Of a stretch of 64,000 nucleotides of DNA, positions 1-64,000 are shown in pieces. The stretch comes from an uncultured Anaerolineae bacterium (lineage in GTDB: Bacteria; Chloroflexota; Anaerolineae; J036; Brachytrichaceae). The DNA is taken from NCBI GenBank assembly GCA_937959265.1, contig CALGMA010000019.1:124001-188000 (forward strand). The letters run 5' to 3'. Each line of letters starts with the position of its first letter. Within the stretch, counting starts at the first letter, position 1. The notes beneath the pieces were generated by a model. It had not been told where the DNA came from. It worked only from the letters and a program-made list of their open reading frames with translations, and made no database searches. Both the position numbers and the translations under genes were made by a program.

Positions 1-2
1 GC

Positions 3-317
<315 letters not shown>

Positions 318-332
318 TGAGCGCGTTCTGCC

Positions 333-815
333 ATGGCTAAACTGATTCAGACCCCTGCCGAAGCGTTCGATCTGTTGCAGCGTTACCGACGCATCGCAAT
401 GGTTGGGCTGAGCGGCAACCCTTTCCGCCCCAGCCATTTTGCTGCGGTATACATGCTGGCCGAAGGCTACGAAATCATCCCGGTCAATCCACGCGAGGGA
501 GAAATCCTGGGTCGCGCGTGTTATCCCTCACTTGCCGAGGCGGCGCGAACGCACACAATCGAGATTGTGGATATCTTTCGCAACCCGAAAGATGTGCCGC
601 CGATCGTCGAGGAGGCCATCGCCATCGGCGCTAAAGTGGTGTGGATGCAGCTCGGCGTCGTTCATGAGGTGGCAGCGCAGCGCGCGCTCGCAGCCGGCCT
701 GGACGTGGTGATGGATCGCTGCGTCAAGCTGGAGCACGCGCGCTTCCGAGGCGGCCAGAACCTGATCGGCCTGAACACCGGCGTCATCAGTGCGAAGCGG
801 CTGCGGCCGGGGTGA
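333..815 (+). CDS. CoA-binding (YccU-type) protein
   Basis: A 160-residue single-domain Rossmann-like CoA-binding protein. The N-terminal part has RIAMVGLSGNPFRPSH (about residues 20-35), the phosphate-binding loop of the CoA_binding_2 family. Then come YEIIPVNPRE (near 48-57) and VWMQLGVVHEVAAQRA (near 104-119), typical of the succinyl-CoA synthetase alpha-like fold without the catalytic domain. Length matches the family (about 140-160). The molecular function of this family is not established; it is often found beside O-acetylhomoserine sulfhydrylase genes, as here, suggesting a link with sulfur amino acid or acyl-CoA metabolism. Confidence 0.85.
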   Translation: MAKLIQTPAEAFDLLQRYRRIAMVGLSGNPFRPSHFAAVYMLAEGYEIIPVNPREGEILGRACYPSLAEAARTHTIEIVDIFRNPKDVPPIVEEAIAIGAKVVWMQLGVVHEVAAQRALAAGLDVVMDRCVKLEHARFRGGQNLIGLNTGVISAKRLRPG

Positions 816-829
816 CCCGCAGCGATGTT

Positions 830-3037
830 TCAGTCTGCGGCTGCTTCGTCTTCGACCGGCGTCGGCGGTGTGTCGTCCGCACCGCTTGGCATCGCGTTTC
901 CGGATGCGCCGTCTCGTGCGCTGAACGCCGCGATCAACTCGCGCCATCGCTCGTCCAGGCCGTCATCGGTGACGCCGTAGAACACCACGACTTTGCCGCC
1001 GGCGTCGCGTATCGCCAGATCGGAGCGCATCTTGCCCGCGCGCATCTCGCGTGTGAGCACTGCGCGGTCGCCCTGCCATTCGATCTCCTCTGGTCCGCTG
1101 GGATGATCGGCGAACTGCGTGATGGCATAGTGCCACAGGTCGCGCGCACTCTTCATCGTCACGTTGCGAATGACCGAATTGTTGCGCAGGTCGCGCACGG
1201 TGAAATAGACCACGCCGCTGCGCTCTTCCATAGAAAGCACCTGGACGCCGGTCTTGGGTGTGCCGGGGAGTGCTAATGCGCCGTTCTCCGCCGGCAGCGG
1301 CTGTGTGGCAATCGTCACACTTGCCAGCTCGATTGGCCGGGATTTGTCTCGGCGCTCGCGCTGGGCCGGCGGCTGCTGTGGCTTGGCCGTTGGCTGGCTC
1401 TGCTGCGGCGGGCGCTGTTTGTGCTGCTGTTGAGGTTGCGGCTGGGGTTTGCGCTGCTCATGTTGTCGTCGCTCTGGTTGCGGCTGCGACGGCCGTTGTG
1501 GGCGACGATCGGGTTGCGATTGCTGAGCGGGCGGGCGTTGTTCCTGGGGCTTCGGCTTCTCATAGCCGCGCCGGGCGATGGCCACGATCTCGTCGCGCGT
1601 TGCCGGGCGGCTCTCCGCGTCTGAGCGCACAAAGAAACGCTCGCCGTCCAGCACGTAGGGCGCATCCCCGCCGCGCGGCACTTGGATTTGCAGTACGTTA
1701 GCGCCGTCCAGCGTGCGAACTTGCACCGGGGCCAAGAGTCGCGGCGTAATGCGCTTCTCCATCTCGAGCGACAACTTTTGCATCATGTCGTGCGCATCGG
1801 ATACACCGGGCGCTTTCTTGTTGGGCTTGGCATCGCAGCCGATGAAGATGTTGCCGCCCTCGCTATTGGCCATCGCGCAAATGTCGCGCAGCACGGCTTC
1901 GAACCGGTCACCGCGTTTGGGCAATGACGCGTGGAAGACAACTGCGGCGCTCGGGCCGTGCTCACGTGCCCTCACCAGTTCGTCCTCGGGCAGGTCCAGC
2001 ACATCGAAGACCGGCCGCACACGACCGAAGTCCTGACTGAGGAACACGTTGCGCAGCGCCTCGAAACTGACTTCGTCGAGTTGGATCTCCGTAGCGCGTT
2101 CGCCTACGCCCAATCGCTTCGCGTTCTCCTTCGAGACGGTCAGCCGGTGAGCGTCGCTGCCCTGGATGGCGAACATACGGCGCGGATACTCCGGCTTGAT
2201 ACCGGTGAACAGGTGTGCGCTCGAATAGCGCCCTCGGTCGAGGTCGGTGAACTCGATGGCGTGCAAGTGCGGGTCTTGCGTGAAAGCGATGCGCGTCTGG
2301 CCGCCGAGATCTCGCCCGCGCATGGCAATGCCGTTCGACGAGTTGGCGTGTGCCGCAATCGCGATGCCGCCGGCTTCGTCAATCGCTTCGTAGGCCTGCA
2401 GCACATCGCTAGTGGCGCCGGCTTCGGTGAGTCCCTTGTCCAGCGCATGACCCGGCACGCGCAGGTCCATCAAGACGCGCTCGATGTCGCGCAGCGGCTT
2501 GTCCGGCGGGAAGATGCCCAGGATGTGAAATCCAAACGTTGCCGTGAATTCAAACCCCGGCAATACGAGGATCTTCTTCAGCAGGCGGCGGTACTCATTC
2601 AGGCGCGCCAGCTCGTCCGGACGGATACGGTCGAGCTTCTCGAGATATTCGAGGTGCTCGATCTCATTCATCATGTTGCGGTATCCGTTCACCGTGTTGT
2701 GATCGGTGAAGGCAATGATGCTGAGGCCCCGCCGCTCGGCTTGCTTCAGGATGTCGAGATAAGTCCTGTTCGGTTCTTCGTAGTCGTGCGAAGCTGGTGT
2801 GTGAATGTGCAAATCAACGCGTTTCCATGAACCATCGGATGGCGATGTGGACAACGGGGTCTTCGCCTCGGATGCGCTTGCCGCAACTTTGTTCGTGCGG
2901 TTGTTGTGGCGCGATGATGGGCTTCGCGTGGATTTGGCTTTCGACTTCTCGGATTCCGCGTCCGTCGTTTTGGTCGTCTTGTCGTTTTGCGATTCGTCCG
3001 ACGCTACAGTGGTGGCTTCTTTCTTCTTTCTGGCCAT
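830..3037 (-). CDS. PHP phosphoesterase fused to AlbA_2 (Schlafen-type) domain
   Basis: A 735-residue protein. Residues 1-70 are a charged, low-complexity leader rich in K, S and T. Residues 73-340 are a PHP metal-dependent phosphoesterase domain: HIH at 77-79, TDHN at 111-114, PGFEF at 160-164, AHAN at 229-232 and GSDAH at 293-297 are the expected metal ligands. Residues 360-490 match an AlbA_2/Schlafen-like putative nucleic-acid/ATP-binding domain (MANSEGGNIFIG at 389-400, then a YVLDGERFFVRSD segment). Residues 495-575 are a Gln/Pro/Arg-rich linker and 585-735 an alpha/beta C-terminal domain I do not recognise. The motifs predict hydrolysis of a phosphoester, possibly nucleic acid or nucleotide. 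The gene is convergent with the upstream CoA-binding gene and divergent from pyk. The substrate is unknown. Confidence 0.8.
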   Translation of the reverse strand: MARKKKEATTVASDESQNDKTTKTTDAESEKSKAKSTRSPSSRHNNRTNKVAASASEAKTPLSTSPSDGSWKRVDLHIHTPASHDYEEPNRTYLDILKQAERRGLSIIAFTDHNTVNGYRNMMNEIEHLEYLEKLDRIRPDELARLNEYRRLLKKILVLPGFEFTATFGFHILGIFPPDKPLRDIERVLMDLRVPGHALDKGLTEAGATSDVLQAYEAIDEAGGIAIAAHANSSNGIAMRGRDLGGQTRIAFTQDPHLHAIEFTDLDRGRYSSAHLFTGIKPEYPRRMFAIQGSDAHRLTVSKENAKRLGVGERATEIQLDEVSFEALRNVFLSQDFGRVRPVFDVLDLPEDELVRAREHGPSAAVVFHASLPKRGDRFEAVLRDICAMANSEGGNIFIGCDAKPNKKAPGVSDAHDMMQKLSLEMEKRITPRLLAPVQVRTLDGANVLQIQVPRGGDAPYVLDGERFFVRSDAESRPATRDEIVAIARRGYEKPKPQEQRPPAQQSQPDRRPQRPSQPQPERRQHEQRKPQPQPQQQHKQRPPQQSQPTAKPQQPPAQRERRDKSRPIELASVTIATQPLPAENGALALPGTPKTGVQVLSMEERSGVVYFTVRDLRNNSVIRNVTMKSARDLWHYAITQFADHPSGPEEIEWQGDRAVLTREMRAGKMRSDLAIRDAGGKVVVFYGVTDDGLDERWRELIAAFSARDGASGNAMPSGADDTPPTPVEDEAAAD

Positions 3038-3200
3038 ATACAGCGGTCACAATATTCAACTCAAAATACAGGCGCCGGCACTGTTCCGGAGGGAATACCA
3101 CCCAAAATCAAAATTTGCCGGTGGGCCTGAAGTCTTATACCGCATTCGACCCCAACTAGATGAGCAGCCGCTGAGTGAGCGAATGCAATCCTTCATACAC

Positions 3201-3208
3201 ATTATACA
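3201..3208 (-). promoter_or_regulatory. -10 box for the PHP/AlbA gene
   Basis: On the reverse strand this reads TGTATAAT, a perfect TATAAT directly preceded by TG. It lies about 165 nt upstream of the PHP gene start at 3037, in the divergent gap with pyk. No good -35 is visible at the expected distance. Inference only. Confidence 0.35.
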
Positions 3209-3289
3209 TATCGCTTGTATCCTATCCGCCGATCGAAACGGATCGGGCGCTGATGGGTTGGCCGGCACACGCAGCACACAGGAGGACAC

Positions 3290-4726
3290 ATGCGCACCAA
3301 AATCGTTTGCACCCTCGGACCGGCAAGTGAGGACGAAACGATCCTGCGCGGCATGATCCGCGCCGGCATGGACATCGCGCGGTTGAACTTCTCGCACGGT
3401 AGCCGGGCCGACCATGAGCGGCGCGTCGGCTTGGTGCGCCGGGTAGCCGCCGAGGAACGCGCCAGCATCACCCTGATGGGCGACTTGCAAGGGCCGAAGT
3501 TTCGCATCGGCCGGTTGACCGACCAGGGTGTCGTGTTGCAATGCGATCAGCAGGTCGTCTTCAGCGATCACCCGGATGGCGAAGCTATCCCGCTACCTCA
3601 CCCTGACCTGTTAGCCGCGATCCAGGTGGGCCAGCGCGTGCTGATTGATGATGGTGCGATCGCGCTGACCGTCGTGCATCGCATGGACTCGACCACGATT
3701 GCGTGCCGCGTGCTCAACGGCGGGGTGGTGACGTCGAACAAGGGCGTGAGTGTGCCCGGCCTGAAGATCGCTACGTCGGCGCTCACACCCAAAGATCACG
3801 ACGATGTGCAGTTCGCCATCGCGCAGCGGATGGATGCGCTGGCGATGTCGTTCGTGCGCAGCGCAGAAGATGTGTATGAGCTGCGCCGGCTCATCCAGGA
3901 TTGCGGTGGGGACCAACTCGTCGTCGCCAAGATCGAAAAGCCCGAAGCGCTCGACGACTTGCCCAACATCGTGCGCGCAAGCGATGTCGTCATGGTGGCC
4001 CGCGGCGATCTGGGCGTGGAAGCAGCGCCGGAGGAAGTGCCGTTCTACCAGAAGCGCATCATTCTGACCTGTCTGCGCGCCGGCAAGCCGGTCATTACTG
4101 CTACGCAGATGCTACAAAGCATGATCACTTCGCCGCAGCCCACGCGCGCCGAAGCCAGTGACGTTGCCAACGCGGTGCTCGACGGCACCGACGCGCTGAT
4201 GCTCAGCGGCGAGACGGCGGTGGGCGCTTTTCCTGTGCAGGCGGTGGAGGCCATGGCGCGCATTGCTGCGCGCGCCGAGGCCAGCATCATCTATCGGCCT
4301 GGCGCGCTTCCGTCGGAGTTGCGCGAGGCGCTGGCCGACGACGATAGCACTGACCATAAAACCGACGCCATCACCACCGCTGCGGTGCGCATCGCTGAGA
4401 CGGTCGGCGCGAAAGCCATCGTGTGCGCGTCGGCGTCTGGTTTCACGGCGCGCATGATCGCGCGTCATCGCCCCGCAGTGCCCATCGTATGCCTGACGCC
4501 GCATGAGCGCACCAAGCGCTATGCGGCGTTCATGTGGGGCGTGGAGGCGATGATCGCAGAGACGCGCAAAACGGATGCCGATACGTTGTTCGAGGCGGCG
4601 TGTGACGCGGCGCAATGGCTGGGCTGTGCGAAGCCCGGCGATGCGATCGTCGTCACGGCTGGCTTGCCGCTGGGCAGCGGCTCCGGCCACACCAACGTCA
4701 TCCGGTTGATAGAAGTCCGCGCATAG
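3290..4726 (+). CDS. pyk: Pyruvate kinase
   Basis: A 478-residue protein that converts phosphoenolpyruvate and ADP to pyruvate and ATP in lower glycolysis. It begins KIVCTLGPAS, followed by MDIARLNFSHGS (active-site Arg/Asn/Ser for nucleotide and K+), VVAKIEKPEAL with the catalytic lysine, MVARGDLGVE with metal ligands, and ITATQMLQSM. Length is that of a standard A-B-C domain enzyme, with no extra C-terminal PEP-utilizer domain. A strong ribosome site AGGAGG ends 4-5 nt before the ATG and fixes the start. The gene is followed at once by an MFS transporter. Confidence 0.97.
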   Translation: MRTKIVCTLGPASEDETILRGMIRAGMDIARLNFSHGSRADHERRVGLVRRVAAEERASITLMGDLQGPKFRIGRLTDQGVVLQCDQQVVFSDHPDGEAIPLPHPDLLAAIQVGQRVLIDDGAIALTVVHRMDSTTIACRVLNGGVVTSNKGVSVPGLKIATSALTPKDHDDVQFAIAQRMDALAMSFVRSAEDVYELRRLIQDCGGDQLVVAKIEKPEALDDLPNIVRASDVVMVARGDLGVEAAPEEVPFYQKRIILTCLRAGKPVITATQMLQSMITSPQPTRAEASDVANAVLDGTDALMLSGETAVGAFPVQAVEAMARIAARAEASIIYRPGALPSELREALADDDSTDHKTDAITTAAVRIAETVGAKAIVCASASGFTARMIARHRPAVPIVCLTPHERTKRYAAFMWGVEAMIAETRKTDADTLFEAACDAAQWLGCAKPGDAIVVTAGLPLGSGSGHTNVIRLIEVRA

Positions 4727-4736
4727 GCGCCTCCGC

Positions 4737-4742
4737 TACAAT
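4737..4742 (+). promoter_or_regulatory. -10 box (TACAAT) for the MFS gene
   Basis: TACAAT overlaps an upstream in-frame ATG at 4741. A transcript beginning about 7 nt downstream would exclude that ATG and favour the ATG at 4756. No clear -35 at 17 nt, so this is tentative. Confidence 0.35.
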
Positions 4743-4755
4743 GGCGCAGCCCGCC

Positions 4756-5964
4756 ATGCGCACCACTTCCCCACTCTTCATCCTAGGATGCTATGCCTTC
4801 GTCAGCCTCGGCGTGAGTGCGGCGTTGCTTGGGCCGGCACTACCCACACTGGCTTCCAAAGCGAATACCAGTCTCGACCGCATCGGCTTGATCTTCGTCT
4901 CGATGTCGCTGGGCTATCTCACGTCCGCGCCGCTCATCAACACGATAGGCGCGCGCATGGGCACGCGCGCCATGCTCATCGTCAGCCCGCTGGTGGTCAT
5001 CGGCAGCATGGCGCTGCTGGCGCTCGGCGCGCATCTGAATGCCTTCTTCGTGGCGACCTATCTGCTCGGCCTGGGCCAATCCGGCACGCAGGTGGCTTAC
5101 AACGCCATGTTTGGCTTGCAGGCGGAAGGGGGACGCGCCTCGGCAGTGCTCAATCGGCTCAACGCGTTCTTCGGCGTCGGCGCGCTCATCGGGCCGCTGT
5201 TGGTTGCAGCAAGCTACACGCTCATCAACGAGGCGACGTTGGCGTTCTGGATTGCGGCTGTGATGGCGCTGCCGCTCATGCTGGGCGCGCTGTGGGCGCG
5301 CGATGGGCTGCGCCATTCGTCACTTGCGCGCGCGACATCACCGGACGGCGGCGCAGCACGCCGCTTATTGACCTCACCGGCAGCGTGGGGATTGTGCGTT
5401 GTGATGGGGCTGTACGTCGGCTGTGAAGTCGCCTTCAGCGGATGGGCGACCGAGTTCACCAGTCGCACGACGGGCGCAGGTACGGCGCAAGCTGCGGTCG
5501 CGGTAAGCATCTTCTGGGCAGCGCTGGCGCTCAGTCGTTATTTCACCAATATCATCGTGCGCCGTATTCCGTCCGCAGCGTTGATCAGTTTGCTCTTTGC
5601 GCTGGCCATCGTCGGGTTAGCGGTGATGCTGCTGGCTGGGCAGATGAGCGCCGCAGCATGGGTAGGGGCATTTTTGGTCGGCGCCGGCTTTGGCCCGGTC
5701 TATCCTACGCTCATCGCCATCGGCATTCAGCGCTTCCCGTTCGCTGCACGGATGATCGCCAGCGTGCTGACCAGCACTGGCGCGATCGGCGCGCTCTTCT
5801 TGCCGGCGTTGATGGGCTTCGTGATGGATGCGTCGGCGTTTGGCGCGGTGAGCGCATGGGTGATGCTGGCCGGATTGCTGGCACTGGTCATCGGCATATG
5901 GCAATTCACGCGCCGCGCCCTGGGGCGCGAGGATGCCACAGCGTTGCAAGCGCGAACCGTGTAG
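4756..5964 (+). CDS. MFS transporter
   Basis: About 402 residues with twelve predicted hydrophobic segments, the layout of the major facilitator superfamily. The loop after the second segment has GARMGTRAM, the usual MFS loop-2/3 signature (G-x-x-x-D/G-R-x-G-R-type, here degenerate). The closing helices VGAFLVGAGFGPVYPTL and the overall order resemble sugar/fucose-type MFS members. The substrate cannot be told from sequence. ATG 4741 (five codons longer) is an alternative start; 4756 is preferred because a TACAAT box overlaps 4741. It lies 29 nt after pyk. Confidence 0.85.
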   Translation: MRTTSPLFILGCYAFVSLGVSAALLGPALPTLASKANTSLDRIGLIFVSMSLGYLTSAPLINTIGARMGTRAMLIVSPLVVIGSMALLALGAHLNAFFVATYLLGLGQSGTQVAYNAMFGLQAEGGRASAVLNRLNAFFGVGALIGPLLVAASYTLINEATLAFWIAAVMALPLMLGALWARDGLRHSSLARATSPDGGAARRLLTSPAAWGLCVVMGLYVGCEVAFSGWATEFTSRTTGAGTAQAAVAVSIFWAALALSRYFTNIIVRRIPSAALISLLFALAIVGLAVMLLAGQMSAAAWVGAFLVGAGFGPVYPTLIAIGIQRFPFAARMIASVLTSTGAIGALFLPALMGFVMDASAFGAVSAWVMLAGLLALVIGIWQFTRRALGREDATALQARTV

Positions 5965-6047
5965 CTCGTTGTATCGCCGTGCGCCGATCTGCTAGCTCGC
6001 GTGCGACTTCTGTCCCCTATCTGGCTCAGCAGCGCCTCACCCGCCCC

Positions 6048-6056
6048 TGTTAGAAT
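6048..6056 (+). promoter_or_regulatory. Extended -10 promoter upstream of apbC
   Basis: TGTTAGAAT fits an extended -10 (TGN followed by TANNNT). It is 74 nt before the apbC ATG at 6130. The -35 region is weak, as expected for extended -10 promoters. A similar TGCTAGAAT occurs upstream of the glycoside-hydrolase-like cluster. Confidence 0.4.
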
Positions 6057-6129
6057 CCGCTTGTCAGTTTGTGCATATTAGCGCGTGCGCAATGCCGCAC
6101 ACTGCGTTTGCGCTGCCTGTGGAGATGAA

Positions 6130-7239
6130 ATGGCTGTCACCGAAAAGGAAGTGATGTCTGCGCTTTCGCGCGTGATCGAACCCGAGTTACATCGAGACCT
6201 GGTCTCGCTAAACATGATCAAGGATCTACAGATCCGCGGGAACGATATCTCATTCAAGATTGAGCTGACTACGCCGGCCTGTCCCTTGAAGGACGTGATG
6301 GATAAGGCGGCGCGGGCTGAATTGGGCAAGATCCCCGGCATCGGCAAAATCGAGATTGGCTGGACGAGCAACGTCGCTGCCAACGCGCGGATGCGCAGCG
6401 CACTCAACCTGCCGATCAAGAACATCATCGCCGTCGCCAGCGGCAAAGGGGGCGTGGGCAAGACCACCGTCGCGGTGAACCTGGCGGTCGCGCTCGGCCA
6501 GGCCGGCGCAAAGGTTGGCCTGCTCGACAACGACGTATACGGCCCGAATGTGCCGCTGATGGTCGGCCTACCGACGGCTGAGCTGTTGCCGGACGGGCGC
6601 GCCATGCCCAGCGTGGCCCAGCAAAACGGCAAGCTCGTCCCTGAGGGGAAGTTCGGGATCAAGATCTTCAGCATTGGGTTTATCTATCCCGCTGAGTCGC
6701 CCTTGGTGTGGCGTGGGCCGATGCTACACAGCGCCATTCGCCAGTTCCTTCAGGACGTGGACTGGGGCGACCTGGACTACCTGATCGTGGATATGCCGCC
6801 CGGCACGGGCGACGCGCAGCTCTCATTGGCGCAGACGGCGCAAGGTGTGATGGGCATCATCGTCACCACGCCCCAAGCGGTCTCCATGGGCGACGCGCTC
6901 AAAGGCCTGGCAGCGTTCGAACAGCTCAAGATCCCAATCATCGGCGTGGTCGAGAACATGGGACCGTATATCGACCCGACCACCGGCAGAAAAGTCGCGA
7001 TGTTCGGCGAGGGCGGCGGCGAGCGCCTGGCCGCGATGAAGCAAGTGCCCTTCCTGGGCAGCGTGCCGCTCGACCCGGCCATCCGCGTCGGCGGCGATAG
7101 CGGCCGACCGATCGTCGCGGCGTATCCCGAGAGCGAAGCGGCTAAACGCCTGACTGAGATCGCCAAGCAGGTCGCGGCGCGCGTCAGCGTGCTGAATTTC
7201 CAGCAAAACAACGTCATCCCGATCTCGATCATTGGGTGA
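6130..7239 (+). CDS. apbC: Mrp/ApbC-type P-loop ATPase, iron-sulfur carrier family
   Basis: 369 residues. The first 80 form a MIP18/DUF59 domain (SRVIEPELHRDLVSLNMI). The rest is an NBP35/Mrp P-loop ATPase with the deviant Walker A SGKGGVGKTT, followed by DNDVYGPNVPLM and DYLIVDMPPGTGD. The family carries and transfers Fe-S clusters in the cytosol. The CxxC that normally follows ENM in the C-terminal third is absent: the sequence reads ENMGPYIDPTTGRK, so the bridging-cluster cysteines are missing. A longer frame begins at 6085, but ATG 6130 has GGAG 5 nt upstream and the usual family start. Its 5' region carries an extended -10. Confidence 0.92.
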   Translation: MAVTEKEVMSALSRVIEPELHRDLVSLNMIKDLQIRGNDISFKIELTTPACPLKDVMDKAARAELGKIPGIGKIEIGWTSNVAANARMRSALNLPIKNIIAVASGKGGVGKTTVAVNLAVALGQAGAKVGLLDNDVYGPNVPLMVGLPTAELLPDGRAMPSVAQQNGKLVPEGKFGIKIFSIGFIYPAESPLVWRGPMLHSAIRQFLQDVDWGDLDYLIVDMPPGTGDAQLSLAQTAQGVMGIIVTTPQAVSMGDALKGLAAFEQLKIPIIGVVENMGPYIDPTTGRKVAMFGEGGGERLAAMKQVPFLGSVPLDPAIRVGGDSGRPIVAAYPESEAAKRLTEIAKQVAARVSVLNFQQNNVIPISIIG

Positions 7240-7313
7240 GACAGCACGACCGGCCAACGGCTGGTTCGCCGACTCGCGCGCGTCGCTGGCGCCTCTCGCG
7301 AATCAACGCTTAA

Positions 7314-8564
7314 ATGTCTGACATGGAAGCTACGGTCAAAGAGCCCTCGATGTTCGACCTGCCGGAATGGACGGGCATCTATCCTCCAGAAGGGAAGCCA
7401 CCCGAACCCAAGCCGCGCCTGGCCGGCGTGCGCTTCCAGCGGGTCGGCAAGGTCTATCACTACAGCGCCGAGGGCTTCGATGACTTGAAGGTCGGCGATT
7501 GGGTGATCGTGGACACTGCGCGCGGTAAGCAGATGGGGCAAGTGGCCACGCTCAAGCCGCCAAAGGACAAAGGAGGCCCCTACAAGCGTATCGAACGCCG
7601 TGCCACCGGCCGTGATATGGCCATGCGCCACTACTACGAGAGCAAAGAACTCGAAGCGATGATCGCTTGTCGCGCCGAGAGCGCCGCGCTCAACTTGCCA
7701 ATCAAAATCGTGCGCGCCGAATACAGCTTCGACGGTCAGACGCTCACCTTCCTCTATTCGTCCGATCAGGAAGAGCGCGTCGAGGTGGCTGCGCTGCGTG
7801 AGGCGATGAGCCGGCTCTATCGCGCGCGCATCGAGACGCGCCAGATCAGCCCGCGTGAAGTGGCCAAGATCCTGGGCGGCATGGGCGCGTGCGGCATCGA
7901 AGAACGCTGCTGCTCGCGCTTCCTGACCGAGTTCAGCCCGATCTCGATCAAGCATGCTAAGGAGCAAAACCTCAGCCTGAATCCGCACGACATCACCGGC
8001 ATATGCGGCCGGCTACGCTGCTGTCTCATCTACGAGTATGAGCAGTACGTCGAGGCGCGCCGCTACCTGCCCAAGCTCAAGTCCATGGTCGGCACGCCGA
8101 TGGGGCCGGGCAAGGTGGTTGAGATCTTGCATCTGCGCGATTCAGTGCGCGTGAAGATCGGCGAGGGGCCAGAGGCGCGCGAAATGGAGTTCCATCGCGA
8201 GCAACTCGTCCCGCTGGAAGAATGGAAGCGGCTGCAGGAAAAGGCCGCCAGCGGGACATGTGATCGTCATGAGAATGGCGAATGCGATTGTGGCAAAGGC
8301 GAGCCGCGCAAAGCCGAGGCGTCGCAACAAACCCAGTCAGATGAACTCCCGCCGGCAGCCAAGGCGTTTATCGAGGCCAACGAAGCGCGGCACGAGAAAG
8401 AGCACGCGCGCCCGGACCGCACAAAGCGGCAGGATCGCAGGCAACACGGTGAACGCCGGCCGACTGACATCGGGCGCCATCAGCCGCGCCCCGCGGATGC
8501 CGACAGGGAAGGCGACACACAGCGAAAACGCCGACCGCTGCTCCGTCGCAAGCCAGGCAAATAG
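7314..8564 (+). CDS. PSP1/RicT-like regulatory protein
   Basis: 416 residues. The PSP1 domain includes VGDWVIVDTARGKQMGQV and the Cys-rich signature GACGIEERCCSRFL (near residues 186-199) with GICGRLRCCLIYEYE. In Bacillus, RicT (YaaT) uses such cysteines in the Fe-S-containing RicAFT complex that affects RNase Y and phosphorelay activity. Here the first 30 residues are an extra Pro-rich leader, and the last 120 are a hydrophilic, Arg/Lys/Glu-rich tail that is probably disordered. It follows the Fe-S carrier gene by 74 nt, a sensible pairing for a Cys-rich protein. No RicA or RicF is visible nearby. Confidence 0.88.
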   Translation: MSDMEATVKEPSMFDLPEWTGIYPPEGKPPEPKPRLAGVRFQRVGKVYHYSAEGFDDLKVGDWVIVDTARGKQMGQVATLKPPKDKGGPYKRIERRATGRDMAMRHYYESKELEAMIACRAESAALNLPIKIVRAEYSFDGQTLTFLYSSDQEERVEVAALREAMSRLYRARIETRQISPREVAKILGGMGACGIEERCCSRFLTEFSPISIKHAKEQNLSLNPHDITGICGRLRCCLIYEYEQYVEARRYLPKLKSMVGTPMGPGKVVEILHLRDSVRVKIGEGPEAREMEFHREQLVPLEEWKRLQEKAASGTCDRHENGECDCGKGEPRKAEASQQTQSDELPPAAKAFIEANEARHEKEHARPDRTKRQDRRQHGERRPTDIGRHQPRPADADREGDTQRKRRPLLRRKPGK

Positions 8565-8597
8565 CCTCTCATTATCCTCTGTATCCCAATTTGGCCC

Positions 8598-9284
8598 GTG
8601 AACATCCTCGTCATCATCGCTCATCCTGATGACCCTGAGTTCTTCGCTGGCGGCACGATTGCCCGTTGGTGCCATGAAGGCCATGACGTGCGCTACGTCG
8701 TCGTCACTGGCGGTGACAAGGGCAGCGACCAGCCCGATATGACGCCGGCTCGGCTCGTGGCTATCCGCCGCGACGAGCAACGCAACGCCGCCGCCATTCT
8801 GGGCGTGCGCGATGTCACCTTCCTCAGCCACGTGGACGGCGAGCTGCTAAATACGCTAGACGTCCAGCGTGATCTGGTGCGCGAGATCCGACGGGCGCGC
8901 CCGGATATCGTCCTGACGACTGACCCGCAGACCCTGCACTACGGCGCGATGCGCGTCAACCACAACGATCACCGCGCCGTTGGCCTGGCGGTTTGCGACG
9001 CGATCTTCCCTGCTGCGGGCAATCGAATGTACTTCCCCGAACTGCTGGCGGATGGCTTCGAGCCTCATGCGCCGAAGGAGATCTACTTTGCTGGCCCGGC
9101 CCGGCCGAACACGCTGGTGGATGTCACTGATTTCATCCAGACCAAGATCGAGGCGATCCGCATGCATGCTTCGCAGGTGAAAGCGCCGGACGAACTCGAG
9201 TCGCGCATCCAGCAGGGGCTGTTGCGCATGACCGCCGACGGCCGCGTCTTCTTTGCGGAAGCGTTCCGGCGCATCTTGCTATAA
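8598..9284 (+). CDS. PIG-L/LmbE family deacetylase
   Basis: 228 residues starting at a GTG. It shows the zinc-binding AHPDDPEFFAGG (residues 8-19) with His, Asp and Asp, and the second zinc-ligand region NHNDHR (near 119-124). The family removes acetyl groups from N-acetylglucosamine-type substrates; members act on GlcNAc-inositol, bacillithiol or mycothiol precursors, and lipopolysaccharide sugars. The exact substrate cannot be read here. Single domain, usual length, no signal peptide. The context (just upstream of membrane-anchored glycoside-hydrolase-like genes) is compatible with a cell-surface sugar role. Confidence 0.9.
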   Translation: MNILVIIAHPDDPEFFAGGTIARWCHEGHDVRYVVVTGGDKGSDQPDMTPARLVAIRRDEQRNAAAILGVRDVTFLSHVDGELLNTLDVQRDLVREIRRARPDIVLTTDPQTLHYGAMRVNHNDHRAVGLAVCDAIFPAAGNRMYFPELLADGFEPHAPKEIYFAGPARPNTLVDVTDFIQTKIEAIRMHASQVKAPDELESRIQQGLLRMTADGRVFFAEAFRRILL

Positions 9285-9591
9285 ACTTCAGGGGATGCTG
9301 CGCTTGCAACGCAGGCAATCCCGGATGGCACGTCCGGCAGCCGGAGTCGCCCGCGTTGGAACGGATGACGCGCGCAGACGCCGTGCTAGAATGCGCGGCT
9401 GCGTTATCCTGGAATCGAAATCTGGAATGATGGATTCGATGAAATGAACCGGTCGGCTACTGCCGCGCGCCAAGGCTAGGACGACTCATTCCACTGCACC
9501 CAGGCCGATCGCGTTCCGCCAGCATATGGCCTGCGCCGCATCAGGCGCTTGTGAGTTCATAGAGGGTAACGCTTTAACACGAGGCGCACAC
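9285..9591 (+). other. Intergenic region with promoter for the GH-like cluster
   Basis: The 307 nt gap holds no convincing gene. At 9365-9370 ATGACG (4 of 6 against TTGACA), then 16 nt, then TAGAAT at 9387-9392 preceded by TGC, making an extended -10. Transcription would begin near 9399, leaving a 5' leader of about 190 nt before the ATG at 9592. No terminator hairpin for the upstream deacetylase gene was recognised. Confidence 0.4.
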
Positions 9592-12540
9592 ATGAATGGG
9601 CCTTCTATGCATCGAGAATCTGATTCGAATGCTTCGGGCACTTCAGATCCCGGTTTATCAGGCTTTACAGAGACGCCGGTCATTGACCGTATTCCCAGGC
9701 TAGCCAACAGAAGAAAGCGCAAGCCGCCGCGCCCAACCCGTGAAACCCCACGCACGCAGTTCTTGTTGCCGACGACGCGCGCGGGTTGGCTCAAAGCGAC
9801 GGGCATTGCATTTGGCGCCGTCCTGGCTGTGGGCGCTGCGCTCGTGGGCCTGCACCTGATCAGCGCCAATGGCTGCAGCGAATTCACCACTGAGCGGACG
9901 ACGGTGGCCGCCGAAGGCTTTCAGATTCGGGTGATGCCGAGCGACTTGACCGGCAGCTTCGGTGTGAAGCTGGGCGTCTTGTCGTTGGCCGACCTCACCG
10001 CTGCGTCCCGTGATGCCGAGCTTCAGGCTGCCGCTTCCAGCTTGCCATCTGGGTTAACGCTCGTGAGCGACCCGGTCAGGGTCAAAACCTGCAGCGCCAA
10101 CCCCAGACTGGCGATGCTGCGCATGAGCATCCCGCCTGACGTGGAAGCGGACGCGAGTCTAGATTTGTATGGCTGGGACAGCCAAGCGCGCGCGTGGACA
10201 TGGCTCGGTGGTGAGTTAGATGCGGCGTCTCGAGCAGTCGTGGCGTATGTGAGCCGCGTGCCTTCGCTCGTGGCGCTGATGAAAGTTGCGCCCATTCCGC
10301 CTTTGCTCAGCATCGAACTACCGCCGGCGACCCGTGATCCGTCGGCGATTGTCCAGTCCCTCCCACCCGGCGCCGTCCATGCCACTGGCCTCTATCTGGG
10401 CGACGGCGGCAGCATCGTCGGCGATCCAAGCAAGTTGCTGCGGCTGAGCGGCGCGCCCATGAGGGCTATCCCGGTCGTGCGCAACTGGGGTGCACAGGGC
10501 GAAGTCAACCGCACGCTGCTGCGTGCGATGCTGGCCAGCGAAGCAAGCCGCGCCGCGCATGTGAACGCTCTACTCGGCCTCGTCGCGATCGGCGGCTTCG
10601 AAGGCGTGCAGATAGACTATCGCGGCGTAGAAGGGATACAGCGCGACGCCTTCTCACAATTCATCGAGCTGCTCGGCGCGCGTTTGGCCGAACGCGGCAA
10701 GACCCTCAGCGTCGCCGTCCCCGTACCTTCGCTCACCGGCGCGACCGGCGACGCTGCCGGCGCAGCCAGTGTGTTCGACTCATCGGGCTACGACCTGTAT
10801 CGGATTGGCCGGGCCGCCGCGTCGGTGCAGCTCGATTTGAGTACCAACCCCGAGGCGTGGTGCACCAGTCAGTTGGACCCGCTGATGGCTTGGGTGGTTG
10901 GCCGCGTTGATCGCCACAAGTTGCAGGTGATCGTCCCGACCCTGGGCGTTCAAAAAGACGCCAACGGGCGTGTGAGACTGATTGGCCTGGAAGAGTCGCT
11001 CGCCGGTTTGCGCGGGCTGCAGACTGTAGCGCCCGCCGTTGCGCCTGGGGCAAGCGTCAGGGTTTGGTGGAGTGGCGATGTCGAACCGTCCGATGTGCGC
11101 TACGATGCGACCGGTCAGTTCTACTCCTATAGCTACGTGGACGAACGCGGTATCCAGCAGACGGTGTGGCTGAACACCGCTGCCAGCTTGAAGCGCACGC
11201 TGGAGCGCCTCAGCCGACACAACATTCGCGGCGTCACGTTGCGTGGGTTAACGCACCCCGGTAACGACGACGGCGTTATGCAGGTCGTGGACGGGTTCAT
11301 GCGCGGCGATCTGGCGTCGGTGCAGGCGCCGGAACCGGTAATCAAGGTATCGTTCGGCGCCGGCACGCCGTTCAGCCTTCCCCTCAGCCAGAGCCCGGAC
11401 ACGATGGTTGTGCAGGCGCCCGGCGGCGAGGGTGAGTACGAGATCGCTTCTACGTTTCAAAGCGCGCGGACGGTGCCGTTGAACCCGGCACGTGTAGCGG
11501 TGTCCAAAGATGCGACAACTGCCGAAGGCGGCGCAAACGCGGCGTCCGTTGCGTCGGTCGCTGCTGGTCAAGCGTCTCAGGGCGCCGTGCCGCCCATACC
11601 CGGCGTGAACGCCGAGCTGTTCGAACTCGGCGGACACGTCAACGACCTGGTTCACGCCGCACAGATGAAGACTGCAGGCATGACTTGGGCGCGCACCGAA
11701 GTGCGTGGTGAAGTGTTGCCCGAAGCCTTCATCGCCGAAGCCAAAGCCAAAGGATTGAAAGTGCTCGTCACCGCCGTCGGCGATCGCAACCGCGTCATGG
11801 ATATCGCTTACCGCGATCAGTGGGCGCAATACCTGGGCAACATTGCGACTGCCGGCGCGGATGCAATCGAGGTGTGGAGCGAGCCGAACTATAAGGCAGA
11901 ATGGCCGGCCGGCCAGATCAGCGGCGCGTCTTATGCCGACCTGTTGAAGCGCGCTTACTTTGCCATCAAACAGGCTAACCCCAACACATTGGTGATCAGC
12001 GCCGGCTTAGCGCAAACATCGGGCGTATATTCTGGCGGCTGTGCCGAGGATGGGTGTGACGAGCTGGCCTTCCTCAACCAGATGGCCACCGAGCATGCCC
12101 AGGATTACATGGATTGCGTGGGCGTCCATTACACGTCTGGCTTTGAGTCGCCCAGCGCCGTAGGTGCGCTCCATTACTCTCAGTATTATGAACCGTTACG
12201 CAACGCGTATTACGGCGCGTTCAACGGCGCCAAGCCGGTGTGCTTCACAGCGCTGGGCTATGTGACAGCGGATGGTTTCCCTTCAGGAATGCCGGCCAAG
12301 TATTCGTTTGCCGCAGGCACGACGCTGGCCGATCATTCAGCATGGTTGGCCGAAGCGGCTAAGCTCTCCAAAGCAAGCGGCAAGGTGCGTTTGATGATCG
12401 TGTGGAACGTGGACTCGACGGAGTGGATCGCGGATGATCCTTCCCAAAACCTTGAAGGTGATCCTCAGGCAGGCTACGCCATGATTCGACCCGACGGCAC
12501 GTGCCCGGCTTGCGAATCTTTGCGCAGCGTGATGAAATGA
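9592..12540 (+). CDS. Membrane-anchored GH18-like plus GH39-like protein, probably catalytically dead
   Basis: 982 residues. One transmembrane helix lies near residues 66-86 after a basic region, so most of the chain is outside the cytoplasm. About 90-220 is a beta-rich region; about 240-600 resembles the YaaH/SleL-type GH18 barrel (GGFEGVQIDYRGVEG, then RGKTLSVAVPVP); about 660-980 resembles a clan GH-A barrel (VWSEPN). The expected catalytic Glu of the GH18 motif DxxDxDxE is Arg344, and the nucleophile of the second barrel (TEFGW in the two paralogues downstream) is TALGY, Ala887. Thus both active sites look lost, though E764 of WSEPN remains. The start was chosen at 9592 with GAGG 7 nt upstream, not 9526. 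It overlaps the next gene by ATGA. Confidence 0.75.
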   Translation: MNGPSMHRESDSNASGTSDPGLSGFTETPVIDRIPRLANRRKRKPPRPTRETPRTQFLLPTTRAGWLKATGIAFGAVLAVGAALVGLHLISANGCSEFTTERTTVAAEGFQIRVMPSDLTGSFGVKLGVLSLADLTAASRDAELQAAASSLPSGLTLVSDPVRVKTCSANPRLAMLRMSIPPDVEADASLDLYGWDSQARAWTWLGGELDAASRAVVAYVSRVPSLVALMKVAPIPPLLSIELPPATRDPSAIVQSLPPGAVHATGLYLGDGGSIVGDPSKLLRLSGAPMRAIPVVRNWGAQGEVNRTLLRAMLASEASRAAHVNALLGLVAIGGFEGVQIDYRGVEGIQRDAFSQFIELLGARLAERGKTLSVAVPVPSLTGATGDAAGAASVFDSSGYDLYRIGRAAASVQLDLSTNPEAWCTSQLDPLMAWVVGRVDRHKLQVIVPTLGVQKDANGRVRLIGLEESLAGLRGLQTVAPAVAPGASVRVWWSGDVEPSDVRYDATGQFYSYSYVDERGIQQTVWLNTAASLKRTLERLSRHNIRGVTLRGLTHPGNDDGVMQVVDGFMRGDLASVQAPEPVIKVSFGAGTPFSLPLSQSPDTMVVQAPGGEGEYEIASTFQSARTVPLNPARVAVSKDATTAEGGANAASVASVAAGQASQGAVPPIPGVNAELFELGGHVNDLVHAAQMKTAGMTWARTEVRGEVLPEAFIAEAKAKGLKVLVTAVGDRNRVMDIAYRDQWAQYLGNIATAGADAIEVWSEPNYKAEWPAGQISGASYADLLKRAYFAIKQANPNTLVISAGLAQTSGVYSGGCAEDGCDELAFLNQMATEHAQDYMDCVGVHYTSGFESPSAVGALHYSQYYEPLRNAYYGAFNGAKPVCFTALGYVTADGFPSGMPAKYSFAAGTTLADHSAWLAEAAKLSKASGKVRLMIVWNVDSTEWIADDPSQNLEGDPQAGYAMIRPDGTCPACESLRSVMK

Positions 12541-14009
12541 GCCGATACACCTTCAACCCCAAGCTCGATCCCAGTCGGGAACGTAATCGTCGTTTGCTCA
12601 TCAGCGCCATTGCATTGGGCGCAGCCGCATTGGCTGCCCTTGCACTGCTCGGCTTCGGCATCTGCTTGTTGACGGGCGGGTGCGCGGTTGGCAGTATGGG
12701 GGCAACCGAGGAACCAACGCCGTTCGTACCGGAGGTGACCATCTTTGCGCCGCAGGTTCCACCGCCGGGTCAAGGCCCGGCGACGCCGGCCGGCGAAGGT
12801 TCGGGCAATGCACCGGCTGGCGCAGCGCCTCCAACGGCGGCGACCATGGACCCGCGTGGGAAGATCGAAGGCATTGACGACTTCGTGTGCCCCAACCCGC
12901 GTCCGGCGCCGGCCCATTTCGGTTACGGCATCCAAAGCAACTGGCCGGTCGGCGACATTGGCCTGTTCAACTCCATCATGGCCGAGCAACTGAAGATGAA
13001 TTGGACGAAGGCGCAGGTTCGATGGGTGGACTTCGAGCCCAACGGGCGCGGTCAATACGAGCTGTATAAGTGGCAATTGCTGGATGCCTTCACCGCCGAT
13101 GCCAACAAGAAGGGATTGAATATCTTGTTCGGTGTGCTCGATGCGCCGGTCTGGGCGCGACCCCAAAATGCCAACCCGGCGCGGCCGGACCTGCTCGGCC
13201 CGCCCGATAACTACGAGGATGCACGCATCTTCATCGAGAAGCTGCTCGCCCGCTACAAGGGCTGCGTGCAGGCCGTCGAGGTGTGGAACGAGATGAACCT
13301 CGATCGCGAATGGACGGTCGCCTCCCGCCAGATCAAAGCCGCCGATTACGTGGCCTTCCTGGACGCGGTCGTGCCCACCATCCGCGCGATTGACCCGAAC
13401 ATCGTCGTGCTGATGGGCGCCCTCTCGCCGACCGGCGCGAATATTACTCAAGACGGCGTGATGCAGGTGGTGGACGACCTGACCTACATGGATCAGTTCG
13501 TCGCTGCCGGCGGCCCTGCTCGCGTGGACTGCATCGGTGTACACTTGAACGGTTACAACATGCCGCCCGACAAAGAGTGGAACGAAGGCTACAACGATCC
13601 CACGGCGACCTTCCGCGGCCCGTTCGACTCGCCTCACCCTTCGTGGTCATTCAAGAGCACGATGCGTTTGTATTACGAGAAGACGCAAAAGCCGCTGTGC
13701 GTGACCGAATTCGGTTGGGCCTCGATGGAGAACCTCAAGCGCTCAGACGGGTCGCCCGTGCAGGGCGCGCCGCCCGGGTTCGGCTTCGCGCTCGACAATA
13801 CCGAGCAAGAACAAGCCGACTGGATCGTGCAAGGCTTCCAGATCATGCGCGATAGCGGCTATGTCAGGTTTGCCATCGTCTTCAACCTGGATTACATTCA
13901 GAAGGTGGGCGGTGAGCCAGATCAGGAGAACGTCGCGCCGTATAGCATCACCCGGCGCGACGGGTCGCCGCGCCCGGCCTTCGAGGCGCTGCGGGCCATG
14001 CCGCGCTAG
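12537..14009 (+). CDS. Membrane-anchored GH39/GH5-like glycoside hydrolase
   Basis: 490 residues. A basic N-terminus is followed by a transmembrane helix near residues 22-44, then a Pro/Gly/Ala-rich linker (about 55-105) and a single clan GH-A type TIM barrel. Acid/base candidate E252 is in VEVWNEMNLDREW and nucleophile candidate E391 in LCVTEFGWASME, both intact, unlike the upstream paralogue. Substrate unknown; beta-xylosidase, glucanase and related activities are all possible. The ATG overlaps the stop of the upstream gene (ATGA), so the two are translationally coupled. A frame extending to 12501 is unlikely. Confidence 0.75.
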   Translation: MSRYTFNPKLDPSRERNRRLLISAIALGAAALAALALLGFGICLLTGGCAVGSMGATEEPTPFVPEVTIFAPQVPPPGQGPATPAGEGSGNAPAGAAPPTAATMDPRGKIEGIDDFVCPNPRPAPAHFGYGIQSNWPVGDIGLFNSIMAEQLKMNWTKAQVRWVDFEPNGRGQYELYKWQLLDAFTADANKKGLNILFGVLDAPVWARPQNANPARPDLLGPPDNYEDARIFIEKLLARYKGCVQAVEVWNEMNLDREWTVASRQIKAADYVAFLDAVVPTIRAIDPNIVVLMGALSPTGANITQDGVMQVVDDLTYMDQFVAAGGPARVDCIGVHLNGYNMPPDKEWNEGYNDPTATFRGPFDSPHPSWSFKSTMRLYYEKTQKPLCVTEFGWASMENLKRSDGSPVQGAPPGFGFALDNTEQEQADWIVQGFQIMRDSGYVRFAIVFNLDYIQKVGGEPDQENVAPYSITRRDGSPRPAFEALRAMPR

Positions 14010-14039
14010 CCCGGTCGCTCGCCTCTAGCCCAACCAACG

Positions 14040-15206
14040 ATGAGACGAGCACGCCGGGCTGCCTGGATGGCTGTCGTGGCGCTGGCGACCGCATGCGCAG
14101 CGCCGAATGCCATGCGCCTGCCGCAGCAAGCCGAGTCTGCGCGGCCTGTCGCGCCGCAGTTCCCCCCGCCGCGCCGGGTCGAGTCGCCCGGCTATGGATT
14201 CGAGGCCTACCTGTGGTGGAAGCCGGAGATCGCCACGCGCGACTTGGGGCTCATTCGCGAGGCCGGCTTCAAGTGGGTCAAACAGACCTTCGCCTGGCGC
14301 GACATCGAGATCGAGAAAGGCAAATACGACTGGAGCCGCGCCGATGAGGTTGTGTTCCTGACGACGGAGGTCTTCACGCGCAACTTGATCGTGCGGTTGG
14401 ATCGCGAGCCATATTGGGACCGCCGCGACTACCCACTCGGCCAGGGCATCGCTGCCGGCCCGCCGCGCAACCTTCAGCATTTCTTTGACTTCTGCGCCAC
14501 CATTGCCGCGCGCTACAAGGGTAAGATCGCCGCGTACCAGGTGTGGAACGAGCCGAACCTGGCGCGCGAGTGGGGCGGCATGCCCCCCGATCCGCGAGCC
14601 TACGTCGAGATGCTGAAGGGATGCTACCTTGCAATTAAGCAAGCCGATCCCGACGCGTTGGTGATCAGCGCCGGCCTGGCGCCCACCGGCACCGGCCCAC
14701 CGTTGGCCATGCCGGACGATCAATTCCTTATCGCGATGTACGAGGCCGGCGCAGCGCCCTACTTCGACCTGTTGGGCGTGCACGCGCCCGGGTTCCGCGC
14801 TGCGCCGGAGACGCCGCCCGGCATGGCTGTCAGCATCCCTGAACTGGGTGGGCAACGTTTCTTCGCCTTTCGCCACGTCGAGGACTTGCGGGCGATCATG
14901 GAGCGCTTCGGTGATGGCGACAAGCAAGTCGCCGTGCTGGAGTTCGGCTGGACGACCGATCCGGTCAACATTAACTACGCCTGGTTCGCTATAGACGAGC
15001 AGTTGAAGGCGGACTACATGGTGCGCGCCTTTCGCTGGGCCAGACAGAATTGGCGGCCGTGGATCGGCCCGATGATCGCGCTCTCCATCCCGCAGTTCGA
15101 CTGGACGTCGCAGAACGAGCAGTATTGGTGGGCCGTCGTGGATCCCTACTACCCGGAGACGCGCGTGCGCCCGGCCTACGAAGCGCTGAAGGCGATGGAC
15201 AAGTGA
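14040..15206 (+). CDS. GH39/GH5-like glycoside hydrolase, likely lipoprotein
   Basis: 388 residues. The N-terminus has two Arg-rich turns, a short hydrophobic stretch AWMAVVALATACAAP and a cysteine at residue 19 that could be lipidated, although the residue at -3 is Ala and not the favoured Leu. The rest is one clan GH-A type barrel: E171 in VWNEPNLAREWGG as acid/base candidate, E301 in VLEFGWTTDP as nucleophile candidate. It is a paralogue of the two upstream genes, 30 nt downstream, and the methyltransferase starts 7 nt after its stop. The activity is intact by motif but its substrate is unknown. Confidence 0.75.
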   Translation: MRRARRAAWMAVVALATACAAPNAMRLPQQAESARPVAPQFPPPRRVESPGYGFEAYLWWKPEIATRDLGLIREAGFKWVKQTFAWRDIEIEKGKYDWSRADEVVFLTTEVFTRNLIVRLDREPYWDRRDYPLGQGIAAGPPRNLQHFFDFCATIAARYKGKIAAYQVWNEPNLAREWGGMPPDPRAYVEMLKGCYLAIKQADPDALVISAGLAPTGTGPPLAMPDDQFLIAMYEAGAAPYFDLLGVHAPGFRAAPETPPGMAVSIPELGGQRFFAFRHVEDLRAIMERFGDGDKQVAVLEFGWTTDPVNINYAWFAIDEQLKADYMVRAFRWARQNWRPWIGPMIALSIPQFDWTSQNEQYWWAVVDPYYPETRVRPAYEALKAMDK

Positions 15207-15213
15207 TCTGGCT

Positions 15214-16410
15214 ATGCGGTGCGTGTTCGATGTTCTCGACGGCGCGCCATTGCGCGATGTGTTTAGCCTGGCCGGGCGCGCCATCCCGCGCATTGCCGGC
15301 GAATTCTGGACGGCGCAGCAGCGACAGGCCTGTTCGCTCCATGAAATCTCGTATCGCGCCTGCTTCAAGCCGCAGCTCCCGCGCTATTTCATCGAGCGGC
15401 TAACTCAGCCCGGCGACGTTGTGTATGATCCGTTCAGCGGGCGCGGGACGACGGCTGTTGAGGCGGCGCTGTTGGGCCGGCGCGTCATCGCCAACGACGT
15501 GAACCCGCTCAGCGCCATCCTGACCACGCCGCGTTTGCGCCCGCCGACGCTCGAAGCGGTGGCCGACCGGCTGGCGCGCATTCCAGACTCCTCGCAACGC
15601 GCCGAGGTTGACCTCTCGATGTTCTTCCATCCGGATACCGAGCGCGAGATCGTCGGCCTGCGCGGCTACCTGGCGGCGCGCTGCCAGGCCGGTGAGGAAG
15701 ACGACGTGGACGCCTGGATCCGCATGGTGGCGACCAACCGGCTGACCGGTCACTCGCGTGGCTTCTTCTCGGTCTATACCCTGCCGCCTAACCAGGCGGC
15801 CAATCCCGAGCGCCAGCGCCGCATCAACGCTCGCTTGAATCAGCAGCCCGAATACCGTGACACGCGGGCGATCATCTTGCGCAAGACGGCGAGCCTGCTG
15901 CGTGGGCTTACCGAGGCGCAGCGCGAGAACCTGCACGCCGCAGCCGAATCGGCGCTGCTGCTGACCTGCGACGCGCGAAGCACGCCGGCCATCCCGGACG
16001 GCAGCGCGCAGCTCACGGTCACTTCGCCGCCGTTTTTGGACGTAGTGCAATATGCCGCAGACAACTGGCTGCGCTGTTGGTTCAACGGAATTGCGGTCGA
16101 AGAGGTCGCGCCGCGCATCACGCTGTCACGCGCGTTGGAAGCCTGGTCAACTGTGATGCGTGCGGTCTTCGACGAGCTGCATCGAGTTACGCGGCTGGGC
16201 GGCTGGGTGGCGTTCGAGGTGGGAGAGGTGCGCGGGGGGCGCGTGCGCCTGGATGAACATGTCGCCCCGATAGGCGAATCGGCCGGCTTCACCTGCGCCG
16301 CGATCCTGGTCAACCAGCAGCGCTTTACCAAGACTGCCCACATCTGGGGCGTGGCCAACAACGCCTGCGGCACGAACACCAATCGCATCGTGGTCTTTCG
16401 CAAGGAGTGA
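15214..16410 (+). CDS. Orphan DNA (amino) methyltransferase-like protein
   Basis: 398 residues. Motif I is D72-P-F-S-G-R-G-T-T with VIANDVNPLS after it, a SAM-binding region. The catalytic motif is T270-S-P-P-F, of the TSPPY/F type seen in N4-cytosine and some N6-adenine methylases. Motif I comes first and the catalytic motif about 200 residues later, with a variable domain between, which is not the order of classical beta-class N4 enzymes. No restriction endonuclease or specificity subunit lies nearby. It sits 7 nt after a glycoside-hydrolase-like gene and is probably co-transcribed with it. An RNA substrate is possible. Confidence 0.75.
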   Translation: MRCVFDVLDGAPLRDVFSLAGRAIPRIAGEFWTAQQRQACSLHEISYRACFKPQLPRYFIERLTQPGDVVYDPFSGRGTTAVEAALLGRRVIANDVNPLSAILTTPRLRPPTLEAVADRLARIPDSSQRAEVDLSMFFHPDTEREIVGLRGYLAARCQAGEEDDVDAWIRMVATNRLTGHSRGFFSVYTLPPNQAANPERQRRINARLNQQPEYRDTRAIILRKTASLLRGLTEAQRENLHAAAESALLLTCDARSTPAIPDGSAQLTVTSPPFLDVVQYAADNWLRCWFNGIAVEEVAPRITLSRALEAWSTVMRAVFDELHRVTRLGGWVAFEVGEVRGGRVRLDEHVAPIGESAGFTCAAILVNQQRFTKTAHIWGVANNACGTNTNRIVVFRKE

Positions 16411-16670
16411 TGACCGCGGGACTACGCTGGCTGTTGCTTGTGCCGGCCTAGACAATAGGGCTACATAAAAAGAATATGCTGTCGTAGCAAGTTGGACGGG
16501 ATGACTCCGGGCGCCGAAGGGGTATGGTAAGGTTGAAGGCGGAGCATCACGCCACTTTCCTTCGGGCCGCGAGCGCGCGCCGGGCGAGACGGTCGTGGTG
16601 TCACTGTGCGGCGGACGGTAAGCCAGGCGACTCGTTGCCGAACCGGACGTTAATCTTTACCCGAACAGAG

Positions 16671-17774
16671 ATGATTCGTTTGACACGGCAGACGCTCGAA
16701 AAGTATCAGGTCTTGATCTATTTTGTGGCCGTCGGCAGCGGCCTGATCGTCGGCATGGCCCAACCGATGTGGCTGGGGACGCTGGAGGCTATGCTGCGGC
16801 CTGTCCTCGCCTTGCTCCTTTACACCACCTTCACCCAGGTGCCGTTGGCCCATCTGCGCGAGAGCATCGCCGACCGGCGCTTCATCCTCGCTGCCGTGGT
16901 GGGCAACTTCCTCATCGTGCCGGCGCTGGTGGCCGGCCTGGCGCAATTTTTGCCAGGCGACGTGGCGATTCGCCTTGGGGTGCTGATGGTGCTGCTGGTG
17001 CCCTGCACCGACTGGTTTATCACGTTCACCCATCTGGGCGGCGGAGACACCCGACGCGCCATCGCTTTCGCCCCGGTCAGCCTGCTGCTGCAAGGCCTCT
17101 TGCTGCCGTTGTATCTCTGGCTTTTCCTCGGCGAGGCGCTGGGGGTGGCGATGGTGTGGCGTGAGATGCTGATCGCCTTTGGCAGCTTGATCCTGTTGCC
17201 GTTGTTGGGCGCCTGGCTCACCGAGCGGTGGGCCGAGGGTGAGCCTCGGCGGCGCGGCATATTGGGCAGGCTGGCGTGGTTCCCGTTGCCGCTCCTCGCC
17301 GTGGTCGTTTTCACCATCGCAGCAACGCAGGTGAACCTGGTGGCGGGATCGCTGGCGGCGCTCGGCCGGTTGCTCCTCATCTTCGTCGCCTATTTGATCC
17401 TTGCCGGGCTGATCGCCCGCGGCCTGGCGCGGGCCTTCCACCTACCGACGGCTCAAGGCCGCGTGCTGGCGTTCAGCCTGGGCACCCGCAACTCGTTCGT
17501 GGTGCTGCCGCTCGCGCTGGCGCTCCCCCCGGCTTTTGGCCTGGCGGTCGTCGCCATCGTCTTCCAGTCCCTGGTGGAACTGGTCGGCATGGTCACGTAT
17601 CTGTGGTGGGTGCCAAGACGGCTCTTTCCCGAGGCCGCCCGCAGCGCGGCCCAGGAGGACACAACCCGGCGAGGCGCTTCGACCGATGCCGCGAAGCTGC
17701 CCGACTACGATGAGCATCCGCTGCTGCTAACGCGCCCTGCGCAACGGACGCATCATCTTGAGCCGTCAGAATGA
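16671..17774 (+). CDS. ACR3/bile-acid-symporter family transporter (arsenite efflux-like)
   Basis: 367 residues with about ten hydrophobic segments, the architecture of the BASS superfamily. LVPCTDWFITFTHLGGGDTRRAIAF (given here in two parts: VPCTDWFITFTHLGG, then GDTRRAIAF) corresponds to the region around the conserved Cys of ACR3 arsenite permeases, and NSFVVLPLALALP to the second conserved segment. Arsenite extrusion is a reasonable inference but no arsR or arsC is next to it. ATG 16671 is preferred over 16524; upstream codons in the longer frame look non-coding. A 260 nt gap precedes it; TAGACA at 16449 and AT-rich sequence after it may be a promoter. Confidence 0.78.
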   Translation: MIRLTRQTLEKYQVLIYFVAVGSGLIVGMAQPMWLGTLEAMLRPVLALLLYTTFTQVPLAHLRESIADRRFILAAVVGNFLIVPALVAGLAQFLPGDVAIRLGVLMVLLVPCTDWFITFTHLGGGDTRRAIAFAPVSLLLQGLLLPLYLWLFLGEALGVAMVWREMLIAFGSLILLPLLGAWLTERWAEGEPRRRGILGRLAWFPLPLLAVVVFTIAATQVNLVAGSLAALGRLLLIFVAYLILAGLIARGLARAFHLPTAQGRVLAFSLGTRNSFVVLPLALALPPAFGLAVVAIVFQSLVELVGMVTYLWWVPRRLFPEAARSAAQEDTTRRGASTDAAKLPDYDEHPLLLTRPAQRTHHLEPSE

Positions 17775-17801
17775 GCCTAGAAGGCGACTAACCTCGCGGC
17801 G

Positions 17802-18356
17802 TCAATGTAGCTTCTTGATCTCTTCGTCGAGTTGGGCCAAACGGCCTTCAACGCTGTCTTTGAAGCGGGCAAGCGCTTCGGAGAACGCATCGGTCGCCTC
17901 CAGCAGCTCGTTGGCCATTTGGCTAGGCGACTTGAGGTTGAGCAGATTTGCGGGGTCGGGCAGCGGGGCGAAACCGACGAACGCGCCGTCGGCGTCGCGC
18001 TTGGCCAGGCGCGCGCCGATGATCGCATCGCGGTTGATCGGCCCGTAGATGTGTGGGAAGCGCGGCGCATCGTCCGGCGCAGTGTCGCTGACCGCTGCTT
18101 CCGGCGGAAGCGGAGCGCCGCTCTGGGGTGGGGCCGGCGCTTCCCAGCGCAACTCGCTGGTCAGGCGCGCCTCATCAATTTCTAGGACGACGAACTCACC
18201 TGGCCGATCCTTGTAGAAGGCGTTGGCGATGCGCAGCAGAAGGTCGTCGCCTTGCGTCGCATGAATGAAGCCCTCGCGCGCTAAGCTGTCGGCGCGGTAG
18301 GGTTGGTCGGCGGGTGTGGCTTCCCAGTCGGCGCGCGGGGTAAGGTGCAGAATCAT
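17802..18356 (-). CDS. DUF952 domain protein with coiled-coil tail
   Basis: 184 residues. The N-terminal 115 residues are a DUF952 domain: MILHLTP, then REGFIHATQGDDLLLRIANAF, then FPHIYGPINRDAIIG. A short C-terminal helix (about 140-184, ANELLEATDAFSEALARF) is likely coiled coil and not typical of DUF952. Function unknown; DUF952 is distantly related to glutathione-S-transferase-like folds in some descriptions. Its ATG overlaps the tatC stop (ATGA), so the start was set at 18356 and the longer frame to 18551 rejected. Downstream end of the tat/fab operon. Confidence 0.82.
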   Translation of the reverse strand: MILHLTPRADWEATPADQPYRADSLAREGFIHATQGDDLLLRIANAFYKDRPGEFVVLEIDEARLTSELRWEAPAPPQSGAPLPPEAAVSDTAPDDAPRFPHIYGPINRDAIIGARLAKRDADGAFVGFAPLPDPANLLNLKSPSQMANELLEATDAFSEALARFKDSVEGRLAQLDEEIKKLH

Positions 18357-19144
18357 GCGGCGTCCTTCAGCTTCTCTTCGGGGTCGAGCATGGCCGGCAC
18401 GGTGGCGCGGCGGCGGGCGATGTGGGCCATCACAATGCTGAACCCGTAGAGCAGCAGCAACGGCACCATGACGATGCTCATGTTGATGGGATCGGGCGTC
18501 GGCGTGATGAGTGCGGCCAGCACAGCGACGATCACCACCGCCCAGCGCCAATGCCGCTTGAGCACGTTGGCGTTGATCACGTTGGCCTTGGCCAAGATGA
18601 AGATGATCAACGGCATCTCGAACGCCACGCCCATCCAGAACATCACGCCGGCGACGAAGGGGATGTAGTCGTCCGGCGTCAACGCGACGTTGAAGACGCT
18701 GGGGAAGATGCCGGTGAGGAAGCCCACCGCCGCCGGCAGCATGACGAAAAACGCGAACGTCGCGCCCAAGATGAACAGACCAAATCCGAACGGCAGGCCG
18801 ATGAGGATCCAGCGTTTCTCGTGCGGCAGCAAGCCGGGGAAGATGAAAGCTAGGATCTGATATAAGATGAATGGCAGCGCCAGGATGGCGCCGGCGGTTA
18901 CCGACACCGTGAAAACGTTGGTCAGCGGCGAAGTCGGGCTCGTCACCAGAAGCTGCTTGGCTGGGCCGTAGGGCGCGAGCAGGACTTTCAAAATCTGCTC
19001 CGCAAAGGCCAGCCCGACCGCCGTGCCCACGGCCAGCGCGATCACCGCCTTGAGCAGCCGATCGCGCAGTTCGCGCACGTGCTCGAGGAGGGTCATGCCT
19101 TCTTCTTCTTGTAACTCACCCATCGGTTGAACATTTTGCGCCAT
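18353..19144 (-). CDS. tatC: Sec-independent translocase subunit TatC
   Basis: 263 residues with six predicted transmembrane helices. The conserved N-terminal cytoplasmic segment MTLLEHVRELRDRLLK and the periplasmic/loop region FVMLPAAVGFLTGIFP match TatC, the receptor of twin-arginine signal peptides. The C-terminus has KHWRWAVVIVAVLAALITPTPDP, the typical last helix pair. With the TatA/B-type gene upstream it makes a minimal Tat system. A Tat substrate is present in this window, the binding protein at 60252. Downstream, DUF952 overlaps by ATGA. Confidence 0.95.
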   Translation of the reverse strand: MAQNVQPMGELQEEEGMTLLEHVRELRDRLLKAVIALAVGTAVGLAFAEQILKVLLAPYGPAKQLLVTSPTSPLTNVFTVSVTAGAILALPFILYQILAFIFPGLLPHEKRWILIGLPFGFGLFILGATFAFFVMLPAAVGFLTGIFPSVFNVALTPDDYIPFVAGVMFWMGVAFEMPLIIFILAKANVINANVLKRHWRWAVVIVAVLAALITPTPDPINMSIVMVPLLLLYGFSIVMAHIARRRATVPAMLDPEEKLKDAA

Positions 19145-19174
19145 ACGCCTGCCTCGAGCTGTAGTTATACACGA

Positions 19175-19807
19175 TCACCCACGCCACGGGTTGTCGTCAT
19201 CCAGCCGATCGGTGCGGATCGTCGCGCCGACCGAGGCCCAGGGGTTGTCATCTGGCAGTTCGATCGCGATGTGGTTCTCGGGAGCGATCGGGGGCGGCAG
19301 CACAACGCGCGCGCCATTCGATACATCGGCTGGCTGCTCGGTCGTGGTGGCCGGGTCGGCGTGGGATGCTGGGGGCTGCGTTGCAGAATGCGTTGCAGAA
19401 TGGGTCGGCGCAGGTAGTGGAGCGGGTGCGTTCGAGGGCGCAGCGGCGCCGTTCAGGCCGTTCGTCGCTGCCGGCAGGGTCGGTGTGCTCGGTGGCGGGT
19501 TCAGGCTGGCGGCCCTGCTGATGTCGTCGGCGTAAGGCTGCAGGATGGCGCGCAGGTCGGCTGCTTCGCGGATGGCCTCCACCTCGCGGCGGATTTCACG
19601 GGTTACTTCATCAATGTCCTGGGCGATGGGTTGCAGTTCGCCTTTGAACTCCTGGGTGAAGGCAACATACGTCTCGCGCAGGCGGCGCAGGGCAGTGCCC
19701 AGGCCGCGCGTAAACTCCGGCAAGCGCTCCGGCCCGAACACGAGGAGGATCAAGATCAAGATGAACAGCACCTCCAGCGGGCCGACGCCGAGAATCGTTC
19801 CGTTCAT
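19175..19807 (-). CDS. TatA/TatB family translocase protein
   Basis: 210 residues. One N-terminal membrane helix (about 5-20, LGVGPLEVLFILILILLVFG) is followed by FGPERLPEFTRGLGTAL, the hinge and amphipathic helix that define TatA/B. FGPERLPE favours TatB-like or mixed function. The remaining 150 residues are a Pro/Ala/Thr-rich acidic tail, much longer than TatA. It sits 30 nt upstream of tatC, and its ATG overlaps the nusB stop (ATGA). No separate TatA is seen here. Confidence 0.9.
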   Translation of the reverse strand: MNGTILGVGPLEVLFILILILLVFGPERLPEFTRGLGTALRRLRETYVAFTQEFKGELQPIAQDIDEVTREIRREVEAIREAADLRAILQPYADDISRAASLNPPPSTPTLPAATNGLNGAAAPSNAPAPLPAPTHSATHSATQPPASHADPATTTEQPADVSNGARVVLPPPIAPENHIAIELPDDNPWASVGATIRTDRLDDDNPWRG

Positions 19808-20196
19808 AGGTTTGCTGCGGCGCCCAGTACGCCGTTCACGAATCGTGAGCTCGTCTCGCTACCAAACTCCTTCGCGATGTTCACAGCTTCGTTGATCGCC
19901 ACCTTCAGCGGCACCTCGCCCCATCGCATCTCGTAGAGTGCAATGCGCAGGATGTTGCGGTCAATCGCCGAGAGTTGTTCGGCCGGGAATTCGGGTGCCA
20001 GTGCGCTGATCATCTGGTCGAGGGATGTCGCCTCGTGCGTCACGCCCTTCACCAGCTCGATGGCGTATTGGCGCACCGACGCCGGTCGCGCCACCTCGCA
20101 GAGGTGGCGATTCAGCACCTCGTCGGCGGGATGGTGCGCCGTGTCCGCTTCGTAGAGCACCTGCAAGGCGAGCACGCGTGCGTCATGCCGTGACAT
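19804..20196 (-). CDS. nusB: Transcription antitermination factor NusB
   Basis: 130 residues, the usual length for NusB, which binds boxA RNA with ribosomal protein S10 and helps transcription of rRNA operons. The chain begins MSRHDARVLALQVLYEAD and has the signature SAIDRNILRIALYEM, then VPLKVAINEAVNIAKEFGS near residues 96-114, followed by SRFVNGVLGA. The frame reaches 20301 but the family start is the ATG at 20196. It overlaps the upstream Asp23 gene by 14 nt and the downstream tatA/B by ATGA, so translation in this operon is coupled. Confidence 0.95.
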   Translation of the reverse strand: MSRHDARVLALQVLYEADTAHHPADEVLNRHLCEVARPASVRQYAIELVKGVTHEATSLDQMISALAPEFPAEQLSAIDRNILRIALYEMRWGEVPLKVAINEAVNIAKEFGSETSSRFVNGVLGAAANL

Positions 20197-20497
20197 CCTC
20201 GAAATATACGTCCACCGCCGATACGCGTAGTCCGATGATTTCCTGAACCGCCTGTTGCACTTCCGACTGGATCGCCCGGCCCAGCTCGACCAGTGAGACA
20301 TCCTGTGCTGCGGTGAGGTGCAGCTTCACGCGCACTTCGTCGTTGTCCACGCTGACCTCGACGCCTTTGTAACTGTCACGAGGGCGTAGCGCGCGTGTGT
20401 GATCTACCAGCCCGCGCACGCTCGGCATGGCGAGCACGGTGTTGCGCACGATCGTGCGCACGACATCGGGCGAGATCGTCACCGAAGATCGGGCCAT
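20183..20497 (-). CDS. Asp23/Gls24 family protein
   Basis: 104 residues, the length of a single Asp23/Gls24 domain: SVTISPDVVRTIVRNTVLAMPSV then GVEVSVDNDEVRVKLHLTA and the terminal amphipathic helix QSEVQQAVQEIIGL. In Firmicutes the family is linked to alkaline or envelope stress, and members often lie beside nusB, as here. It contains no signal peptide or membrane segment and is probably cytosolic at the membrane. Exact function is not known. Confidence 0.9.
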   Translation of the reverse strand: MARSSVTISPDVVRTIVRNTVLAMPSVRGLVDHTRALRPRDSYKGVEVSVDNDEVRVKLHLTAAQDVSLVELGRAIQSEVQQAVQEIIGLRVSAVDVYFEDVTA

Positions 20498-20501
20498 CGC
20501 G

Positions 20502-21251
20502 TCATTGCATGACCAGGCCGCCGTCCACGCTCAAGACTGCACCGGTGATAAAAGCGGCCTCGTCGCTTGCAAGGAATGATACCGCATAGGCGACTTCTTC
20601 GGGCGCACCAAACCGACCCAGCGGCGTGGCCTTGAGGATGGCTTGTTTTTGTTCCTCGGTAAGCACGTCGGTGAGCGCGGTGGGGATGAAGCCCGGTGCC
20701 ACCGCGTTCACGGTGATGTTGCGCGAGCCGAGTTCTTTGGCCAGCGACTTGGTAAAGCCGATCACCCCGGCCTTGGCTGCCGCATAATTGGTCTGACCGC
20801 CCTGGCCGGCTAACCCGACGACCGAGCTGATGTTGATGACGCGCCCGCTGCGCGCACGGATCATCGGCCGGATAGCTGCCTTGCAGCAGTTGAACACGCT
20901 CTTCAAGTCAGCGCTGATCACGGCGTCCCAGTCTTCTTCGCTCATGGTCATGAGCAGCGTATCGCGGGTGGTGCCGGCGTTGTTCACCAAAATGTCGAGC
21001 TTGCCGAATGCGTCCAGCGCGGCTTTCACTAATGCGGTGGCCTCGTCCAGTCTGCTCACGTCGGCCTTGAAGGCGATGGCTGTGCTGCCGGCCTCGGTGA
21101 TGGTTTTGACCACTTCGTGCGCAGCGGCTTCGCTGGTGTTGTAGTTCACGACCACCGATGCGCCGCGCCGGGCGAGTTCGATGGCGATGGCGCGCCCGAT
21201 GCCGCGCGACGCGCCGGTGACGATGGCAGATTTACCTTGCAGTTGTCCCAT
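20502..21251 (-). CDS. fabG: 3-oxoacyl-[ACP] reductase
   Basis: 249 residues, a classical short-chain dehydrogenase that reduces 3-oxoacyl-ACP with NADPH in fatty acid synthesis. TGASRGIGRAIAIELA is the Gly-rich NADP site, NNAG the structural motif, S-S-V-V-G-L-A with the active-site Ser, and YAAAKAG the catalytic Tyr and Lys. The closing PEEVAYAVSFLASDEAAFITG is typical of FabG. A longer frame reaches 21344, but this would overlap fabD; ATG 21251 is the family start. It lies 38 nt after fabD, so type II fatty acid synthesis is the likely job. Confidence 0.93.
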   Translation of the reverse strand: MGQLQGKSAIVTGASRGIGRAIAIELARRGASVVVNYNTSEAAAHEVVKTITEAGSTAIAFKADVSRLDEATALVKAALDAFGKLDILVNNAGTTRDTLLMTMSEEDWDAVISADLKSVFNCCKAAIRPMIRARSGRVINISSVVGLAGQGGQTNYAAAKAGVIGFTKSLAKELGSRNITVNAVAPGFIPTALTDVLTEEQKQAILKATPLGRFGAPEEVAYAVSFLASDEAAFITGAVLSVDGGLVMQ

Positions 21252-21289
21252 GGTGTGCTTCTCGATTGATGCGGCCTGCGCGCTCGCTG

Positions 21290-22192
21290 CTATCCGATCG
21301 CGCGCGTCTCTGCGTCTGTAACGATGCGTCGGATCAGCCCGCACAAAACGTCCTTCGGGCCTAGCTCAACGAAGTGCGTCACGCCCTGACCGTGCATGAA
21401 TTGCACACTCTCCACCCAGCGCACAGGCGCGGTGAGCTGCGCGGCCAGCTCGGTGCGGATGTCGTCGGGATGGGTGATCGGCTGCGCCGAGGTGTTGGCC
21501 ACGACCGGCACGGCTGCCGGCGCGATCGGCGTCGCCTCGACGATGCGCGCGAAATCGTCCGCGATGCCAGCCATCAGCGGCGAGTGCGAGGCAATGCTGA
21601 CGTTGAGCGGCACGACGCGTTTGGCCCCTTTGGCTTTGGCCAGGTCAGAAGCGGCTGCGACGGCCGCTTTGCCACCTGAGATGACGATTTGGCCCGGCGC
21701 GTTGTCATTCGCGACGACAACGCCCGGTACGTGCTGTCGGGAGGCTTCCTGGCACACCGCGCGTAGCGCGTCGGCGTCCATGCCGATGACTGCAGCCATG
21801 CTGCCCGGCATGCGCTCGCCCGCTTCCTTCATCAGCCGGCCACGCTCGCGCGCCAGCTTCACGCCATCCTCGAAGGCCAATGCGCCTGCAGCGCACAACG
21901 CGCTCAGCTCGCCCAGGCTATGGCCGGCGATGAAGGCTGGCGCTTCGATCTCGCCGGATAGCCGCACCATCTCGTGCATCGCGATGCTGTGGGTCAAGAT
22001 GGCGGGCTGGGTATTGATCGTGTCGCTCAGTTCGGCTTCCAGCCCGTGCCAGCACAGGTGCGAGAGTGGGAAGCTCAACACAGCGTCGGCGCGCGTAAAG
22101 ATGCCTTTGACAATCGGTCGGTGCTGTGCCTGCTCCAGCCCCATACCCACGAATTGCGACCCCTGGCCGGGAAAGACGTATGCGGTCGTCAC
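21290..22192 (-). CDS. fabD: Malonyl CoA-ACP transacylase
   Basis: 300 residues starting at GTG. It moves malonyl groups from CoA to acyl carrier protein. FPGQGSQFVGMG opens the chain and the nucleophile serine lies in FIAGHSLGELSAL (about residues 88-100). QIVISGGKAA and NVSIASHSPLM are the usual following segments, the latter with the active-site His. Length typical. It is placed between rpmF and fabG, a common order in fab clusters; no fabH, acpP or fabF lies in this window. Confidence 0.95.
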   Translation of the reverse strand: MTTAYVFPGQGSQFVGMGLEQAQHRPIVKGIFTRADAVLSFPLSHLCWHGLEAELSDTINTQPAILTHSIAMHEMVRLSGEIEAPAFIAGHSLGELSALCAAGALAFEDGVKLARERGRLMKEAGERMPGSMAAVIGMDADALRAVCQEASRQHVPGVVVANDNAPGQIVISGGKAAVAAASDLAKAKGAKRVVPLNVSIASHSPLMAGIADDFARIVEATPIAPAAVPVVANTSAQPITHPDDIRTELAAQLTAPVRWVESVQFMHGQGVTHFVELGPKDVLCGLIRRIVTDAETRAIG

Positions 22193-22222
22193 GTGTTCGA
22201 CTGAGGGTGTGCCGGAGTGAGG

Positions 22223-22426
22223 TTACTTCTTGTCGTCTTTGGTGTCGTCACCGATGCGGACGACCATGCGGCCTTTGTAATAGCCACAGGACGGACACAC
22301 GATATGCGGCGGTTTCATCTCGCCGCAGTTGTCGCAGGCGACCAGTTGCACGGGCGTGAGATGGTCATGCGCACGTCGCCGATGTGTCCGGCCCCATGAA
22401 AATTTTCGCTTTGGTAGTGGACCCAT
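22223..22426 (-). CDS. rpmF: 50S ribosomal protein L32
   Basis: 67 residues. It begins MGPLPKRKFSWGRTHRRRAH and has a zinc-ribbon CDNCGEMKPPHIVCPSCGYY with two CxxC pairs, so it is the zinc-containing form of L32. It starts the rpmF-fabD-fabG-asp23-nusB-tat operon. The yceD/DUF177 gene that usually precedes rpmF was not seen in the gap upstream. Confidence 0.95.
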   Translation of the reverse strand: MGPLPKRKFSWGRTHRRRAHDHLTPVQLVACDNCGEMKPPHIVCPSCGYYKGRMVVRIGDDTKDDKK

Positions 22427-22512
22427 GTCTCGAAAAGCTCCTTCTACATCAGGCGGCGCATCAAGGTCGAGTGTGCGGCAGCCGCCCGTTCGTCTGGTTA
22501 CAAAAGCGCGTT

Positions 22513-22518
22513 ATTCTA
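22513..22518 (-). promoter_or_regulatory. -10 box for the rpmF operon
   Basis: Reverse strand reads TAGAAT within GCGTTAGAATAACGC. It is about 87 nt upstream of rpmF. No strong -35. The same TTAGAAT wording recurs upstream of apbC, which supports it weakly. Confidence 0.35.
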
Positions 22519-22604
22519 ACGCAAATTGCCTCGATTGCGCCAGGTTTTTTCGTCCAGTCCCTGGCTCACGAGATGTTGTCGGCGCCGGGCAAGACTGATG
22601 GAGC

Positions 22605-23561
22605 TTATCCCAGCGGTCCGAGGAAGATCGGTCCATCGGGGTTGGGGGTCGGACGGCCACCGGCCGGTTCGATGGTGATCCCGATCTTGTCGAAGGTTGA
22701 GAAGGGCGCGTCGCTCTTCACGATCAGCCGGCTGGTGCCATCGGGCCCCGTATTGAAGATCTCTGACGGCAGGCGCAGGTCGCCCTTGATCAGCCATATC
22801 TGATAAGTTCGCTCGGGTGAAAGCGGCGGCAGGTTATGCGCTGTGATGAGCGCCGTCTCAGCGTTCGGGGCATAGAATACGGAGAGCGTCCCCTGCTTAA
22901 AATCGTCCTTAAAGGCGGGGATCGTCGCCACGCGTACATCGCGCTGCGAGAGCACGTCCAACTCGCTTTCGGCGACAGCCAGCGCTTCCTGCGCGCGCGC
23001 GACCTCGGCCTGCGCGGTTGCCAGCTTGGATCGCGCCTGGTCGGCATCGGCCTGAGCAGCCAGAGCCTGCTGCTGGGCCTGTGCAAGGCGGTTCTGGGCA
23101 TCGCTCAGTTCTCGTTCGAGCTGCGCAGCGCGCTCGCGCGAAAGGGCCAGTTGCGCCTTGACATCCTGCAGTTGCGCCTGGAGCTGGGCGCTATACGCGT
23201 GCTGTTGGGCGAGTTGTGACTGAGTGTTCAACAAGCCCACACCGAGCACAAGGGCGAGAGATGCGAAGGCAACGGCCGCCCCGCCGAACAGATACCGCAG
23301 CCAGTCGAATAAGCTGGATGATTTCGGCTTCGGCGATTCGGCTGACGGAGGCGTCGGGATGCGCGCCATGACTTTCTGCTTGAGCGCGGGCGAAGGCGCG
23401 ATCGGCTCGACCGACAGCATCAGTGCCATCGCCGCAGCGCGTTCCTCGGCTACGCGTGCGCGCAGTTCCGGCGAAGCCGCAAGCTGTCGTTCGAATTCGG
23501 CGCGTTCTTGTTCGCCCAACGCGCCGATCGCGTAAAGCGCAATCTGTTCGTCCAGCGTCAT
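22605..23561 (-). CDS. RskA-type anti-sigma factor with extended coiled coil
   Basis: 318 residues. The N-terminal 60 residues (MTLDEQIALYAIGALGEQER) resemble the anti-sigma zinc-finger-like/RskA N-terminal domain, but no obvious HxxxCxxC is present. One membrane helix lies near 95-115 (GGAAVAFASLALVLGVGLL). Outside the membrane, a heptad-rich Gln/Ala coiled coil of about 100 residues (125-220) precedes a RskA C-terminal domain (LPPLSPERTYQIWLIKG). It is predicted to hold the sigma factor encoded upstream at the membrane until a signal releases it. An ATG at 23627 would add 22 residues and overlap the sigma gene; 23561 was chosen because MTLDEQ starts the conserved domain. Confidence 0.82.
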   Translation of the reverse strand: MTLDEQIALYAIGALGEQERAEFERQLAASPELRARVAEERAAAMALMLSVEPIAPSPALKQKVMARIPTPPSAESPKPKSSSLFDWLRYLFGGAAVAFASLALVLGVGLLNTQSQLAQQHAYSAQLQAQLQDVKAQLALSRERAAQLERELSDAQNRLAQAQQQALAAQADADQARSKLATAQAEVARAQEALAVAESELDVLSQRDVRVATIPAFKDDFKQGTLSVFYAPNAETALITAHNLPPLSPERTYQIWLIKGDLRLPSEIFNTGPDGTSRLIVKSDAPFSTFDKIGITIEPAGGRPTPNPDGPIFLGPLG

Positions 23562-23569
23562 GTCGCTAC

Positions 23570-24136
23570 TCAACTCAACTGCTGCCTCAGCAGCGACTTC
23601 AGACGGTTCATTCCCTGCAATGCCCAACTGTGCACGGTGCCGAGCGGTTCGCCGAGCTGCTCGGCGATCTCACGGTGCGTCAATCCCCAAAAGAACGACA
23701 GCTCGATCACCTTGCGGTGGCGTTCCGGCAATTGTGATACTGCGGCGCGCACGCGGTCGGTCGCGATATTGGCGAAGGCGTGCTCGAATACATCGGCTTC
23801 GCGATCTTCGAAGTCCCACTCTGCATCATCATGGGCATCCATCTCCACGTCCGGTTTGCGCTTGCGCTGCGAGTCAATGGCCAGGCGGTGCACGATGGTA
23901 AGCAGCCAGGCACGAACGTTGCCGCTGGTGCTGGCATCAAAGCGCGCCGCGCGTTGCCACACGCGGCAGAACGCTTCTTGCACGATGTCCTCGGCAGCTG
24001 CGTGATCCTGCATCGTGCGCATGGCGAGACCAAGCGCCTGAGCAGCGTAACGCTCATAAAGGAGTTCGAACGCCCATCGTTCCCCCTGTGCGATGTGCGC
24101 AACGAGTTCCCGGTCGCTATGTTGCTGCTGTACCAT
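23570..24136 (-). CDS. ECF-type RNA polymerase sigma factor
   Basis: 188 residues, sigma-70 family of the extracytoplasmic function type. Region 2 is FELLYERYAAQALGLA ... DIVQEAFCRVW, with RAWLLTIVHRLAID; region 4 is LPERHRKVIELSFFWGLTHREIAEQLGEPLGTVHS (cited here by its order: RHRKVIEL, then GLTHREIAEQLG, then GTVHSW), giving the -35-binding helix-turn-helix. The anti-sigma gene starts 8 nt after its stop, so the pair forms a switch. No clear self-promoter recognised. Confidence 0.93.
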   Translation of the reverse strand: MVQQQHSDRELVAHIAQGERWAFELLYERYAAQALGLAMRTMQDHAAAEDIVQEAFCRVWQRAARFDASTSGNVRAWLLTIVHRLAIDSQRKRKPDVEMDAHDDAEWDFEDREADVFEHAFANIATDRVRAAVSQLPERHRKVIELSFFWGLTHREIAEQLGEPLGTVHSWALQGMNRLKSLLRQQLS

Positions 24137-24354
24137 CGGTATCCGCGTTCGTGCGCCGGCACCGATTCAACCACATTATTCGATTTCGTTCAATCGCACA
24201 CAACCACACACAATAAGATTACGTCCCCAACCACTTCGAAGTCTGCAACGCTAACCGGCCGCCGGCTCGACGCGCGGGCCTCCTCGCTTGTAGGGACGTG
24301 TTTCGCTTTGAATATAACGCGCCAGCCGGCAAGTTGCATTTCCCTGCCGCTGGC

Positions 24355-24909
24355 TCAGGTGGAGTTCTCTTCTTGCGAGGGGATAGGGGTGGCGGGTGGG
24401 GAACCCAGAGTGGTCGTGTCGGCTGCCGGCGACGATGGCTGATCTTCGGCTGCGAGATTCGGGCGTTCCTCGACCACCGCGACCGGGTCGGGTCCCGCGT
24501 TGGTTCCTGCTTCAGATGGGGCTTGCTGGACAATGGGTGCTGAAACGTCGGGCGCAGGTTCGGCTTGAGGTGTGGTTTGCGCAGTGCGCGCTGTTTCGAA
24601 CGGGTCCTCGCCCCATACCTCGGCGAACATCAGCGATACGATGTCGCGGGCGAATATCATCAAATCGGCGCCGGCGGCGCGACCCTGTGCCGAGTTCAGC
24701 GCATAGTTCAGCGCTGCCATGTCGGCGAAATACACGTCGTGGACGAGATAGTAAGGTGGCTCGCCGCGCGGCGCGCCCAGCGCGCGGGAGACCGATGTGC
24801 GTGCGACGCCCGGCATAGCGGCGATCAGCGGCACGTGGCGGTGTGCGAAGTGATCCTCAAAAGCTTGGATATCCGCCGGCTGGCGGAAGAAGATGATGAG
24901 CTTGACCAT
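24355..24909 (-). CDS. EthD-like protein with disordered tail
   Basis: 184 residues. The first 100 residues resemble an EthD domain of the dimeric alpha-beta barrel fold: KLIIFFRQPADIQAFEDHFAHRHVPLIAAMPGV, listed here as KLIIFFR, then FEDHFAHRHVPLIA and PYYLVHDVYFADMAAL. EthD proteins are small and of uncertain function, often near degradation enzymes. The remaining 75 residues are rich in Pro, Ala, Glu and Thr and probably disordered, which is unusual. It lies 31 nt after the band-7-like gene. Confidence 0.75.
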   Translation of the reverse strand: MVKLIIFFRQPADIQAFEDHFAHRHVPLIAAMPGVARTSVSRALGAPRGEPPYYLVHDVYFADMAALNYALNSAQGRAAGADLMIFARDIVSLMFAEVWGEDPFETARTAQTTPQAEPAPDVSAPIVQQAPSEAGTNAGPDPVAVVEERPNLAAEDQPSSPAADTTTLGSPPATPIPSQEENST

Positions 24910-24940
24910 AGCTGATGCTTAAGTGTAACCTCGAGCCGGC

Positions 24941-25783
24941 TTACTTTGACGATTGCTCCCGTGACGGGCCGAACTTGCTCAGACGCTCGATGTGCAGCAC
25001 TGTGCGCGGGTTCGCTTCCTTGACGACTGCATCGAGGTTGCGCATGCGCTCGGCTTTGGCCTCGCCTGGCCTGGGCGACTTCGGTGGGTCGCCGGGTATG
25101 TCAACGAGGGTGAAACTGACTACAACAACGTCGATACCATAGTGGATCGCTTGTTGACGAGACTCGATGAGAATGGCTTTGGCAATCTCTTCGAGTTTCC
25201 CAGTCAGGTCTTTGCGGGTGTGCCTGGCAACGTGATAGAGCATTTTGGCTTGTAAGATTCCTTCCACGATTGCCCTTGGCTCGGCCGCTTGGTCCAGGTA
25301 GCGTGCGAGGTCAAAGATGTGGCAAATCCACTGCCAGCCCAATTTCACTCTTTGATTGTCCAAGGTAGTGTACTCCCCCTGAAGATCCGAGTGCCGGTCG
25401 CGCAGATCTTCAAGTGTGATCTCTTCACCGTCGCGAAGAGGCAGTCGCACCTCGCCAGGACCAAATACGATGTCGAGGCGCCGTCGCTGCTTTGTGATCA
25501 CAGCGGCATGTCCTTGGGGCACCTGATGCGTGGAAGGGGGCACAACTTTGAGCGCAGTGAATACTGCCAGGCCGAAAAGCAGCGCTGCGACAAAGCATAT
25601 CGCGCCGAGCAGCGCGTTGATGATCTGACCTTCAGCGGATGACGCGATGGAGATGAGTATGGGCCATAAGATGGCTGCAGCCAGGACGAGCATGGCAGCT
25701 ACGACAGCAATAACATGGCCCGATGCGAGACGTCTCGTAAAGCCAGACAGTTTGTCCTGTCGAGGCTGCTGCGGTTGGTTCAT
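24941..25783 (-). CDS. Band 7/SPFH-like membrane protein
   Basis: 280 residues. Two hydrophobic segments near residues 28-50 and 60-82 are followed by VPQGHAAVITKQRRRLDIVFGPGEVRLPL, cited here as VPQGHAAVITKQRRR and FGPGEVRLPL, which looks like the beginning of an SPFH/prohibitin domain. A helical portion (KAILIESRQQAIHYGIDVV) near 200-220 matches the typical junction to a coiled coil, but the chain stops soon after. The family scaffolds membrane domains. The start ATG 25783 is favoured over 25846. The 375 nt gap upstream carries nusA control signals on the other strand. Confidence 0.6.
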   Translation of the reverse strand: MNQPQQPRQDKLSGFTRRLASGHVIAVVAAMLVLAAAILWPILISIASSAEGQIINALLGAICFVAALLFGLAVFTALKVVPPSTHQVPQGHAAVITKQRRRLDIVFGPGEVRLPLRDGEEITLEDLRDRHSDLQGEYTTLDNQRVKLGWQWICHIFDLARYLDQAAEPRAIVEGILQAKMLYHVARHTRKDLTGKLEEIAKAILIESRQQAIHYGIDVVVVSFTLVDIPGDPPKSPRPGEAKAERMRNLDAVVKEANPRTVLHIERLSKFGPSREQSSK

Positions 25784-26158
25784 CAGTACCTGCCGGTGTG
25801 AACGACACGCCGCTCTTCTTGAAGTTGACGCGCCTGCACCGCTCAACCCTTGTTGACAAAGGTTTAAGCGTCCTAAACGAATCTCATCTGCTTTAATCCC
25901 AGGCTAAAGGCGTCGGCCAAAAAATTCCTTGACCCTAATTGGTACTCGCCGGGTGTGCCGGATTTCTTCTCCCTCCCATAGCCGCTCCTCCCTCCTGCTT
26001 AAGCGAAACCTTCCGAAGCTAGTTTAATCGTTCAGGGCATGTTGACAACCTTAAAAAATCTGGGTAGACTTGCCTCACTACAACTTCACGCGACGCGGGA
26101 CGGAAGTGGGTCGAGAAAGCCCACTTTCTCTTTTCTAAGACGCATGAGGTAACGGGCC
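25784..26158 (+). other. Divergent intergenic region before nusA
   Basis: 375 nt without a gene, relatively AT-rich against its surroundings. It holds the nusA promoter at 26042-26070 and a second TTGACA at 25853 that lacks a -10 at a proper distance. No rimP, which often precedes nusA, lies here. A short GTTTA/TAAAC inverted repeat near 25862-25879 is noted but not interpreted. Confidence 0.5.
26042..26070 (+). promoter_or_regulatory. Strong sigma-70 promoter for nusA operon
   Basis: TTGACA at 26042-26047, a 17 nt spacer and TAGACT at 26065-26070. Start of transcription would be near 26077, leaving a leader of about 80 nt to the nusA ATG at 26159. A perfect -35 with optimal spacing suggests strong constitutive expression of the translation cluster. 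Confidence 0.75.
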
Positions 26159-28021
26159 ATGAAAAGCGAATTTGCACTTGCTCTCAATCAGATTGGCGCC
26201 GAGCGAAGCCTGCCGCGCGAAATCATCACCAAGGTGATCGAAAGCGCGCTGGTGCAGTCCTATCGCAAATATGCCAACGTGATGAACAGCCAGAACGTGG
26301 CCGCCGTGGTGGATATGGACAGCGGCGATATGCGCGTCTTCGTCGAGAAGGAGGTCGTCGAGGAGGTGATGGATGACCGCACCGAGGTCTCGCTGGAGGA
26401 CGCCCTCAAGCAGAAGCCGGACGCCGTCCTGGGCGACTGCATCATGGTTGATGTCACTCCGAAGGACTTCGGGCGCATCGCCGCGCAGAACGCCAAACAG
26501 CTCATCGTGCAGAAGCTCCGCGAGGCCGAGCGCGACTTCCAGTATGACCAGTTCGTCGAGCGCGAGGGCGAGATTGTCAGGGGTATGGTGCAAAGTGTGA
26601 CCAACGCCGCCGTGGTGGTCAATCTGGGCCGCATCGAGGCCACGTTGCCACGCAAAGAGCAAATCCCAGGTGAGAAGTACGAGGTTCAGCAACACGTGCG
26701 CGCCTATGTCACCGAGGTCAAACGTACCGGCCGCGGCCCCCAAGTGACGCTCTCGCGCACGCATAGGAACTTCCTGCGTCGGCTGTTGGAAGCAGAGGTG
26801 CCCGAGGTCGCCAATGGCCTGGTGGAGATCAAGTCCATTATCCGAGAGCCAGGCTCGCGGTCGAAGATCGCCGTGGCAGCGCTGCAACCTAACGTAGACC
26901 CGGTCGGCGCGTGCGTCGGCCAGCGTGGGATGCGCATCCAGAACATCATCAACGAGCTGCATGGCGAGAAGATTGATGTGATTGAGTGGAGTGCCGACCC
27001 GACGGTGTATATCGCCAAGGCGCTTGGCCCGGCCAAAGTGATGGCCGTACACCCGATTGACGACAAGAGCGCTTCGGTGATCGTGCCAAACGACCAGCTC
27101 TCGCTGGCCATCGGCCGCGAGGGCCAGAACGCACGCCTGGCTGCCCGGCTGACCGGCTGGCGGATTGACATCAAGAGCAGCAGCGAGGCGCTCAGCGAGG
27201 CGCTCAACAAGATTTCGGAGAATCCCGACCTGCAGGTCTGGGTAGGTGATGAAGTCATGCAGGCCCTGCCGGCGCTGCGCGAGTTGCTCGTGCGCCAGCG
27301 CGCCCTGCCAACGGCGCTGACCCCGGAGGAATTTACGCTGGTCAAGCGTGTGGTGGACAGCGTTCACGCCTACGAGGTCGCGCGCCGATCGAATGCCGAT
27401 AAGATCAAGCCCGTGATCCGCGAGACGCAAGCCGAGGAGCGCCGGCAGGCGCGTCAGGCGGCCCTTGCGGCCATCCCGCAGGCAGCCTATGCCATGCCGC
27501 TGGAGGAACTGGGACTTTCCCCTCGCGTAGCACAACACATCATCGCTGCCGGCATCGTCTCGGTGGGACAACTGCTCGAACATAGCGTGCGCGGCGATGA
27601 AGGTTTTTTGGCTATTGAGGGCATCGGCCCCAAGGCGCTGAATGAGATCAAGCAGGCGCTGGACAAGGCGGTCGGTCAATGGAAAGTGGCGCCTGAGTCC
27701 GCGCAGGCTGATGCTGGCGACAGTATCAGCGCATCGGCAGAAGCAAAACTGGCGACGGAACCGGCGGCGCCCAGGGTCGAGGAGACGACGGAGGAAGCGC
27801 AGCAATACTTCATCGAAGCCATGAGCGAAGGTGAGGACGAGGACGAGGGCGAAGGTGAGGCCACCAGTACCAAGCCGGCCAAGCCGAAGAAGAAAGACGC
27901 CAAAGGCAAGAAGCCGACCAAAGACCGCTTGCTCGTCTATGATGAAGAGTTGGGCCGCGTCGTGACTCAGCACTTGCGCAAGCCGGGTCGCTATGGCGAC
28001 CTGGACGATCTCGAAATCTGA
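26159..28021 (+). CDS. nusA: Transcription termination/antitermination factor NusA
   Basis: 620 residues. The N-terminal domain binds RNA polymerase; S1 near 135-200 (EGEIVRGMVQSVTNAAVVV), two KH domains near 210-350 (ACVGQRGMRIQNIINEL and LAIGREGQNARLAARLTGW), then a helix-hairpin-helix region near 450-505 (LLEHSVRGDEGFLAIEGIG). The last 90 residues alternate acidic and lysine-rich stretches and are probably disordered; NusA is usually 350-500 residues. NusA modulates pausing and termination. It heads the rnpM-infB-rbfA-nrnA-truB-ribF series, and its stop is 2 nt before the next start. Confidence 0.97.
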   Translation: MKSEFALALNQIGAERSLPREIITKVIESALVQSYRKYANVMNSQNVAAVVDMDSGDMRVFVEKEVVEEVMDDRTEVSLEDALKQKPDAVLGDCIMVDVTPKDFGRIAAQNAKQLIVQKLREAERDFQYDQFVEREGEIVRGMVQSVTNAAVVVNLGRIEATLPRKEQIPGEKYEVQQHVRAYVTEVKRTGRGPQVTLSRTHRNFLRRLLEAEVPEVANGLVEIKSIIREPGSRSKIAVAALQPNVDPVGACVGQRGMRIQNIINELHGEKIDVIEWSADPTVYIAKALGPAKVMAVHPIDDKSASVIVPNDQLSLAIGREGQNARLAARLTGWRIDIKSSSEALSEALNKISENPDLQVWVGDEVMQALPALRELLVRQRALPTALTPEEFTLVKRVVDSVHAYEVARRSNADKIKPVIRETQAEERRQARQAALAAIPQAAYAMPLEELGLSPRVAQHIIAAGIVSVGQLLEHSVRGDEGFLAIEGIGPKALNEIKQALDKAVGQWKVAPESAQADAGDSISASAEAKLATEPAAPRVEETTEEAQQYFIEAMSEGEDEDEGEGEATSTKPAKPKKKDAKGKKPTKDRLLVYDEELGRVVTQHLRKPGRYGDLDDLEI

Positions 28022-28023
28022 AC

Positions 28024-28329
28024 GTGGCGCGGGTGAGCAAGGCGAAGCATACGCGTTCGGGTGTCAAGCATGTGCCCATGCGCACTTGCATCGGCACACG
28101 CACGCAGCACCCAAAGCGGGATATGATTCGTTTGATACGGACGGAAGACGGCCGTATCGTGATTGATTTGACCGGCAAGCGTTCGGGCAGTCGGGGTGCG
28201 TATCTTTCGAAGAGTCGCGCCGCTGCTGAACAAGCGATCAAACACAAGCGGCTGGAAGCCGAATTCGGCCAACCAGTCTCGAAGGAAGATGAGGAAGCCA
28301 TCCTGGCGTTCTTCAGTCAGTTCGACTGA
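28024..28329 (+). CDS. rnpM: YlxR/RnpM family RNA-binding protein
   Basis: 101 residues starting at GTG. It matches the DUF448/YlxR family with VPMRTCIGTRTQHPKRDMIRLIRT and the GSRGAYLSK segment near residue 58-66. In Bacillus this protein binds RNase P RNA. The chain has the usual length (about 90-100). It is between nusA and infB, which is the standard place. The next gene lies 213 nt away, unlike the usual tight spacing, and the gap has two hairpins. Confidence 0.93.
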   Translation: MARVSKAKHTRSGVKHVPMRTCIGTRTQHPKRDMIRLIRTEDGRIVIDLTGKRSGSRGAYLSKSRAAAEQAIKHKRLEAEFGQPVSKEDEEAILAFFSQFD

Positions 28330-28386
28330 GGTCGAAATGTGTGACCGGTAAAAGTCGGACGCTGAAGCTTTTAGCAAGACTCGAAG

Positions 28387-28414
28387 CAACGCAGGCTTCC
28401 ATAAGCCTGCGTTG
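28387..28414 (+). terminator. Perfect hairpin after rnpM
   Basis: A 12-bp perfect stem (CAACGCAGGCTT and its complement) with a 4-nt loop CCAT. No long T run follows, only TTGTTG. It may be a weak terminator, processing site or attenuator between rnpM and infB. Confidence 0.5.
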
Positions 28415-28450
28415 TTGTTGTCGGCGCTTAGCAGTGCGCAAACGACGCCT

Positions 28451-28505
28451 GGAGTAGAGGCTTGAGCCGATCATCGGCTTGACGACCGGCTCAAGCCTCC
28501 ACTCC
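28451..28505 (+). repeat. Long inverted repeat upstream of infB
   Basis: Two 19-nt arms (28451-28469 and 28487-28505) complementary except one A/C mismatch, loop 17 nt. Core arm GAGGCTTGAGCCG. The right arm ends 38 nt before the infB ATG and 26 nt before its ribosome site, so it lies in the infB leader. Role unknown; leader structure or repeat-family copy. Confidence 0.6.
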
Positions 28506-28542
28506 AACGCACTGCAGAGCGCGGCAAAGAGAGGTGATCCAT

Positions 28543-30546
28543 ATGGCGGTAGAGACGAAAACTCCTGCAAAGAATCCGGCACAGGGCAATCGTAACAGCG
28601 GTCGCAGCGGCGAGCCGCGCCGCGACGCGCCGCGGTCCGGCAGTCCATCACACCCGAGGCCGACCAGGCCAGCCGAGCCAAAGCCGGCCAAGCCGGCCGA
28701 ACCTAAGGTGATCGAACTGCCGGAGTCCATTTCGTTGCGCGATTTGGCGACCAAGATCAACGTCAGCCCGATTAACGTCATCCGCGAACTGATGCAAAAC
28801 GGCGTGATGGCGACCATCAACCAGCAGCTCGACTTCGACACGGCCGCCATCGTCGCGAGCGCGTTCGGCTGGGAGGCGCGACCGATCCCGATCGTAGTCG
28901 AATCGCAGATCCCGGAAGAGGTCGCGGTGACGCCTGACGGCAAACCCGCACCGGCCGGCAGAGTCATGACGCTCAAGCAGCGCTTGCTAGCCAAGGAGCA
29001 AGCCGAGAACGAGAGCGCGCTGAAGCTCCGCCCGCCGATCGTGACCGTGATGGGACACGTGGATCATGGCAAGACATCGCTGCTGGACGCCATTCGTAAG
29101 ACGGACGTGGCCAGCGCGGAGGCCGGTGGGATCACCCAGCACATTGGCGCTTACATGGTGGAACATCAGGGCAAGAAGGTTACCTTTATCGACACGCCGG
29201 GCCACGAAGCCTTCACAGCCATGCGCGCGCGTGGTGCGCAAGTGACCGATATCGCGGTGCTGGTGGTCGCAGCCGACGACGGCGTGATGCCTCAAACGCG
29301 CGAAGCGATTGCCCATGCCCGAGCGGCACAAGTGCCGATCATCGTCGCCATCAACAAGATTGACAAACCGAATGCCAACCCCGAGTTGGTGAAGAAGGAG
29401 TTGAGTGAGCTGGGCCTGGTGCCTGACGAATGGGGTGGTAATACGCTGTTCATCCCGGTCTCGGCCAAGCAGCGCAAAGGCATCGAGGACCTGATTGAAG
29501 GCATCCTGTTGGTGGCTGAATCGCTCGACACGATCAAAGCGAACCCCAACCGCAGAGCCGTCGGCACGATCATCGAAAGCCACTTGAGCAAGTCGAAGGG
29601 CGCGATGGCAACGGTGCTGGTGCAGAACGGCACGCTCAACGTTGGCGATTCGTTCGTGGCCGGCGGCGTGCATGGCCGCGTGCGCGCCATGTTCGACTTT
29701 CGTGGTCAAAGTGTGAAGAAGGCTGGGCCGTCAGTGCCGGTCAGCATCACCGGTATGTCGGAGGTGCCGATTGCCGGCGATGTGTTCGAGGTCGTCGAAG
29801 ACGAACGCACGGCGCGCGCGCTCGCGGCGCAGCATCAGGCCAAGCGCGAGCGTGAGGGCAACGTTCAGCGAGCGACCAGCCTGGAGCAATACTTCGCAAT
29901 GGCCAAGGCCAGCAAGACCAAGAAGATGTTCTTCATCATCAAGGCCGACAACCAGGGGTCGCTCCAGCCGATCGTCGAGCAGTTGCAAAAGCTCAATAGC
30001 ACCATCGGCAGTGAAAAGGGCGAGGAAGTACGGCTCGAAGTCATCCATCAAGGCACCGGCGACGTGACCGAAAGCGACGTCAACCTGGCGATCGCGTCTG
30101 GCGCTGTGATCCTCGGATACGAGGTGCAGGTGGACACGGCCGCGCGGCGTAAGGCCGAGAGCAACCACGTGGACATCCGCCTGTATAACGTGATCTACAA
30201 CCTGCTCGAAGACGTGGAGCTGGCCATGAAGGGCATGCTCGCGCCGAGGATCGTCGAGAAGGTGGTCGGCGCAGCCGAAGTAAGGCAAACCTTCAAGATT
30301 CCCAAGGTGGGCGTCATTGCCGGCGTGCGTGTGACGAACGGCGTGGCCATGCGCAATGCCAAGGCGCGCATATTGCGCGGCGATCAGGTGTTGCATACTG
30401 GGCCAGTGGCCTCGCTCAAGCGGTTGACGGAAGATGTGAAGGAAGTGCGCCAGGGCTTCGAGTGCGGCGTCAGCATCGAGGGCTTCGAGAACTTCAAGCC
30501 AGGCGACGTGATCGAATTCATTGTGCAGGAAGAGCAGACCAGTTAG
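28543..30546 (+). CDS. infB: Translation initiation factor IF-2
   Basis: 667 residues. It delivers initiator tRNA to the 30S subunit and helps 50S joining. The first 75 residues are a short Pro/Arg/Lys-rich leader, then an IF2 N-terminal domain, the G domain with P-loop [12 protein letters not shown] (near 168-179) and [20 protein letters not shown] for the base, then two beta-barrel domains and the C-terminal fMet-tRNA domain. A ribosome site GAGGTGAT at 28531-28538 fixes ATG 28543; a GTG at 28534 would be inside that site. The chain is shorter than E. coli IF-2 (890) but normal for many Gram-positive-type bacteria. Confidence 0.97.
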
Positions 30547-30557
30547 ACGTGGGCAGA

Positions 30558-30602
30558 AGGGATCAGGGGGCAGCTCCGGTGTAGCCCTCGCCCCTGTTCC
30601 CT
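30558..30602 (+). repeat. Imperfect inverted repeat between infB and rbfA
   Basis: Arms AGGGATCAGGGGGC (30558-30571) and GCCCCTGTTCCCT (30590-30602), with one mismatch and one bulge and an 18 nt loop. It lies in the only large gap before rbfA. The AGGGATCAGGG wording resembles short repeats in other bacterial genomes, which is an impression rather than a search result. Confidence 0.45.
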
Positions 30603-30619
30603 AAACCCGATCCTAGACC

Positions 30620-30988
30620 ATGAGCAAGAAGTATGCGAAGCGCGTCAACGAACTGATTCGCATGCATTTGACCGACTTGTTGGAACGTGAGTTGAACGAC
30701 CCGCGCGTGAACGGCGCGCAGGTGACGATTAGCGACGTGGAGATCACACCCGACGTGCGGCATGCGCGGGTGTTCTACAGCATCATCGGCGACGAGGCGC
30801 AGAAAGCCGAGGTTGCGCGCGGTTTGGAGAGCGCTGCCGGCTGGCTCAGCCGCGAGTTGGGCAAGCGCTTGCGCACGCGCCACACGCCGCAGTTGACGTT
30901 CGAGTTTGACGAATCGTTTGAACGCGGCGACCGTCTGTCGCGGCTGCTGGACGAGTTGAAGGGTGGCGAGGAGTTAAAAGCATCTTGA
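30620..30988 (+). CDS. rbfA: Ribosome-binding factor A
   Basis: 122 residues, typical for RbfA, the KH-fold protein that helps 30S maturation, near helix 1 of 16S rRNA. It begins MSKKYAKRVNELIRMHLTD and has VEITPDVRHARVFYSIIGDE and ending RLSRLLDELKG. The stop overlaps the first base(s) of nrnA (TTGA), so the two genes are coupled. Confidence 0.95.
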   Translation: MSKKYAKRVNELIRMHLTDLLERELNDPRVNGAQVTISDVEITPDVRHARVFYSIIGDEAQKAEVARGLESAAGWLSRELGKRLRTRHTPQLTFEFDESFERGDRLSRLLDELKGGEELKAS

Positions 30989-31962
30989 TAGTGACCGACC
31001 CTCGTGCTTGGGCGGACGCCGAAGGCTATCTGCGCCGTGCCCAGTCCATCCTGGCCATCACCCATGTTTCACCGGACGGCGATGCCATTGGCAGTTTGCT
31101 GGGGTTCACGCATGCGATGCGTAGCCTAGGCAAGCTGGTCACGCCGGCCTGCCAGGACCAGCCGCATCCACGCTTCGATTACCTCAAGGGCGTGCACGAC
31201 ATTCGCCAATCGGGTGAGGGCGAGTTCGACTTGATTGTTTCGCTCGATTCGAGCGATCTGGCCCGCCTGGGGTCGGTCTTCATCCCAGCACAACACAGCC
31301 GCCTGCCGGTCGTGGTGTTCGACCACCACATCACCAACCTGAACTTCGGCCTGGTCAACGTCGTCGAGCCGGGTGTGTCTTCGACGTCCGAGATCATCTA
31401 CACGCTGCTCCGGCGGATGGACGTGACGATCAACCCCGACATCGCCAATGCGCTGCTGACCGGCGTGATTACCGATACGCTGGCCTTCCGCACGTCGAAC
31501 ACGACGCCCGATACGCTGGCCGTGGCGATGGCGCTGATGCGCTGTGGAGGCAACCTACAGGAAGTCACACGCCAGGCGCTAATCATGCGCTCGTTCGACT
31601 CACTGCGCTTGTTGGGTGCCGGACTGATGAACGCGAAAGTGGAAGGTCGCCTAGCTTACGCAACACTCCCGCGCAAGCTTCGCAAAGAGCTGGATGTGAA
31701 GGAGGAGCGCGGCGACGCCGGCCTGGTGGGCACCTTGATCACGGCCTATGAGGTGGACGTGGCCGTAGTGTTCGTGGAACTGCAGAACGGCGACATCGAG
31801 ATCGGTCTCCGCGCGCAGCCGGGCTTCGATGTGTCCCAGGTGGCGCTTGAGCTGGGCGGGGGCGGTCACCCTGCTGCTGCCGGATGCACGCTGCCTGGCC
31901 CGATGCGCGATGCGGTCAACCGGGTGCTGCCGCGGCTGAAGCAGGTGATCCGCGAAGCGTAG
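30985..31962 (+). CDS. nrnA: DHH/DHHA1 phosphoesterase, NrnA-type
   Basis: 325 residues, starting at TTG (GTG 30991 is possible). GAGGAG 11 nt upstream of TTG supports it. The chain contains HVSPDGDAIGSLLG (DHH family metal ligands, residue about 29-42), then DSSDLARLG, DHHIT near 109-113 and a C-terminal DHHA1 domain with LGGGGHPAAAG at about 291-301. NrnA cleaves short oligoribonucleotides (nanoRNA) and 3'-phosphoadenosine 5'-phosphate. It sits in the rbfA-truB series as in many Gram-positive-like bacteria. Overlaps rbfA by 4 nt. Confidence 0.93.
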   Translation: MIVTDPRAWADAEGYLRRAQSILAITHVSPDGDAIGSLLGFTHAMRSLGKLVTPACQDQPHPRFDYLKGVHDIRQSGEGEFDLIVSLDSSDLARLGSVFIPAQHSRLPVVVFDHHITNLNFGLVNVVEPGVSSTSEIIYTLLRRMDVTINPDIANALLTGVITDTLAFRTSNTTPDTLAVAMALMRCGGNLQEVTRQALIMRSFDSLRLLGAGLMNAKVEGRLAYATLPRKLRKELDVKEERGDAGLVGTLITAYEVDVAVVFVELQNGDIEIGLRAQPGFDVSQVALELGGGGHPAAAGCTLPGPMRDAVNRVLPRLKQVIREA

Positions 31963-31976
31963 TTGCCGATTTGCGC

Positions 31977-32990
31977 ATGGCGCGCCCTATGTTTGCGCTG
32001 CTTGCCCAGATTGCCCCACAACGCAGCACGCAGTACAGCGCACTCGCCAGCGCGTTGGCGCTGCACGAGCTGCGGCTGAGCGCCCTCGGCGAGCGGGTCG
32101 CTTCGATCAGTGCGGTGGCGCTCGGCGGTCAGTCTTATCTTAAGTGCGCGTTGTCTGCTCCGCCGGCGGACGCTGACCTGGACGAGCTCGGTGCGTTCGC
32201 AACGATGAGCGCATTCTTCGAATGCGTCGAACGCCTGGGCGAACGCGACGGCCCGTGGCTGCGACCGCTCGAGACGCGCTTTCGACCGGCTTTCCCGCCG
32301 GAGCTGGCTGTTGCCCGGCGCTATAAAGGCAAGACCAACGAGCTATTCACGCATTTCATGTGCAATGTGGCACGCTTCAGCAGCGCGTTCGCTGGCTTGC
32401 CGTGGCGTGCGCTGCGCGTGTTCGACCCGCTGGCCGGCGGTGGGACGACGCTTTTCACAGCCCTCGTCCTTGGCGCAGAAGCCGCCGGCGTCGAGCGGTG
32501 TAAGGATGACGTTGAATCTACCGTTACCTTCCTGGCGCAATATGCCCGCGAGCAAGGCATCGCGCATACCATGAAAGAGGAACGCCTGAAGCAGTTTGGC
32601 CGGCGCTGGCGGTTCACCTTCGCGGCGGAGGGACTGCCGGCGCAGTGTGTGTTCGCACGGGGCGAGACGGTGCATTCCGTGATGTTGATGGAAGGCGTCA
32701 AGCGCCCACATTTGATCGTCGCCGATCTGCCCTATGGCATTCAACATCGCGGCGAGTTGACGGATCTGCTAAAAGCGGGGTTGCCGGCGTGGTCGGCGAT
32801 GTTGCTCGAAGGCGGCGCGCTGGCGTTCGCCTGGGAGTCGGCGCGCTTTCCACGTGCAGAGATGATCGAGCTGGTCGAGTCGTTCAGCGGCCTACGTGTG
32901 TTGAACGAGCCACCCTACGACCGGCTGGCGCATCGAGTGGACCGCGTCATCAAGCAGCGCGATGTGCTGGTGGCGAGGAAGTCGGTATAG
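31977..32990 (+). CDS. TRM11-like nucleic-acid methyltransferase
   Basis: 337 residues. About 1-130 is an alpha/beta domain I do not recognise; the rest is a class I SAM-dependent methyltransferase. D-P-L-A-G-G-G-T-T is motif I, close in wording to the Trm11/RlmL family, and ADLPYG is the catalytic (N/D)PPY variant with Leu for Pro. The likely target is a guanine or adenine in tRNA or other RNA, given its insertion between nrnA and truB, both RNA-related. It could also be a DNA methylase. ATG 31977 is 14 nt after the nrnA stop and best fits the conserved start. Confidence 0.72.
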   Translation: MARPMFALLAQIAPQRSTQYSALASALALHELRLSALGERVASISAVALGGQSYLKCALSAPPADADLDELGAFATMSAFFECVERLGERDGPWLRPLETRFRPAFPPELAVARRYKGKTNELFTHFMCNVARFSSAFAGLPWRALRVFDPLAGGGTTLFTALVLGAEAAGVERCKDDVESTVTFLAQYAREQGIAHTMKEERLKQFGRRWRFTFAAEGLPAQCVFARGETVHSVMLMEGVKRPHLIVADLPYGIQHRGELTDLLKAGLPAWSAMLLEGGALAFAWESARFPRAEMIELVESFSGLRVLNEPPYDRLAHRVDRVIKQRDVLVARKSV

Positions 32991-33002
32991 AGCGAGCGCG
33001 CA

Positions 33003-33929
33003 ATGGATGGTTTGCTCATCGTAGACAAGCCGCGCGGCATGTCATCGCACGATGTGGTGGCGCGCGTGCGCCGGCTATTGCGCGAGAAGCGCATCGGCCA
33101 TGCTGGTACGCTCGACCCGCTGGCGACCGGCGTGTTGGTGTTGTGCGTTGGCCAGGCTACCCGCCTGAGTGAGTATCTGCTCGGTGAAGACAAAGCCTAC
33201 GAAGGCATGATCAGGCTGGGTCAGCGTACGACGACCGATGACGCCGAAGGCGAGGTCGTCGAGGCGCGCCCGGTGCCGCCGATAACCTCAGAGATGCTGA
33301 GGCAGCTCGAAGCGCAATTCATCGGCGCAATCGTGCAAACCCCGCCTCAGTTCTCCGCCATTCAAAAGGGCGGCCAACGCGCCTACGCCCTGGCCCGGCA
33401 GGGTCGCCAGGTTGAGCTTGAGCCGCGGCAAGTCACGGTATATGAGCTGCGGCTCATGCCGCATGGCGGAAGCGCGGCGCCGGGAGTCAGCCATCTGCAC
33501 ATTGTCGTTCGCTGTTCCGCCGGCACTTACATTCGCGCCCTGGCGCGCGACATCGGCGAGGCGCTCGGTTGCGGTGGCCATCTTGTTGCGTTGCGCCGCA
33601 CACAGGCTGGCCGCTTCACATTGGCCGATGCCGTCACGCTCGATCGCGTCGAAGCAGCAGCGGGTGAGGGCACAGCCGCAGCGTTGTTGCTGCCGATGGA
33701 TCGCGCGGTGGACGATTGGCCCGCAGCGCATTTGAGCGATGATGACGCCCGGCGCTTGCAGATGGGTCAGGCGATTACGTTGCAATCGGCGGCTCTCCCG
33801 CAGGCGGCTGACGCGCCACGGGTGCGCGTGTATGATTCCCGCCGCGCGTTCATTGCCATCGCGCACTGGGACGGAACAGAACTCAAACCGGCAAAGGTCT
33901 TCGATGCAGCTCCTCCACTCGTTCGATGA
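33003..33929 (+). CDS. truB: tRNA pseudouridine(55) synthase
   Basis: 308 residues. TruB makes pseudouridine at U55 in the T loop of tRNAs. The chain begins MDGLLIVDKPRGMSSHDVV and has HAGTLDPLATGVLVL with the catalytic Asp near residue 40. Y-E-G-M-I-R-L-G then SAIQKGGQRAYALARQG and CSAGTYIRALARDIG are the TruB signatures. A PUA-like C-terminal portion is present but short. It overlaps the ribF start by 26 nt, which shows coupling. Confidence 0.95.
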   Translation: MDGLLIVDKPRGMSSHDVVARVRRLLREKRIGHAGTLDPLATGVLVLCVGQATRLSEYLLGEDKAYEGMIRLGQRTTTDDAEGEVVEARPVPPITSEMLRQLEAQFIGAIVQTPPQFSAIQKGGQRAYALARQGRQVELEPRQVTVYELRLMPHGGSAAPGVSHLHIVVRCSAGTYIRALARDIGEALGCGGHLVALRRTQAGRFTLADAVTLDRVEAAAGEGTAAALLLPMDRAVDDWPAAHLSDDDARRLQMGQAITLQSAALPQAADAPRVRVYDSRRAFIAIAHWDGTELKPAKVFDAAPPLVR

Positions 33930-34656
33930 AATCTCTGCCACCGTTCCATCTACGTGCACGATCGGCGCATTCGACGGCGTACACCTGGGTCACCAGCAGT
34001 TGATCCGCGCGATGGTTAGTGATGCGCATGAGCGAGGTGCGCAGTCGGCCGTGATCACATTCTTTCCTCATCCGCGCGTGGTGTTGGGCAGGGCGCCGAA
34101 TCGCTATCTCACCCTACCGGATGACAAGGCCGAACAGATCAACGCGCTGGGCGTGGATGTGTTGGTGACTCTGGGATTCACATTGCAGACAGCACAACTT
34201 ACGGCGCACGAGTTCGTCGAGCACATGGTGGCCGCGCTCGCGCCGGTCAGCCTGTGGATCGGCCCGGATTTCGCGCTGGGCCGCGGACGACAGGGGAATG
34301 CCGCCTATCTCGCCGAACTGGGAGGCCGGTTCGGATTCACTGTGAACGTGCTGCCGGAGCTGAATATGGGCACCAACATCATCTCCAGCACGCGCATTCG
34401 TGACGCGCTGGCCCGTGGTGACGTGAGCGACGCCAACTTGTGCCTGGGACGCCCATTCCGGGTGACCGGAAGCTACGACGGTGACCGCATGCTGTGTGTG
34501 GACGAGCGGCAATGGTTGCCTGCGCCGGGTGTCTATCCGGTGTTGATCGAGGAGCGCATCAACCAGGCGATCTTGACGAGCGACCGGCCGAGCAGCATTG
34601 CGATCGAGCACCCGCTCAGGGGCGGCCGGCGCCTGGTGAAGGTGGAATTTGTATAG
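33904..34656 (+). CDS. ribF: FAD synthetase RibF with degenerate riboflavin-kinase domain
   Basis: 250 residues instead of about 310. The N-terminal nucleotidyltransferase domain (1-170) looks complete: GAFDGVHLGH at 20-29 (HxGH-type) and S161-S-T-R-I-R166. The C-terminal region (about 175-250) keeps LGRPFRVTGSYDG and APGVYPVLI but lacks the G-F-P-T-A-N stretch that binds Mg-ATP and riboflavin, and has no long region up to the usual RLRDE end. So FMN adenylylation to FAD is expected, but riboflavin phosphorylation is probably absent. Its start at 33904 lies inside truB; frames extending to 33739 are shadows. Confidence 0.85.
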   Translation: MQLLHSFDEISATVPSTCTIGAFDGVHLGHQQLIRAMVSDAHERGAQSAVITFFPHPRVVLGRAPNRYLTLPDDKAEQINALGVDVLVTLGFTLQTAQLTAHEFVEHMVAALAPVSLWIGPDFALGRGRQGNAAYLAELGGRFGFTVNVLPELNMGTNIISSTRIRDALARGDVSDANLCLGRPFRVTGSYDGDRMLCVDERQWLPAPGVYPVLIEERINQAILTSDRPSSIAIEHPLRGGRRLVKVEFV

Positions 34657-35859
34657 ATGCTCGTGCGTCACCTTTCACTCACCAACTTTCGGCTCTATGC
34701 GCGGTTGGAACTCGACTTGCCGCGTGGGCTGGTGATCGTGCAAGGCGATAATGCCCAGGGCAAGACGTCGCTGCTCGAAGCGATCTACTTTCTCGCCACC
34801 GCGCATTCCCCCCATACACACGCCGACCGGCAGGTGATCCGCTGGGGGGCAGAGGAAGAAAGCCCGTATCCCTACGCCGTGCTGAGAGCCAACATCGAGC
34901 GCAACGACGGTTTGCACCTGATCGAAATGTCGCTGCAACGTGGCGAATCGAACCGGTTGCGCAAAGAGATCCGTATTGACCGCATCGCCCGACGCGGGAT
35001 AGATCTGGTCGGCCAGCTCAACGTGGTGCTCTTCTTGCCGGGTGATGTGGAGCTGGTGGCCGGCGCGCCGGCGCTGCGCCGTGATTTCCTCGATGCGGCA
35101 CTGTCGCAGGTGGATGCGGACTACGTGCGCGCGCTCGACCGGTATGTGCGCGCGCTTACCCAGCGCAACGCGCTGCTCAAGCAAGCCCAGGAACGCGTGC
35201 TCGATCCCGACGAATTGGCGATCTGGGACGATCAACTCGTGCCGGCAGGTGTGGAGATCGCTGTGCGCCGGCGTCGGGCTGTAGCCGATCTGGCCCGCCT
35301 GGCCATGCCAATCCACCGGGAGCTATCCAACGGCTTAGAGTATCTGCAGATCACCTACCAGCCGAACTTCGATCCAGCCCGGCCGGGCACGCTCGACGCG
35401 CCGTATCAGGTGAGCATAGACGACTCGCAGCCGCCGGCCGGCATAGATCAGCGTGACTTGCAGGCGGCTTTTCGCCGAGCGCTGGACGAGCGTCGGCGGG
35501 AAGAGGTTGTGCGCGGTATGACACTGGTTGGCCCGCACCGCGACGAGGTGCGCTTCATCGCCAATGGCATGGACCTGGGCGATTTCGGCTCGCGGGGGCA
35601 GCAGCGCACGGCCGTGCTGGCGCTCAAGCTAGCGCAAGTCGCATGGATGCGCGAGCGCACCCATGAGGAACCGGTGTTGCTGCTGGACGAAGTGCTGGCC
35701 GAGCTCGATCCACACCGGCGCCGGTGCCTGTTGCAGCGGATCGGCGGCGCGCATCAGACCATTGTCACCACAACCGACATCCAGCGCTTCGATCGCGACT
35801 TTGTGCGCCATGCCACGACATTGCAGGTGTATGCCGGCGTGGTCTCAGCCATGGCCTAA
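34657..35859 (+). CDS. recF: DNA replication and repair protein RecF
   Basis: 400 residues, SMC-like ATPase that loads RecA at gaps. Walker A is GDNAQGKTSLLEAIYFL (near 28-44), the signature loop GSRGQQRTAVLALKLAQV near 310-327 and Walker B VLLLDEVLAELD near 342-353. Length slightly above E. coli RecF (357). The ATG directly follows the ribF stop with no spacer. Usually recF lies near dnaA-dnaN; here it ends the ribF series instead, so placement is unusual. A strong promoter for the next gene follows. Confidence 0.95.
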   Translation: MLVRHLSLTNFRLYARLELDLPRGLVIVQGDNAQGKTSLLEAIYFLATAHSPHTHADRQVIRWGAEEESPYPYAVLRANIERNDGLHLIEMSLQRGESNRLRKEIRIDRIARRGIDLVGQLNVVLFLPGDVELVAGAPALRRDFLDAALSQVDADYVRALDRYVRALTQRNALLKQAQERVLDPDELAIWDDQLVPAGVEIAVRRRRAVADLARLAMPIHRELSNGLEYLQITYQPNFDPARPGTLDAPYQVSIDDSQPPAGIDQRDLQAAFRRALDERRREEVVRGMTLVGPHRDEVRFIANGMDLGDFGSRGQQRTAVLALKLAQVAWMRERTHEEPVLLLDEVLAELDPHRRRCLLQRIGGAHQTIVTTTDIQRFDRDFVRHATTLQVYAGVVSAMA

Positions 35860-35912
35860 CCGGCGCGTGGCAACCTGCTCCCGCCTACTTTGTGCAAGCA
35901 TCACAACCTCTG

Positions 35913-35941
35913 TTGACAAACATTGAACGCGGGATTACATT
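35913..35941 (+). promoter_or_regulatory. Promoter of the B12-dependent MerR gene, possibly autoregulated
   Basis: TTGACA (35913-35918), spacer 17, TACATT (35936-35941). The start of transcription would be near 35948, 7 nt before the ATG. CarH operators, as I recall, use 11-bp direct repeats of the TnnACA type over the -35: TTGACA at 35913 and TGAACG at 35924 are 11 nt apart. That match is partial, so autoregulation is only a hypothesis. Confidence 0.6.
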
Positions 35942-35954
35942 AAAGATTCGCTTG

Positions 35955-37316
35955 ATGTTCGCGCAATACAGTGACGAGCCCGTTTATAACGTCAAAGCCG
36001 TTTCGCACCAAACCGGCATTGCTGCCGCGACGCTGCGCGCCTGGGAACGGCGTTATGGTGTGCCCTCGCCCCCACGCACCGATAGCGGCTACCGACTTTA
36101 CTCCGCCCGCGATGTGGCTATCATCCGTTGGCTGAAATCTCAGATCGAAAACGGTATGAGCATCAGTCAAGCCGTGCATCTGCTGCGTTCGCTCGAGGCG
36201 CAGTCCGCCGATGGGCGTATCAGCGAGCCGCTGACCGAGCGACCCTCACCGGATGCGCCGGCTTCGTATCAGCGCTTGCATGACGAAATCATTGCCGGTG
36301 CTGCTGAATTCGACGAAGCGCACATCGAGTACACATTGGCAGAGGCGTTCTCGCTCTTCCCGGTGGAAGAAGTGTGCTTGCACCTGATCCAGCCGGTGCT
36401 GGTGACATTGGGTGAGAAGTGGCATCTCGGTGAAATCAATATCGGCGTCGAGCACTTCGTGACCAATATCATGCGCCGGAAGCTATCGGCGCTGATGTCC
36501 GCATCGCCGCCGTTCAGTCGCGAGGGGCGCATCGTGAGTGGATGCGCGCCGGGGGAGTATCACGAGCTGGGTATCTTGATGATCTCGCTCTTCCTGCGCC
36601 GCCGCGGTTACGAGGTTATTTACTTAGGACAGAACATCGCCGCGGCACGCTTCCAGGAGATGCTGATGAAAACGCAGCCTGACTTGCTGATGCTCTCGGC
36701 CAGTGGGCTGATTGCAGCAGCGAACCTGCTGGATGTAGTCGAGGAGCTGCGCCATCACTCTGCTCAACTCGGCGCGACGATTGCGTTCGGCGGGCGGTTG
36801 TTCAATCGGGTGCCTGAGTTGCGACGACGCGTGCCCGGCGTGTACGTCGGCGACGACGCCCAGGCTGCCACGCGCTGGATTGGCGAATTGATAGCCGATA
36901 AAGCCGTTACAGCGGCACTGCAGGCGAACTACGCGCCGGTAGACGCTGAAACTCTAGAGGCGTTGGCCGCCTTGCGCCGCTATCATCCGGAGATCATCGC
37001 CGTCGCCACACGCCTGATTCAGAACCATGCCGGGCATGAGTCGGAACAGCAGCATCTTATGGATGCAAACGAGACCCTCCTGCAGATCGTGGAATCGGCG
37101 TTGCGCTTCGGTGAACCGGTCGTCTTGGGTGACCGGGCAAACTGGTTGTGGGATGCACTGCCCCCCAACGGCGTCTCGAGTGCGCAATTGCAACGGGTCG
37201 CGCAAGCCTTGGCCGAAGGGGCTGAAACTGTCTTGCCGTCGCTGCAATTGGATCGGCTCCAACCTTACTTCCAGGCAGTACAAGGGGCATTCGATTGGCG
37301 CGCACCTGCCGCATAG
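35955..37316 (+). CDS. MerR-family B12-dependent photoreceptor-type regulator (CarH/LitR-like)
   Basis: 453 residues. A MerR winged-helix DNA-binding domain at about 10-75 (YNVKAVSHQTGIAAATLRAW, then DSGYRLYS) is followed by a four-helix cobalamin cap domain (about 105-185) and a Rossmann B12-binding domain (190-320). W156-H157-x8-E166-H167 matches the WH-x8-EH of Thermus CarH (W131, H132, E141, H142). E201-Y-H203-E-L-G206 is ExHxxG, with H203 as lower axial ligand. So the protein should bind adenosylcobalamin, form a dark tetramer and release DNA upon light. Residues 330-453 are an extra helical region lacking in CarH. ATG 35955 chosen by domain start and promoter. Confidence 0.85.
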   Translation: MFAQYSDEPVYNVKAVSHQTGIAAATLRAWERRYGVPSPPRTDSGYRLYSARDVAIIRWLKSQIENGMSISQAVHLLRSLEAQSADGRISEPLTERPSPDAPASYQRLHDEIIAGAAEFDEAHIEYTLAEAFSLFPVEEVCLHLIQPVLVTLGEKWHLGEINIGVEHFVTNIMRRKLSALMSASPPFSREGRIVSGCAPGEYHELGILMISLFLRRRGYEVIYLGQNIAAARFQEMLMKTQPDLLMLSASGLIAAANLLDVVEELRHHSAQLGATIAFGGRLFNRVPELRRRVPGVYVGDDAQAATRWIGELIADKAVTAALQANYAPVDAETLEALAALRRYHPEIIAVATRLIQNHAGHESEQQHLMDANETLLQIVESALRFGEPVVLGDRANWLWDALPPNGVSSAQLQRVAQALAEGAETVLPSLQLDRLQPYFQAVQGAFDWRAPAA

Positions 37317-37482
37317 AATCTTCGGCGTGCCCGTTTCATCTCTTCTTGCCGCGACTCTCTCGGATGCACTTCTACCGCCGTCCAGGCTAAACAAACTTTG
37401 TGCAATTTATCAAGCGTGGTTAACTGGAATCTCAGCATATCCAGTAACCTTGCTTATCCGAACTGATTACGCATGACTGACT

Positions 37483-37514
37483 ATCCGAGACCACGGCAGC
37501 GTGGCATCTCGGAT
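37483..37514 (+). repeat. Hairpin upstream of the NmrA-like gene
   Basis: ATCCGAGACCACG (37483-37495), loop GCAG, CGTGG then a CA bulge then TCTCGGAT (37500-37514). It ends 29 nt before the next ATG. It could end the regulator transcript or structure the leader of the reductase; no T run is present. Confidence 0.5.
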
Positions 37515-37543
37515 GCAGATGCATAGCATGGGAGCCGATTGAC

Positions 37544-38500
37544 ATGATTCTGGTCACTGGTGCGAATGGCTACGTCGCTGGACATACACTTCGGCAGTTA
37601 CAAGCGCTCGCCCAACAAAACGCTGGAACGAGTCTTCGTGTGCGCGGTCTGGTTCGCAACCTCCAGCGTGCCGATAAGGTACGCGCACTCGGCGCAGAAC
37701 CGGTCGTTGGGGATGTCACCGATCCGGCATCGCTTGCTAAAGCCATGATAGACGTGGAGAAGGTGATCCACCTGGCCGCCGTCAATCGCGATCGGGGCGA
37801 GGTGACCATGGAACGTGTGAACGCTCAGGGCACGATCAACGTGGTTGAGGCGGCGAAGCAAGCCGGCGTGCAACACATCATCAACCTGGTTGGTTTGGGT
37901 GCGGATCCGAAGCGACCTTACCCCCTGGCCTACACGCAGGGCCGCGGTGTGGAAGCGATCGTCTCCAGCGGCATTCCATACACCATCTTGGAAGCCTCGG
38001 TGATCTTCGGTCCAGGCGATGAATTCCTCAACACACTGGCCGGCCTGGCGCGCCTCCCGCCGTTCATGATCGTGCCCGGCGATGGCCGGACCAAGTTCCA
38101 GCCAATCGCCGTGCAGGATGTGGCGGCCTGCCTGGTGCAGTCGCTGTCCAGGCCGGAAGTGATCAATCGTCGCTTGCAGATTTGCGGCAGCGAAGTGATC
38201 ACGCTCGAAGGCATCATAGACGCGATCCTGGCCGAGCTGCGCGTGAAGCGCATTAAGCTGCACATGCCGGTCTTCCTGTTGAAACCGGCTGTCGCCATCA
38301 TGGACGCGCTCCTGCCCAAGCCGCCGGTGACGCCCAGCCTGCTCGCGCAACTGGGCGTGGACAACGTGGCCACGGACAACGCCACAACCAAAGTGTTCGG
38401 CATCGAACCGATCAAGCTGCGCGAGGGCATTGGCTTTGTGCATGAGATGTCATTTGGCAAGTTGATGGCGCGCACTTTCGGTCGGGCCGAATATCGCTAG
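37544..38500 (+). CDS. NAD(P)-binding atypical SDR (NmrA/NDUFA9-like)
   Basis: 318 residues. TGANGYVAGHTLRQL (6-20) is the Gly-rich dinucleotide site; KVIHLAAVNRDRGE follows and the chain has VQHIINLVGLGAD, PYTILEASVIFGPGDEF and a variable C-terminus. Typical of the extended/atypical SDRs of NmrA/TMR/NDUFA9-like proteins, often without classic YxxxK. Substrate and reaction unknown. It is the first gene after the CarH-like regulator and is separated from it by 227 nt, so it may have its own control. SRPBCC and SDR genes follow in the same direction. Confidence 0.8.
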   Translation: MILVTGANGYVAGHTLRQLQALAQQNAGTSLRVRGLVRNLQRADKVRALGAEPVVGDVTDPASLAKAMIDVEKVIHLAAVNRDRGEVTMERVNAQGTINVVEAAKQAGVQHIINLVGLGADPKRPYPLAYTQGRGVEAIVSSGIPYTILEASVIFGPGDEFLNTLAGLARLPPFMIVPGDGRTKFQPIAVQDVAACLVQSLSRPEVINRRLQICGSEVITLEGIIDAILAELRVKRIKLHMPVFLLKPAVAIMDALLPKPPVTPSLLAQLGVDNVATDNATTKVFGIEPIKLREGIGFVHEMSFGKLMARTFGRAEYR

Positions 38501-38527
38501 GTACAAGATGCGAGACGTAATACACCC

Positions 38528-39031
38528 ATGCGCCACTTCGAGTATGCCTTTGTCGTGAATGCCCCGCTCGACACCGTGTGGGCCTTTCACGATGACCCGA
38601 CAGCGTTGCCGAAGGTGATGACCGGCGCGGTGAAGATGTACGTGCATCATGTGGATCGTCCGCTGCAGCCGGGCAGCCGCATTTTGATGACGATGCAGAT
38701 TGGGCCGATTCGGCGCCGCTGGAACGTCCGGCTGCGCGCAAGAGAAGCGCCGCACTTCTTCACCGACGAACAGATCGAAGGCGAAGGCCCCTTTCACAAG
38801 TGGCGCCACACGCACGCATTCGAGGCAATAGACGCTCAACGCACCCGCGTGATTGACCGCTTGGAGTATGAGCCGCCGTTCGGCTGGCTGGGCAAAATCG
38901 GCGATGCGCTGATCGGTGGCATCATCATGCGTGGCATGTTCGCCTCACGCGCCAAAGCGACACGCCGGTGGTTGGAGTCGCAAGCCTCGCGGGCCACATC
39001 TCCGGTCAGCTTGGAGCAGTCGGTGAAATGA
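38528..39031 (+). CDS. SRPBCC/polyketide cyclase-like protein
   Basis: 167 residues. The chain begins MRHFEYAFVVNAPLDTVWAFHDDPTALPKV, the START/SRPBCC fold beginning (cited as FEYAFVVNAPLDTVWAFHDD), with RVIDRLEYEPPFGWLGKIGD near 118-137 and a closing amphipathic helix. Such proteins bind a hydrophobic ligand in a deep cavity. Ligand unknown. In LitR/CarH clusters of other bacteria such ligand-binding proteins occur with SDRs, as I recall. It lies 27 nt after the NmrA-like gene. Confidence 0.82.
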   Translation: MRHFEYAFVVNAPLDTVWAFHDDPTALPKVMTGAVKMYVHHVDRPLQPGSRILMTMQIGPIRRRWNVRLRAREAPHFFTDEQIEGEGPFHKWRHTHAFEAIDAQRTRVIDRLEYEPPFGWLGKIGDALIGGIIMRGMFASRAKATRRWLESQASRATSPVSLEQSVK

Positions 39032-39068
39032 GTTGCTCAGGGTTGCGCCATGTTGGAGTAGTGACGTG

Positions 39069-39782
39069 ATGATGAAGGATAAAGTGGTGGTAATTACCGG
39101 GGCCAGTAGCGGCATCGGCCGCGCGGCTGCGCTCATGTTGGCGAAAGCCGGTGCTCAGTTGGGATTGGCCGCGCGCAACTATCATGCGCTGATGGAAGTC
39201 GCCGATGCTGCCCGTCAGCTTGGAACGCAGGCCATTGCTATCCCCACAGATGTAACGCAGAAAGACCAGGTGGCCGACATGGTGAGTGAAGTGCTGGCCA
39301 CCTTCGGACGAATTGATGGCCTGGTGAACTGCGCTGGCGTGGGCGTCATCCGGCCAATCGAACAATTGACCGAAGAGGACATTGACCGCGCCTACGCTGT
39401 GAACACCAAGGGCGTCATTCTGGTCTCTCAGGCGGTTGGAGCAGCGATGCTGAAGACCGGCGGCCGGATCGTCACACCGGTGGGCACGATGGGGCGCTAC
39501 GTGATGCGCGGCAGTGCCGCGTATAGCGCCAGCAAATGGGGTGCAGTGGGCGCGCTCAAAGCGATGGCAACGGAATGGCAACGCAGCGGCATCGGTGTCA
39601 CGCTGCTCTACCTCGGCGGCGTGAACTCGCCGTTCTGGGACGACATTGACATGAAGGTGCAGCGCGACAAGATGCTGAGCGTGGACGACGCCGCGCAGGC
39701 GATCCTCTACGCGCTACAAGCGCCGCCGAATGGCGTGTTGAACGAAATCGTGCTGCAACCGGAGAGCCACCAGTTCATCTGA
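39069..39782 (+). CDS. Short-chain dehydrogenase/reductase
   Basis: 237 residues, classical SDR. TGASSGIGRAAALMLAKAG is the NAD(P) site, NCAG replaces NNAG, T-P-V-G-T-M is where the active-site Ser usually lies (Thr at 147?, so check), and Y-S-A-S-K the catalytic Tyr/Lys. Substrate unknown; the family covers alcohols, ketones and others. ATG 39069 was preferred over the 39033 frame start because MMKDKVVVITGAS is the family beginning. It lies 37 nt after the SRPBCC gene. A strong hairpin begins on its stop codon. Confidence 0.88.
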   Translation: MMKDKVVVITGASSGIGRAAALMLAKAGAQLGLAARNYHALMEVADAARQLGTQAIAIPTDVTQKDQVADMVSEVLATFGRIDGLVNCAGVGVIRPIEQLTEEDIDRAYAVNTKGVILVSQAVGAAMLKTGGRIVTPVGTMGRYVMRGSAAYSASKWGAVGALKAMATEWQRSGIGVTLLYLGGVNSPFWDDIDMKVQRDKMLSVDDAAQAILYALQAPPNGVLNEIVLQPESHQFI

Positions 39783-39815
39783 CAGGCCAGACCGCTCCAA
39801 ACGGTCTGGCCTGTC
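39781..39815 (+). terminator. Bidirectional terminator hairpin
   Basis: A perfect 14-bp stem, GACAGGCCAGACCG and its complement, with the 7-nt loop CTCCAAA. It lies between the convergent SDR (ending 39782) and Yip1-like gene (ending 39825), so it can stop transcription from both sides. No clear T tract. Confidence 0.75.
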
Positions 39816-39824
39816 AACTCCCGA

Positions 39825-40364
39825 TCAATTGCCGACGAACGAGCCGGCGAACATGATGCCGGCGACGGCGCCGCCCAAGATCAATGAGAGCACGAAGATA
39901 ATCACGTTGACGATGATGGCCGTCAGGATGGCCTTTTGTGTGTCCAGGCCGGCGGCCTCGCGAATGGCCAGCACAGTGGCGATGATGCCCAACACCAATG
40001 CAATGATCGAACCGATTGCTGGGATGATGGCGGGGATCTGGAAGATGTAGGTATGTCCCAGGATACGCAGCATCTCTGTCGTGTTCGTCTGGCCCTGGAA
40101 GAATCTGGATGCGACGAAGGCCGCCAGCCAGCTTCCCAGCAACCAGCCGATCAGCGCGCCTATGATAGCGAGGGCGATCGCGCCGACGAGACCGAGTGGT
40201 CCGCCCAGCAGACCGCTCACGATGCCGATCAACAGAGTGACGGCGACGACGATGATGGCTGCCGGCTGGAGCGCGTTCGGATCATGCGCCACCTCGCGAT
40301 AGACGGGTGCTTTGAACGTAATGATGCCCTGTAAGCGTTCAACCAAAGAAGCTGAAGATGTCAT
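39825..40364 (-). CDS. Yip1-domain-like multi-pass membrane protein
   Basis: 179 residues with about five hydrophobic segments after residues 1-35. The layout (LQGIITFKAPVYREVAHDP, then five helices) matches the Yip1/YIPF-like bacterial membrane family, whose function is unknown. Start ATG 40364 has a perfect AGGAGGTAA ribosome site upstream, which rules out the 40397 ATG. The adjacent DUF4013 gene lies in the same direction and may be co-expressed or independent. Confidence 0.78.
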   Translation of the reverse strand: MTSSASLVERLQGIITFKAPVYREVAHDPNALQPAAIIVVAVTLLIGIVSGLLGGPLGLVGAIALAIIGALIGWLLGSWLAAFVASRFFQGQTNTTEMLRILGHTYIFQIPAIIPAIGSIIALVLGIIATVLAIREAAGLDTQKAILTAIIVNVIIFVLSLILGGAVAGIMFAGSFVGN

Positions 40365-40429
40365 GTGTATTACCTCCTGACAAGTCTGCGTGAACAAGAT
40401 ATCCGGTCTGTGTTAAGAAAGAGCTGAAC

Positions 40430-40462
40430 TGCCGGGAGCGCCTTCTCGATGTGCTCCTGGCA
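40430..40462 (-). terminator. Possible hairpin after DUF4013 gene
   Basis: Arms TGCCGGGAGC (40430-40439) and GCTCCTGGCA (40453-40462), one wobble pair, loop 13 nt. It lies 40 nt beyond the stop of the DUF4013 gene on the reverse strand. Weak evidence. Confidence 0.4.
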
Positions 40463-40501
40463 CGTATGGCGATCACCCACACTGTTTGCCGCAAGCGCTA
40501 C

Positions 40502-41200
40502 TTAGACGACGATGTTGTTGCTGCGCACATACTGGCCGCACAGGTGGCCCAGCAACACGCCGAAATACGGTGCGGCCAGCAACGAGATGACGAGGGAAAG
40601 GATCTGGCCCAGGCACGGGATGATGTTGAGCACGCCGACGACGAGACTAAAAACGAAAGTGAGGCCGATGAAGACAACGAAGATGATCAGGTAGTCGCCG
40701 GTGTTGGCGCGGGCGATGTTCAACAACTCGCCGATGCGCAGACAAGCGCCGATGTCCCTTGTCTTGGTGTATTGGATATAGATCGCCGGCAACAGATAGG
40801 CCAGGAACAGGCCGTAGAGCGCCGAGAGACAAGCCAAGGCGAGCGTGAGCACACCAATGCCGGCTGCAGCTGCGCCCTCCAACTCCTCAGCACCTCCAGA
40901 TATGGCTGCCAGGCCACCGCTCGCAATCGTAATGATGCAGGTGAGCAGGATAATCGGTAATCCCAGGATGAGGGTGGCGACGAACAATTTCAGGCCATCC
41001 ATGAACTTTTCGCCGAGGTTGTCCCACGGCGGCAGCGGAACGTCCATGCCGTTCGATGTGTTCTTCAGGTGTTCGATGGCATAGCCGCTCAGGGCGAAGT
41101 TGAGAATGGGCACTAATGCAATCAACGCGCCAATGCCGAGTTTGCTAAGCCAGTTTTGGTCTTCTGTGGGATGTTGTACGGCCCTTTTGACGTCAATCAT
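40502..41200 (-). CDS. DUF4013 family membrane protein
   Basis: 232 residues with five to six hydrophobic segments. The first 20 residues are hydrophilic, then GIGALIALVPILNFALSGYA and later LPPWDNLGEKFMDGLKLF, which is the conserved DUF4013 wording, and PAIYIQYTKTRDIGACL. Function unknown. ATG 41200 has AAAGGAG 8 nt before it; the longer frame to 41293 is not supported. Its neighbour downstream, a Yip1-like protein, is also multi-pass, and both may act in the same membrane process. Confidence 0.82.
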   Translation of the reverse strand: MIDVKRAVQHPTEDQNWLSKLGIGALIALVPILNFALSGYAIEHLKNTSNGMDVPLPPWDNLGEKFMDGLKLFVATLILGLPIILLTCIITIASGGLAAISGGAEELEGAAAAGIGVLTLALACLSALYGLFLAYLLPAIYIQYTKTRDIGACLRIGELLNIARANTGDYLIIFVVFIGLTFVFSLVVGVLNIIPCLGQILSLVISLLAAPYFGVLLGHLCGQYVRSNNIVV

Positions 41201-41342
41201 GGATGTAGCTCCTTTGAGAAAAGGCACGGGTGCGTAACGGCCTGGCCTTGCAGCCCGCATCAAGCGCGTCCCGTGAAGTGACCCAACGCTCACCGAATTG
41301 TAGTGACCGTCTGCAAATTCACAAGTTGAGATGCGCTAACGC

Positions 41343-42380
41343 TCAAGCCACGCGTCCTTCGATCGGTTCGCCGTTTAGTGCATGCCGAACGTTGGTGTAG
41401 AACTCGGCGAACTCGTTGACGAATCCGCCGTCGTTGCAACTGCCTATGTGCGGCAGCATGAAGATGTTCGCGTCGGGGTCGCTGTCGGCCAACGTGAGCA
41501 GTGGATTGTCTGGCCGGATCGGCTCCCACTCGTAGGTATCGAACGACGCGCCGGCGAGATGGCCGGATCGCACAGCATCGGCAACGGCTTTCTCGTCCAC
41601 TACGCTGCCGCTGCCGGCCTCTACCAACCAGGCACCGGGCTTCATCATGGCGATTCGTTCCGCGTTCAGCCAGCGGTCGGTCTCTTGGAAGTAGGGGAGC
41701 AGGCATACGACGATGTCACTCTCGCGCAACACCTGCTCGGCGTCATGATGAGTGATGCCCAGTTCCTCCTCCACGAAGCGTGGCAACGGATGGCGCTTGG
41801 CATAGAGCAGTCGGCAGCTCCACGGCCTCAGGCGGCGTGCCAGCTCCGCGCCGATTTCGCCGAATCCCAGAATACCGATGGTCTTGCCATGGATCAGGCA
41901 TATGCGCGCCTGACCGCTCCAGTTGAAAGCGAACACATCTTCGGTGGTGCGGCGCGAGCCGGCGGGCAGGAAAGCTTCCGGTGGCATATGCAACACCTTT
42001 TGCAGAGGCATAGCTCGACGCAGCACAGCCAGCATCTGCAGCACCAGGTTCTCGGCTACGGCGATCGTGCCGCGGATAGGGCGCGCGCACACCGGCACGT
42101 GAAACTCGCGGGCGGCGTCCAGGTCTATGTCGTGGTAAAGCGAACCGATGCGCTGAATGATCTTCAGGCGCGGGCCTGCTTCGATCATCGCGCGGTCCAC
42201 GCTGCCGGCGCGTTCGGTGATCAGCGCATCAGCCTCGCGGAGCAACATGAGCACTTCCTCCCGCGAAATCTCGGTGCTGCGTCGCATGACGACTTCGAAC
42301 TCAGCAGGCGCAGCGGCCAGTCTCCAGGCCTGGTGCTGCTTGCCCAGAGGGCAGAGGTAGAGGACGGTGTATCGGGCCAT
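41343..42380 (-). CDS. D-2-hydroxyacid dehydrogenase family protein
   Basis: 345 residues, two-domain NAD-dependent dehydrogenase. G-K-T-I-G-I-L-G-F-G-E-I-G is the dinucleotide loop near 165-177. The catalytic Glu (near 290, YEWEP) and His (LPHIGS) are present. The substrate-binding Arg of the usual TARG-x-x-VDE is replaced: the sequence reads VEAGSGSVVDE, with Ser at the Arg position. Thus the chemistry may be changed or lost. Divergent from the GH4 gene, 30 nt apart; possible shared control region. Family members reduce 2-oxo acids or oxidise phosphoglycerate. Confidence 0.85.
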   Translation of the reverse strand: MARYTVLYLCPLGKQHQAWRLAAAPAEFEVVMRRSTEISREEVLMLLREADALITERAGSVDRAMIEAGPRLKIIQRIGSLYHDIDLDAAREFHVPVCARPIRGTIAVAENLVLQMLAVLRRAMPLQKVLHMPPEAFLPAGSRRTTEDVFAFNWSGQARICLIHGKTIGILGFGEIGAELARRLRPWSCRLLYAKRHPLPRFVEEELGITHHDAEQVLRESDIVVCLLPYFQETDRWLNAERIAMMKPGAWLVEAGSGSVVDEKAVADAVRSGHLAGASFDTYEWEPIRPDNPLLTLADSDPDANIFMLPHIGSCNDGGFVNEFAEFYTNVRHALNGEPIEGRVA

Positions 42381-42390
42381 GCAGCGAGTT

Positions 42391-42396
42391 TACAAT
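42391..42396 (+). promoter_or_regulatory. -10 box for the GH4 gene
   Basis: TACAAT, 14 nt before the ATG at 42411, in the 30 nt divergent gap. A transcript would start about 42403, leaving an 8-nt leader. No strong -35. Supports ATG 42411 as start and a nearly leaderless mRNA. Confidence 0.45.
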
Positions 42397-42410
42397 GTGC
42401 TCGCTTGGGT

Positions 42411-43736
42411 ATGCGTACGAGAATCGTCGTCATCGGCGCGGGCAGCGTGAGCTTCGGGCCGGCTATCCTCAGCGATCTCTTCGCCTTTGCCGGCGACCTG
42501 CACGGCAGTGAGATCTGGCTGGTGGACACCAACGCCGAGGCGCTCGATGTGATGGCGCGATACGCCGAGAAGCTGAATGCGACCTTCGCACAACCCTTCA
42601 AGTTGCATGCCGCGACTGATCGCCGCGAGGCGTTGCCCGGCGCTCGCTTCGTCATCGTTTCGGTCGCTGTGGACCGCTTAGCGACGTGGAAGCTGGACTG
42701 GCAGATTCCGCTCAAACACGGCGTACGCCACATTCTGGGCGAGAACGGTGGGCCGGGCGGGCTGAGCCATGCGCTGCGCAACATCCCGTTGCTGCTGGAC
42801 ATCGCCCGCGACATAGAGCAGCTTGTGCCGCAGGCGATGCTGCTCAATTTCACCAACCCAATGAGCCGGCTGTGCATGGCGCTCGACCGATACACGCGCG
42901 TGCGCTTCGTCGGGCTATGCCATCAAATCGGTGAGGGATATCGCATCGTCAACCGCGCCCTGGGCTTGGTGCCGGAGACCGGCGATCGGTGGGCTGACAC
43001 GCATGCAATTCAGCAGCGCATTCATATCACGGCTGCCGGCCTAAACCACTTCACGTTCATCCTCGATTTGCGCGACGCTCAGACGGGCGAAGACCTGTAT
43101 CCTCTGTTGCGCGAGCGACTGGCTAAGATGCCGGCGGACTTTGAGTTGATGTCCCGCCGGCTGATGGATGTCTTTGGCCTGTTTTGCGCTACCGGCGACA
43201 TCCACGCCGGCGAATACATTGGTTTCGCGGCGGAGACGATGGCGCTGACCGGCTACGATTTTCACCGCTATGAACGGCATGGGCGCGAGCAGTGGACGCG
43301 CATCCAACGCATCGCCGGTTCAACCGAAGGCTGGAGCGAGCTGCGGGGGGCCGTTCGTCCTTCCGGCGAACGCGCCGTGCCGATCATCCATGCCATGCTG
43401 CACGACGCGAACCAGTACGAGCTTTCGGCCAACATCCGTAACGAAGGCTGCATCAGCAACTTGCCGGACGATGCCATCGTCGAAGTGCCCGCGATCGTGA
43501 ACGCACATGGCGTGCACGGTGTCCACGTCGGCCAACTGCCGAAAGGGCTGGCCGCCATCATGCGTCGCGAAATCGAGATCCAGGAGCTGGTGGTGGAGGC
43601 TGGCGTGAAAGGCGATCGCAATGCGGCGCTCCAGGCGTTGCTGCTTGACCCGCATATCCACAGCTACGCGCAGGCCACGCATCTGCTTGATGACCTGCTC
43701 AAGGCACATGCCAAATACCTGCCCCAGTTTGCTTAA
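42411..43736 (+). CDS. Family 4 glycoside hydrolase (alpha-galactosidase/glucosidase type)
   Basis: 441 residues. GH4 enzymes need NAD+ and a divalent metal, and act by oxidation at C3 followed by elimination. The NAD loop VVIGAGSVSFGPAIL is near 5-19, NFTNPMSRLCMALDRY the conserved NP motif, VGLCHQIGEGY holds the metal Cys and His, and GLNHFTFILDL a second His. The substrate is likely an alpha-linked galactoside, glucoside or glucuronide. The frame extends 343 codons further upstream, but the 42411 ATG begins the conserved fold. Divergent from the 2-hydroxyacid dehydrogenase. Confidence 0.92.
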   Translation: MRTRIVVIGAGSVSFGPAILSDLFAFAGDLHGSEIWLVDTNAEALDVMARYAEKLNATFAQPFKLHAATDRREALPGARFVIVSVAVDRLATWKLDWQIPLKHGVRHILGENGGPGGLSHALRNIPLLLDIARDIEQLVPQAMLLNFTNPMSRLCMALDRYTRVRFVGLCHQIGEGYRIVNRALGLVPETGDRWADTHAIQQRIHITAAGLNHFTFILDLRDAQTGEDLYPLLRERLAKMPADFELMSRRLMDVFGLFCATGDIHAGEYIGFAAETMALTGYDFHRYERHGREQWTRIQRIAGSTEGWSELRGAVRPSGERAVPIIHAMLHDANQYELSANIRNEGCISNLPDDAIVEVPAIVNAHGVHGVHVGQLPKGLAAIMRREIEIQELVVEAGVKGDRNAALQALLLDPHIHSYAQATHLLDDLLKAHAKYLPQFA

Positions 43737-43740
43737 GTGG

Positions 43741-43772
43741 GACAGAATAAACAGGACAGAATGAACAGAATA
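43741..43772 (+). repeat. Left array of ACAGAAT short repeats
   Basis: Three units of (G)ACAGAAT separated by 2-8 nt, reading rightwards: GACAGAATAAACAGGACAGA then ATGAACAGAATAG. With the right array at 44182-44238, where the same unit lies on the other strand, it brackets the GxxExxY remnant. Confidence 0.65.
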
Positions 43773-43806
43773 GCGGGGTGGTAAGGTGACGAGGGGGTTA
43801 GGTCTG

Positions 43807-44127
43807 TCAAGGCTTGTAGATGCGGAATTTCTTTTTGAATTCGAGCCGATCGGCGCCGAAATGGAGCAGGAGTCCTTTATCCATCTTTGTGGCGGTGAGG
43901 TAATTCACCAGTTGCACCTCGTGGATAGCGGTTAGTGTCTGAACAGCTTTTAACTCGACGATCAGCCTGCCATTCACGATGAGGTCAGTGATAAATTCGC
44001 CCACCAAGCGCTTCCGGTAACACATGCAAGCGCTTCTCCACCTCGACTTGATCGCCAGCCTCCCGCAGCTCAATCACCAGCGCGTTGCGGTAGACCGAGC
44101 CAGGTCGTATCTCTGATCTTGCGGCAT
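43807..44127 (-). pseudogene. GxxExxY family protein, frameshifted
   Basis: The 88-residue frame 43807-44073 contains YRKRLVGEFITDLIVNGRLI and VELKAVQTLTAIHEVQLVNYL, the C-terminal two thirds of a GxxExxY protein, a small family of unknown function. The N-terminal part is in another frame: SVYRNALVIELREAGDQVEV followed by EKRLHV at 44022-44098. A short deletion (2 nt, or 1 extra) near 44017-44026 breaks the reading. Further upstream the expected GxxxExxY helix is missing. It is therefore a broken gene, though a sequencing error cannot be excluded. It lies between inverted short-repeat arrays. Confidence 0.75.
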
Positions 44128-44181
44128 CTTTGCCTCCCTCTGCCCACCGTTAGCTCTCAAGAACGCTTACTGTGCATTCGG

Positions 44182-44238
44182 CCTATTCTGTCTATTCTGT
44201 CTAGCCTGGACATTCTGTCGATTCCGTATATTCTGTCC
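44182..44238 (-). repeat. Right array of ACAGAAT short repeats
   Basis: Four units reading GACAGAAT on the reverse strand, in tandem with irregular 9-20 nt spacing, mirror of 43741-43772. A TATATT (44227-44232) inside it may also act as the -10 of the next gene, whose ATG is at 44251. Confidence 0.65.
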
Positions 44239-44250
44239 ACACTTGGCTAA

Positions 44251-44718
44251 ATGAACGAGCTAACTGAAGTTCGCGATTTCATCCTCGCGCGCCGGCAAGC
44301 GACGCTCGCCGTCTGTGCCAACGATGAGCCGTTTACCGCGATGACGTCGTATGTTGCCGAGCCGGGGGTGGCCGGCCTGCTGATTCACCTCAGCGACCTC
44401 GCGCCGCACAAGCGCATGTTGCTGGCCAACCCGAAATGCAGCCTGCTGATTGCCGAAGCCGACGACGGTCGCGCTGAGGTCATGTCGCTCGCGCGCGTGA
44501 TGCTACAAGGCATGGCAGCCAAGATCGAGAAAGCGAGCGACGACTATGCGCAGTCTAAGGCGCGTTTTCTAGCTCGCCTGCCGTCCAGCGAAATCATGTT
44601 TGGCTTGCCCGATTTCGACCTGTTCCGCATCCGGCTAACCGGCGGGCGATTCATCGGCGGCTTTAGGCGCGCCTTTGCCTTCACCGCCGACCAACTCGCT
44701 CAAATGACCGATCTGTAA
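44251..44718 (+). CDS. Pyridoxamine 5'-phosphate oxidase-like flavin-binding protein
   Basis: 155 residues of the split-barrel flavin-binding fold. LTEVRDFILARRQATLAVCAND is followed by PFTAMTSYVAEPGVAGLLIHL and SDLAPHKRMLLANPKCSLLI (about 62-82), the HugZ/PNPO-like core; RIRLTGGRFIGGF ends the domain. Members bind FMN or heme; some degrade heme. The exact role is not known. The predicted TATATT -10 is 18 nt upstream, so the leader is short. It is followed by a GH1 gene. Confidence 0.8.
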   Translation: MNELTEVRDFILARRQATLAVCANDEPFTAMTSYVAEPGVAGLLIHLSDLAPHKRMLLANPKCSLLIAEADDGRAEVMSLARVMLQGMAAKIEKASDDYAQSKARFLARLPSSEIMFGLPDFDLFRIRLTGGRFIGGFRRAFAFTADQLAQMTDL

Positions 44719-44754
44719 TTTCTCATCTCCACAACTTTCTCTCCGTTGCACATC

Positions 44755-46095
44755 ATGAGCACACTCTCTTTCCCTCCTGGTTTCTTGTGGGGCACAGCCA
44801 CATCCTCATATCAGATCGAGGGCGCAGCGAACGAAGATGGTCGCGGGCGATCCATCTGGGATGACTTCTGTCGCTACAAAGATGCCATCGTAGATGGGAG
44901 CGACGGCAGCGTCGCCTGCGACCACTATCATCGCTATCGAGACGACGTCGCGCTGATGAAGCAACTTGGCCTGAAAGCCTATCGCTTCTCCATCGCCTGG
45001 CCGCGCATCCTGCCAGAAGGTCGCGGCGCGATCAATCCGAAAGGCGTCGCGTTCTACGACCGGCTGGTGGACGAGTTACTCGCTGCCAACATCTGCCCGT
45101 TCGTCACACTGTATCACTGGGACCTGCCCTCGGTGCTCAACGCGCAGGGCGGCTGGACGACGCGCGATAGCGCTGCATGGTTCGCCGATTACGCTACGGT
45201 CGTCGTGCACGCCCTGGGCGACCGCGTGAAAGATTGGATCACGTTGAACGAGCCGTGGTGTGGCGCCTACCTGGGTTACGAATTCGGGATGCACGCGCCG
45301 GGTTACCAGGACAAAGCCCTCGCCGCGCGCGCTGGCCACAACCTGCTGCTGGCGCACGCGCTGGGCCTACAAGCAATCCGCGCGGCCGGCGACGCCAAAA
45401 CCCGTGTGGGCATCACCCTGAACTTCGAGCCTCATCTGCCGGCGACCGACAGCGACGACGATCGCCGGGCTGCTGAAGATGATTTCGATTGGCAGTACGA
45501 AGGATTCGCCGAGCCAATCCTGACCGGCAGTTACAGCCAACGCATGCTCGACCGCATGGCTGGCGCTGCCGATATTCGCGCCGGCGACATGGCGATGATC
45601 GCCGCGCGCAACGACTTCATCGGCGTGAACTGCTACACCGCCGTGCGCGTCAGCGCCGAACGTGGCGTCGTGTACGACGATAATCCGGAATTCACGCGCA
45701 TGGGATGGGCGGTGCGGCCGGAAGGGCTATATGCCATCCTGATGCGGTTACACCGCGCGACGCGCGGGCGCACGCCGCTCTATGTCACCGAGAACGGCGC
45801 ATCATTCGACGACCAGGTTGCCGATGGACGCGTGCATGACGAGCGGCGCGTCGCTTATCTACGCGCGCACTTCGCCGCGGCTCACCGCGCGATCCGAGAC
45901 GGGACCGACCTGCGCGGCTTCTTTGTCTGGTCGCTGGTGGACAACTTCGAATGGTCATTTGGCTATCAGCAGTTCTTCGGGATCGTGCATGTGGACTACG
46001 CCACGCAGCAGCGCACCATCAAGGACAGCGGCTATTACTTGCGCGATGTGATTGCTGCGAACGCGGTGATCGAGCCGTCTCGCCCGGCGCTGTAA
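44755..46095 (+). CDS. Family 1 beta-glucosidase
   Basis: 446 residues, a TIM barrel retaining beta-glycosidase. FPPGFLWGTATSSYQIEGA begins the chain; the acid/base Glu is in ITLNEPWCGAYLGY (about residue 166) and the nucleophile Glu in LYVTENGASFDD (about 350). Cytosolic, with no signal peptide, so it cleaves imported disaccharides such as cellobiose. No phospho-beta-glucosidase signature is evident. A TTG at 44746 could add three residues; ATG 44755 is preferred. Near the GH4 gene, it suggests plant or microbial glycoside use. Confidence 0.95.
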   Translation: MSTLSFPPGFLWGTATSSYQIEGAANEDGRGRSIWDDFCRYKDAIVDGSDGSVACDHYHRYRDDVALMKQLGLKAYRFSIAWPRILPEGRGAINPKGVAFYDRLVDELLAANICPFVTLYHWDLPSVLNAQGGWTTRDSAAWFADYATVVVHALGDRVKDWITLNEPWCGAYLGYEFGMHAPGYQDKALAARAGHNLLLAHALGLQAIRAAGDAKTRVGITLNFEPHLPATDSDDDRRAAEDDFDWQYEGFAEPILTGSYSQRMLDRMAGAADIRAGDMAMIAARNDFIGVNCYTAVRVSAERGVVYDDNPEFTRMGWAVRPEGLYAILMRLHRATRGRTPLYVTENGASFDDQVADGRVHDERRVAYLRAHFAAAHRAIRDGTDLRGFFVWSLVDNFEWSFGYQQFFGIVHVDYATQQRTIKDSGYYLRDVIAANAVIEPSRPAL

Positions 46096-46096
46096 T

Positions 46097-47065
46097 TTAG
46101 TGGTCCGGCCGGTGTTGCAACCGCCACGCGATGCCGGCCGGATAGCCGAGTATCTTCGCAACGTCGCCCACGACGCGAATGACCGGCACGAGGGCGATGG
46201 CTTTCAACCTCTCAGGCCAAGGCAGGCGCGGCCACAAGCGCCGCAGCCGGCGGTAGGGCGTCCGCGTATATGCGGCAGCGCCGGCCAGCAATAGAACTGC
46301 GGCGAGCAGCTTGACTGCCGGTGCGCCAAAAAACAAGCCGGCCAGCAACGCCGGCAGCGCAATCAGATACGTTGCATAGCGCACCAAGTGCCTTTTGAGG
46401 AAGAGGTTTGCTTTGCCGTCGCCTCGCGCGTAGCGGTAGTACTGCTTGAAGAACGCGCGCAGCGAGCCGCGTGGGCGAAAGTACGCCACGGCTTCCGGCG
46501 CGAAGGCGAATGCGCCGCACCGCTCGCGCAGCTTCATATCGAAGATCAAGTCTTCGCAGTAGTCCAGCCACTCCGGGTAGCCGCCCACAGTTTGCCAAGC
46601 CGACTTGCGGAAGGCCACTGAGCGCGACGACGGCAGGAAGGTCTCAGGCCGGATGTCGCGCAGTTCGGGCAGCACCGTCGCGCCCATAGCCACCTCGAAC
46701 GTCGTGCGCGGGTCCGGCGTGAAGAAGCCGGCGACGACGTGCTGGCGCTCATCCGCCAGCGGCGCTACGATGGCTTCGAGCCAGCGCGGGTCGAGTTGCA
46801 CGCCGGCGTCGGTGCAGGCGATCACGTCGTGAGAGGCCGCAGCGATGGCCAGGTTGCGCCCGCGCGAGATGTTCGCCCCCGGCGCTTCGATCACGCGAAT
46901 CTCGAAGCGCCGGTCGCCGCGCAGGAGGGCGACGGTGTTGTCGCGGCTGCCGCCGTCGCACACGACGATCTCATCCGGTCGGCGCGTCTGCGCAGCGATC
47001 GAATCGAGCAGCGCGGGCAGGCTATCGGCCTCGTTGAGCACCGTGAAGACGAGGGTGACGCGCAT
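46097..47065 (-). CDS. Family 2 glycosyltransferase
   Basis: 322 residues. The GT-A fold begins RVTLVFTVLNEADSLPALLDSI and has DEIVVCDGGSRDN for nucleotide-sugar binding and ACTDAGVQLDP as the DxD-like motif. W-L-D-Y-C-E-D is the ED catalytic base. The C-terminus has two hydrophobic segments (about 235-270) that could anchor it in the membrane. It probably builds a polysaccharide or lipid-linked glycan. The start is ATG 47065 and not 47077. It lies 16 nt after purM, in the same direction, so may be co-expressed. Confidence 0.88.
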   Translation of the reverse strand: MRVTLVFTVLNEADSLPALLDSIAAQTRRPDEIVVCDGGSRDNTVALLRGDRRFEIRVIEAPGANISRGRNLAIAAASHDVIACTDAGVQLDPRWLEAIVAPLADERQHVVAGFFTPDPRTTFEVAMGATVLPELRDIRPETFLPSSRSVAFRKSAWQTVGGYPEWLDYCEDLIFDMKLRERCGAFAFAPEAVAYFRPRGSLRAFFKQYYRYARGDGKANLFLKRHLVRYATYLIALPALLAGLFFGAPAVKLLAAVLLLAGAAAYTRTPYRRLRRLWPRLPWPERLKAIALVPVIRVVGDVAKILGYPAGIAWRLQHRPDH

Positions 47066-47081
47066 GGCTTCTCGCAAGCCG

Positions 47082-48077
47082 TCAATTGTCGGCGGGGGCT
47101 ACGCTTCCGATCACCCAGGACGGCTCGCCCAGCGCCGCTTGAATGGTATCAGCATGCTCCGGCGCGACGATCGTGACCATGCCGATGCCGCAGTTGAACA
47201 CCCGCCGCATCTCTTGGTCGCTGATGTGGCCTGCCGACTGAATGAGCGTGAAGATGGGCGGCATCGGCCATGCCGAATAGTCAATCGCCGCGCGCAGTCC
47301 GGACGGCAACACGCGAGGGATGTTCTCGACGAACCCGCCGCCGGTGATGTGCGCTAGCGCCTTGATCGGCGCCGCTGCGCGCGCCCGCTCGACGAGGGCG
47401 AGATAGCTGCGGTGCGGCGCGAGCAGGGCTTCCACGATCGGATCGTCCAGCTGAGCTGAGGCCAGCCGGTCGGCCAATACCTTGCGGATCAGTGAGTAGC
47501 CGTTCGTATGAGGCCCGGATGACGCCAGACCGATGAGCACGTCGCCCGCTGCAATCTCGCTCAGGCGAGGCAGGAGCGACTCGCGTTCGACGACGCCGAC
47601 GATCGTCCCGGCCACGTCGAACGCGCCCTCGGCATACACGCCGGGCATTTCGGCGGTTTCGCCGCCCAGCAGCACGCAGCCGGCTGCGCGGCATGCCTCG
47701 GCCATGCCGCTCACCACCGCGGCAACCTGGCTCGGATCGAGCTTCGACGCTGCAATGTAGTCGAGGAAGAACATCGGGCGCGCGCCTTGTACTAGGATGT
47801 CGTTGACGCAATGGTTGACGATATCGTGGCCGATGGACGCATATCGGCCAAAGGCTGCGGCCAGTTTGACCTTGGTGCCGACGCCGTCTGTGCTCGCCAC
47901 CAGCACCGGCGCGCGCATATCGCGCAGTGGTGATGCGTCGAACAAGCCGCCGAAGCTGCCGATGCCCGCCAGCACCTGTGGCGTGTAGGTAGATCGAACC
48001 GCCGCTCCCATCAGCGCGACGGCTGCGTTGCCGGCGTCAATGTCTACCCCAGCGGCGGCATAAGCGGAAGGCGACAT
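47082..48077 (-). CDS. purM: Phosphoribosylformylglycinamidine cyclo-ligase
   Basis: 331 residues. PurM closes the imidazole ring of aminoimidazole ribotide in purine synthesis. It begins YAAAGVDIDAGNAAV and has GIGSFGGLFD, VASTDGVGTKVKLA, GHDIVNHCVNDILVQGA and GGETAEMPG, which are the classic AIRS signatures, and HITGGGFVENIPRVLP near 245-260. Usual length. It is divergent from folC (99 nt gap with an AT-rich ATGATATATGATT stretch that may serve either direction). Confidence 0.96.
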   Translation of the reverse strand: MSPSAYAAAGVDIDAGNAAVALMGAAVRSTYTPQVLAGIGSFGGLFDASPLRDMRAPVLVASTDGVGTKVKLAAAFGRYASIGHDIVNHCVNDILVQGARPMFFLDYIAASKLDPSQVAAVVSGMAEACRAAGCVLLGGETAEMPGVYAEGAFDVAGTIVGVVERESLLPRLSEIAAGDVLIGLASSGPHTNGYSLIRKVLADRLASAQLDDPIVEALLAPHRSYLALVERARAAAPIKALAHITGGGFVENIPRVLPSGLRAAIDYSAWPMPPIFTLIQSAGHISDQEMRRVFNCGIGMVTIVAPEHADTIQAALGEPSWVIGSVAPADN

Positions 48078-48175
48078 GCGCGAATGATATATGATTCACG
48101 TTGGCTATCGCTCGGCGCTTGTCGGCTGTGCGCGATTCATGGGCGCGCGCCGGGCGCGGCGATTGCGCCGATGCC

Positions 48176-49555
48176 ATGCTTTACACCGAAGCCCTGGAGT
48201 ATTTGTATTCGCTTGCCAATTACGAACGCATTCCGATTGACGCATATGCGCCCGAGACGCTGAACCTCGACCGGATGCGCGCCGTGCTGGCCCGGCTGGG
48301 CAACCCGCAGGAGCGCTATCGCACCATCCACGTGGCCGGCACGAAAGGCAAAGGCTCGACGTGCGCGCTCATGGCGTCCTGTCTCAAGCAGCTCGGCTTG
48401 AAGGTCGGCCTATACACATCGCCGCACCTGAGCAGCTTTCGCGAGCGCATCCAGGTCAATGGGGAACTGATCGCGCCGGAGGCGGTCGGCGCGTTGGCGC
48501 AGAAAGTCAAAGAGGCTGCCGAAGCAGCGCCTGGCCTCACTACGTTCGAGGCGATCACCGCTATGGGTTTTCTGCACTTTTCGCGCCAAGATGTGGATTG
48601 GGCGGTGATCGAAGTCGGCCTGGGCGGCCGTCTCGACGCGACCAATGTGATCACGCCGCAAGCCACGATGATCACCTCGATCAGCTATGACCACCAGCAC
48701 ATCCTCGGCGACACGCTGAGCGAGATTGCCGGGGAGAAGGCCGGCATCATCAAACCAGGTGTGCCGGTGATCAGCCAGTCACAGCCGGCGGCAGCGATGG
48801 CGGTGATCGAGCGCGCGGCGCAAGAACGCGGCGCGCCGCTCACCGTGGTCGGGCGGCATTGGCGTTGGACGCCGGGGCCGTTCTCGCTGGTCAAGCAGTC
48901 GTTCGAGGTCAAAAAGGTCTCGCTGGTCCGCAGCAAGGAGAAACCGTTCGTCAACGATCTGGAAGGCTGGTATGAGATCGCCCTGTTGGGCAAGCACCAG
49001 CTCGAGAACGCGACGACCGTGATAGCCACAATAGATGTGATCCGCGATGCGCTGCTGGCCACGGGCGCGCATGACTTCGGCGCGCGCGCGGTGCGTGATG
49101 GATTGCGGCTGGCGACCTGGCCGGGCCGCTTTGAGATCTTGCGGGCCGACCCGCCGCTCATCGCCGATGGCGCGCACAACCTGGACAGCGCCAACAAGCT
49201 GGGGGCGACGCTGGCCGAGGTCTTCCCCGGTCGGCGCTGGGTCTTCATCTTCGGCACGCTGAAGGATAAAGACGCCGAAGGCATGATCAAGGCGCTCAAC
49301 CCGCGCGCGACGCGATGGATTTTCTCGCAGCAGTCCGACTCGCCGCGCGCCGTCCCGGCCGAACGCCTGTTGGCGATCGCTGCCCAGGCGAAAGTCGCGC
49401 GCGCAGTGGCGCTGCCCAGCTTGGCCGATGCGCTGGAGGTCGCCATAAAGGGCGATGAACCGGTTTGCATTTTCGGCAGCGTCGCTTTTGTCGGCGAGGC
49501 GCGCGTTAAGTGGGCGCAGTTGACCGGCGCCGAAACGCTGCCGGTTTTCGATTGA
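48176..49555 (+). CDS. folC: Folylpolyglutamate synthase / dihydrofolate synthase family
   Basis: 459 residues. LYTEALEYLYSLANYERI begins the chain and HVAGTKGKGSTCALM is the P-loop. LYTSPHLSSFRERIQVNGE, then TTFEAITAMGFLHFS, D-W-A-V-I-E-V-G-L-G-G-R-L-D-A-T-N-V, and the C-terminal domain with ILRADPPLIADGAHNLDS. It adds glutamates to folate and may also make dihydrofolate. The 48101 frame start would add 25 residues without the family beginning. The stop lies 7 nt before lon, so the two are probably co-transcribed. Confidence 0.95.
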   Translation: MLYTEALEYLYSLANYERIPIDAYAPETLNLDRMRAVLARLGNPQERYRTIHVAGTKGKGSTCALMASCLKQLGLKVGLYTSPHLSSFRERIQVNGELIAPEAVGALAQKVKEAAEAAPGLTTFEAITAMGFLHFSRQDVDWAVIEVGLGGRLDATNVITPQATMITSISYDHQHILGDTLSEIAGEKAGIIKPGVPVISQSQPAAAMAVIERAAQERGAPLTVVGRHWRWTPGPFSLVKQSFEVKKVSLVRSKEKPFVNDLEGWYEIALLGKHQLENATTVIATIDVIRDALLATGAHDFGARAVRDGLRLATWPGRFEILRADPPLIADGAHNLDSANKLGATLAEVFPGRRWVFIFGTLKDKDAEGMIKALNPRATRWIFSQQSDSPRAVPAERLLAIAAQAKVARAVALPSLADALEVAIKGDEPVCIFGSVAFVGEARVKWAQLTGAETLPVFD

Positions 49556-49562
49556 TGCTTCG

Positions 49563-52085
49563 ATGAAAAGTTCATTCACTTCCCAAATGCACGATTGGCT
49601 GCTCGGCGCCAGCTTTGGCAACGGGCTGCCCCAACCAGCCGAGGCCAAGGCGCAATTGCCGGATGTCTTCGAGGCGCCGGTCTTGCCGCTGCGCGACCTG
49701 GTTGTGTATCCGCGCTCGGTCATGCCGCTGACGATCGGGCGCGAGCGATCGCTGCGCGCGCTCGAAGTGGCGCGCTCGTTGGGCCTGGCCGTTGCCATCG
49801 CACAGAAGTCGGTAGATGTCGAAGACCCGCGCCCATCCGACTTGTATGAGATCGGCACGGCCGTGGCCATCGGTCGCATGTTGAATTTGCCGGACGGGTC
49901 GGCCAGCTTGATCGTGCAAGGGCGCGCGCGGGTGAAGGTGATGGAGTGGCTACAGGCTACGCCGTTTCTGATGGCGCGCGTCGAGGTGCTGCACGAACCA
50001 CAGGCCCAGTCGCCGGCCGCCGAGGCGCTCATGCGCGCGGTGCTCACCCTGTTCGACAACGTGGTTGGGCTGAACGAGCGCATCCCGGAGGAATCGTTCG
50101 TCTATGCGATGAACATCCACGAGCCGGGCTGGTTGGCCGACTTCATCGCGCAGACCATGCCACTCAACGTGGCTGCGCGCCAGAGCATCCTGGAAGCGGC
50201 GGATCCGATGAGCCGCTTGCAGAAGCTGAGCACTATCCTCGCCCGCGAGCTGGACGTGCTGGAGCTGGAGGATCGCATTCACGAGCGCGCGCAGAGCGAA
50301 GTGGACAAGAGTCAACGCGAGTACTATCTGCGCGAGCAACTGCGCTCGATCCAGACCGAGTTGGGCGAGATAGATGCCGGCGTGAGCGAGATCAACCTGC
50401 TGCGCGAGCGCCTGAAAAAGAAGGCCTTGCCCGACGCAGTGCGCGAACGTGCCGAACGCGAGATCAACAAGCTCGAACAGCTCCACAGCATGTCGCCCGA
50501 GGTGAGCATGGTACGTGACTATGTCGAGTGGCTGCTCGAGCTGCCATGGACGGAGCGCACCGAAGACATCCTGGACGTGAAGCGCGCTGCGCACATCCTC
50601 GACGAGCGCCACTACGGACTGACCAAGGCCAAGGAGCGCATCCTCGAACACATTGCCGTGCGCAAACTCAAGGGCGACCTGTCGCGCAGCCCAATTTTGT
50701 GCTTCGTTGGGCCGCCCGGCACGGGCAAAACCTCGCTCGCTCGCAGCATCGCCGATTCGCTCGGCCGCAGGTTCGTGCGGATGTCCGTGGGCGGCGTGCA
50801 CGATGAAGCCGAGATACGCGGACATCGCCGCACCTACGTCGGCGCGTTGCCCGGGCGCATCCTGCAAACCATGCGTCGCGCCGGCACGATCAACCCGCTG
50901 TTCGTGCTGGATGAGATTGATAAGTTGGGCAGCGACTTTCGCGGCGACCCCGGCGCTGCCTTGCTCGAGGTGCTCGACCCAGAGCAGAACTTCGAGTTCG
51001 AGGATCACTACCTCGACATGCCCTATGTCCTGAGCCAGGTGATGTGGGTGACGACGGCCAACTACCTGTATGACATCCCGCCGGCGCTCCGTGACCGCCT
51101 GGAGGTGATCGAGTTCACCGGCTACGTCGAGGAGGAGAAGCTGGAGATCGCGCGCCGCTTCTTGGTGCCCAAACAGATCGCTGAAAACGGCCTCGATGTT
51201 GCAGCGGGGGACAATGGCCATAAGCCGGTCACGTTCAGCGACGAGGTGCTGCGCCACATCATTCGCGAATATACCTACGAGGCTGGCGTGCGCAACCTCG
51301 ATCGCGCCATCGCCACCATCTGCCGCAAGATTGCGCGTCGCGTCGCGGAGGGTAAGCCGCACGTGCACCGCATTACGCCAAGCATGCTGCATCGTTTCCT
51401 CGGACCGCCTCAGTTCGACTTCGGCAAGGTGGATGAGCAAGATCAGATCGGCGTGGCGAATGGCGTGGCGTGGGATGAGGCCGGCGGCGACTTGATGCAA
51501 ATCGAGGTGACGCTGATGGAGGGCGAGGGCGAACTGACGCTAACCGGCCAACTCGGCGAAGTGATGCAAGAGAGCGCCAAGGCTGCACTCAGCTACGCGC
51601 GTGCGCGCGCCAGCGAATTCGGTATCCCCAAGAAGACGTTCGAGAAACACGACATCCATATCCACGTGCCGGAGGGTGCGATCTCGAAAGAGGGTCCAAG
51701 CGCCGGCATCGCCATGGCAACGGCGCTCATTTCAGCGCTGACGAAGATTCCGGCGCGACGCGACGTGGCGATGACCGGCGAGATCACGCTGCGTGGGCGC
51801 GTGTTGCCCATCGGCGGCCTTAAAGAGAAACTGCTCGCTGCTCATCGGGCCGGCATCCGCACTTTCATCCTGCCCAAGAAGAACGCTAAAGATCTCGAGG
51901 AAGTCCCCAGGCGGGTTCAGCGCGACATGACGCTGATTCAGGCAGCGACGATGGACGAGGTGCTGCGCGCGGCCCTTGTTTGCCAGCCGCAACCTCCCGC
52001 GTCAGATCAGCGACAAAACGGCGCGTCCAGGCCGCGTCGATCGCGCAAGAAGACTGCGTCCGCGCCGAGGACAGCCAGGCGCTGA
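49563..52085 (+). CDS. lon: ATP-dependent protease La (Lon)
   Basis: 840 residues, cytosolic AAA+ serine protease. About 35 residues precede the LON N-terminal domain ([20 protein letters not shown]). Walker A is [13 protein letters not shown], Walker [10 protein letters not shown], and the protease dyad is S713 in EGPSAG and K754 in GGLKEKLL. The C-terminal 40 residues are an Arg/Lys/Ser tail. It removes damaged and regulatory proteins. The ATG at 49563 was used; 49587 is also possible. A coiled-coil protein follows after 105 nt. Confidence 0.97.
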
Positions 52086-52190
52086 CGCTGCAATCACCTT
52101 GCGATAATCGTAGCAGTTTCGTAAGATGTTGCTGCCATCGGCGCGTGCGCACCGGTGGTGTATCGTGTTCAGTCTCATTGGAGGGAGTTC

Positions 52191-54815
52191 ATGCCTGAAT
52201 GGCTTCGCACCGTCTCGATCGTCCTAGCTGTTCTGGTCGCGCTTTACTTGATCGCCGTGGTCCTCCAGATTGTCTTGGCGAAGTTGTTGCGTCGGCAAGC
52301 CGCACCGATGCGCGCCAGTATCCAGAAGACCCAGTGGGAGATCACCGACGCTGCCAGCAAACTCGAAGCGATCGCCCCGTCCATCAACAGCGGTCCGCGC
52401 GAGATGCCCTTTGGCCCACTCTATGACCAGGCCCGGCTGTTGCTCAAGCGTGGCGTGGCCAACGTCAGCGAGGTGCGCGAACAATTGGCCGCGATCACCG
52501 CAAGCGAGATTCCCGAGCAGCCTTGGGGTGAGGCGTTCAAATTGGTGCCGATAACCATCGAAATCGTGCGTCGCTGGCGAACCCGTCGAAGTGTCAAAAC
52601 CGTGTCGGTGCATCTCACCGAGGTCAACGATACGCTGTCGCGCATCAAGCAGCTCCAGGCGGAGATCGCCACGATTCCCCAGCGAGAGAAGGACGCTCTC
52701 CTGCATTTGCAAAAGCGCGTCGCCGAAGCCGCTGCAATGATCGAGAGCGAGATTCGCCCCAAACGACCCCTCATCGAAGAACGCAGCTTGCTGCGGGAGA
52801 TCGGCGCGCGCGTCGAGCAAGCGGACAAGTTGCTGGCCGCTCCCGAGCCATCCCAATCTGCTATCACCGCTGCCTATCCGCTGCGCATGCGAGCGAGCGA
52901 AGAGCTGCAGTCGCTCGATAAGATGATCGCGACGGTCGTCGAGCAGCGCACCGACGCTGAGGCGTCGCTCACCAAGTCTGGCGAGCAATTGAGCGCGTTC
53001 AAGTCGGCCATAGCGGCAGACGAGCAGGCGGGCTATGTGCGCTCGCACTTTGTTGCTGCAGCCGACCGGCTCGCCGAACGCATCGCAACCGCTCAGGCGC
53101 TCGTCGAAGAGGGCGAGTATGCGTCTGCTGTAAGTGCGTTGGCCGAGGTGGATAGAGACCTGGCGGTGCAGCACGATGCGCTGGCAGCGCTAAACCAGGA
53201 AAGGGTGCGCGTCGCCGGCCTGGCCGACAAAGCGACCCAGCGACTTGGCACCGTCCAGGGATGGATCGCGGAGACGCCGGCACGCTTCGAACGCGATGTG
53301 GCCGGCGAAGCAGCCAACCGGCTCCAGGTGTTGGTCGAGCAGTTGCGCACCTTGGTTCCGCTGGAGGACATCGAGCGTATGGCCGAGGCGACCGAACTCG
53401 ACCGGCAGGTGGAGGATGCGTTCACCCAAGCCGGCCAGGCTAACGACGCCTTCATTGCAGCGCACATGCGCTTCGAGGCGTTGATCGGCAAGCTGAACGA
53501 GGAGAACGTACAGTCACTCGCATCATCGGCGGCGCGCATCGTGTCGGAGTTGGGTGAGACGAATCGAAACTACTGGGGTGATCTAACCCCCGAAGCGATC
53601 ACGACCGCGGCCGAGTCAGCGACGGCGCAGTGGCGCGCCATTCGCGATCAGCTCGGCGCGATCAAAGAAAGCGCGCTGAGCGAGGTGCTCATACGTTTGG
53701 AAGGCGTCGCAGAGGTTTTCGATCGCGCCACTGCACTATGCGACCGGGCGACGCAGGCGCTTGCGCAGCGCGACGCCGACAAGCTGCAAGCCTCGACCAT
53801 GCTGACCGACGACGCGATGACAAAGCTGCTAGCCGAGATCGCTCAGATCGCGGTTGAGTCGCCGTCCTTGGCCGAACTGCCGGCGCGTGTCCAGGAACGC
53901 GTCGAGGCGTTGCGTGGCGAGCTGCAAACGCCGGCGCCGGATTACCAGCGCATCTATACAGATGCCGATCAACTTCGCCAGGAGGCAGCATCCTTCGCAA
54001 CCAACTACCGCCAGCAATTGCAGCAGCTACGCAACCAGCTGGGTCTGTTGAAGTACCGCCTCGAGGAAGTACGAGACAACCTGAACCAGCTGCGCGAAAA
54101 CCCACGTATTGACTTCGCGGCGCTCATCGAACCCGCAGCTGCAGCTATCCGTGAATGGCTATCTGGCTATGCGTCAGCCGCTGCAGCACCGCTGGATGCT
54201 GCACGCGAGGCGCTGGCCACTGGCGAGGGCGTAGAGCGCGATGCCCTCGCCCAGTTATCGGCGGCGATGGCGGTCGCGAATTTCATCGGCGAAAGGCTCA
54301 GCCCCACTAGGGCGGCTCTGGCCGAGTTGAACGGCGTGCTCAGTTCGGCGCAGATCGGCTTACACGAGATGGCCGATATGGGTGGTGAGCGCTGGGGACA
54401 GCCGATGCTGGCGCCGATCCGTGAGCAGCTTGACGATGTGCTCGCTCGGCTGGGCCGGCTAGATCAACCGGCGCAGAAATTCGTCCCAGAGGAGGCACAG
54501 CGAGAGATGGCGCAGATCGAAGCGGCGTTGAAGGATTTGCGCGAGCAGGCAGCGGCTGCGCATGCCGATATCGCCCGGCGCGTCGCCGAGATACGCGAAC
54601 GCAAGGCACAACTCGCGCAGGCGCTGGCAGATGGCGACGCCTGGGTTGCGGCAACGCCGGCCTTCGCGGAAGAATGGCGGCTCGTTCGTCAGCAGATCTC
54701 TGGCTTGGAGCTGCGCTGGACGAATGCAACCAGCTACGCTGAAGCGCTGGAGGCGATGACACAGGCCATCCAGCGCGCCCGACGATTCGTCGAGGGTAGC
54801 TCGGTAAATCGCTAG
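52191..54815 (+). CDS. Large membrane-anchored coiled-coil protein of unknown function
   Basis: 874 residues. A single hydrophobic helix near 5-30 (VSIVLAVLVALYLIAVVLQIVL) is followed by about 840 residues that are almost entirely helical, with Glu, Gln, Ala and Arg heptads and few Pro or Gly, broken into several blocks (about 50-220, 240-330, 350-470, 480-640, 660-860). No known catalytic motif. The topology, short N-terminus then membrane helix and long helical arm, resembles EzrA or spectrin-like scaffolds, but I see no sequence link. GGAGGG 5 nt before the ATG at 52191 supports the start over 52155. It follows lon but has its own 105 nt upstream region. Confidence 0.7.
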   Translation: MPEWLRTVSIVLAVLVALYLIAVVLQIVLAKLLRRQAAPMRASIQKTQWEITDAASKLEAIAPSINSGPREMPFGPLYDQARLLLKRGVANVSEVREQLAAITASEIPEQPWGEAFKLVPITIEIVRRWRTRRSVKTVSVHLTEVNDTLSRIKQLQAEIATIPQREKDALLHLQKRVAEAAAMIESEIRPKRPLIEERSLLREIGARVEQADKLLAAPEPSQSAITAAYPLRMRASEELQSLDKMIATVVEQRTDAEASLTKSGEQLSAFKSAIAADEQAGYVRSHFVAAADRLAERIATAQALVEEGEYASAVSALAEVDRDLAVQHDALAALNQERVRVAGLADKATQRLGTVQGWIAETPARFERDVAGEAANRLQVLVEQLRTLVPLEDIERMAEATELDRQVEDAFTQAGQANDAFIAAHMRFEALIGKLNEENVQSLASSAARIVSELGETNRNYWGDLTPEAITTAAESATAQWRAIRDQLGAIKESALSEVLIRLEGVAEVFDRATALCDRATQALAQRDADKLQASTMLTDDAMTKLLAEIAQIAVESPSLAELPARVQERVEALRGELQTPAPDYQRIYTDADQLRQEAASFATNYRQQLQQLRNQLGLLKYRLEEVRDNLNQLRENPRIDFAALIEPAAAAIREWLSGYASAAAAPLDAAREALATGEGVERDALAQLSAAMAVANFIGERLSPTRAALAELNGVLSSAQIGLHEMADMGGERWGQPMLAPIREQLDDVLARLGRLDQPAQKFVPEEAQREMAQIEAALKDLREQAAAAHADIARRVAEIRERKAQLAQALADGDAWVAATPAFAEEWRLVRQQISGLELRWTNATSYAEALEAMTQAIQRARRFVEGSSVNR

Positions 54816-54981
54816 CGCGGATTCCTGGCTGATGTTGGGAGAGGGCTTTGTTTCGCGCTGCGAGTTCGGAGATCGCTACCGAGAGTGATCCATATAGTTC
54901 ATTCGTGCACGGCATCTTGTCAGCGTAGCGTCATGCAACCGGAGGCATAAACATGTGTAATCGTGAGTGGAGGATAGCGAC

Positions 54982-55392
54982 GTGACTCGACCAATCGTTT
55001 ACGAGCAGACCAACCGACCGGGTTGTTTGCTGCAAATTCTTTGGTTCGCATTCATCGGCTGGTGGCTGGGTGCACTCTGGGTGGTTGTGGCCTGGGTGTT
55101 GTGCCTAACCATTATCGGCCTGCCGCTGGGCGCGGCGATGTTGAACAAGGTGCCACAGGTGATGGCGCTACGTGGCCGGCGACTGGTGCAGGTGTCACCC
55201 GATGGCAGCGTGAGCAACGCGCCGCAGATCAACCTCTTCATCCGCGCCATCTACTTCGTGTTGATCGGGTGGTGGCTGAGCGCAATCTGGATGGTAGTGG
55301 CCTATGCATTGTGCATGACCATCATCGGCCTGCCGTTCGGCTTTTGGATGTTTGACCTGGTGCCGACGCTCGTCACGCTCAAGCGGGCGTGA
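54982..55392 (+). CDS. YccF-like membrane protein with internal duplication
   Basis: 136 residues. The two halves repeat: FIGWWLGALWVVVAWVLC then LTIIGLPLG, and LIGWWLSAIWMVVAYALC then MTIIGLPFG. Each half has two membrane helices, so four in total, the YccF (DUF307) arrangement. Function unknown. The GTG at 54982 has GGAGGA 7 nt upstream and is chosen over GTG 54967. Confidence 0.88.
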   Translation: MTRPIVYEQTNRPGCLLQILWFAFIGWWLGALWVVVAWVLCLTIIGLPLGAAMLNKVPQVMALRGRRLVQVSPDGSVSNAPQINLFIRAIYFVLIGWWLSAIWMVVAYALCMTIIGLPFGFWMFDLVPTLVTLKRA

Positions 55393-55449
55393 GCGCAACG
55401 GATCCAAACCAGTCGAGCCATTCAAAGCGGCCTGACCGGTTTGACTCGC

Positions 55450-55455
55450 TATAAT
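55450..55455 (+). promoter_or_regulatory. -10 box for fmdB
   Basis: Perfect TATAAT ending 9 nt before the ATG at 55465. Transcription would begin at or just before the start codon, giving a nearly leaderless mRNA. No -35 is visible. Confidence 0.5.
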
Positions 55456-55464
55456 CTGCGCGCC

Positions 55465-55767
55465 ATGCCCACGTATCAGTACGCTTGTCCCGATTGCGGC
55501 TTCGAATTCGAGAAGCAGCAGAAGTTCACCGATGATCCGATCAAGCGCTGCCCGAAGTGCGGCAAACGCAGCGTCTATCGCGTGGTGAGCAAAGTGGCCG
55601 TCACGTTCAAGGGCAGCGGCTGGTATATCACCGACAGCAAGAGCGACAAGGCCAAGCATTCGGTAGAGACGAAGCACAGCGAGACCGAGTCAAGCTCGAC
55701 CGACGGCAAAGCCGAGTCGGGGTCGAAGGAGCCGGCCAAGCCCAAATCCAAGGCCGACAACACATAG
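55465..55767 (+). CDS. FmdB-type zinc ribbon protein
   Basis: 100 residues. MPTYQYACPDCGFEFEK and CPKCGKRSVYRVV hold two CxxC pairs of a zinc ribbon (FmdB/regulatory protein family), followed by TFKGSGWYITDS, the family signature, and an acidic Ser/Lys tail that is probably disordered. The role in formamidase regulation was proposed for distant relatives only; here function is unknown. ATG 55465 is at the -10 box, so the leader is minimal; the frame start 55441 is unlikely. Confidence 0.9.
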   Translation: MPTYQYACPDCGFEFEKQQKFTDDPIKRCPKCGKRSVYRVVSKVAVTFKGSGWYITDSKSDKAKHSVETKHSETESSSTDGKAESGSKEPAKPKSKADNT

Positions 55768-55780
55768 CGCTTTCGGTGGA

Positions 55781-55813
55781 AGAAACCGGGCTTCTCACAG
55801 AAGCCCGGTTTCT
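55781..55813 (+). terminator. Strong hairpin terminator after fmdB
   Basis: A perfect 15-bp stem AGAAACCGGGCTTCT with loop CAC and its exact complement, followed by CGTTTGG. It lies between fmdB (ending 55767) and the TrpB2 gene at 55864. The U tract is short. It can fold in either direction. Confidence 0.75.
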
Positions 55814-55863
55814 CGTTTGGCAGCGGAGTTGCGCGCACTGCGTTCTCTGCTAAAACTCGGCGC

Positions 55864-57231
55864 ATGGCCGATCAAACGAAGTTCCTCCTCGCTGAGAGCG
55901 ACATTCCAACTGCCTGGTACAATATTCAAGCCGATCTGCCGTTCGAGCTGCCTCCGGTGCTGCACCCTGGCACCAAGCAGCTGGTCGGCCCGGACGACCT
56001 CGCGCCGCTCTTCCCCATGGCGCTCATCCTGCAAGAGGTATCGCGTGAACGGTGGGTGGAGATCCCCGAGCCGGTGCGCGACGTATACAAGCTCTGGCGT
56101 CCGACGCCGCTGTATCGCGCGCATCGTCTGGAGAAGGCGCTGCAGACGCCGGCGAAGATCTTCTACAAATACGAAGGCGTCAGCCCGGCCGGCAGTCACA
56201 AGCCCAACACGGCTGTCGCCCAGGCTTTCTACAACAAGGAAGCCGGCACTAAGCGCATCACCACCGAAACCGGCGCCGGCCAGTGGGGCAGCGCGCTGGC
56301 GTTGGCCTGCCAACTCTTTGGTATCGAGCTGAAGGTGTATATGGTCAAGGTGAGCTACGAGCAGAAGCCCTACCGACGTGCGTTGATGGAGACCTGGGGT
56401 GCGAAAGTCGTCGCCTCGCCCAGCGAGGACACCAACGCTGGGCGCACCATTCTGGCCAGGGACCCGAACAACACCGGCTCGCTCGGCATTGCCATCAGCG
56501 AAGCCGTAGAAGATGCAGTGACCAACCCGACGCCGACTAAATACGCGCTCGGTTCGGTGCTCAACCACGTGTTGATGCATCAGAGCGTGATCGGGCTGGA
56601 AGCCAAGCGGCAACTGGAGATGGCCGGCGTGTATCCCGACGTGTTAGTTGGCTGCATCGGCGGCGGCAGCAACTTCGCCGGCTTCACTTATCCGTTCATC
56701 GGCGACAAGCTGACCGGCCAAGCGTCCAACCTGCGCGTGGTGGCCATCGAGCCGGCGGCGGCGCCTTCGCTCACCCGCGGCGTGTATGCCTATGATTTTG
56801 GCGACACCAGCATGATGACTCCACTGGTGAAGATGTATACGCTTGGCCATGGCTTCATCCCCGCGCCGATCCACGCCGGCGGCTTGCGCTATCACGGTAT
56901 GGCATCGAGTGTATGCGAGCTGTACCGGCATGGGGTGATCGAAGCGCGTGCGGTGCAGCAGCGCGCCACGTTCGAGGCTGGCGTGCTCTTCGCGCGCACG
57001 GAAGGAATCCTGCCAGCGCCGGAGGCTGCGCATGCCATTCGCGGCGCAATAGACGAGGCGATCCGCTGCCGTGAGGAAGGCGTTAGCCGGGTGATCGCTT
57101 TCAACCTGTGCGGCCACGGCCACTTCGACCTGTCGGCCTATGAGCGTTACTTGGCCGGCAAGATCGAGGACTACGAGTTGCCGCAGAGCGAGATCGAACG
57201 CGCGCAGACCGAACTTCCGGTGGTGGCATAG
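55864..57231 (+). CDS. Tryptophan synthase beta-like protein (TrpB2 type)
   Basis: 455 residues, longer than classical TrpB (about 400) and of the TrpB2 class. The PLP lysine is in [20 protein letters not shown] (about residue 114) and C-I-G-G-G-S-N-F is the phosphate loop near 259-266. [16 protein letters not shown] precedes the PLP site. The enzyme joins indole and serine to make tryptophan; some TrpB2 proteins act alone or with alternative partners. No trpA or other trp gene is near it. Confidence 0.93.
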
Positions 57232-57304
57232 CCCGCGCCCAACCGTGATGGGACGCATCTCGTGGGCGACCGCATTAGGTCGCCCCGCACGTATGTGCAT
57301 CGCA

Positions 57305-57919
57305 TCACACGAATAAGTGGATGTTGCGTTCGGCGTTCAGCACGTGTGGGCGAATCTGAGCCAGCCGCCTGTTGACTTTGTCAATGTCGAAGGCGTCCGG
57401 GTCGAAGTTCGGGCACATCTCCTCCAACCAGGCGCTCAGGTTTTCGTACTCTGCGTGACCTGGATCGTTGATGATCGCGAGTAGGTCGGCATAGCCATAT
57501 ACGCCGCCGCAGTCCTCCGGCGGACAGGCGCGCCGTCCCGCTAAGCAAATCGGGTAGCGCATGCCCCGCTCTGGCAGCATGATCTTTTCGACCAGGATTT
57601 CGTGGTCCCATCTGTCGCCAAAGTCATATTCGTAGAAGAACTTTTGTTTTGGCCTCAAGGCGACCTCGGCTAGCGTCACCCGTGCTGAGTGCTGCGAGGT
57701 GATACCCTCGATAGGATACAAGCTGATGTAGTCGTCGCCGACGATGAACTGGTGCAAGTGCGAATTCGTCCAGCCCATTGCTACCTGGATCACGTAGTGC
57801 AACGCGCCGAGCGTCCAACTGCCGGGTACCAGCACGCGACGCCAGATCGGTGGGTGCGCATTGCGTAGGGCGATGCGGAGCTGGTAGATGTCTGCGTCGG
57901 CCTGGGACGGCTTGACCAT
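57305..57919 (-). CDS. Plasmid pRiA4b ORF-3-like protein
   Basis: 204 residues. IYQLRIALRNAHPPIWRRV opens the domain; YDFGDRWDHEILVE and CPPEDCGGVYGYADLL are diagnostic of the pRiA4b ORF-3 family, whose function is unknown. Chromosomal copies are common in bacteria. ATG 57919 was chosen over 57982 because the family begins here and because a TACAAT box ends 6 nt upstream, so the message would start at the codon. Divergent from DUF72. Confidence 0.88.
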   Translation of the reverse strand: MVKPSQADADIYQLRIALRNAHPPIWRRVLVPGSWTLGALHYVIQVAMGWTNSHLHQFIVGDDYISLYPIEGITSQHSARVTLAEVALRPKQKFFYEYDFGDRWDHEILVEKIMLPERGMRYPICLAGRRACPPEDCGGVYGYADLLAIINDPGHAEYENLSAWLEEMCPNFDPDAFDIDKVNRRLAQIRPHVLNAERNIHLFV

Positions 57920-57925
57920 TCCGAG

Positions 57926-57954
57926 ATTGTAGATCGTACCTGCGCGGTGGGCAA
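57926..57954 (-). promoter_or_regulatory. Promoter for the pRiA4b ORF-3-like gene
   Basis: On the reverse strand TTGCCC (57954-57949), 17 nt spacer and TACAAT (57931-57926). The start of transcription would be at about 57919, equal to the ATG: a leaderless message. Good spacing supports it. Confidence 0.5.
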
Positions 57955-57986
57955 AGGGCCGCGAATGAGAGTCGAGAACCAAACAT

Positions 57987-57992
57987 TACAAT
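57987..57992 (+). promoter_or_regulatory. -10 box for the DUF72 gene
   Basis: TACAAT 12 nt before the ATG at 58005, with GAGGTG at 57995-58000 between. No good -35. A transcript from here would begin very close to the Shine-Dalgarno. Confidence 0.4.
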
Positions 57993-58004
57993 GCGAGGTG
58001 AATC

Positions 58005-58865
58005 ATGGCGTTCTACTTGGGCTGCCCGATTTGGGGGTTGAAGACGTGGGTAGGTAACCTTTTCCCGAAGGGCACGAAGCCGAAGGACTTCCTTGCGATC
58101 TATAGCCGGCGCCTGAACACGGTCGAGGGCAACACCACTTTCTACGCGCTGCCGGATGTGGACACCATCGTTCGCTGGCGTGACGCCACGCCATCCGGGT
58201 TCAAGTTCTGCCTGAAGGTCCCTCAGTCCATCAGCCATTACAAGCGGTTGCGCCAATGCGAGGCCGATACCGCTGCATTCGCCGACCACCTGCGGTTATT
58301 GGGCGAGCGATGCGGGCCAGCTTTCTTACAACTTCCGCCGTCGTTTGACGCGACACATCTGGATGCGCTCGGCGCTTGGCTGGCTGCCTGGCCGGCCGAT
58401 CTGCCCCTCGCTGTCGAGCCGCGCCACGCCGACTTCTTCGGCATTGCCGAGGCCGATTTCGATGCGCTGTTGCAGCAGTATGGCGTGGCCCGCTGTACCT
58501 TCGACACAGCGCCTTTATTCAGCGCACAAGCGTCCGGCCCAGAAGTTGTAGAGGCCCAGGCGCGTAAGCCGCGCTTGCCCACGCGCGCCGCGCGCACAGC
58601 AGCGTTCGCCTTTGTGCGCTATGTAGGACATCCCAACGTAGCGGCAAACCGGACCTGGCTGGCCGGGTGGGCCTCTCATGTGGCGAATTGGCTCGCCGGC
58701 GGCGAGGATGTCTACTTCTTTTGCCATCACCCTAACGACACGTATGCGCCTGTGCTCGCCCGCCTCTTTTACGGCCTCGTCAGTGAACAATTACATACGC
58801 TGCCGCCGTTGCCGGACTGGGAAGGAGTTGATCCGGTTGCCCAGCCGGGTCTGTTCGGCGCGTGA
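58005..58865 (+). CDS. DUF72 (YecE) family protein
   Basis: 286 residues of a TIM-barrel-like fold. LGCPIWGLKTWVGNLFPKGT and NTVEGNTTFYALPDVDTIVRW, then FKFCLKVPQSISHYKRL and PLAVEPRHADFF are the DUF72 landmarks, with the conserved NTTFY near 43-47. Function unknown, possibly nuclease- or sugar isomerase-like. Divergent from the pRiA4b gene with an 85 nt gap. Confidence 0.9.
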   Translation: MAFYLGCPIWGLKTWVGNLFPKGTKPKDFLAIYSRRLNTVEGNTTFYALPDVDTIVRWRDATPSGFKFCLKVPQSISHYKRLRQCEADTAAFADHLRLLGERCGPAFLQLPPSFDATHLDALGAWLAAWPADLPLAVEPRHADFFGIAEADFDALLQQYGVARCTFDTAPLFSAQASGPEVVEAQARKPRLPTRAARTAAFAFVRYVGHPNVAANRTWLAGWASHVANWLAGGEDVYFFCHHPNDTYAPVLARLFYGLVSEQLHTLPPLPDWEGVDPVAQPGLFGA

Positions 58866-59000
58866 GGGCATGTTCCGGCGTTGTGTTTGCCGATCGTGTC
58901 AATTGAACGGCAAATGAATGTGTTTCAGGCGGTTTGACCTGTAGCGAGCTTTCGGAAGCAAAGTTTTGCTGAATTTCCCCAATTTATGACCATAAAACGC

Positions 59001-59028
59001 TTGACACAGCCCTTCTTAACCCTATACT
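59001..59028 (+). promoter_or_regulatory. Promoter of the LacI gene
   Basis: TTGACA (59001-59006), spacer 16, TATACT (59023-59028). The region upstream is AT-rich. The start of transcription is expected near 59035, exactly at the first half-site of the operator-like repeat. Confidence 0.7.
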
Positions 59029-59033
59029 AATGA

Positions 59034-59077
59034 TTGTTCACTGAATCGAATGCCTATTTTAGTGAACAAATGTTCAA
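59034..59077 (+). promoter_or_regulatory. Operator-like palindromes for LacI autoregulation
   Basis: TTGTTCACT (59034-59042) is exactly complementary to AGTGAACAA (59061-59069). The second arm is also half of TGAACAAATGTTCA (59063-59076), 6-bp arms with a 2-nt centre. So three half-sites of the form TGAACA lie between the promoter and the LacI start (59097), as expected for an autoregulatory operator. No direct proof. Confidence 0.6.
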
Positions 59078-59096
59078 ACAGATGACGGGAGGTCCC

Positions 59097-60158
59097 ATGT
59101 CCGCGCCTGCTACGCTGCGAGATGTCGCGAAACTTGCCGGAGTGTCCCTCGGCACAGCATCGCAGGCCCTAAACAATCGCCCTCACGTGCTCCCTGAGAC
59201 GCGCAACCGTGTGCTGGATGCAGCCCGTGCGCTTGGTTATTCGCCCCGCAATGTCAATAACAACGCCCACCACCTCTCTGTCATCGGCATGCTGACCAAG
59301 CATGATGTCGGACCGCCAGCACCGTTCAATGTGTTCTTCTCGCATGTGCAGGCCGGCATCGAGCAGGAGTGCCGCGCCCACCGCATCAGCCTAATGTTCG
59401 CCAGCGTCGAGGTGGACGAAAGCAACCATCCCATTGAGTGGCCGCGCATGATCGAAGACAAGCACATTGATGGCCTGATCCTGATCGGTATCTACCTCAC
59501 GGAGGAAGCGCGCAACGAGCTGCAGGACAAACTGGGTCGGTTGATCGTGTTGGTGGACAGCTACGCCCCCGATGCGCCGTTCGACAGTGTGCTCATTGAC
59601 AACCTCGGCGGCGCGGCGCAAGCGGTGAATCACCTGATTGACTGCGGCCACCGTCATATTGGACTGATCGGGTCGAACTCGGCATCTCCACCCGACATTC
59701 TCGAACGACGCGAGGGGTATCGGCGCGCGCTGGCGGTGCGAGGCATCACACAGACATATATCGAGGATGGGTTGATGCGCCGCGAGGAAGGCTATGCTGC
59801 GTTACAACGCTTGTTGAGGCGTGCCCCGCAGATCACGGCCGTCTTCGTCACGAACGACGACACCGCGATCGGCGTAATGCACGCCGCCCATGATATGGGC
59901 TTGCGCGTGCCGAACGATCTCTCCATCGTCGGCTTCGACGACATTGACCTGGCTAGCGAGATCCGCCCGGCCTTGACCACTATACACGTACACAAAGCCT
60001 GGCTGGGCAAACTCGGCGTGCGACGTTTGCTGGAGCGCGCACAGATGCCCGAGCAGCCGACGCTCTCGGTTACCGTCTCAACACATCTGGTCGAGCGCGA
60101 ATCTACAGCGAGCGCGAGATCTTCGCAGAAGGAGGTGCTATCGAGCGAATCACACTAG
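59097..60158 (+). CDS. LacI-family transcriptional regulator
   Basis: 353 residues. The helix-turn-helix ATLRDVAKLAGVSLGTASQAL (split: ATLRDVAKLAGVSLGT and ASQALNNRP) and hinge helix LDAARALGYSPRN are at about 5-60, followed by a periplasmic-binding-protein-like sugar domain (HNLIDCGHRHIGLIG, GFDDIDLASEIRPALTTI). Ligand unknown, probably a sugar. ATG 59097 has GGAGGT upstream and is the family start; the frame from 59034 would cover operator DNA. It lies 93 nt ahead of an ABC importer and is likely its local regulator. Confidence 0.92.
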   Translation: MSAPATLRDVAKLAGVSLGTASQALNNRPHVLPETRNRVLDAARALGYSPRNVNNNAHHLSVIGMLTKHDVGPPAPFNVFFSHVQAGIEQECRAHRISLMFASVEVDESNHPIEWPRMIEDKHIDGLILIGIYLTEEARNELQDKLGRLIVLVDSYAPDAPFDSVLIDNLGGAAQAVNHLIDCGHRHIGLIGSNSASPPDILERREGYRRALAVRGITQTYIEDGLMRREEGYAALQRLLRRAPQITAVFVTNDDTAIGVMHAAHDMGLRVPNDLSIVGFDDIDLASEIRPALTTIHVHKAWLGKLGVRRLLERAQMPEQPTLSVTVSTHLVERESTASARSSQKEVLSSESH

Positions 60159-60251
60159 ACGACTGCCACCGAGTCACGAGCGCTACGCGCGTGAAAACGA
60201 GAGATGGTGACATATATCCGATCCATGCTGATTAAAAAGGAGAGAAGAACC

Positions 60252-62351
60252 ATGAAAACCGTTTCGCGACGCAAGTTTCTGAAGGCCGCGGCGTTCGCAG
60301 CTGGCGCGGCGGGTCTGGCAGCTTGCGCTACATCTGCGCCGGCACCTGCCGAAGCGCCCGCGGCGCCGCCGGCAGAAGCCCCCAAGCCCGCCGAACCAAC
60401 CGCTGCACCTGCGCCGGCCGAGCCGACCAAGGCCCCCGAGCCCGCGGCGCCGCCGAGCAAGTTCAACGAGTCGCCCATGCTGGCCGAGATGGTCAAGGCC
60501 GGCAAGCTGCCGCCGGTGGACGAGCGTTTGCCAGAGAACCCGCAGGTCGTCACGCCGTTGGTCCGCGAAGGCAAGTATGGCGGCACGCTGCGCCAGGGCA
60601 TCGTCGGCACCAGCGTCACCTGGGGCGGCGGCCTCTACACCGTCCAGTGGGAGAACCTGGTGCAGTGGAAGCCCGACTTCTCCGATACCGAACCGAGCCT
60701 GGCCGAGAAGATCGAGATCAGTCCGGACGGTCGCGAGTACACCTTTACCCTGCGCAAGGGCATCAAGTGGTCGGATGGCCAACCCTTCACTGCTGACGAC
60801 ATCCTGTTCTACATCAACGACGTGATGTTCAACACTGAACTCAGCCCTGGTGGTCCTGGCGCAGATTGGCTTCCCAGCTCGCAGCGCGATGGGTTCAAGG
60901 CCGAGAAGGTGGATGACTACACGTTCAAGCTGCTCTTCCCGAACCCCTACGGCACGCTGCTCTATAACCTGGCTACCTGGAGCGGCCGGCAGTTCGCGCA
61001 ATATCCCAAGCATTACCTGCAGCAGTTCCACAAGGCTTATAACGAGAAGGCCGACGAGTTGGCCAAGCAAGAGGGCCTGGAGAACTGGGTGCAGCTCTTC
61101 TTCCGCAAGGGGCCGGATACCTGGGGCAATCCCGATCGCTTCATGGACGTGCCCGAATACCCGTCGCTCGGCCCATGGGTAGTCGTGCAGCCGATCGGCT
61201 CTGGCACGACGGCCAAGTTCACGCGCAACCCATACTACTGGAAGGTGGACGACAAGGGCAACCAGTTGCCTTATATGGATGAGGTGGTTATTACGGCTTA
61301 CCAGGATCCGGAGACCCGCGCGCTGGCCATGCTGAACGGCGATCTGGATTTCATCAAGGATCCAGGTGAGGGCAACCGCGAGTTGTACTTCGACGCGATG
61401 AATGAAGGTAAGCCCATCAGCATCATCTCGCGCACGCCCGACGGCGGCAATACCATCTCGATCCACTTCAACCAGGGTTCCAAGAACCCGGTGTTGCGTG
61501 AGGTCTTCCAGAACAAGGACTTCCGCATTGGGATGTCGCACGCCATCAACCGCGAGGAGATCATCGAGGTGGTGTTCAAGGGCCAGGGCAAGCCAGCTCA
61601 GGTCGCCCCGTTGGAAAGCTCACCACTGTATCACGAGAAGCTGGCCAACCAGTACCTGGAGTACGACGTGGCGAAGGCGAACGAGCATCTGGACAAGGTG
61701 TTGCCGAACAAGGACGCCAATGGCATGCGCCTCGGATCGGACGGCAAGCCGTTCTCGATTATCTGGACGTGCCTCGACCAAAACTACACTGGTGGCGACG
61801 TGCGCTCCTGGCTGCAAGCGGCTGAGCTGATGGTTGGCTACTTCAAGGCCGTTGGCGTGGAGGTCAAGCTCGACGTCATCTCTGATCAGGTGCTGGGCGA
61901 GCGCCGTCGGACGAACGATGTGGACATGTTCATCTTCCACGGCGGTGAAGGCGGCGCCGGCATGAGCGCGATCTTCGACCCGCGTTGGCACATTCCTGGG
62001 GAATATTGGGGCTTCTTCAGTCACGGCTGGTCTCCGTTCCTTGTGTTAACCGATCTGACCGACGAGGAGAAAGCCAACTTCGTCGAACCGCCGCCGCGCA
62101 TGGCCGAATATCGCAAGATGTTCGAGGAAGCCACGCAAAAGACGATGCGCGAGGGGCAGATCGCGGCCATGAAGAAGGTGCTGGATGCCTCTGCCGAGGA
62201 GTTCTGGGTGATCGGCGTTTCGCGGCCCGGCCCTGGCTATCAACCGACGAGCAAGCGGTTGGTCGGTTTGCCTGACGGTGCGCTGGATGGCTGGCTACCC
62301 GGCACGCACAAGATTATGCGACCCGAGCAGTGGTTCATCGCCGAAGGCTAA
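60252..62351 (+). CDS. ABC transporter substrate-binding lipoprotein (SBP family 5) with Tat signal
   Basis: 699 residues. The N-terminus MKTVSRRKFLKAAAFAAGAA has the twin-arginine motif S-R-R-K-F-L-K, a weakly hydrophobic core, and a lipobox LAAC with Cys near 31. A Pro/Ala/Glu linker (about 34-75) is followed by the extracellular solute-binding protein family 5 domain (FTLRKGIKWSDGQPFTADDI, then IGMSHAINREEIIEVVF). So it should be a lipoprotein exported folded by Tat, binding peptide or oligosaccharide for the permeases downstream. AAGGAG 9 nt upstream of ATG 60252 fixes the start. Upstream is a LacI gene. Confidence 0.92.
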   Translation: MKTVSRRKFLKAAAFAAGAAGLAACATSAPAPAEAPAAPPAEAPKPAEPTAAPAPAEPTKAPEPAAPPSKFNESPMLAEMVKAGKLPPVDERLPENPQVVTPLVREGKYGGTLRQGIVGTSVTWGGGLYTVQWENLVQWKPDFSDTEPSLAEKIEISPDGREYTFTLRKGIKWSDGQPFTADDILFYINDVMFNTELSPGGPGADWLPSSQRDGFKAEKVDDYTFKLLFPNPYGTLLYNLATWSGRQFAQYPKHYLQQFHKAYNEKADELAKQEGLENWVQLFFRKGPDTWGNPDRFMDVPEYPSLGPWVVVQPIGSGTTAKFTRNPYYWKVDDKGNQLPYMDEVVITAYQDPETRALAMLNGDLDFIKDPGEGNRELYFDAMNEGKPISIISRTPDGGNTISIHFNQGSKNPVLREVFQNKDFRIGMSHAINREEIIEVVFKGQGKPAQVAPLESSPLYHEKLANQYLEYDVAKANEHLDKVLPNKDANGMRLGSDGKPFSIIWTCLDQNYTGGDVRSWLQAAELMVGYFKAVGVEVKLDVISDQVLGERRRTNDVDMFIFHGGEGGAGMSAIFDPRWHIPGEYWGFFSHGWSPFLVLTDLTDEEKANFVEPPPRMAEYRKMFEEATQKTMREGQIAAMKKVLDASAEEFWVIGVSRPGPGYQPTSKRLVGLPDGALDGWLPGTHKIMRPEQWFIAEG

Positions 62352-62368
62352 GCTGAAGCGCGTGTAAA

Positions 62369-62411
62369 CTACGGAATACGCAATACGGCCTACGCATTGC
62401 GTATTCCGTAG
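62369..62411 (+). repeat. Perfect inverted repeat between binding protein and permease genes
   Basis: A perfect 16-bp stem CTACGGAATACGCAAT (62369-62384) and its complement (62396-62411), loop 11 nt. It lies 16 nt before the permease ATG at 62428. A hairpin here could stabilise the binding-protein end of the message and limit permease expression. No U tract. Confidence 0.65.
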
Positions 62412-62427
62412 ACAAGGATGAACGCCG

Positions 62428-63414
62428 ATGTGGAAGTTCATGCTGCGCCGTCTCACCTACGCTGTCGTCGCAATCTTCGTCATCTCGCTCGTCTCGTTTG
62501 CGGTGATCCAGTTACCACCGGGTGACTACGTCACTGACATGATCAATCGTGTGCGCCTGACTGGTGGTAAGCTCGATCCAGAGTTCGAACAGCGCATGCG
62601 CGATGTGTATGGCTTCAACCAGCCGATGATCGTGCAGTATGCCAAGTGGATGGGCAATATCATCACACGCGGCGAGTTCGGCTACTCATTCGTCTACAAG
62701 CGCGACGCCAGCGAGATGATCATGGAGCGCTTGCCGACGACGGCGGTGATGGTGCTCGGCGCAGTCATGCTCACGTGGTCCATCGCATTGCCGTTGGGCG
62801 TCTATGCCGCCGTACACAAGTACTCGATCCTGGACTACGGCGCAGGGTTCATCGGGTTCTTCGGCTTGGCGGTGCCTAGCTTCATCCTGGCGATCATCGT
62901 CCTCTACTTCACCTATCGCACTTTCGGCCGGGCGACGATTGGTCTGTTCTCCCCGGAGTATGTGGATGCGCCGTGGAGCCTGAACAAGTTGCTCGACTTG
63001 CTGAAACACATGTGGGTGCCGGCGCTGCTGGCAGCCGTCACGGGCATCGGCGCGCTCACACAGACCATGCGTGCGAATTTGCTGGATGAGCTGAACAAGC
63101 CCTACGTTAACACGGCGCGCGCCAAGGGACTATCGGAATCACGGCTGTTGTGGAAATACCCGGTGCGACACGCGCTCAACCCATTCGTGAGTACCATCGG
63201 CTGGTTGCTACCGGCGCTAGTGGCGGGCGACGTGATCATCTCCATCGTGCTCAACCTGCCTACCGCCGGCTCGATGCTCTACGCGGCGCTGCTCCAGCAA
63301 GACCAGTATGTCGCAGCGGGGTTCATCCTGTTGCTCAGCACGCTCACGGTGATCGGCACGCTGATCTCCGACTTGTTGCTGGCCTGGCTCGACCCACGCA
63401 TCCGTCTCTCTTAG
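62428..63414 (+). CDS. ABC transporter permease (DppB/OppB-like)
   Basis: 328 residues with six membrane helices. The first helix is near 9-29 and the DPEFEQRMRDVYGFNQPMIVQYAKWM region near 50-70 matches OppB/DppB; the EAA loop (TARAKGLSESRLLWKYPVRHALNP) is near 229-252. It pairs with the permease at 63436 and the binding protein upstream. The ATP-binding subunits are not in this window. Confidence 0.93.
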   Translation: MWKFMLRRLTYAVVAIFVISLVSFAVIQLPPGDYVTDMINRVRLTGGKLDPEFEQRMRDVYGFNQPMIVQYAKWMGNIITRGEFGYSFVYKRDASEMIMERLPTTAVMVLGAVMLTWSIALPLGVYAAVHKYSILDYGAGFIGFFGLAVPSFILAIIVLYFTYRTFGRATIGLFSPEYVDAPWSLNKLLDLLKHMWVPALLAAVTGIGALTQTMRANLLDELNKPYVNTARAKGLSESRLLWKYPVRHALNPFVSTIGWLLPALVAGDVIISIVLNLPTAGSMLYAALLQQDQYVAAGFILLLSTLTVIGTLISDLLLAWLDPRIRLS

Positions 63415-63435
63415 CTCACAACTCGCAGCTCAAAA

Positions 63436-64000
63436 ATGGCCACACTCGCTCCCGGTCTCGAGACCACCCCTCCCACCGAGGTGCAGGAAGCGCAGCGCAG
63501 CGCGGAAGTTGCCTCGCAGTGGAAGCTAATGTGGTGGAAGTTTCGCAAGGACAAGCTGGCGGTCGTCGGCAGCATCGTTGTGATCTTCTTCTACACCATG
63601 GCGCTCCTTGCGGAATTCTTCGCGCCGAAGTCGCCGGAGTTCTTCAATCCACAGTATGTGTTCGCGCCGCCGCAGCCGGTGTATTTCTTCCTCGATGGTC
63701 GCTGGGATCCATTCGTGTATGGCCTGAAGTTCGAGCGCGACCCGATCTCGCTGAAGAAAACGTGGTCCGTAGACTACAACACGCGCATCCCGTGGAGCTT
63801 CTTCGTCAAGGGTGAACCATACAAGATCCTCGGCATCATCCCGGGCGACACGCACCTGTTCGGCCCGAAGAACCCCAAAGACCCCTTCTATCTGATGGGG
63901 GCGGATAAAAGCGGCCGGGATATGCTCAGCCGCATCATCCATGCCTCGCGCATCTCGCTGACAGTCGGCCTGGTGGGTGTATTCCTGTCGCTGATCATCG
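63436..64000 (+). CDS. ABC transporter permease (DppC/OppC-like), partial
   Basis: About 188 residues visible, open to the window end. The N-terminal QWKLMWWKFRKDKLAVVGSI and helix VVIFFYTMALLAEFFAP match OppC/DppC. A loop of about 110 residues (near 57-148) follows before GADKSGRDMLSRIIHASRIS, which is the conserved OppC start of the second part; that loop is longer than usual. It begins 21 nt after the first permease gene. The EAA motif is beyond the edge. Confidence 0.92.
   Translation, partial: MATLAPGLETTPPTEVQEAQRSAEVASQWKLMWWKFRKDKLAVVGSIVVIFFYTMALLAEFFAPKSPEFFNPQYVFAPPQPVYFFLDGRWDPFVYGLKFERDPISLKKTWSVDYNTRIPWSFFVKGEPYKILGIIPGDTHLFGPKNPKDPFYLMGADKSGRDMLSRIIHASRISLTVGLVGVFLSLII

Follow-up and report, generated by a model that had tools for sequence, protein, structure and literature searches.

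A membrane-anchored two-barrel protein of Anaerolineae with substitutions at the catalytic positions of both a GH18-like and a GH39-like barrel

Among GH18 proteins, the chi-lectins keep the fold after the catalytic glutamate has been lost or disabled, and some of them bind sugars (as described in the part of PMC3662789 drawn on here); examples of this type, namely YKL-40, YKL-39, SI-CLP, TCLL and narbonin, come from animals or plants. The portion of PMC1945033 available to us gives leucine, isoleucine or glutamine as the residues that replace the glutamate, and narbonin is described there, and in the same part of PMC3662789, as having its glutamate locked by an arginine. The protein family analysed here resembles the chi-lectins in that both keep a GH18 barrel without a working catalytic glutamate, but differs in that the residue at this position is mostly arginine and in that the proteins are bacterial, membrane-anchored and fused to a second glycosidase fold. 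Among solved structures, the first barrel is closest to SleL/YaaH, YdhD and further YaaH-type GH18 proteins of bacteria; enzymes of the YaaH type carry Asp-x-Glu at the site, whereas the protein described here carries Asp-Tyr-Arg. For the second barrel, the nearest solved relative by sequence, and one of the nearest by fold, is PslG, a GH39-like endoglycosidase of Pseudomonas aeruginosa, for which the available portion of PMC11912335 gives Glu165 as the acid/base and Glu276 as the nucleophile; at the nucleophile position the present protein has alanine. Searches of open-access literature listings gave no description recognised as this two-barrel family.

The gene lies within a window (that is, the whole stretch of DNA that was analysed) of 64,000 nucleotides, from a genome of 4.0 Mb in 52 contigs; its features are collected in Table 1. 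The reading frame is already open from an ATG at 9526, so translation may in fact begin 22 codons further upstream. The hydrophobic segment (Kyte-Doolittle windows above 1.6 begin at residues 66-77) is preceded by a basic, proline-rich N-terminal tail of 65 residues, and a Pfam scan of the beta domain that follows it (residues 93-243) gave no match. Because the protein scores only 23.7 bits against Pfam PF00704, under the cut-off of 29.6, and has no match in NCBIfam, proteins like this one are easily overlooked; the Pfam GH18 model likewise found no match in the window's genome, a result that concerns clear GH18 proteins only, since the window gene itself was unlisted. The named contigs matched by the protein include two labelled Candidatus Roseilinea, which NCBI places in the Chloroflexota, class Candidatus Thermofontia, and others labelled Anaerolineae or Thermoflexales; in the counts below, 'order' and 'class' are the taxonomic groups of the genome collection used.

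Table 1. Features of the two-barrel gene and its downstream neighbours (window coordinates)
Feature	Position	Strand	Basis
Two-barrel membrane-anchored protein, 982 aa	9592..12540	+	ORF translated from ATG 9592
Single hydrophobic segment, aa 66-95, likely transmembrane anchor	9787..9876	+	Kyte-Doolittle
Beta-rich extracytoplasmic domain, aa 93-243	9868..10320	+	predicted strands, pLDDT mostly >90
GH18-like (SleL/YaaH-type) barrel, aa 236-573	10297..11310	+	model fold match and alignments
Arg297-Asn298, beta 3 of GH18-like barrel	10480..10485	+	alignment
Arg344 codon, position of GH18 catalytic acid Glu	10621..10623	+	translation and alignment
GH39/PslG-like clan GH-A barrel, aa 672-982	11605..12537	+	model fold match and alignments
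Ser763-Glu764: acid/base Glu kept, Asn before it replaced	11878..11883	+	alignment
Ala887 codon, position of catalytic nucleophile Glu	12250..12252	+	translation and alignment
ATGA overlap of this gene's stop and the next gene's likely start	12537..12540	+	
Downstream GH39-like paralogue, intact VWNEMN and VTEFGW, hydrophobic N-terminal segment	12537..14009	+	
Second downstream GH39-like paralogue, intact VWNEPN and VLEFGW	14040..15206	+	

An earlier, sequence-only reading of the gene had proposed that both folds are preserved, and AlphaFold2 models, built from order-level alignments (pLDDT 89 for the N-terminal half and 91 for the C barrel), agree with it, at Z scores of about 27 to the SleL/YaaH type and about 24 to GH39/PslG. 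More precisely, residues 236-573 form a GH18-type TIM barrel that matches 4q6t and 5jh8, both YaaH-type GH18 structures (Z 27.1, rmsd 4.1-4.2, 296-297 residues aligned), and SleL 4s3k (Z 26.6), with a Foldseek E-value of 5.7e-19 and a profile E-value of 4e-20; the C-barrel model (residues 672-982) has the (beta/alpha)8 fold of clan GH-A and matches GH39 5jvk (Z 24.7) and PslG 9g17 (Z 24.3). GH18 enzymes are marked by an MxYD motif on beta 6 and a tryptophan on beta 8, and clan GH-A enzymes by an acid/base glutamate after beta 4, preceded by an asparagine, and a nucleophile glutamate at the end of beta 7. Translation from the ATG at 9592 puts Arg344 (context GVQIDYRGV, 10603-10629) and Ala887 (context FTALGY, 12244-12261) at the residues given in that reading. 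A profile alignment to 5jh8 sets DYRG over DFEA, and thus Arg344 on the catalytic glutamate, as does single-sequence alignment to YaaH-type GH18 proteins. The C-barrel model places Ala887 on strand 7 and Glu764 directly behind strand 4, which are the clan GH-A positions; Ala887 was located through this seventh-strand position together with alignment to the TELGY/TEFGW of the paralogues. The alignment to PslG, which ends before the nucleophile, sets Glu764 over the glutamate of WNEPN, and the latter we take to be the acid/base Glu165 named in the available portion of PMC11912335.

The same reading held that both catalytic sites are replaced, which is true of the GH18 glutamate and of the GH39 nucleophile but not of the acid/base Glu764, which is still there. 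In the first barrel the loss goes further than had been claimed: besides having arginine in place of the catalytic acid of the DxxDxDxE motif, the window protein has LDLS instead of MxYD and arginine instead of the beta-8 tryptophan. Profile matches to the N-terminal half occur in 20 of the 28 genomes of the window's order and in 321 of the 396 sampled from the class, mostly as open frames of about 1000 residues (the 321 include a few ordinary GH18 proteins, such as that of G130, L185). All 21 order-level homologues (18 two-barrel and 3 one-barrel, one of the former, L043, being from another family outside the order) have Asp-(Tyr/Phe)-Arg-Gly. In a first sample of 66 distinct members (21 order-level and 45 class-level, with duplicate loci removed), position 344 is Arg in 61, Gln in 3, His in 1 and Ala in 1, and in none is it Glu. 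Because this sample favours high scorers against a profile built from Arg-type proteins, 30 lower-scoring genomes were taken as a control; their 29 members have Arg (14), Gln (10), Ser (2), Ala (1), Gly (1) and Glu (1), the only Glu (in L162) standing without the neighbouring Asp, and the thirtieth genome has an ordinary GH18 (L185, 391 aa, with Glu) that was excluded from the pooled set. The pooled counts (n = 95) are thus Arg 75, Gln 13, Ser 2, Ala 2, His 1, Gly 1 and Glu 1, with a further five proteins, L136, L137 and L138 (Arg), L155 (Asp) and L139 (Leu), falling outside the 95. A strict class-wide fixation of arginine is rejected by the lower-scoring control (only 14 of 29): arginine is the commonest successor of the catalytic glutamate, not the sole one, and what is constant is the loss of the glutamate.

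Ordinary YaaH-type GH18 proteins of other Chloroflexota classes, in contrast to the two-barrel family, keep the catalytic glutamate in 15 of 15 cases, and those that align there also have MxYD and the beta-8 tryptophan, the former being changed to other residues in the family and the latter to Arg, Gln, Glu and others. The two groups are split at 100/99 in a midpoint-rooted tree of 64 rows (44 of the 66 family members, the 15 ordinary GH18 proteins and 5 others, among them L139 and L155, the Leu and Asp proteins, both labelled as family), from which near-copies (L009-L014, L021, L049 and L050) were left out and 13 more were dropped purely by a length limit. The beta-3 pair is Arg in 61 and Asn in 64 of the 66 first-sample members, ordinary GH18 proteins having mostly His-Asn there; in the lower-scoring sample the arginine (297) is found in 8 of 30 rows. 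A ring of three arginines that would include Arg551 was considered and rejected, since Arg551 occurs in only 27 of the 66 (24 of 66 in a second alignment). With the glutamate gone in nearly all 95 members and other site residues changed as well, the GH18 site was lost early and class-wide. A shortened version of about 500 residues, with the first barrel only, occurs in three genomes of one genus (L048, L049 and L050); part of the C-terminal half of this barrel is absent in the alignment, and a TEFGW paralogue is still the next gene.

The second barrel has a different history. Its nucleophile position, readable in 84 members, is Glu in 69, Ala in 13, Asp in 1 and Arg in 1, and the acid/base glutamate is present in all 84, in both samples; 9 of the 66 first-sample rows lack a second barrel at these positions, and L175, L183 and L185 of the lower-scoring sample lack a readable second-barrel motif. 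All 13 cases of alanine at 887 fall within the window's order; the 18 order-level C barrels, L043 counted, include 13 with Ala887 and 4 with Glu887 (loci L038-L042 come from the same genomes as G017, G019, G021, G024 and G020, and were counted once). Hence, of the two substitutions that the earlier reading proposed to follow in orthologues, the arginine is uniform at order level (21 of 21), whereas the alanine is found in 13 of 18 and the second barrel is mostly Glu class-wide; orthologues with glutamate at both positions, which that reading had named as counter-evidence, did not turn up, Glu344 occurring in 0 of 21 and Glu887 in 4 of 18. In a tree of 57 related C barrels (duplicates and the fragments L032 and L033 excluded), the Ala group is one side of a single branch (100/96), so that alanine has one origin there. 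Its sister, L017, keeps Glu887, with other residues of the site already changed, and the next branch is L047, which has Asp at the nucleophile position. All 13 members of the Ala group share fixed replacements at 808, 824 and 848, and 12 of them lack the asparagine before the acid/base (the window protein has serine there, Ser763); position 703, on beta 2, is Glu in 11 of 13 and non-acidic in 2.

A comparable change is seen in L170, an ORF of 1059 aa that encodes both barrels in a genome (G246) of a different family of the class. It has arginine at the GH18-like site, arginine for the GH39-like nucleophile and arginine for the asparagine before the acid/base, has Asp at 703, and shares Thr at 848 and Tyr at 904 with the Ala group. 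L170 lost its nucleophile independently of the Ala group, so that loss of the second site is repeated. That the two barrels lost their sites in one event is rejected because the phylogenetic depths differ: the GH18-like loss is old and class-wide, and the second-barrel loss is recent and found in the window's order and once more in L170, which makes them separate events.

As the earlier reading stated, the two genes that follow have TEFGW and LEFGW, and the first of them is probably translationally coupled to the two-barrel gene through the ATGA overlap. Of the 60 family ORFs with an inspectable neighbour (69 ORFs were surveyed, 9 of which have no neighbour on the stretch), 41 have a GH39-like paralogue as the very next gene, and among single-barrel paralogues with a readable motif, both downstream genes included, no loss of Glu was found, the sole Ala in the list being a fragment of the window gene itself. 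The nearest same-genome paralogue of the second barrel, about 45% identical, is a stand-alone GH39-like protein (L002, contig C27 of G000) with WTELGY and VWNEPN, both glutamates intact, and relatives order-wide. A PIG-L-type deacetylase gene (8598-9284) stands just upstream of the two-barrel gene, a linkage that may be incidental, such a gene being upstream in just 3 of 70 compared rows; a conserved wider operon was considered and rejected, given these 3 of 70 compared ORF rows and 4 of 70 with an upstream PSP1-like gene. Beyond the paralogues, at 15214-16410, is a methyltransferase-like gene, for which NCBIfam gives only weak matches, to methyltransferases of DNA and of other kinds.

Selection was estimated as dN/dS (Nei-Gojobori, own script) over 28 pairs among eight genomes of the genus. 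The Ala barrel has a median of 0.075 and the intact downstream barrel one of 0.043; the beta domain stands at 0.130, and the GH18 barrel, at 0.185, is evolving more quickly than the second one. The proposal that this is a membrane pseudoenzyme accordingly finds support in both modelled folds, the hydrophobic segment at 66-95, substitutions common to orthologues and purifying selection; the carbohydrate-binding or scaffold role that was also proposed is a putative one.

The explanation we favour, at a probability of about one half, is that the window protein is a double pseudo-glycosidase on the membrane that would bind or position an envelope glycan for its intact neighbours. In this explanation one N-terminal helix would anchor the protein, with the beta domain and the two TIM barrels facing outside the cytoplasm. 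The YaaH-type GH18 site was lost before the family spread through the class, and, with the catalytic Glu, MxYD and the beta-8 Trp gone, the first barrel is not expected to work as a hydrolase of the GH18 type. In most relatives the GH39/PslG-like barrel is probably catalytically active; within the window's order the nucleophile became alanine, nearby residues changing along with it, leaving a putative subunit that binds and positions a cell-envelope or sheath polysaccharide, whose hydrolysis may fall to the overlapping GH39-like paralogue or paralogues downstream, in which the catalytic residues are intact. What is seen is consistent with glycosidase folds having turned to non-hydrolytic roles twice in succession and having been maintained by selection. 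Several observations weigh against this explanation: Glu764, unneeded under pure loss of catalysis, is kept in 84 of 84; Arg344 is far less constant in lower scorers (14 of 29); the GH18 barrel, at 0.185, evolves faster than the second; and L017, sister of the Ala group, keeps Glu887 though its site is partly changed. In addition, absence of the beta-8 tryptophan argues against ordinary chitin-type binding in the first barrel.

A more specific proposal, which we regard as tentative, is that the proteins form a class-wide, Anaerolineae-type envelope family whose GH18 domain may have been rebuilt as a new binding site, often with an arginine pair (R297, R344) that would suit an anionic envelope polymer, and whose second barrel may have been inactivated on two or more independent occasions (the window's order and L170), giving an all-binding partner of the overlapping active paralogue. 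Somewhat more doubtful is the idea that both barrels are protein-protein modules that hold an envelope complex, neither of them binding sugar. The membrane anchor and multi-domain build, the missing GH18 beta-8 tryptophan and the overlapping downstream paralogue are all consistent with such a structural scaffold; against it, residues at the catalytic ends are among the most conserved in both the first barrel (R297, N298, D342, Y343, R344 and D401) and the second (W699, W762, E764, N766, D841 and Y890), and a pure scaffold would have no need of these, although some may serve folding.

It is unlikely, in our estimation, that the second barrel is still an enzyme of altered chemistry, in which Glu764 would act without a classical nucleophile, the nucleophile coming from outside or from the substrate, or an acid having moved. 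In its favour are the invariant acid/base (84/84) and the acidic residue at 703, which is Glu in 11 of the 13 Ala-type proteins and Asp in L170, where the change is independent; relocated catalytic residues are known from other pseudoenzymes (the available part of PMC10211241). Yet 12 of the 13 Ala-type proteins have lost the asparagine preceding the acid/base, position 703 is non-acidic in 2 of 13, and PslG itself seems, when its single-sequence alignment is read by eye, to have an Asp near 703, so that an acid there does not by itself amount to new chemistry. Relaxed decay of a redundant gene, or an assembly error, could account for replaced catalytic residues in both barrels but is scarcely credible, because the same residues, Ala887 included, recur in 13 separately assembled genomes from three genera, in an open frame under purifying selection (dN/dS well below 1).

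The double pseudo-glycosidase favoured here belongs to a bacterial family in which a dead GH18 barrel stands beside a second glycosidase barrel, which most members keep intact and a few lineages have switched off, the dead GH18 proteins treated in the consulted parts of the cited literature being those of animals and plants. The family thus offers a natural before-and-after series of an enzyme becoming a non-hydrolytic protein, and it hints that these bacteria, known mostly from metagenomes, have a polysaccharide system of the envelope or sheath.

Follow-up and report, generated by a model that had tools for sequence, protein, structure and literature searches.

The window, the whole 64,000-nucleotide stretch of DNA that was analysed, corresponds to G000:C19:124001-188000 of a 4.0-Mb draft genome; among named relatives, Candidatus Roseilinea and uncultured Anaerolineae come closest, at 76-86% protein identity. 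The locus consists of a carH-like regulator gene followed by three enzyme genes that run in the same direction with gaps of 27 and ~37 bp between them, and candidate operators lie before both the regulator gene and the enzyme genes (Table 1). A reading of the letters alone, referred to below as the sequence-only reading, had described the enzymes as NmrA-like, SRPBCC and SDR proteins. The order SDR-SRPBCC-SDR stands, but the NmrA label is rejected for the first of them, which scores 65.8 bits with PF13460 versus 51.9 bits with NmrA (PF05368). Chains of the NDUFA9 group top its PDB list, and the protein is closer to atypical SDRs such as NDUFA9, the 39-kDa complex I subunit. Protochlorophyllide reductase was also rejected as an identity for the classical SDR, as the PDB chains most closely related to it are generic SDRs and no such reductase is listed among them. 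On the minus strand, a Yip1-domain and a DUF4013 membrane protein (39825-41293) face the cassette, an arrangement conserved in those genomes of the genus that were examined. In L042 and L046, too, the cassette is followed by a Yip1-type gene.

Table 1. Features of the regulator locus, in window coordinates
Feature	Position	Strand	Basis or remark
Candidate auxiliary site ACTTTGTGCAA, 11-mer common to both promoter regions	35887..35897	+	Second copy at 37395-37405
Candidate CarH operator O1 TTGACAAACATTGAACG, one full TnnACA repeat and a degenerate repeat 11 bp on	35913..35929	+	Contains -35 box; rule of PMC9304148
-10 box TACATT of carH, 17 bp after TTGACA	35936..35941	+	Position conserved in relatives
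carH-like gene, 453 aa: MerR head, B12 domain, photoglobin	35955..37316	+	ORF from ATG at 35955
MerR helix-turn-helix domain, residues 11-79	35985..36191	+	Pfam MerR_1, 3e-15
Predicted adenosylcobalamin-binding four-helix bundle and Rossmann domain, residues 110-301	36282..36857	+	Pfam; holds W156, H157, E166, H167, E201, H203
Photoglobin domain, ~residues 328-446; Ala371 aligns with the biliverdin Asp and W397 with SasPcob Trp296	36936..37292	+	Model, profile, alignment
Candidate CarH operator O2 TAAACAAACTTTGTGCA, before downstream operon	37388..37404	+	In 227-bp gap before next gene
Atypical SDR, NDUFA9-like group	37544..38500	+	PDB relatives; adjoins carH in five genera
SRPBCC protein (polyketide cyclase / lipid transport superfamily)	38528..39031	+	Pfam
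Classical short-chain dehydrogenase	39069..39782	+	ORF can start at TTG 39033

The regulator begins with a MerR head that is followed by both B12-binding domains, the order of CarH/LitR class I. Within the 453-aa protein, Pfam places B12-binding_2 at residues 110-180 (2.5e-11) and B12-binding at residues 192-301 (2.5e-15) and gives no domain match past residue 301, the tail at residues 330-453 included; a PHROGs search matched the HTH alone. Both parts of the light-type motif are present, namely the W-x9-EH cap and the ExH that supplies the lower axial His. In an alignment of 26 homologues, W156, E166, H167, E201 and H203 are invariant and G206 is Gly in 19. H157, the counterpart of the second, upper His (H132 of Thermus CarH), is variable, being His in 10 homologues as it is here, Tyr in 10 and another residue in 6. 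The sequence-only reading had placed W156, H157, E166, H167, E201 and H203 correctly. Translation from the ATG at 35955 yields exactly 453 aa. By sequence, the best solved relatives are Thermus CarH (2e-29) and, with a match that extends into the tail, the photocobilin SasPcob. The protein is named CarH-type here and not CarH equivalog because it scores 145.9 bits with the NCBIfam CarH equivalog, under the cut-off of 400, a model that is narrow and provides no biological definition of CarH. Motifs, fold, gene neighbourhood and operator-like repeats all lend good support to the CarH/LitR-type identity proposed from the letters, and this gene switch very probably allows the bacterium to sense light through vitamin B12.

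The C-terminal region (residues 330-453) had been set apart in the same reading as extra, helical and unlike CarH, with a second input or a dimer surface as its possible role. The added domain is real and helical, and it is conserved in homologues of 430-456 aa, but it is of a known kind, a photoglobin. The AlphaFold2 model of the regulator, which is built on 26 sequences, has a mean pLDDT of 87; values exceed 80 for most of the tail and dip in a loop around residues 401-410. When VIA-align 2 is run with this model, SasPcob ranks first with Z 29.5 (8j2x) and 29.4 (8j2w), at rmsd 2.8 and 2.6 over 323 and 319 residues, respectively, spanning model residues 102-452. AbPcob is next in the list (Z 27.1), and CarH chains reach Z ~19 or less with a match that ends at residue 327 or earlier. 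The full-length family profile also finds SasPcob (2e-29), aligned through profile position 418 and thus via the tail, and AbPcob (3.5e-26). For the tail-only profile, the top two PDB matches are phycocyanin beta CpcB (E 0.0041) and SasPcob (E 0.018); each E-value is modest, yet both leaders are the relatives that would be expected for a photoglobin. A phmmer search of the tail alone against the PDB gave chance matches only, and a single-sequence AlphaFold model of the tail alone (pLDDT 53) was left out of the evidence. Because the model fold, the full-length profile and the tail-only profile all lead to SasPcob or CpcB, the tail is identified as the phycobiliprotein-like globin of photocobilins and no new domain, so the regulator can be described as a photocobilin core with a MerR head. 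As in photocobilins, the B12 domain is fused to the photoglobin and the overall fold matches.

Biliverdin is held in SasPcob by Asp270, and Trp296 touches both its ring D and the corrin (PMC10979010). The alignment of SasPcob with the regulator is free of gaps between these two positions and pairs Asp270 with Ala371 and Trp296 with W397. In the tail-profile alignment, when positions are counted backwards from the AL common to both, the CXRD motif of phycocyanin also has its Asp at Ala371. Among the 26 homologues, Asp occurs at this position in none and Trp at the other in 20. Canonical heme oxygenase (PF01126) was found in 0/9 genomes of the window's genus and in 0/20 further genomes picked as regulator carriers, all 29 being carriers or congeneric with carriers. 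The PF01126 search covers canonical enzymes and detected them in control genomes; across 298 sampled Anaerolineae genomes it found two. Because the clamp Asp is lost and canonical heme oxygenase is missing, the globin is likely bilin-free, and in all likelihood it functions with no biliverdin of the cell's own making. The earlier guess that the region may add a second input holds as far as the added domain goes, but biliverdin, the obvious candidate, is disfavoured. As a separate observation, one genome of the family, G021, is its sole member with a clear heme oxygenase (G021:C9:9412-10017).

A bilin may be bound even where the Asp is lost: AbPcob, in which His replaces it, takes up ~20% biliverdin and shows a red-light response (PMC10979010). 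A full two-chromophore photocobilin, in which the photoglobin would bind biliverdin or another open-chain bilin by other residues and extend the response to red, would fit with this precedent and with the retained fold and W397. Set against an Asp count of zero in the homologues, the lack of canonical heme oxygenase in the carriers examined and its near absence from the class, this alternative is quite unlikely. A non-canonical heme oxygenase, an imported bilin or another ligand may also serve the globin. A further proposal, which is a long shot, is that the bilin-free globin has been re-used to hold a tetrapyrrole made by these phototrophs (a porphyrin or bacteriochlorophyll intermediate), such that a single repressor would read light by B12 and pigment status by its globin and would control three enzymes of bacteriochlorophyll a metabolism. 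In phototrophic Anaerolineae, this metabolism is understood only in part; the bacteriochlorophyll pathway of the lineage is without several standard genes (PMC8446752).

CarH binds tandem 11-bp repeats of the form nnnnTnnACAn, and the -35 box often lies inside one of them (PMC9304148). Tandem 11-bp TnnACA repeats lie over the promoter at this locus as well; O1 and O2 of the window each hold one full and one degenerate repeat only, and several relatives carry two perfect repeats. The two sites share an ACAAAC(A/T)TTG core, and the 17-bp pattern drawn from them has no other site in the 4-Mb genome at one mismatch, a count that uses a pattern derived from the two sites themselves. The 11-mer ACTTTGTGCAA has exactly two copies in the 64 kb, one per promoter region, and none in 100 shuffles; it recurs in 5/8 genus members, either unchanged or altered at one or two positions. 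Across the family, the published rule is satisfied by 10/14 carH promoters and 6/14 operon promoters versus ~0.3 expected from shuffles, these sequences being related and hence not independent. Three consecutive repeats precede the operon in L042 (G011), and two perfect repeats precede 5/10 orthologues in distant Anaerolineae versus 0.06 in shuffles. A wider operator pattern applied to the whole genome yields three further sites (C4:10592, C4:52594 and C9:34866), none of which is clearly the promoter of a light-related gene, and no convincing tandem repeat lies within ~1.5 kb of crtB or the photolyase gene of the window genome.

The C4:10592 site, the operator-like TTTGCAAAGATTGTGCA at G000:C4:10592-10608, stands directly before the apparent start of a ~500-aa ORF with a predicted membrane segment. 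Just 5' of carH in L042 (G011:C1), where the promoter and its repeats normally lie, there is instead a long near-perfect inverted repeat, GAAACACACTATTCTCTCCCCC...GGGGGAGAGAATAGTGTGTTTCGC.

The order carH-SDR-SRPBCC-SDR is kept in five genera of the family (g1, g3, g4, g6 and g7), and outer genes change between genera, with recF upstream of the cassette only in the window's genus. This synteny, together with CarH-type repeats in both promoters, supports the link between the regulator and its downstream genes that was first drawn from the window. The operon could instead be a mere neighbour of a regulator that controls itself and unlinked genes, a reading consistent with the imperfect O2 and with the 8/14 operon promoters that have no rule-conforming repeat. 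It is nevertheless unlikely given the retained four-gene order amid changing outer genes, the occurrence of ACTTTGTGCAA in both promoter regions and nowhere else in the 64 kb, and the core common to both promoters with its 17-bp pattern, drawn from these sites, found only there in 4 Mb. The switch thus probably controls the three neighbouring enzyme genes. Their role might be in a light-protective pigment or lipid modification, a plain guess made by analogy because Pseudomonas LitR genes are also accompanied by an SDR (PMC9758184). In genus g7, the first SDR and the SRPBCC gene are kept, and the last SDR is a short remnant in L046 (G014, 3868-4125) and was not found in L047 (G027).

Two reaction-centre genes (PF00124) are present in each of the nine genomes of the window's genus, and the members look like phototrophs because all nine carry them; Roseilinea is published as a phototroph (PMC8446752). 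Within the family, reaction-centre genes occur in 14/16 genomes with the regulator versus 2/12 without it (Fisher p 0.0003, inflated by shared ancestry). In G013 (L043, G013:C17 7592-13663), pufL, pufM, pufC and pucC immediately precede the carH cassette and share its strand, and a terminator-like hairpin can be read from the sequence between pucC and carH. Outside the family, the orthologue is found beside phytoene synthase and desaturase-like genes (crtB/crtI-like) in L048, L050, L055 and L056 and beside a photolyase gene in L050, L051, L052 and L055, and a homologue of the window's SRPBCC protein adjoins the regulator in L050. The L050 cluster (G071:C3, 5657-15030) comprises the orthologue, a phytoene synthase gene, a desaturase-like gene, an SRPBCC gene, a gene for another FAD enzyme, a DICT-domain gene, a photolyase gene and a cytochrome P450-looking gene; a similar DICT gene lies beside the crtB/crtI-like genes of L048.

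These neighbourhoods also bear on the possibility that the repressor reads the supply of adenosylcobalamin (AdoCbl), with light sensitivity being incidental. Identical residues would bind AdoCbl either way, and the gene for the BtuR/CobO adenosyltransferase, present in the window genome, is patchy across the genus (just 5/9 genomes). However, a light signal fits better with orthologues that stand beside photolyase and carotenoid genes and, in G013, right after reaction-centre genes, and the light-type motif W-x9-EH is invariant, which makes a supply sensor very unlikely.

The explanation favoured here, with good though not full confidence, is a light-dependent repressor of the CarH type that uses AdoCbl and has a photoglobin joined to its B12 module, in other words a photocobilin with a MerR head, that acts on itself and on the downstream operon and whose globin is likely bilin-free. 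In the dark, the AdoCbl-bound oligomer would repress from O1 and O2. Cleavage of the Co-C bond by green or blue light would dissociate the oligomer and free both promoters, making carH autoregulated and the SDR-SRPBCC-SDR operon light-induced. H157 would permit a bis-His light state in the window species. The photoglobin would pack on the B12 domains and shield the corrin, as described for SasPcob, and is most likely a structural and allosteric part instead of a second chromophore.

The regulator is predicted to function as CarH does, on the architecture of a photocobilin but without the residue that marks biliverdin binding. Thermus thermophilus CarH (5C8D/5C8E; LitR/CarH class I) shares the MerR head, the B12 four-helix bundle and Rossmann domain, the W-x9-EH and ExH motifs and the tandem 11-bp TnnACA repeats that cover the -35 box. 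It differs in that it stops after the B12 domain, where the window regulator continues into the photoglobin, and the linked genes here are SDR-SRPBCC-SDR and not carotenoid genes. The photocobilins SasPcob (8J2W/8J2X) and AbDPcob (8J2Y; PMC10979010) share the B12 domain followed by a photoglobin (fold Z 29.5 and 27.1), the B12 motifs and the Trp296 equivalent, but in place of the MerR head they have either nothing or a diguanylate cyclase, and their Asp270 is Ala371 in the regulator, whose hosts are without canonical heme oxygenase. CtMerR of Chloracidobacterium thermophilum (8JBS/8JBT) is likewise a MerR-type B12 photoreceptor from another anoxygenic phototroph; its solved part is the B12 domain, which the regulator model matches to residue 315 only. 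The photoglobin family as a whole (Schneider et al. 2022, as cited in PMC10979010 and PMC11796333) shares the globin-B12 fusion and the relationship to phycobiliproteins and is predicted to regulate enzymes and transcription factors.

The kind of protein is already known because photoglobin-B12 control of transcription factors has been proposed (PMC10979010) and fusions of light-type B12 domains to HTH or bilin-binding domains have been listed (PMC11796333). A form that has a MerR head but no longer the bilin clamp, in phototrophs free of heme oxygenase and once beside reaction-centre genes, was not found described in the literature examined, a scope outside which the original photoglobin study falls. 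The analysis identifies the tail of a widespread group of Anaerolineae CarH-type regulators as a photoglobin, offers this group as a natural test of the role of photoglobin without biliverdin and links probable light sensing by B12 with a conserved set of enzyme genes that is found mostly together with type 2 reaction centres. The CarH-like protein of G021 (G021:C8:4440-5420) is shorter and probably without a photoglobin because its open frame is just 338 aa; the class Anaerolineae seems to hold CarH-like proteins both with and without this domain.
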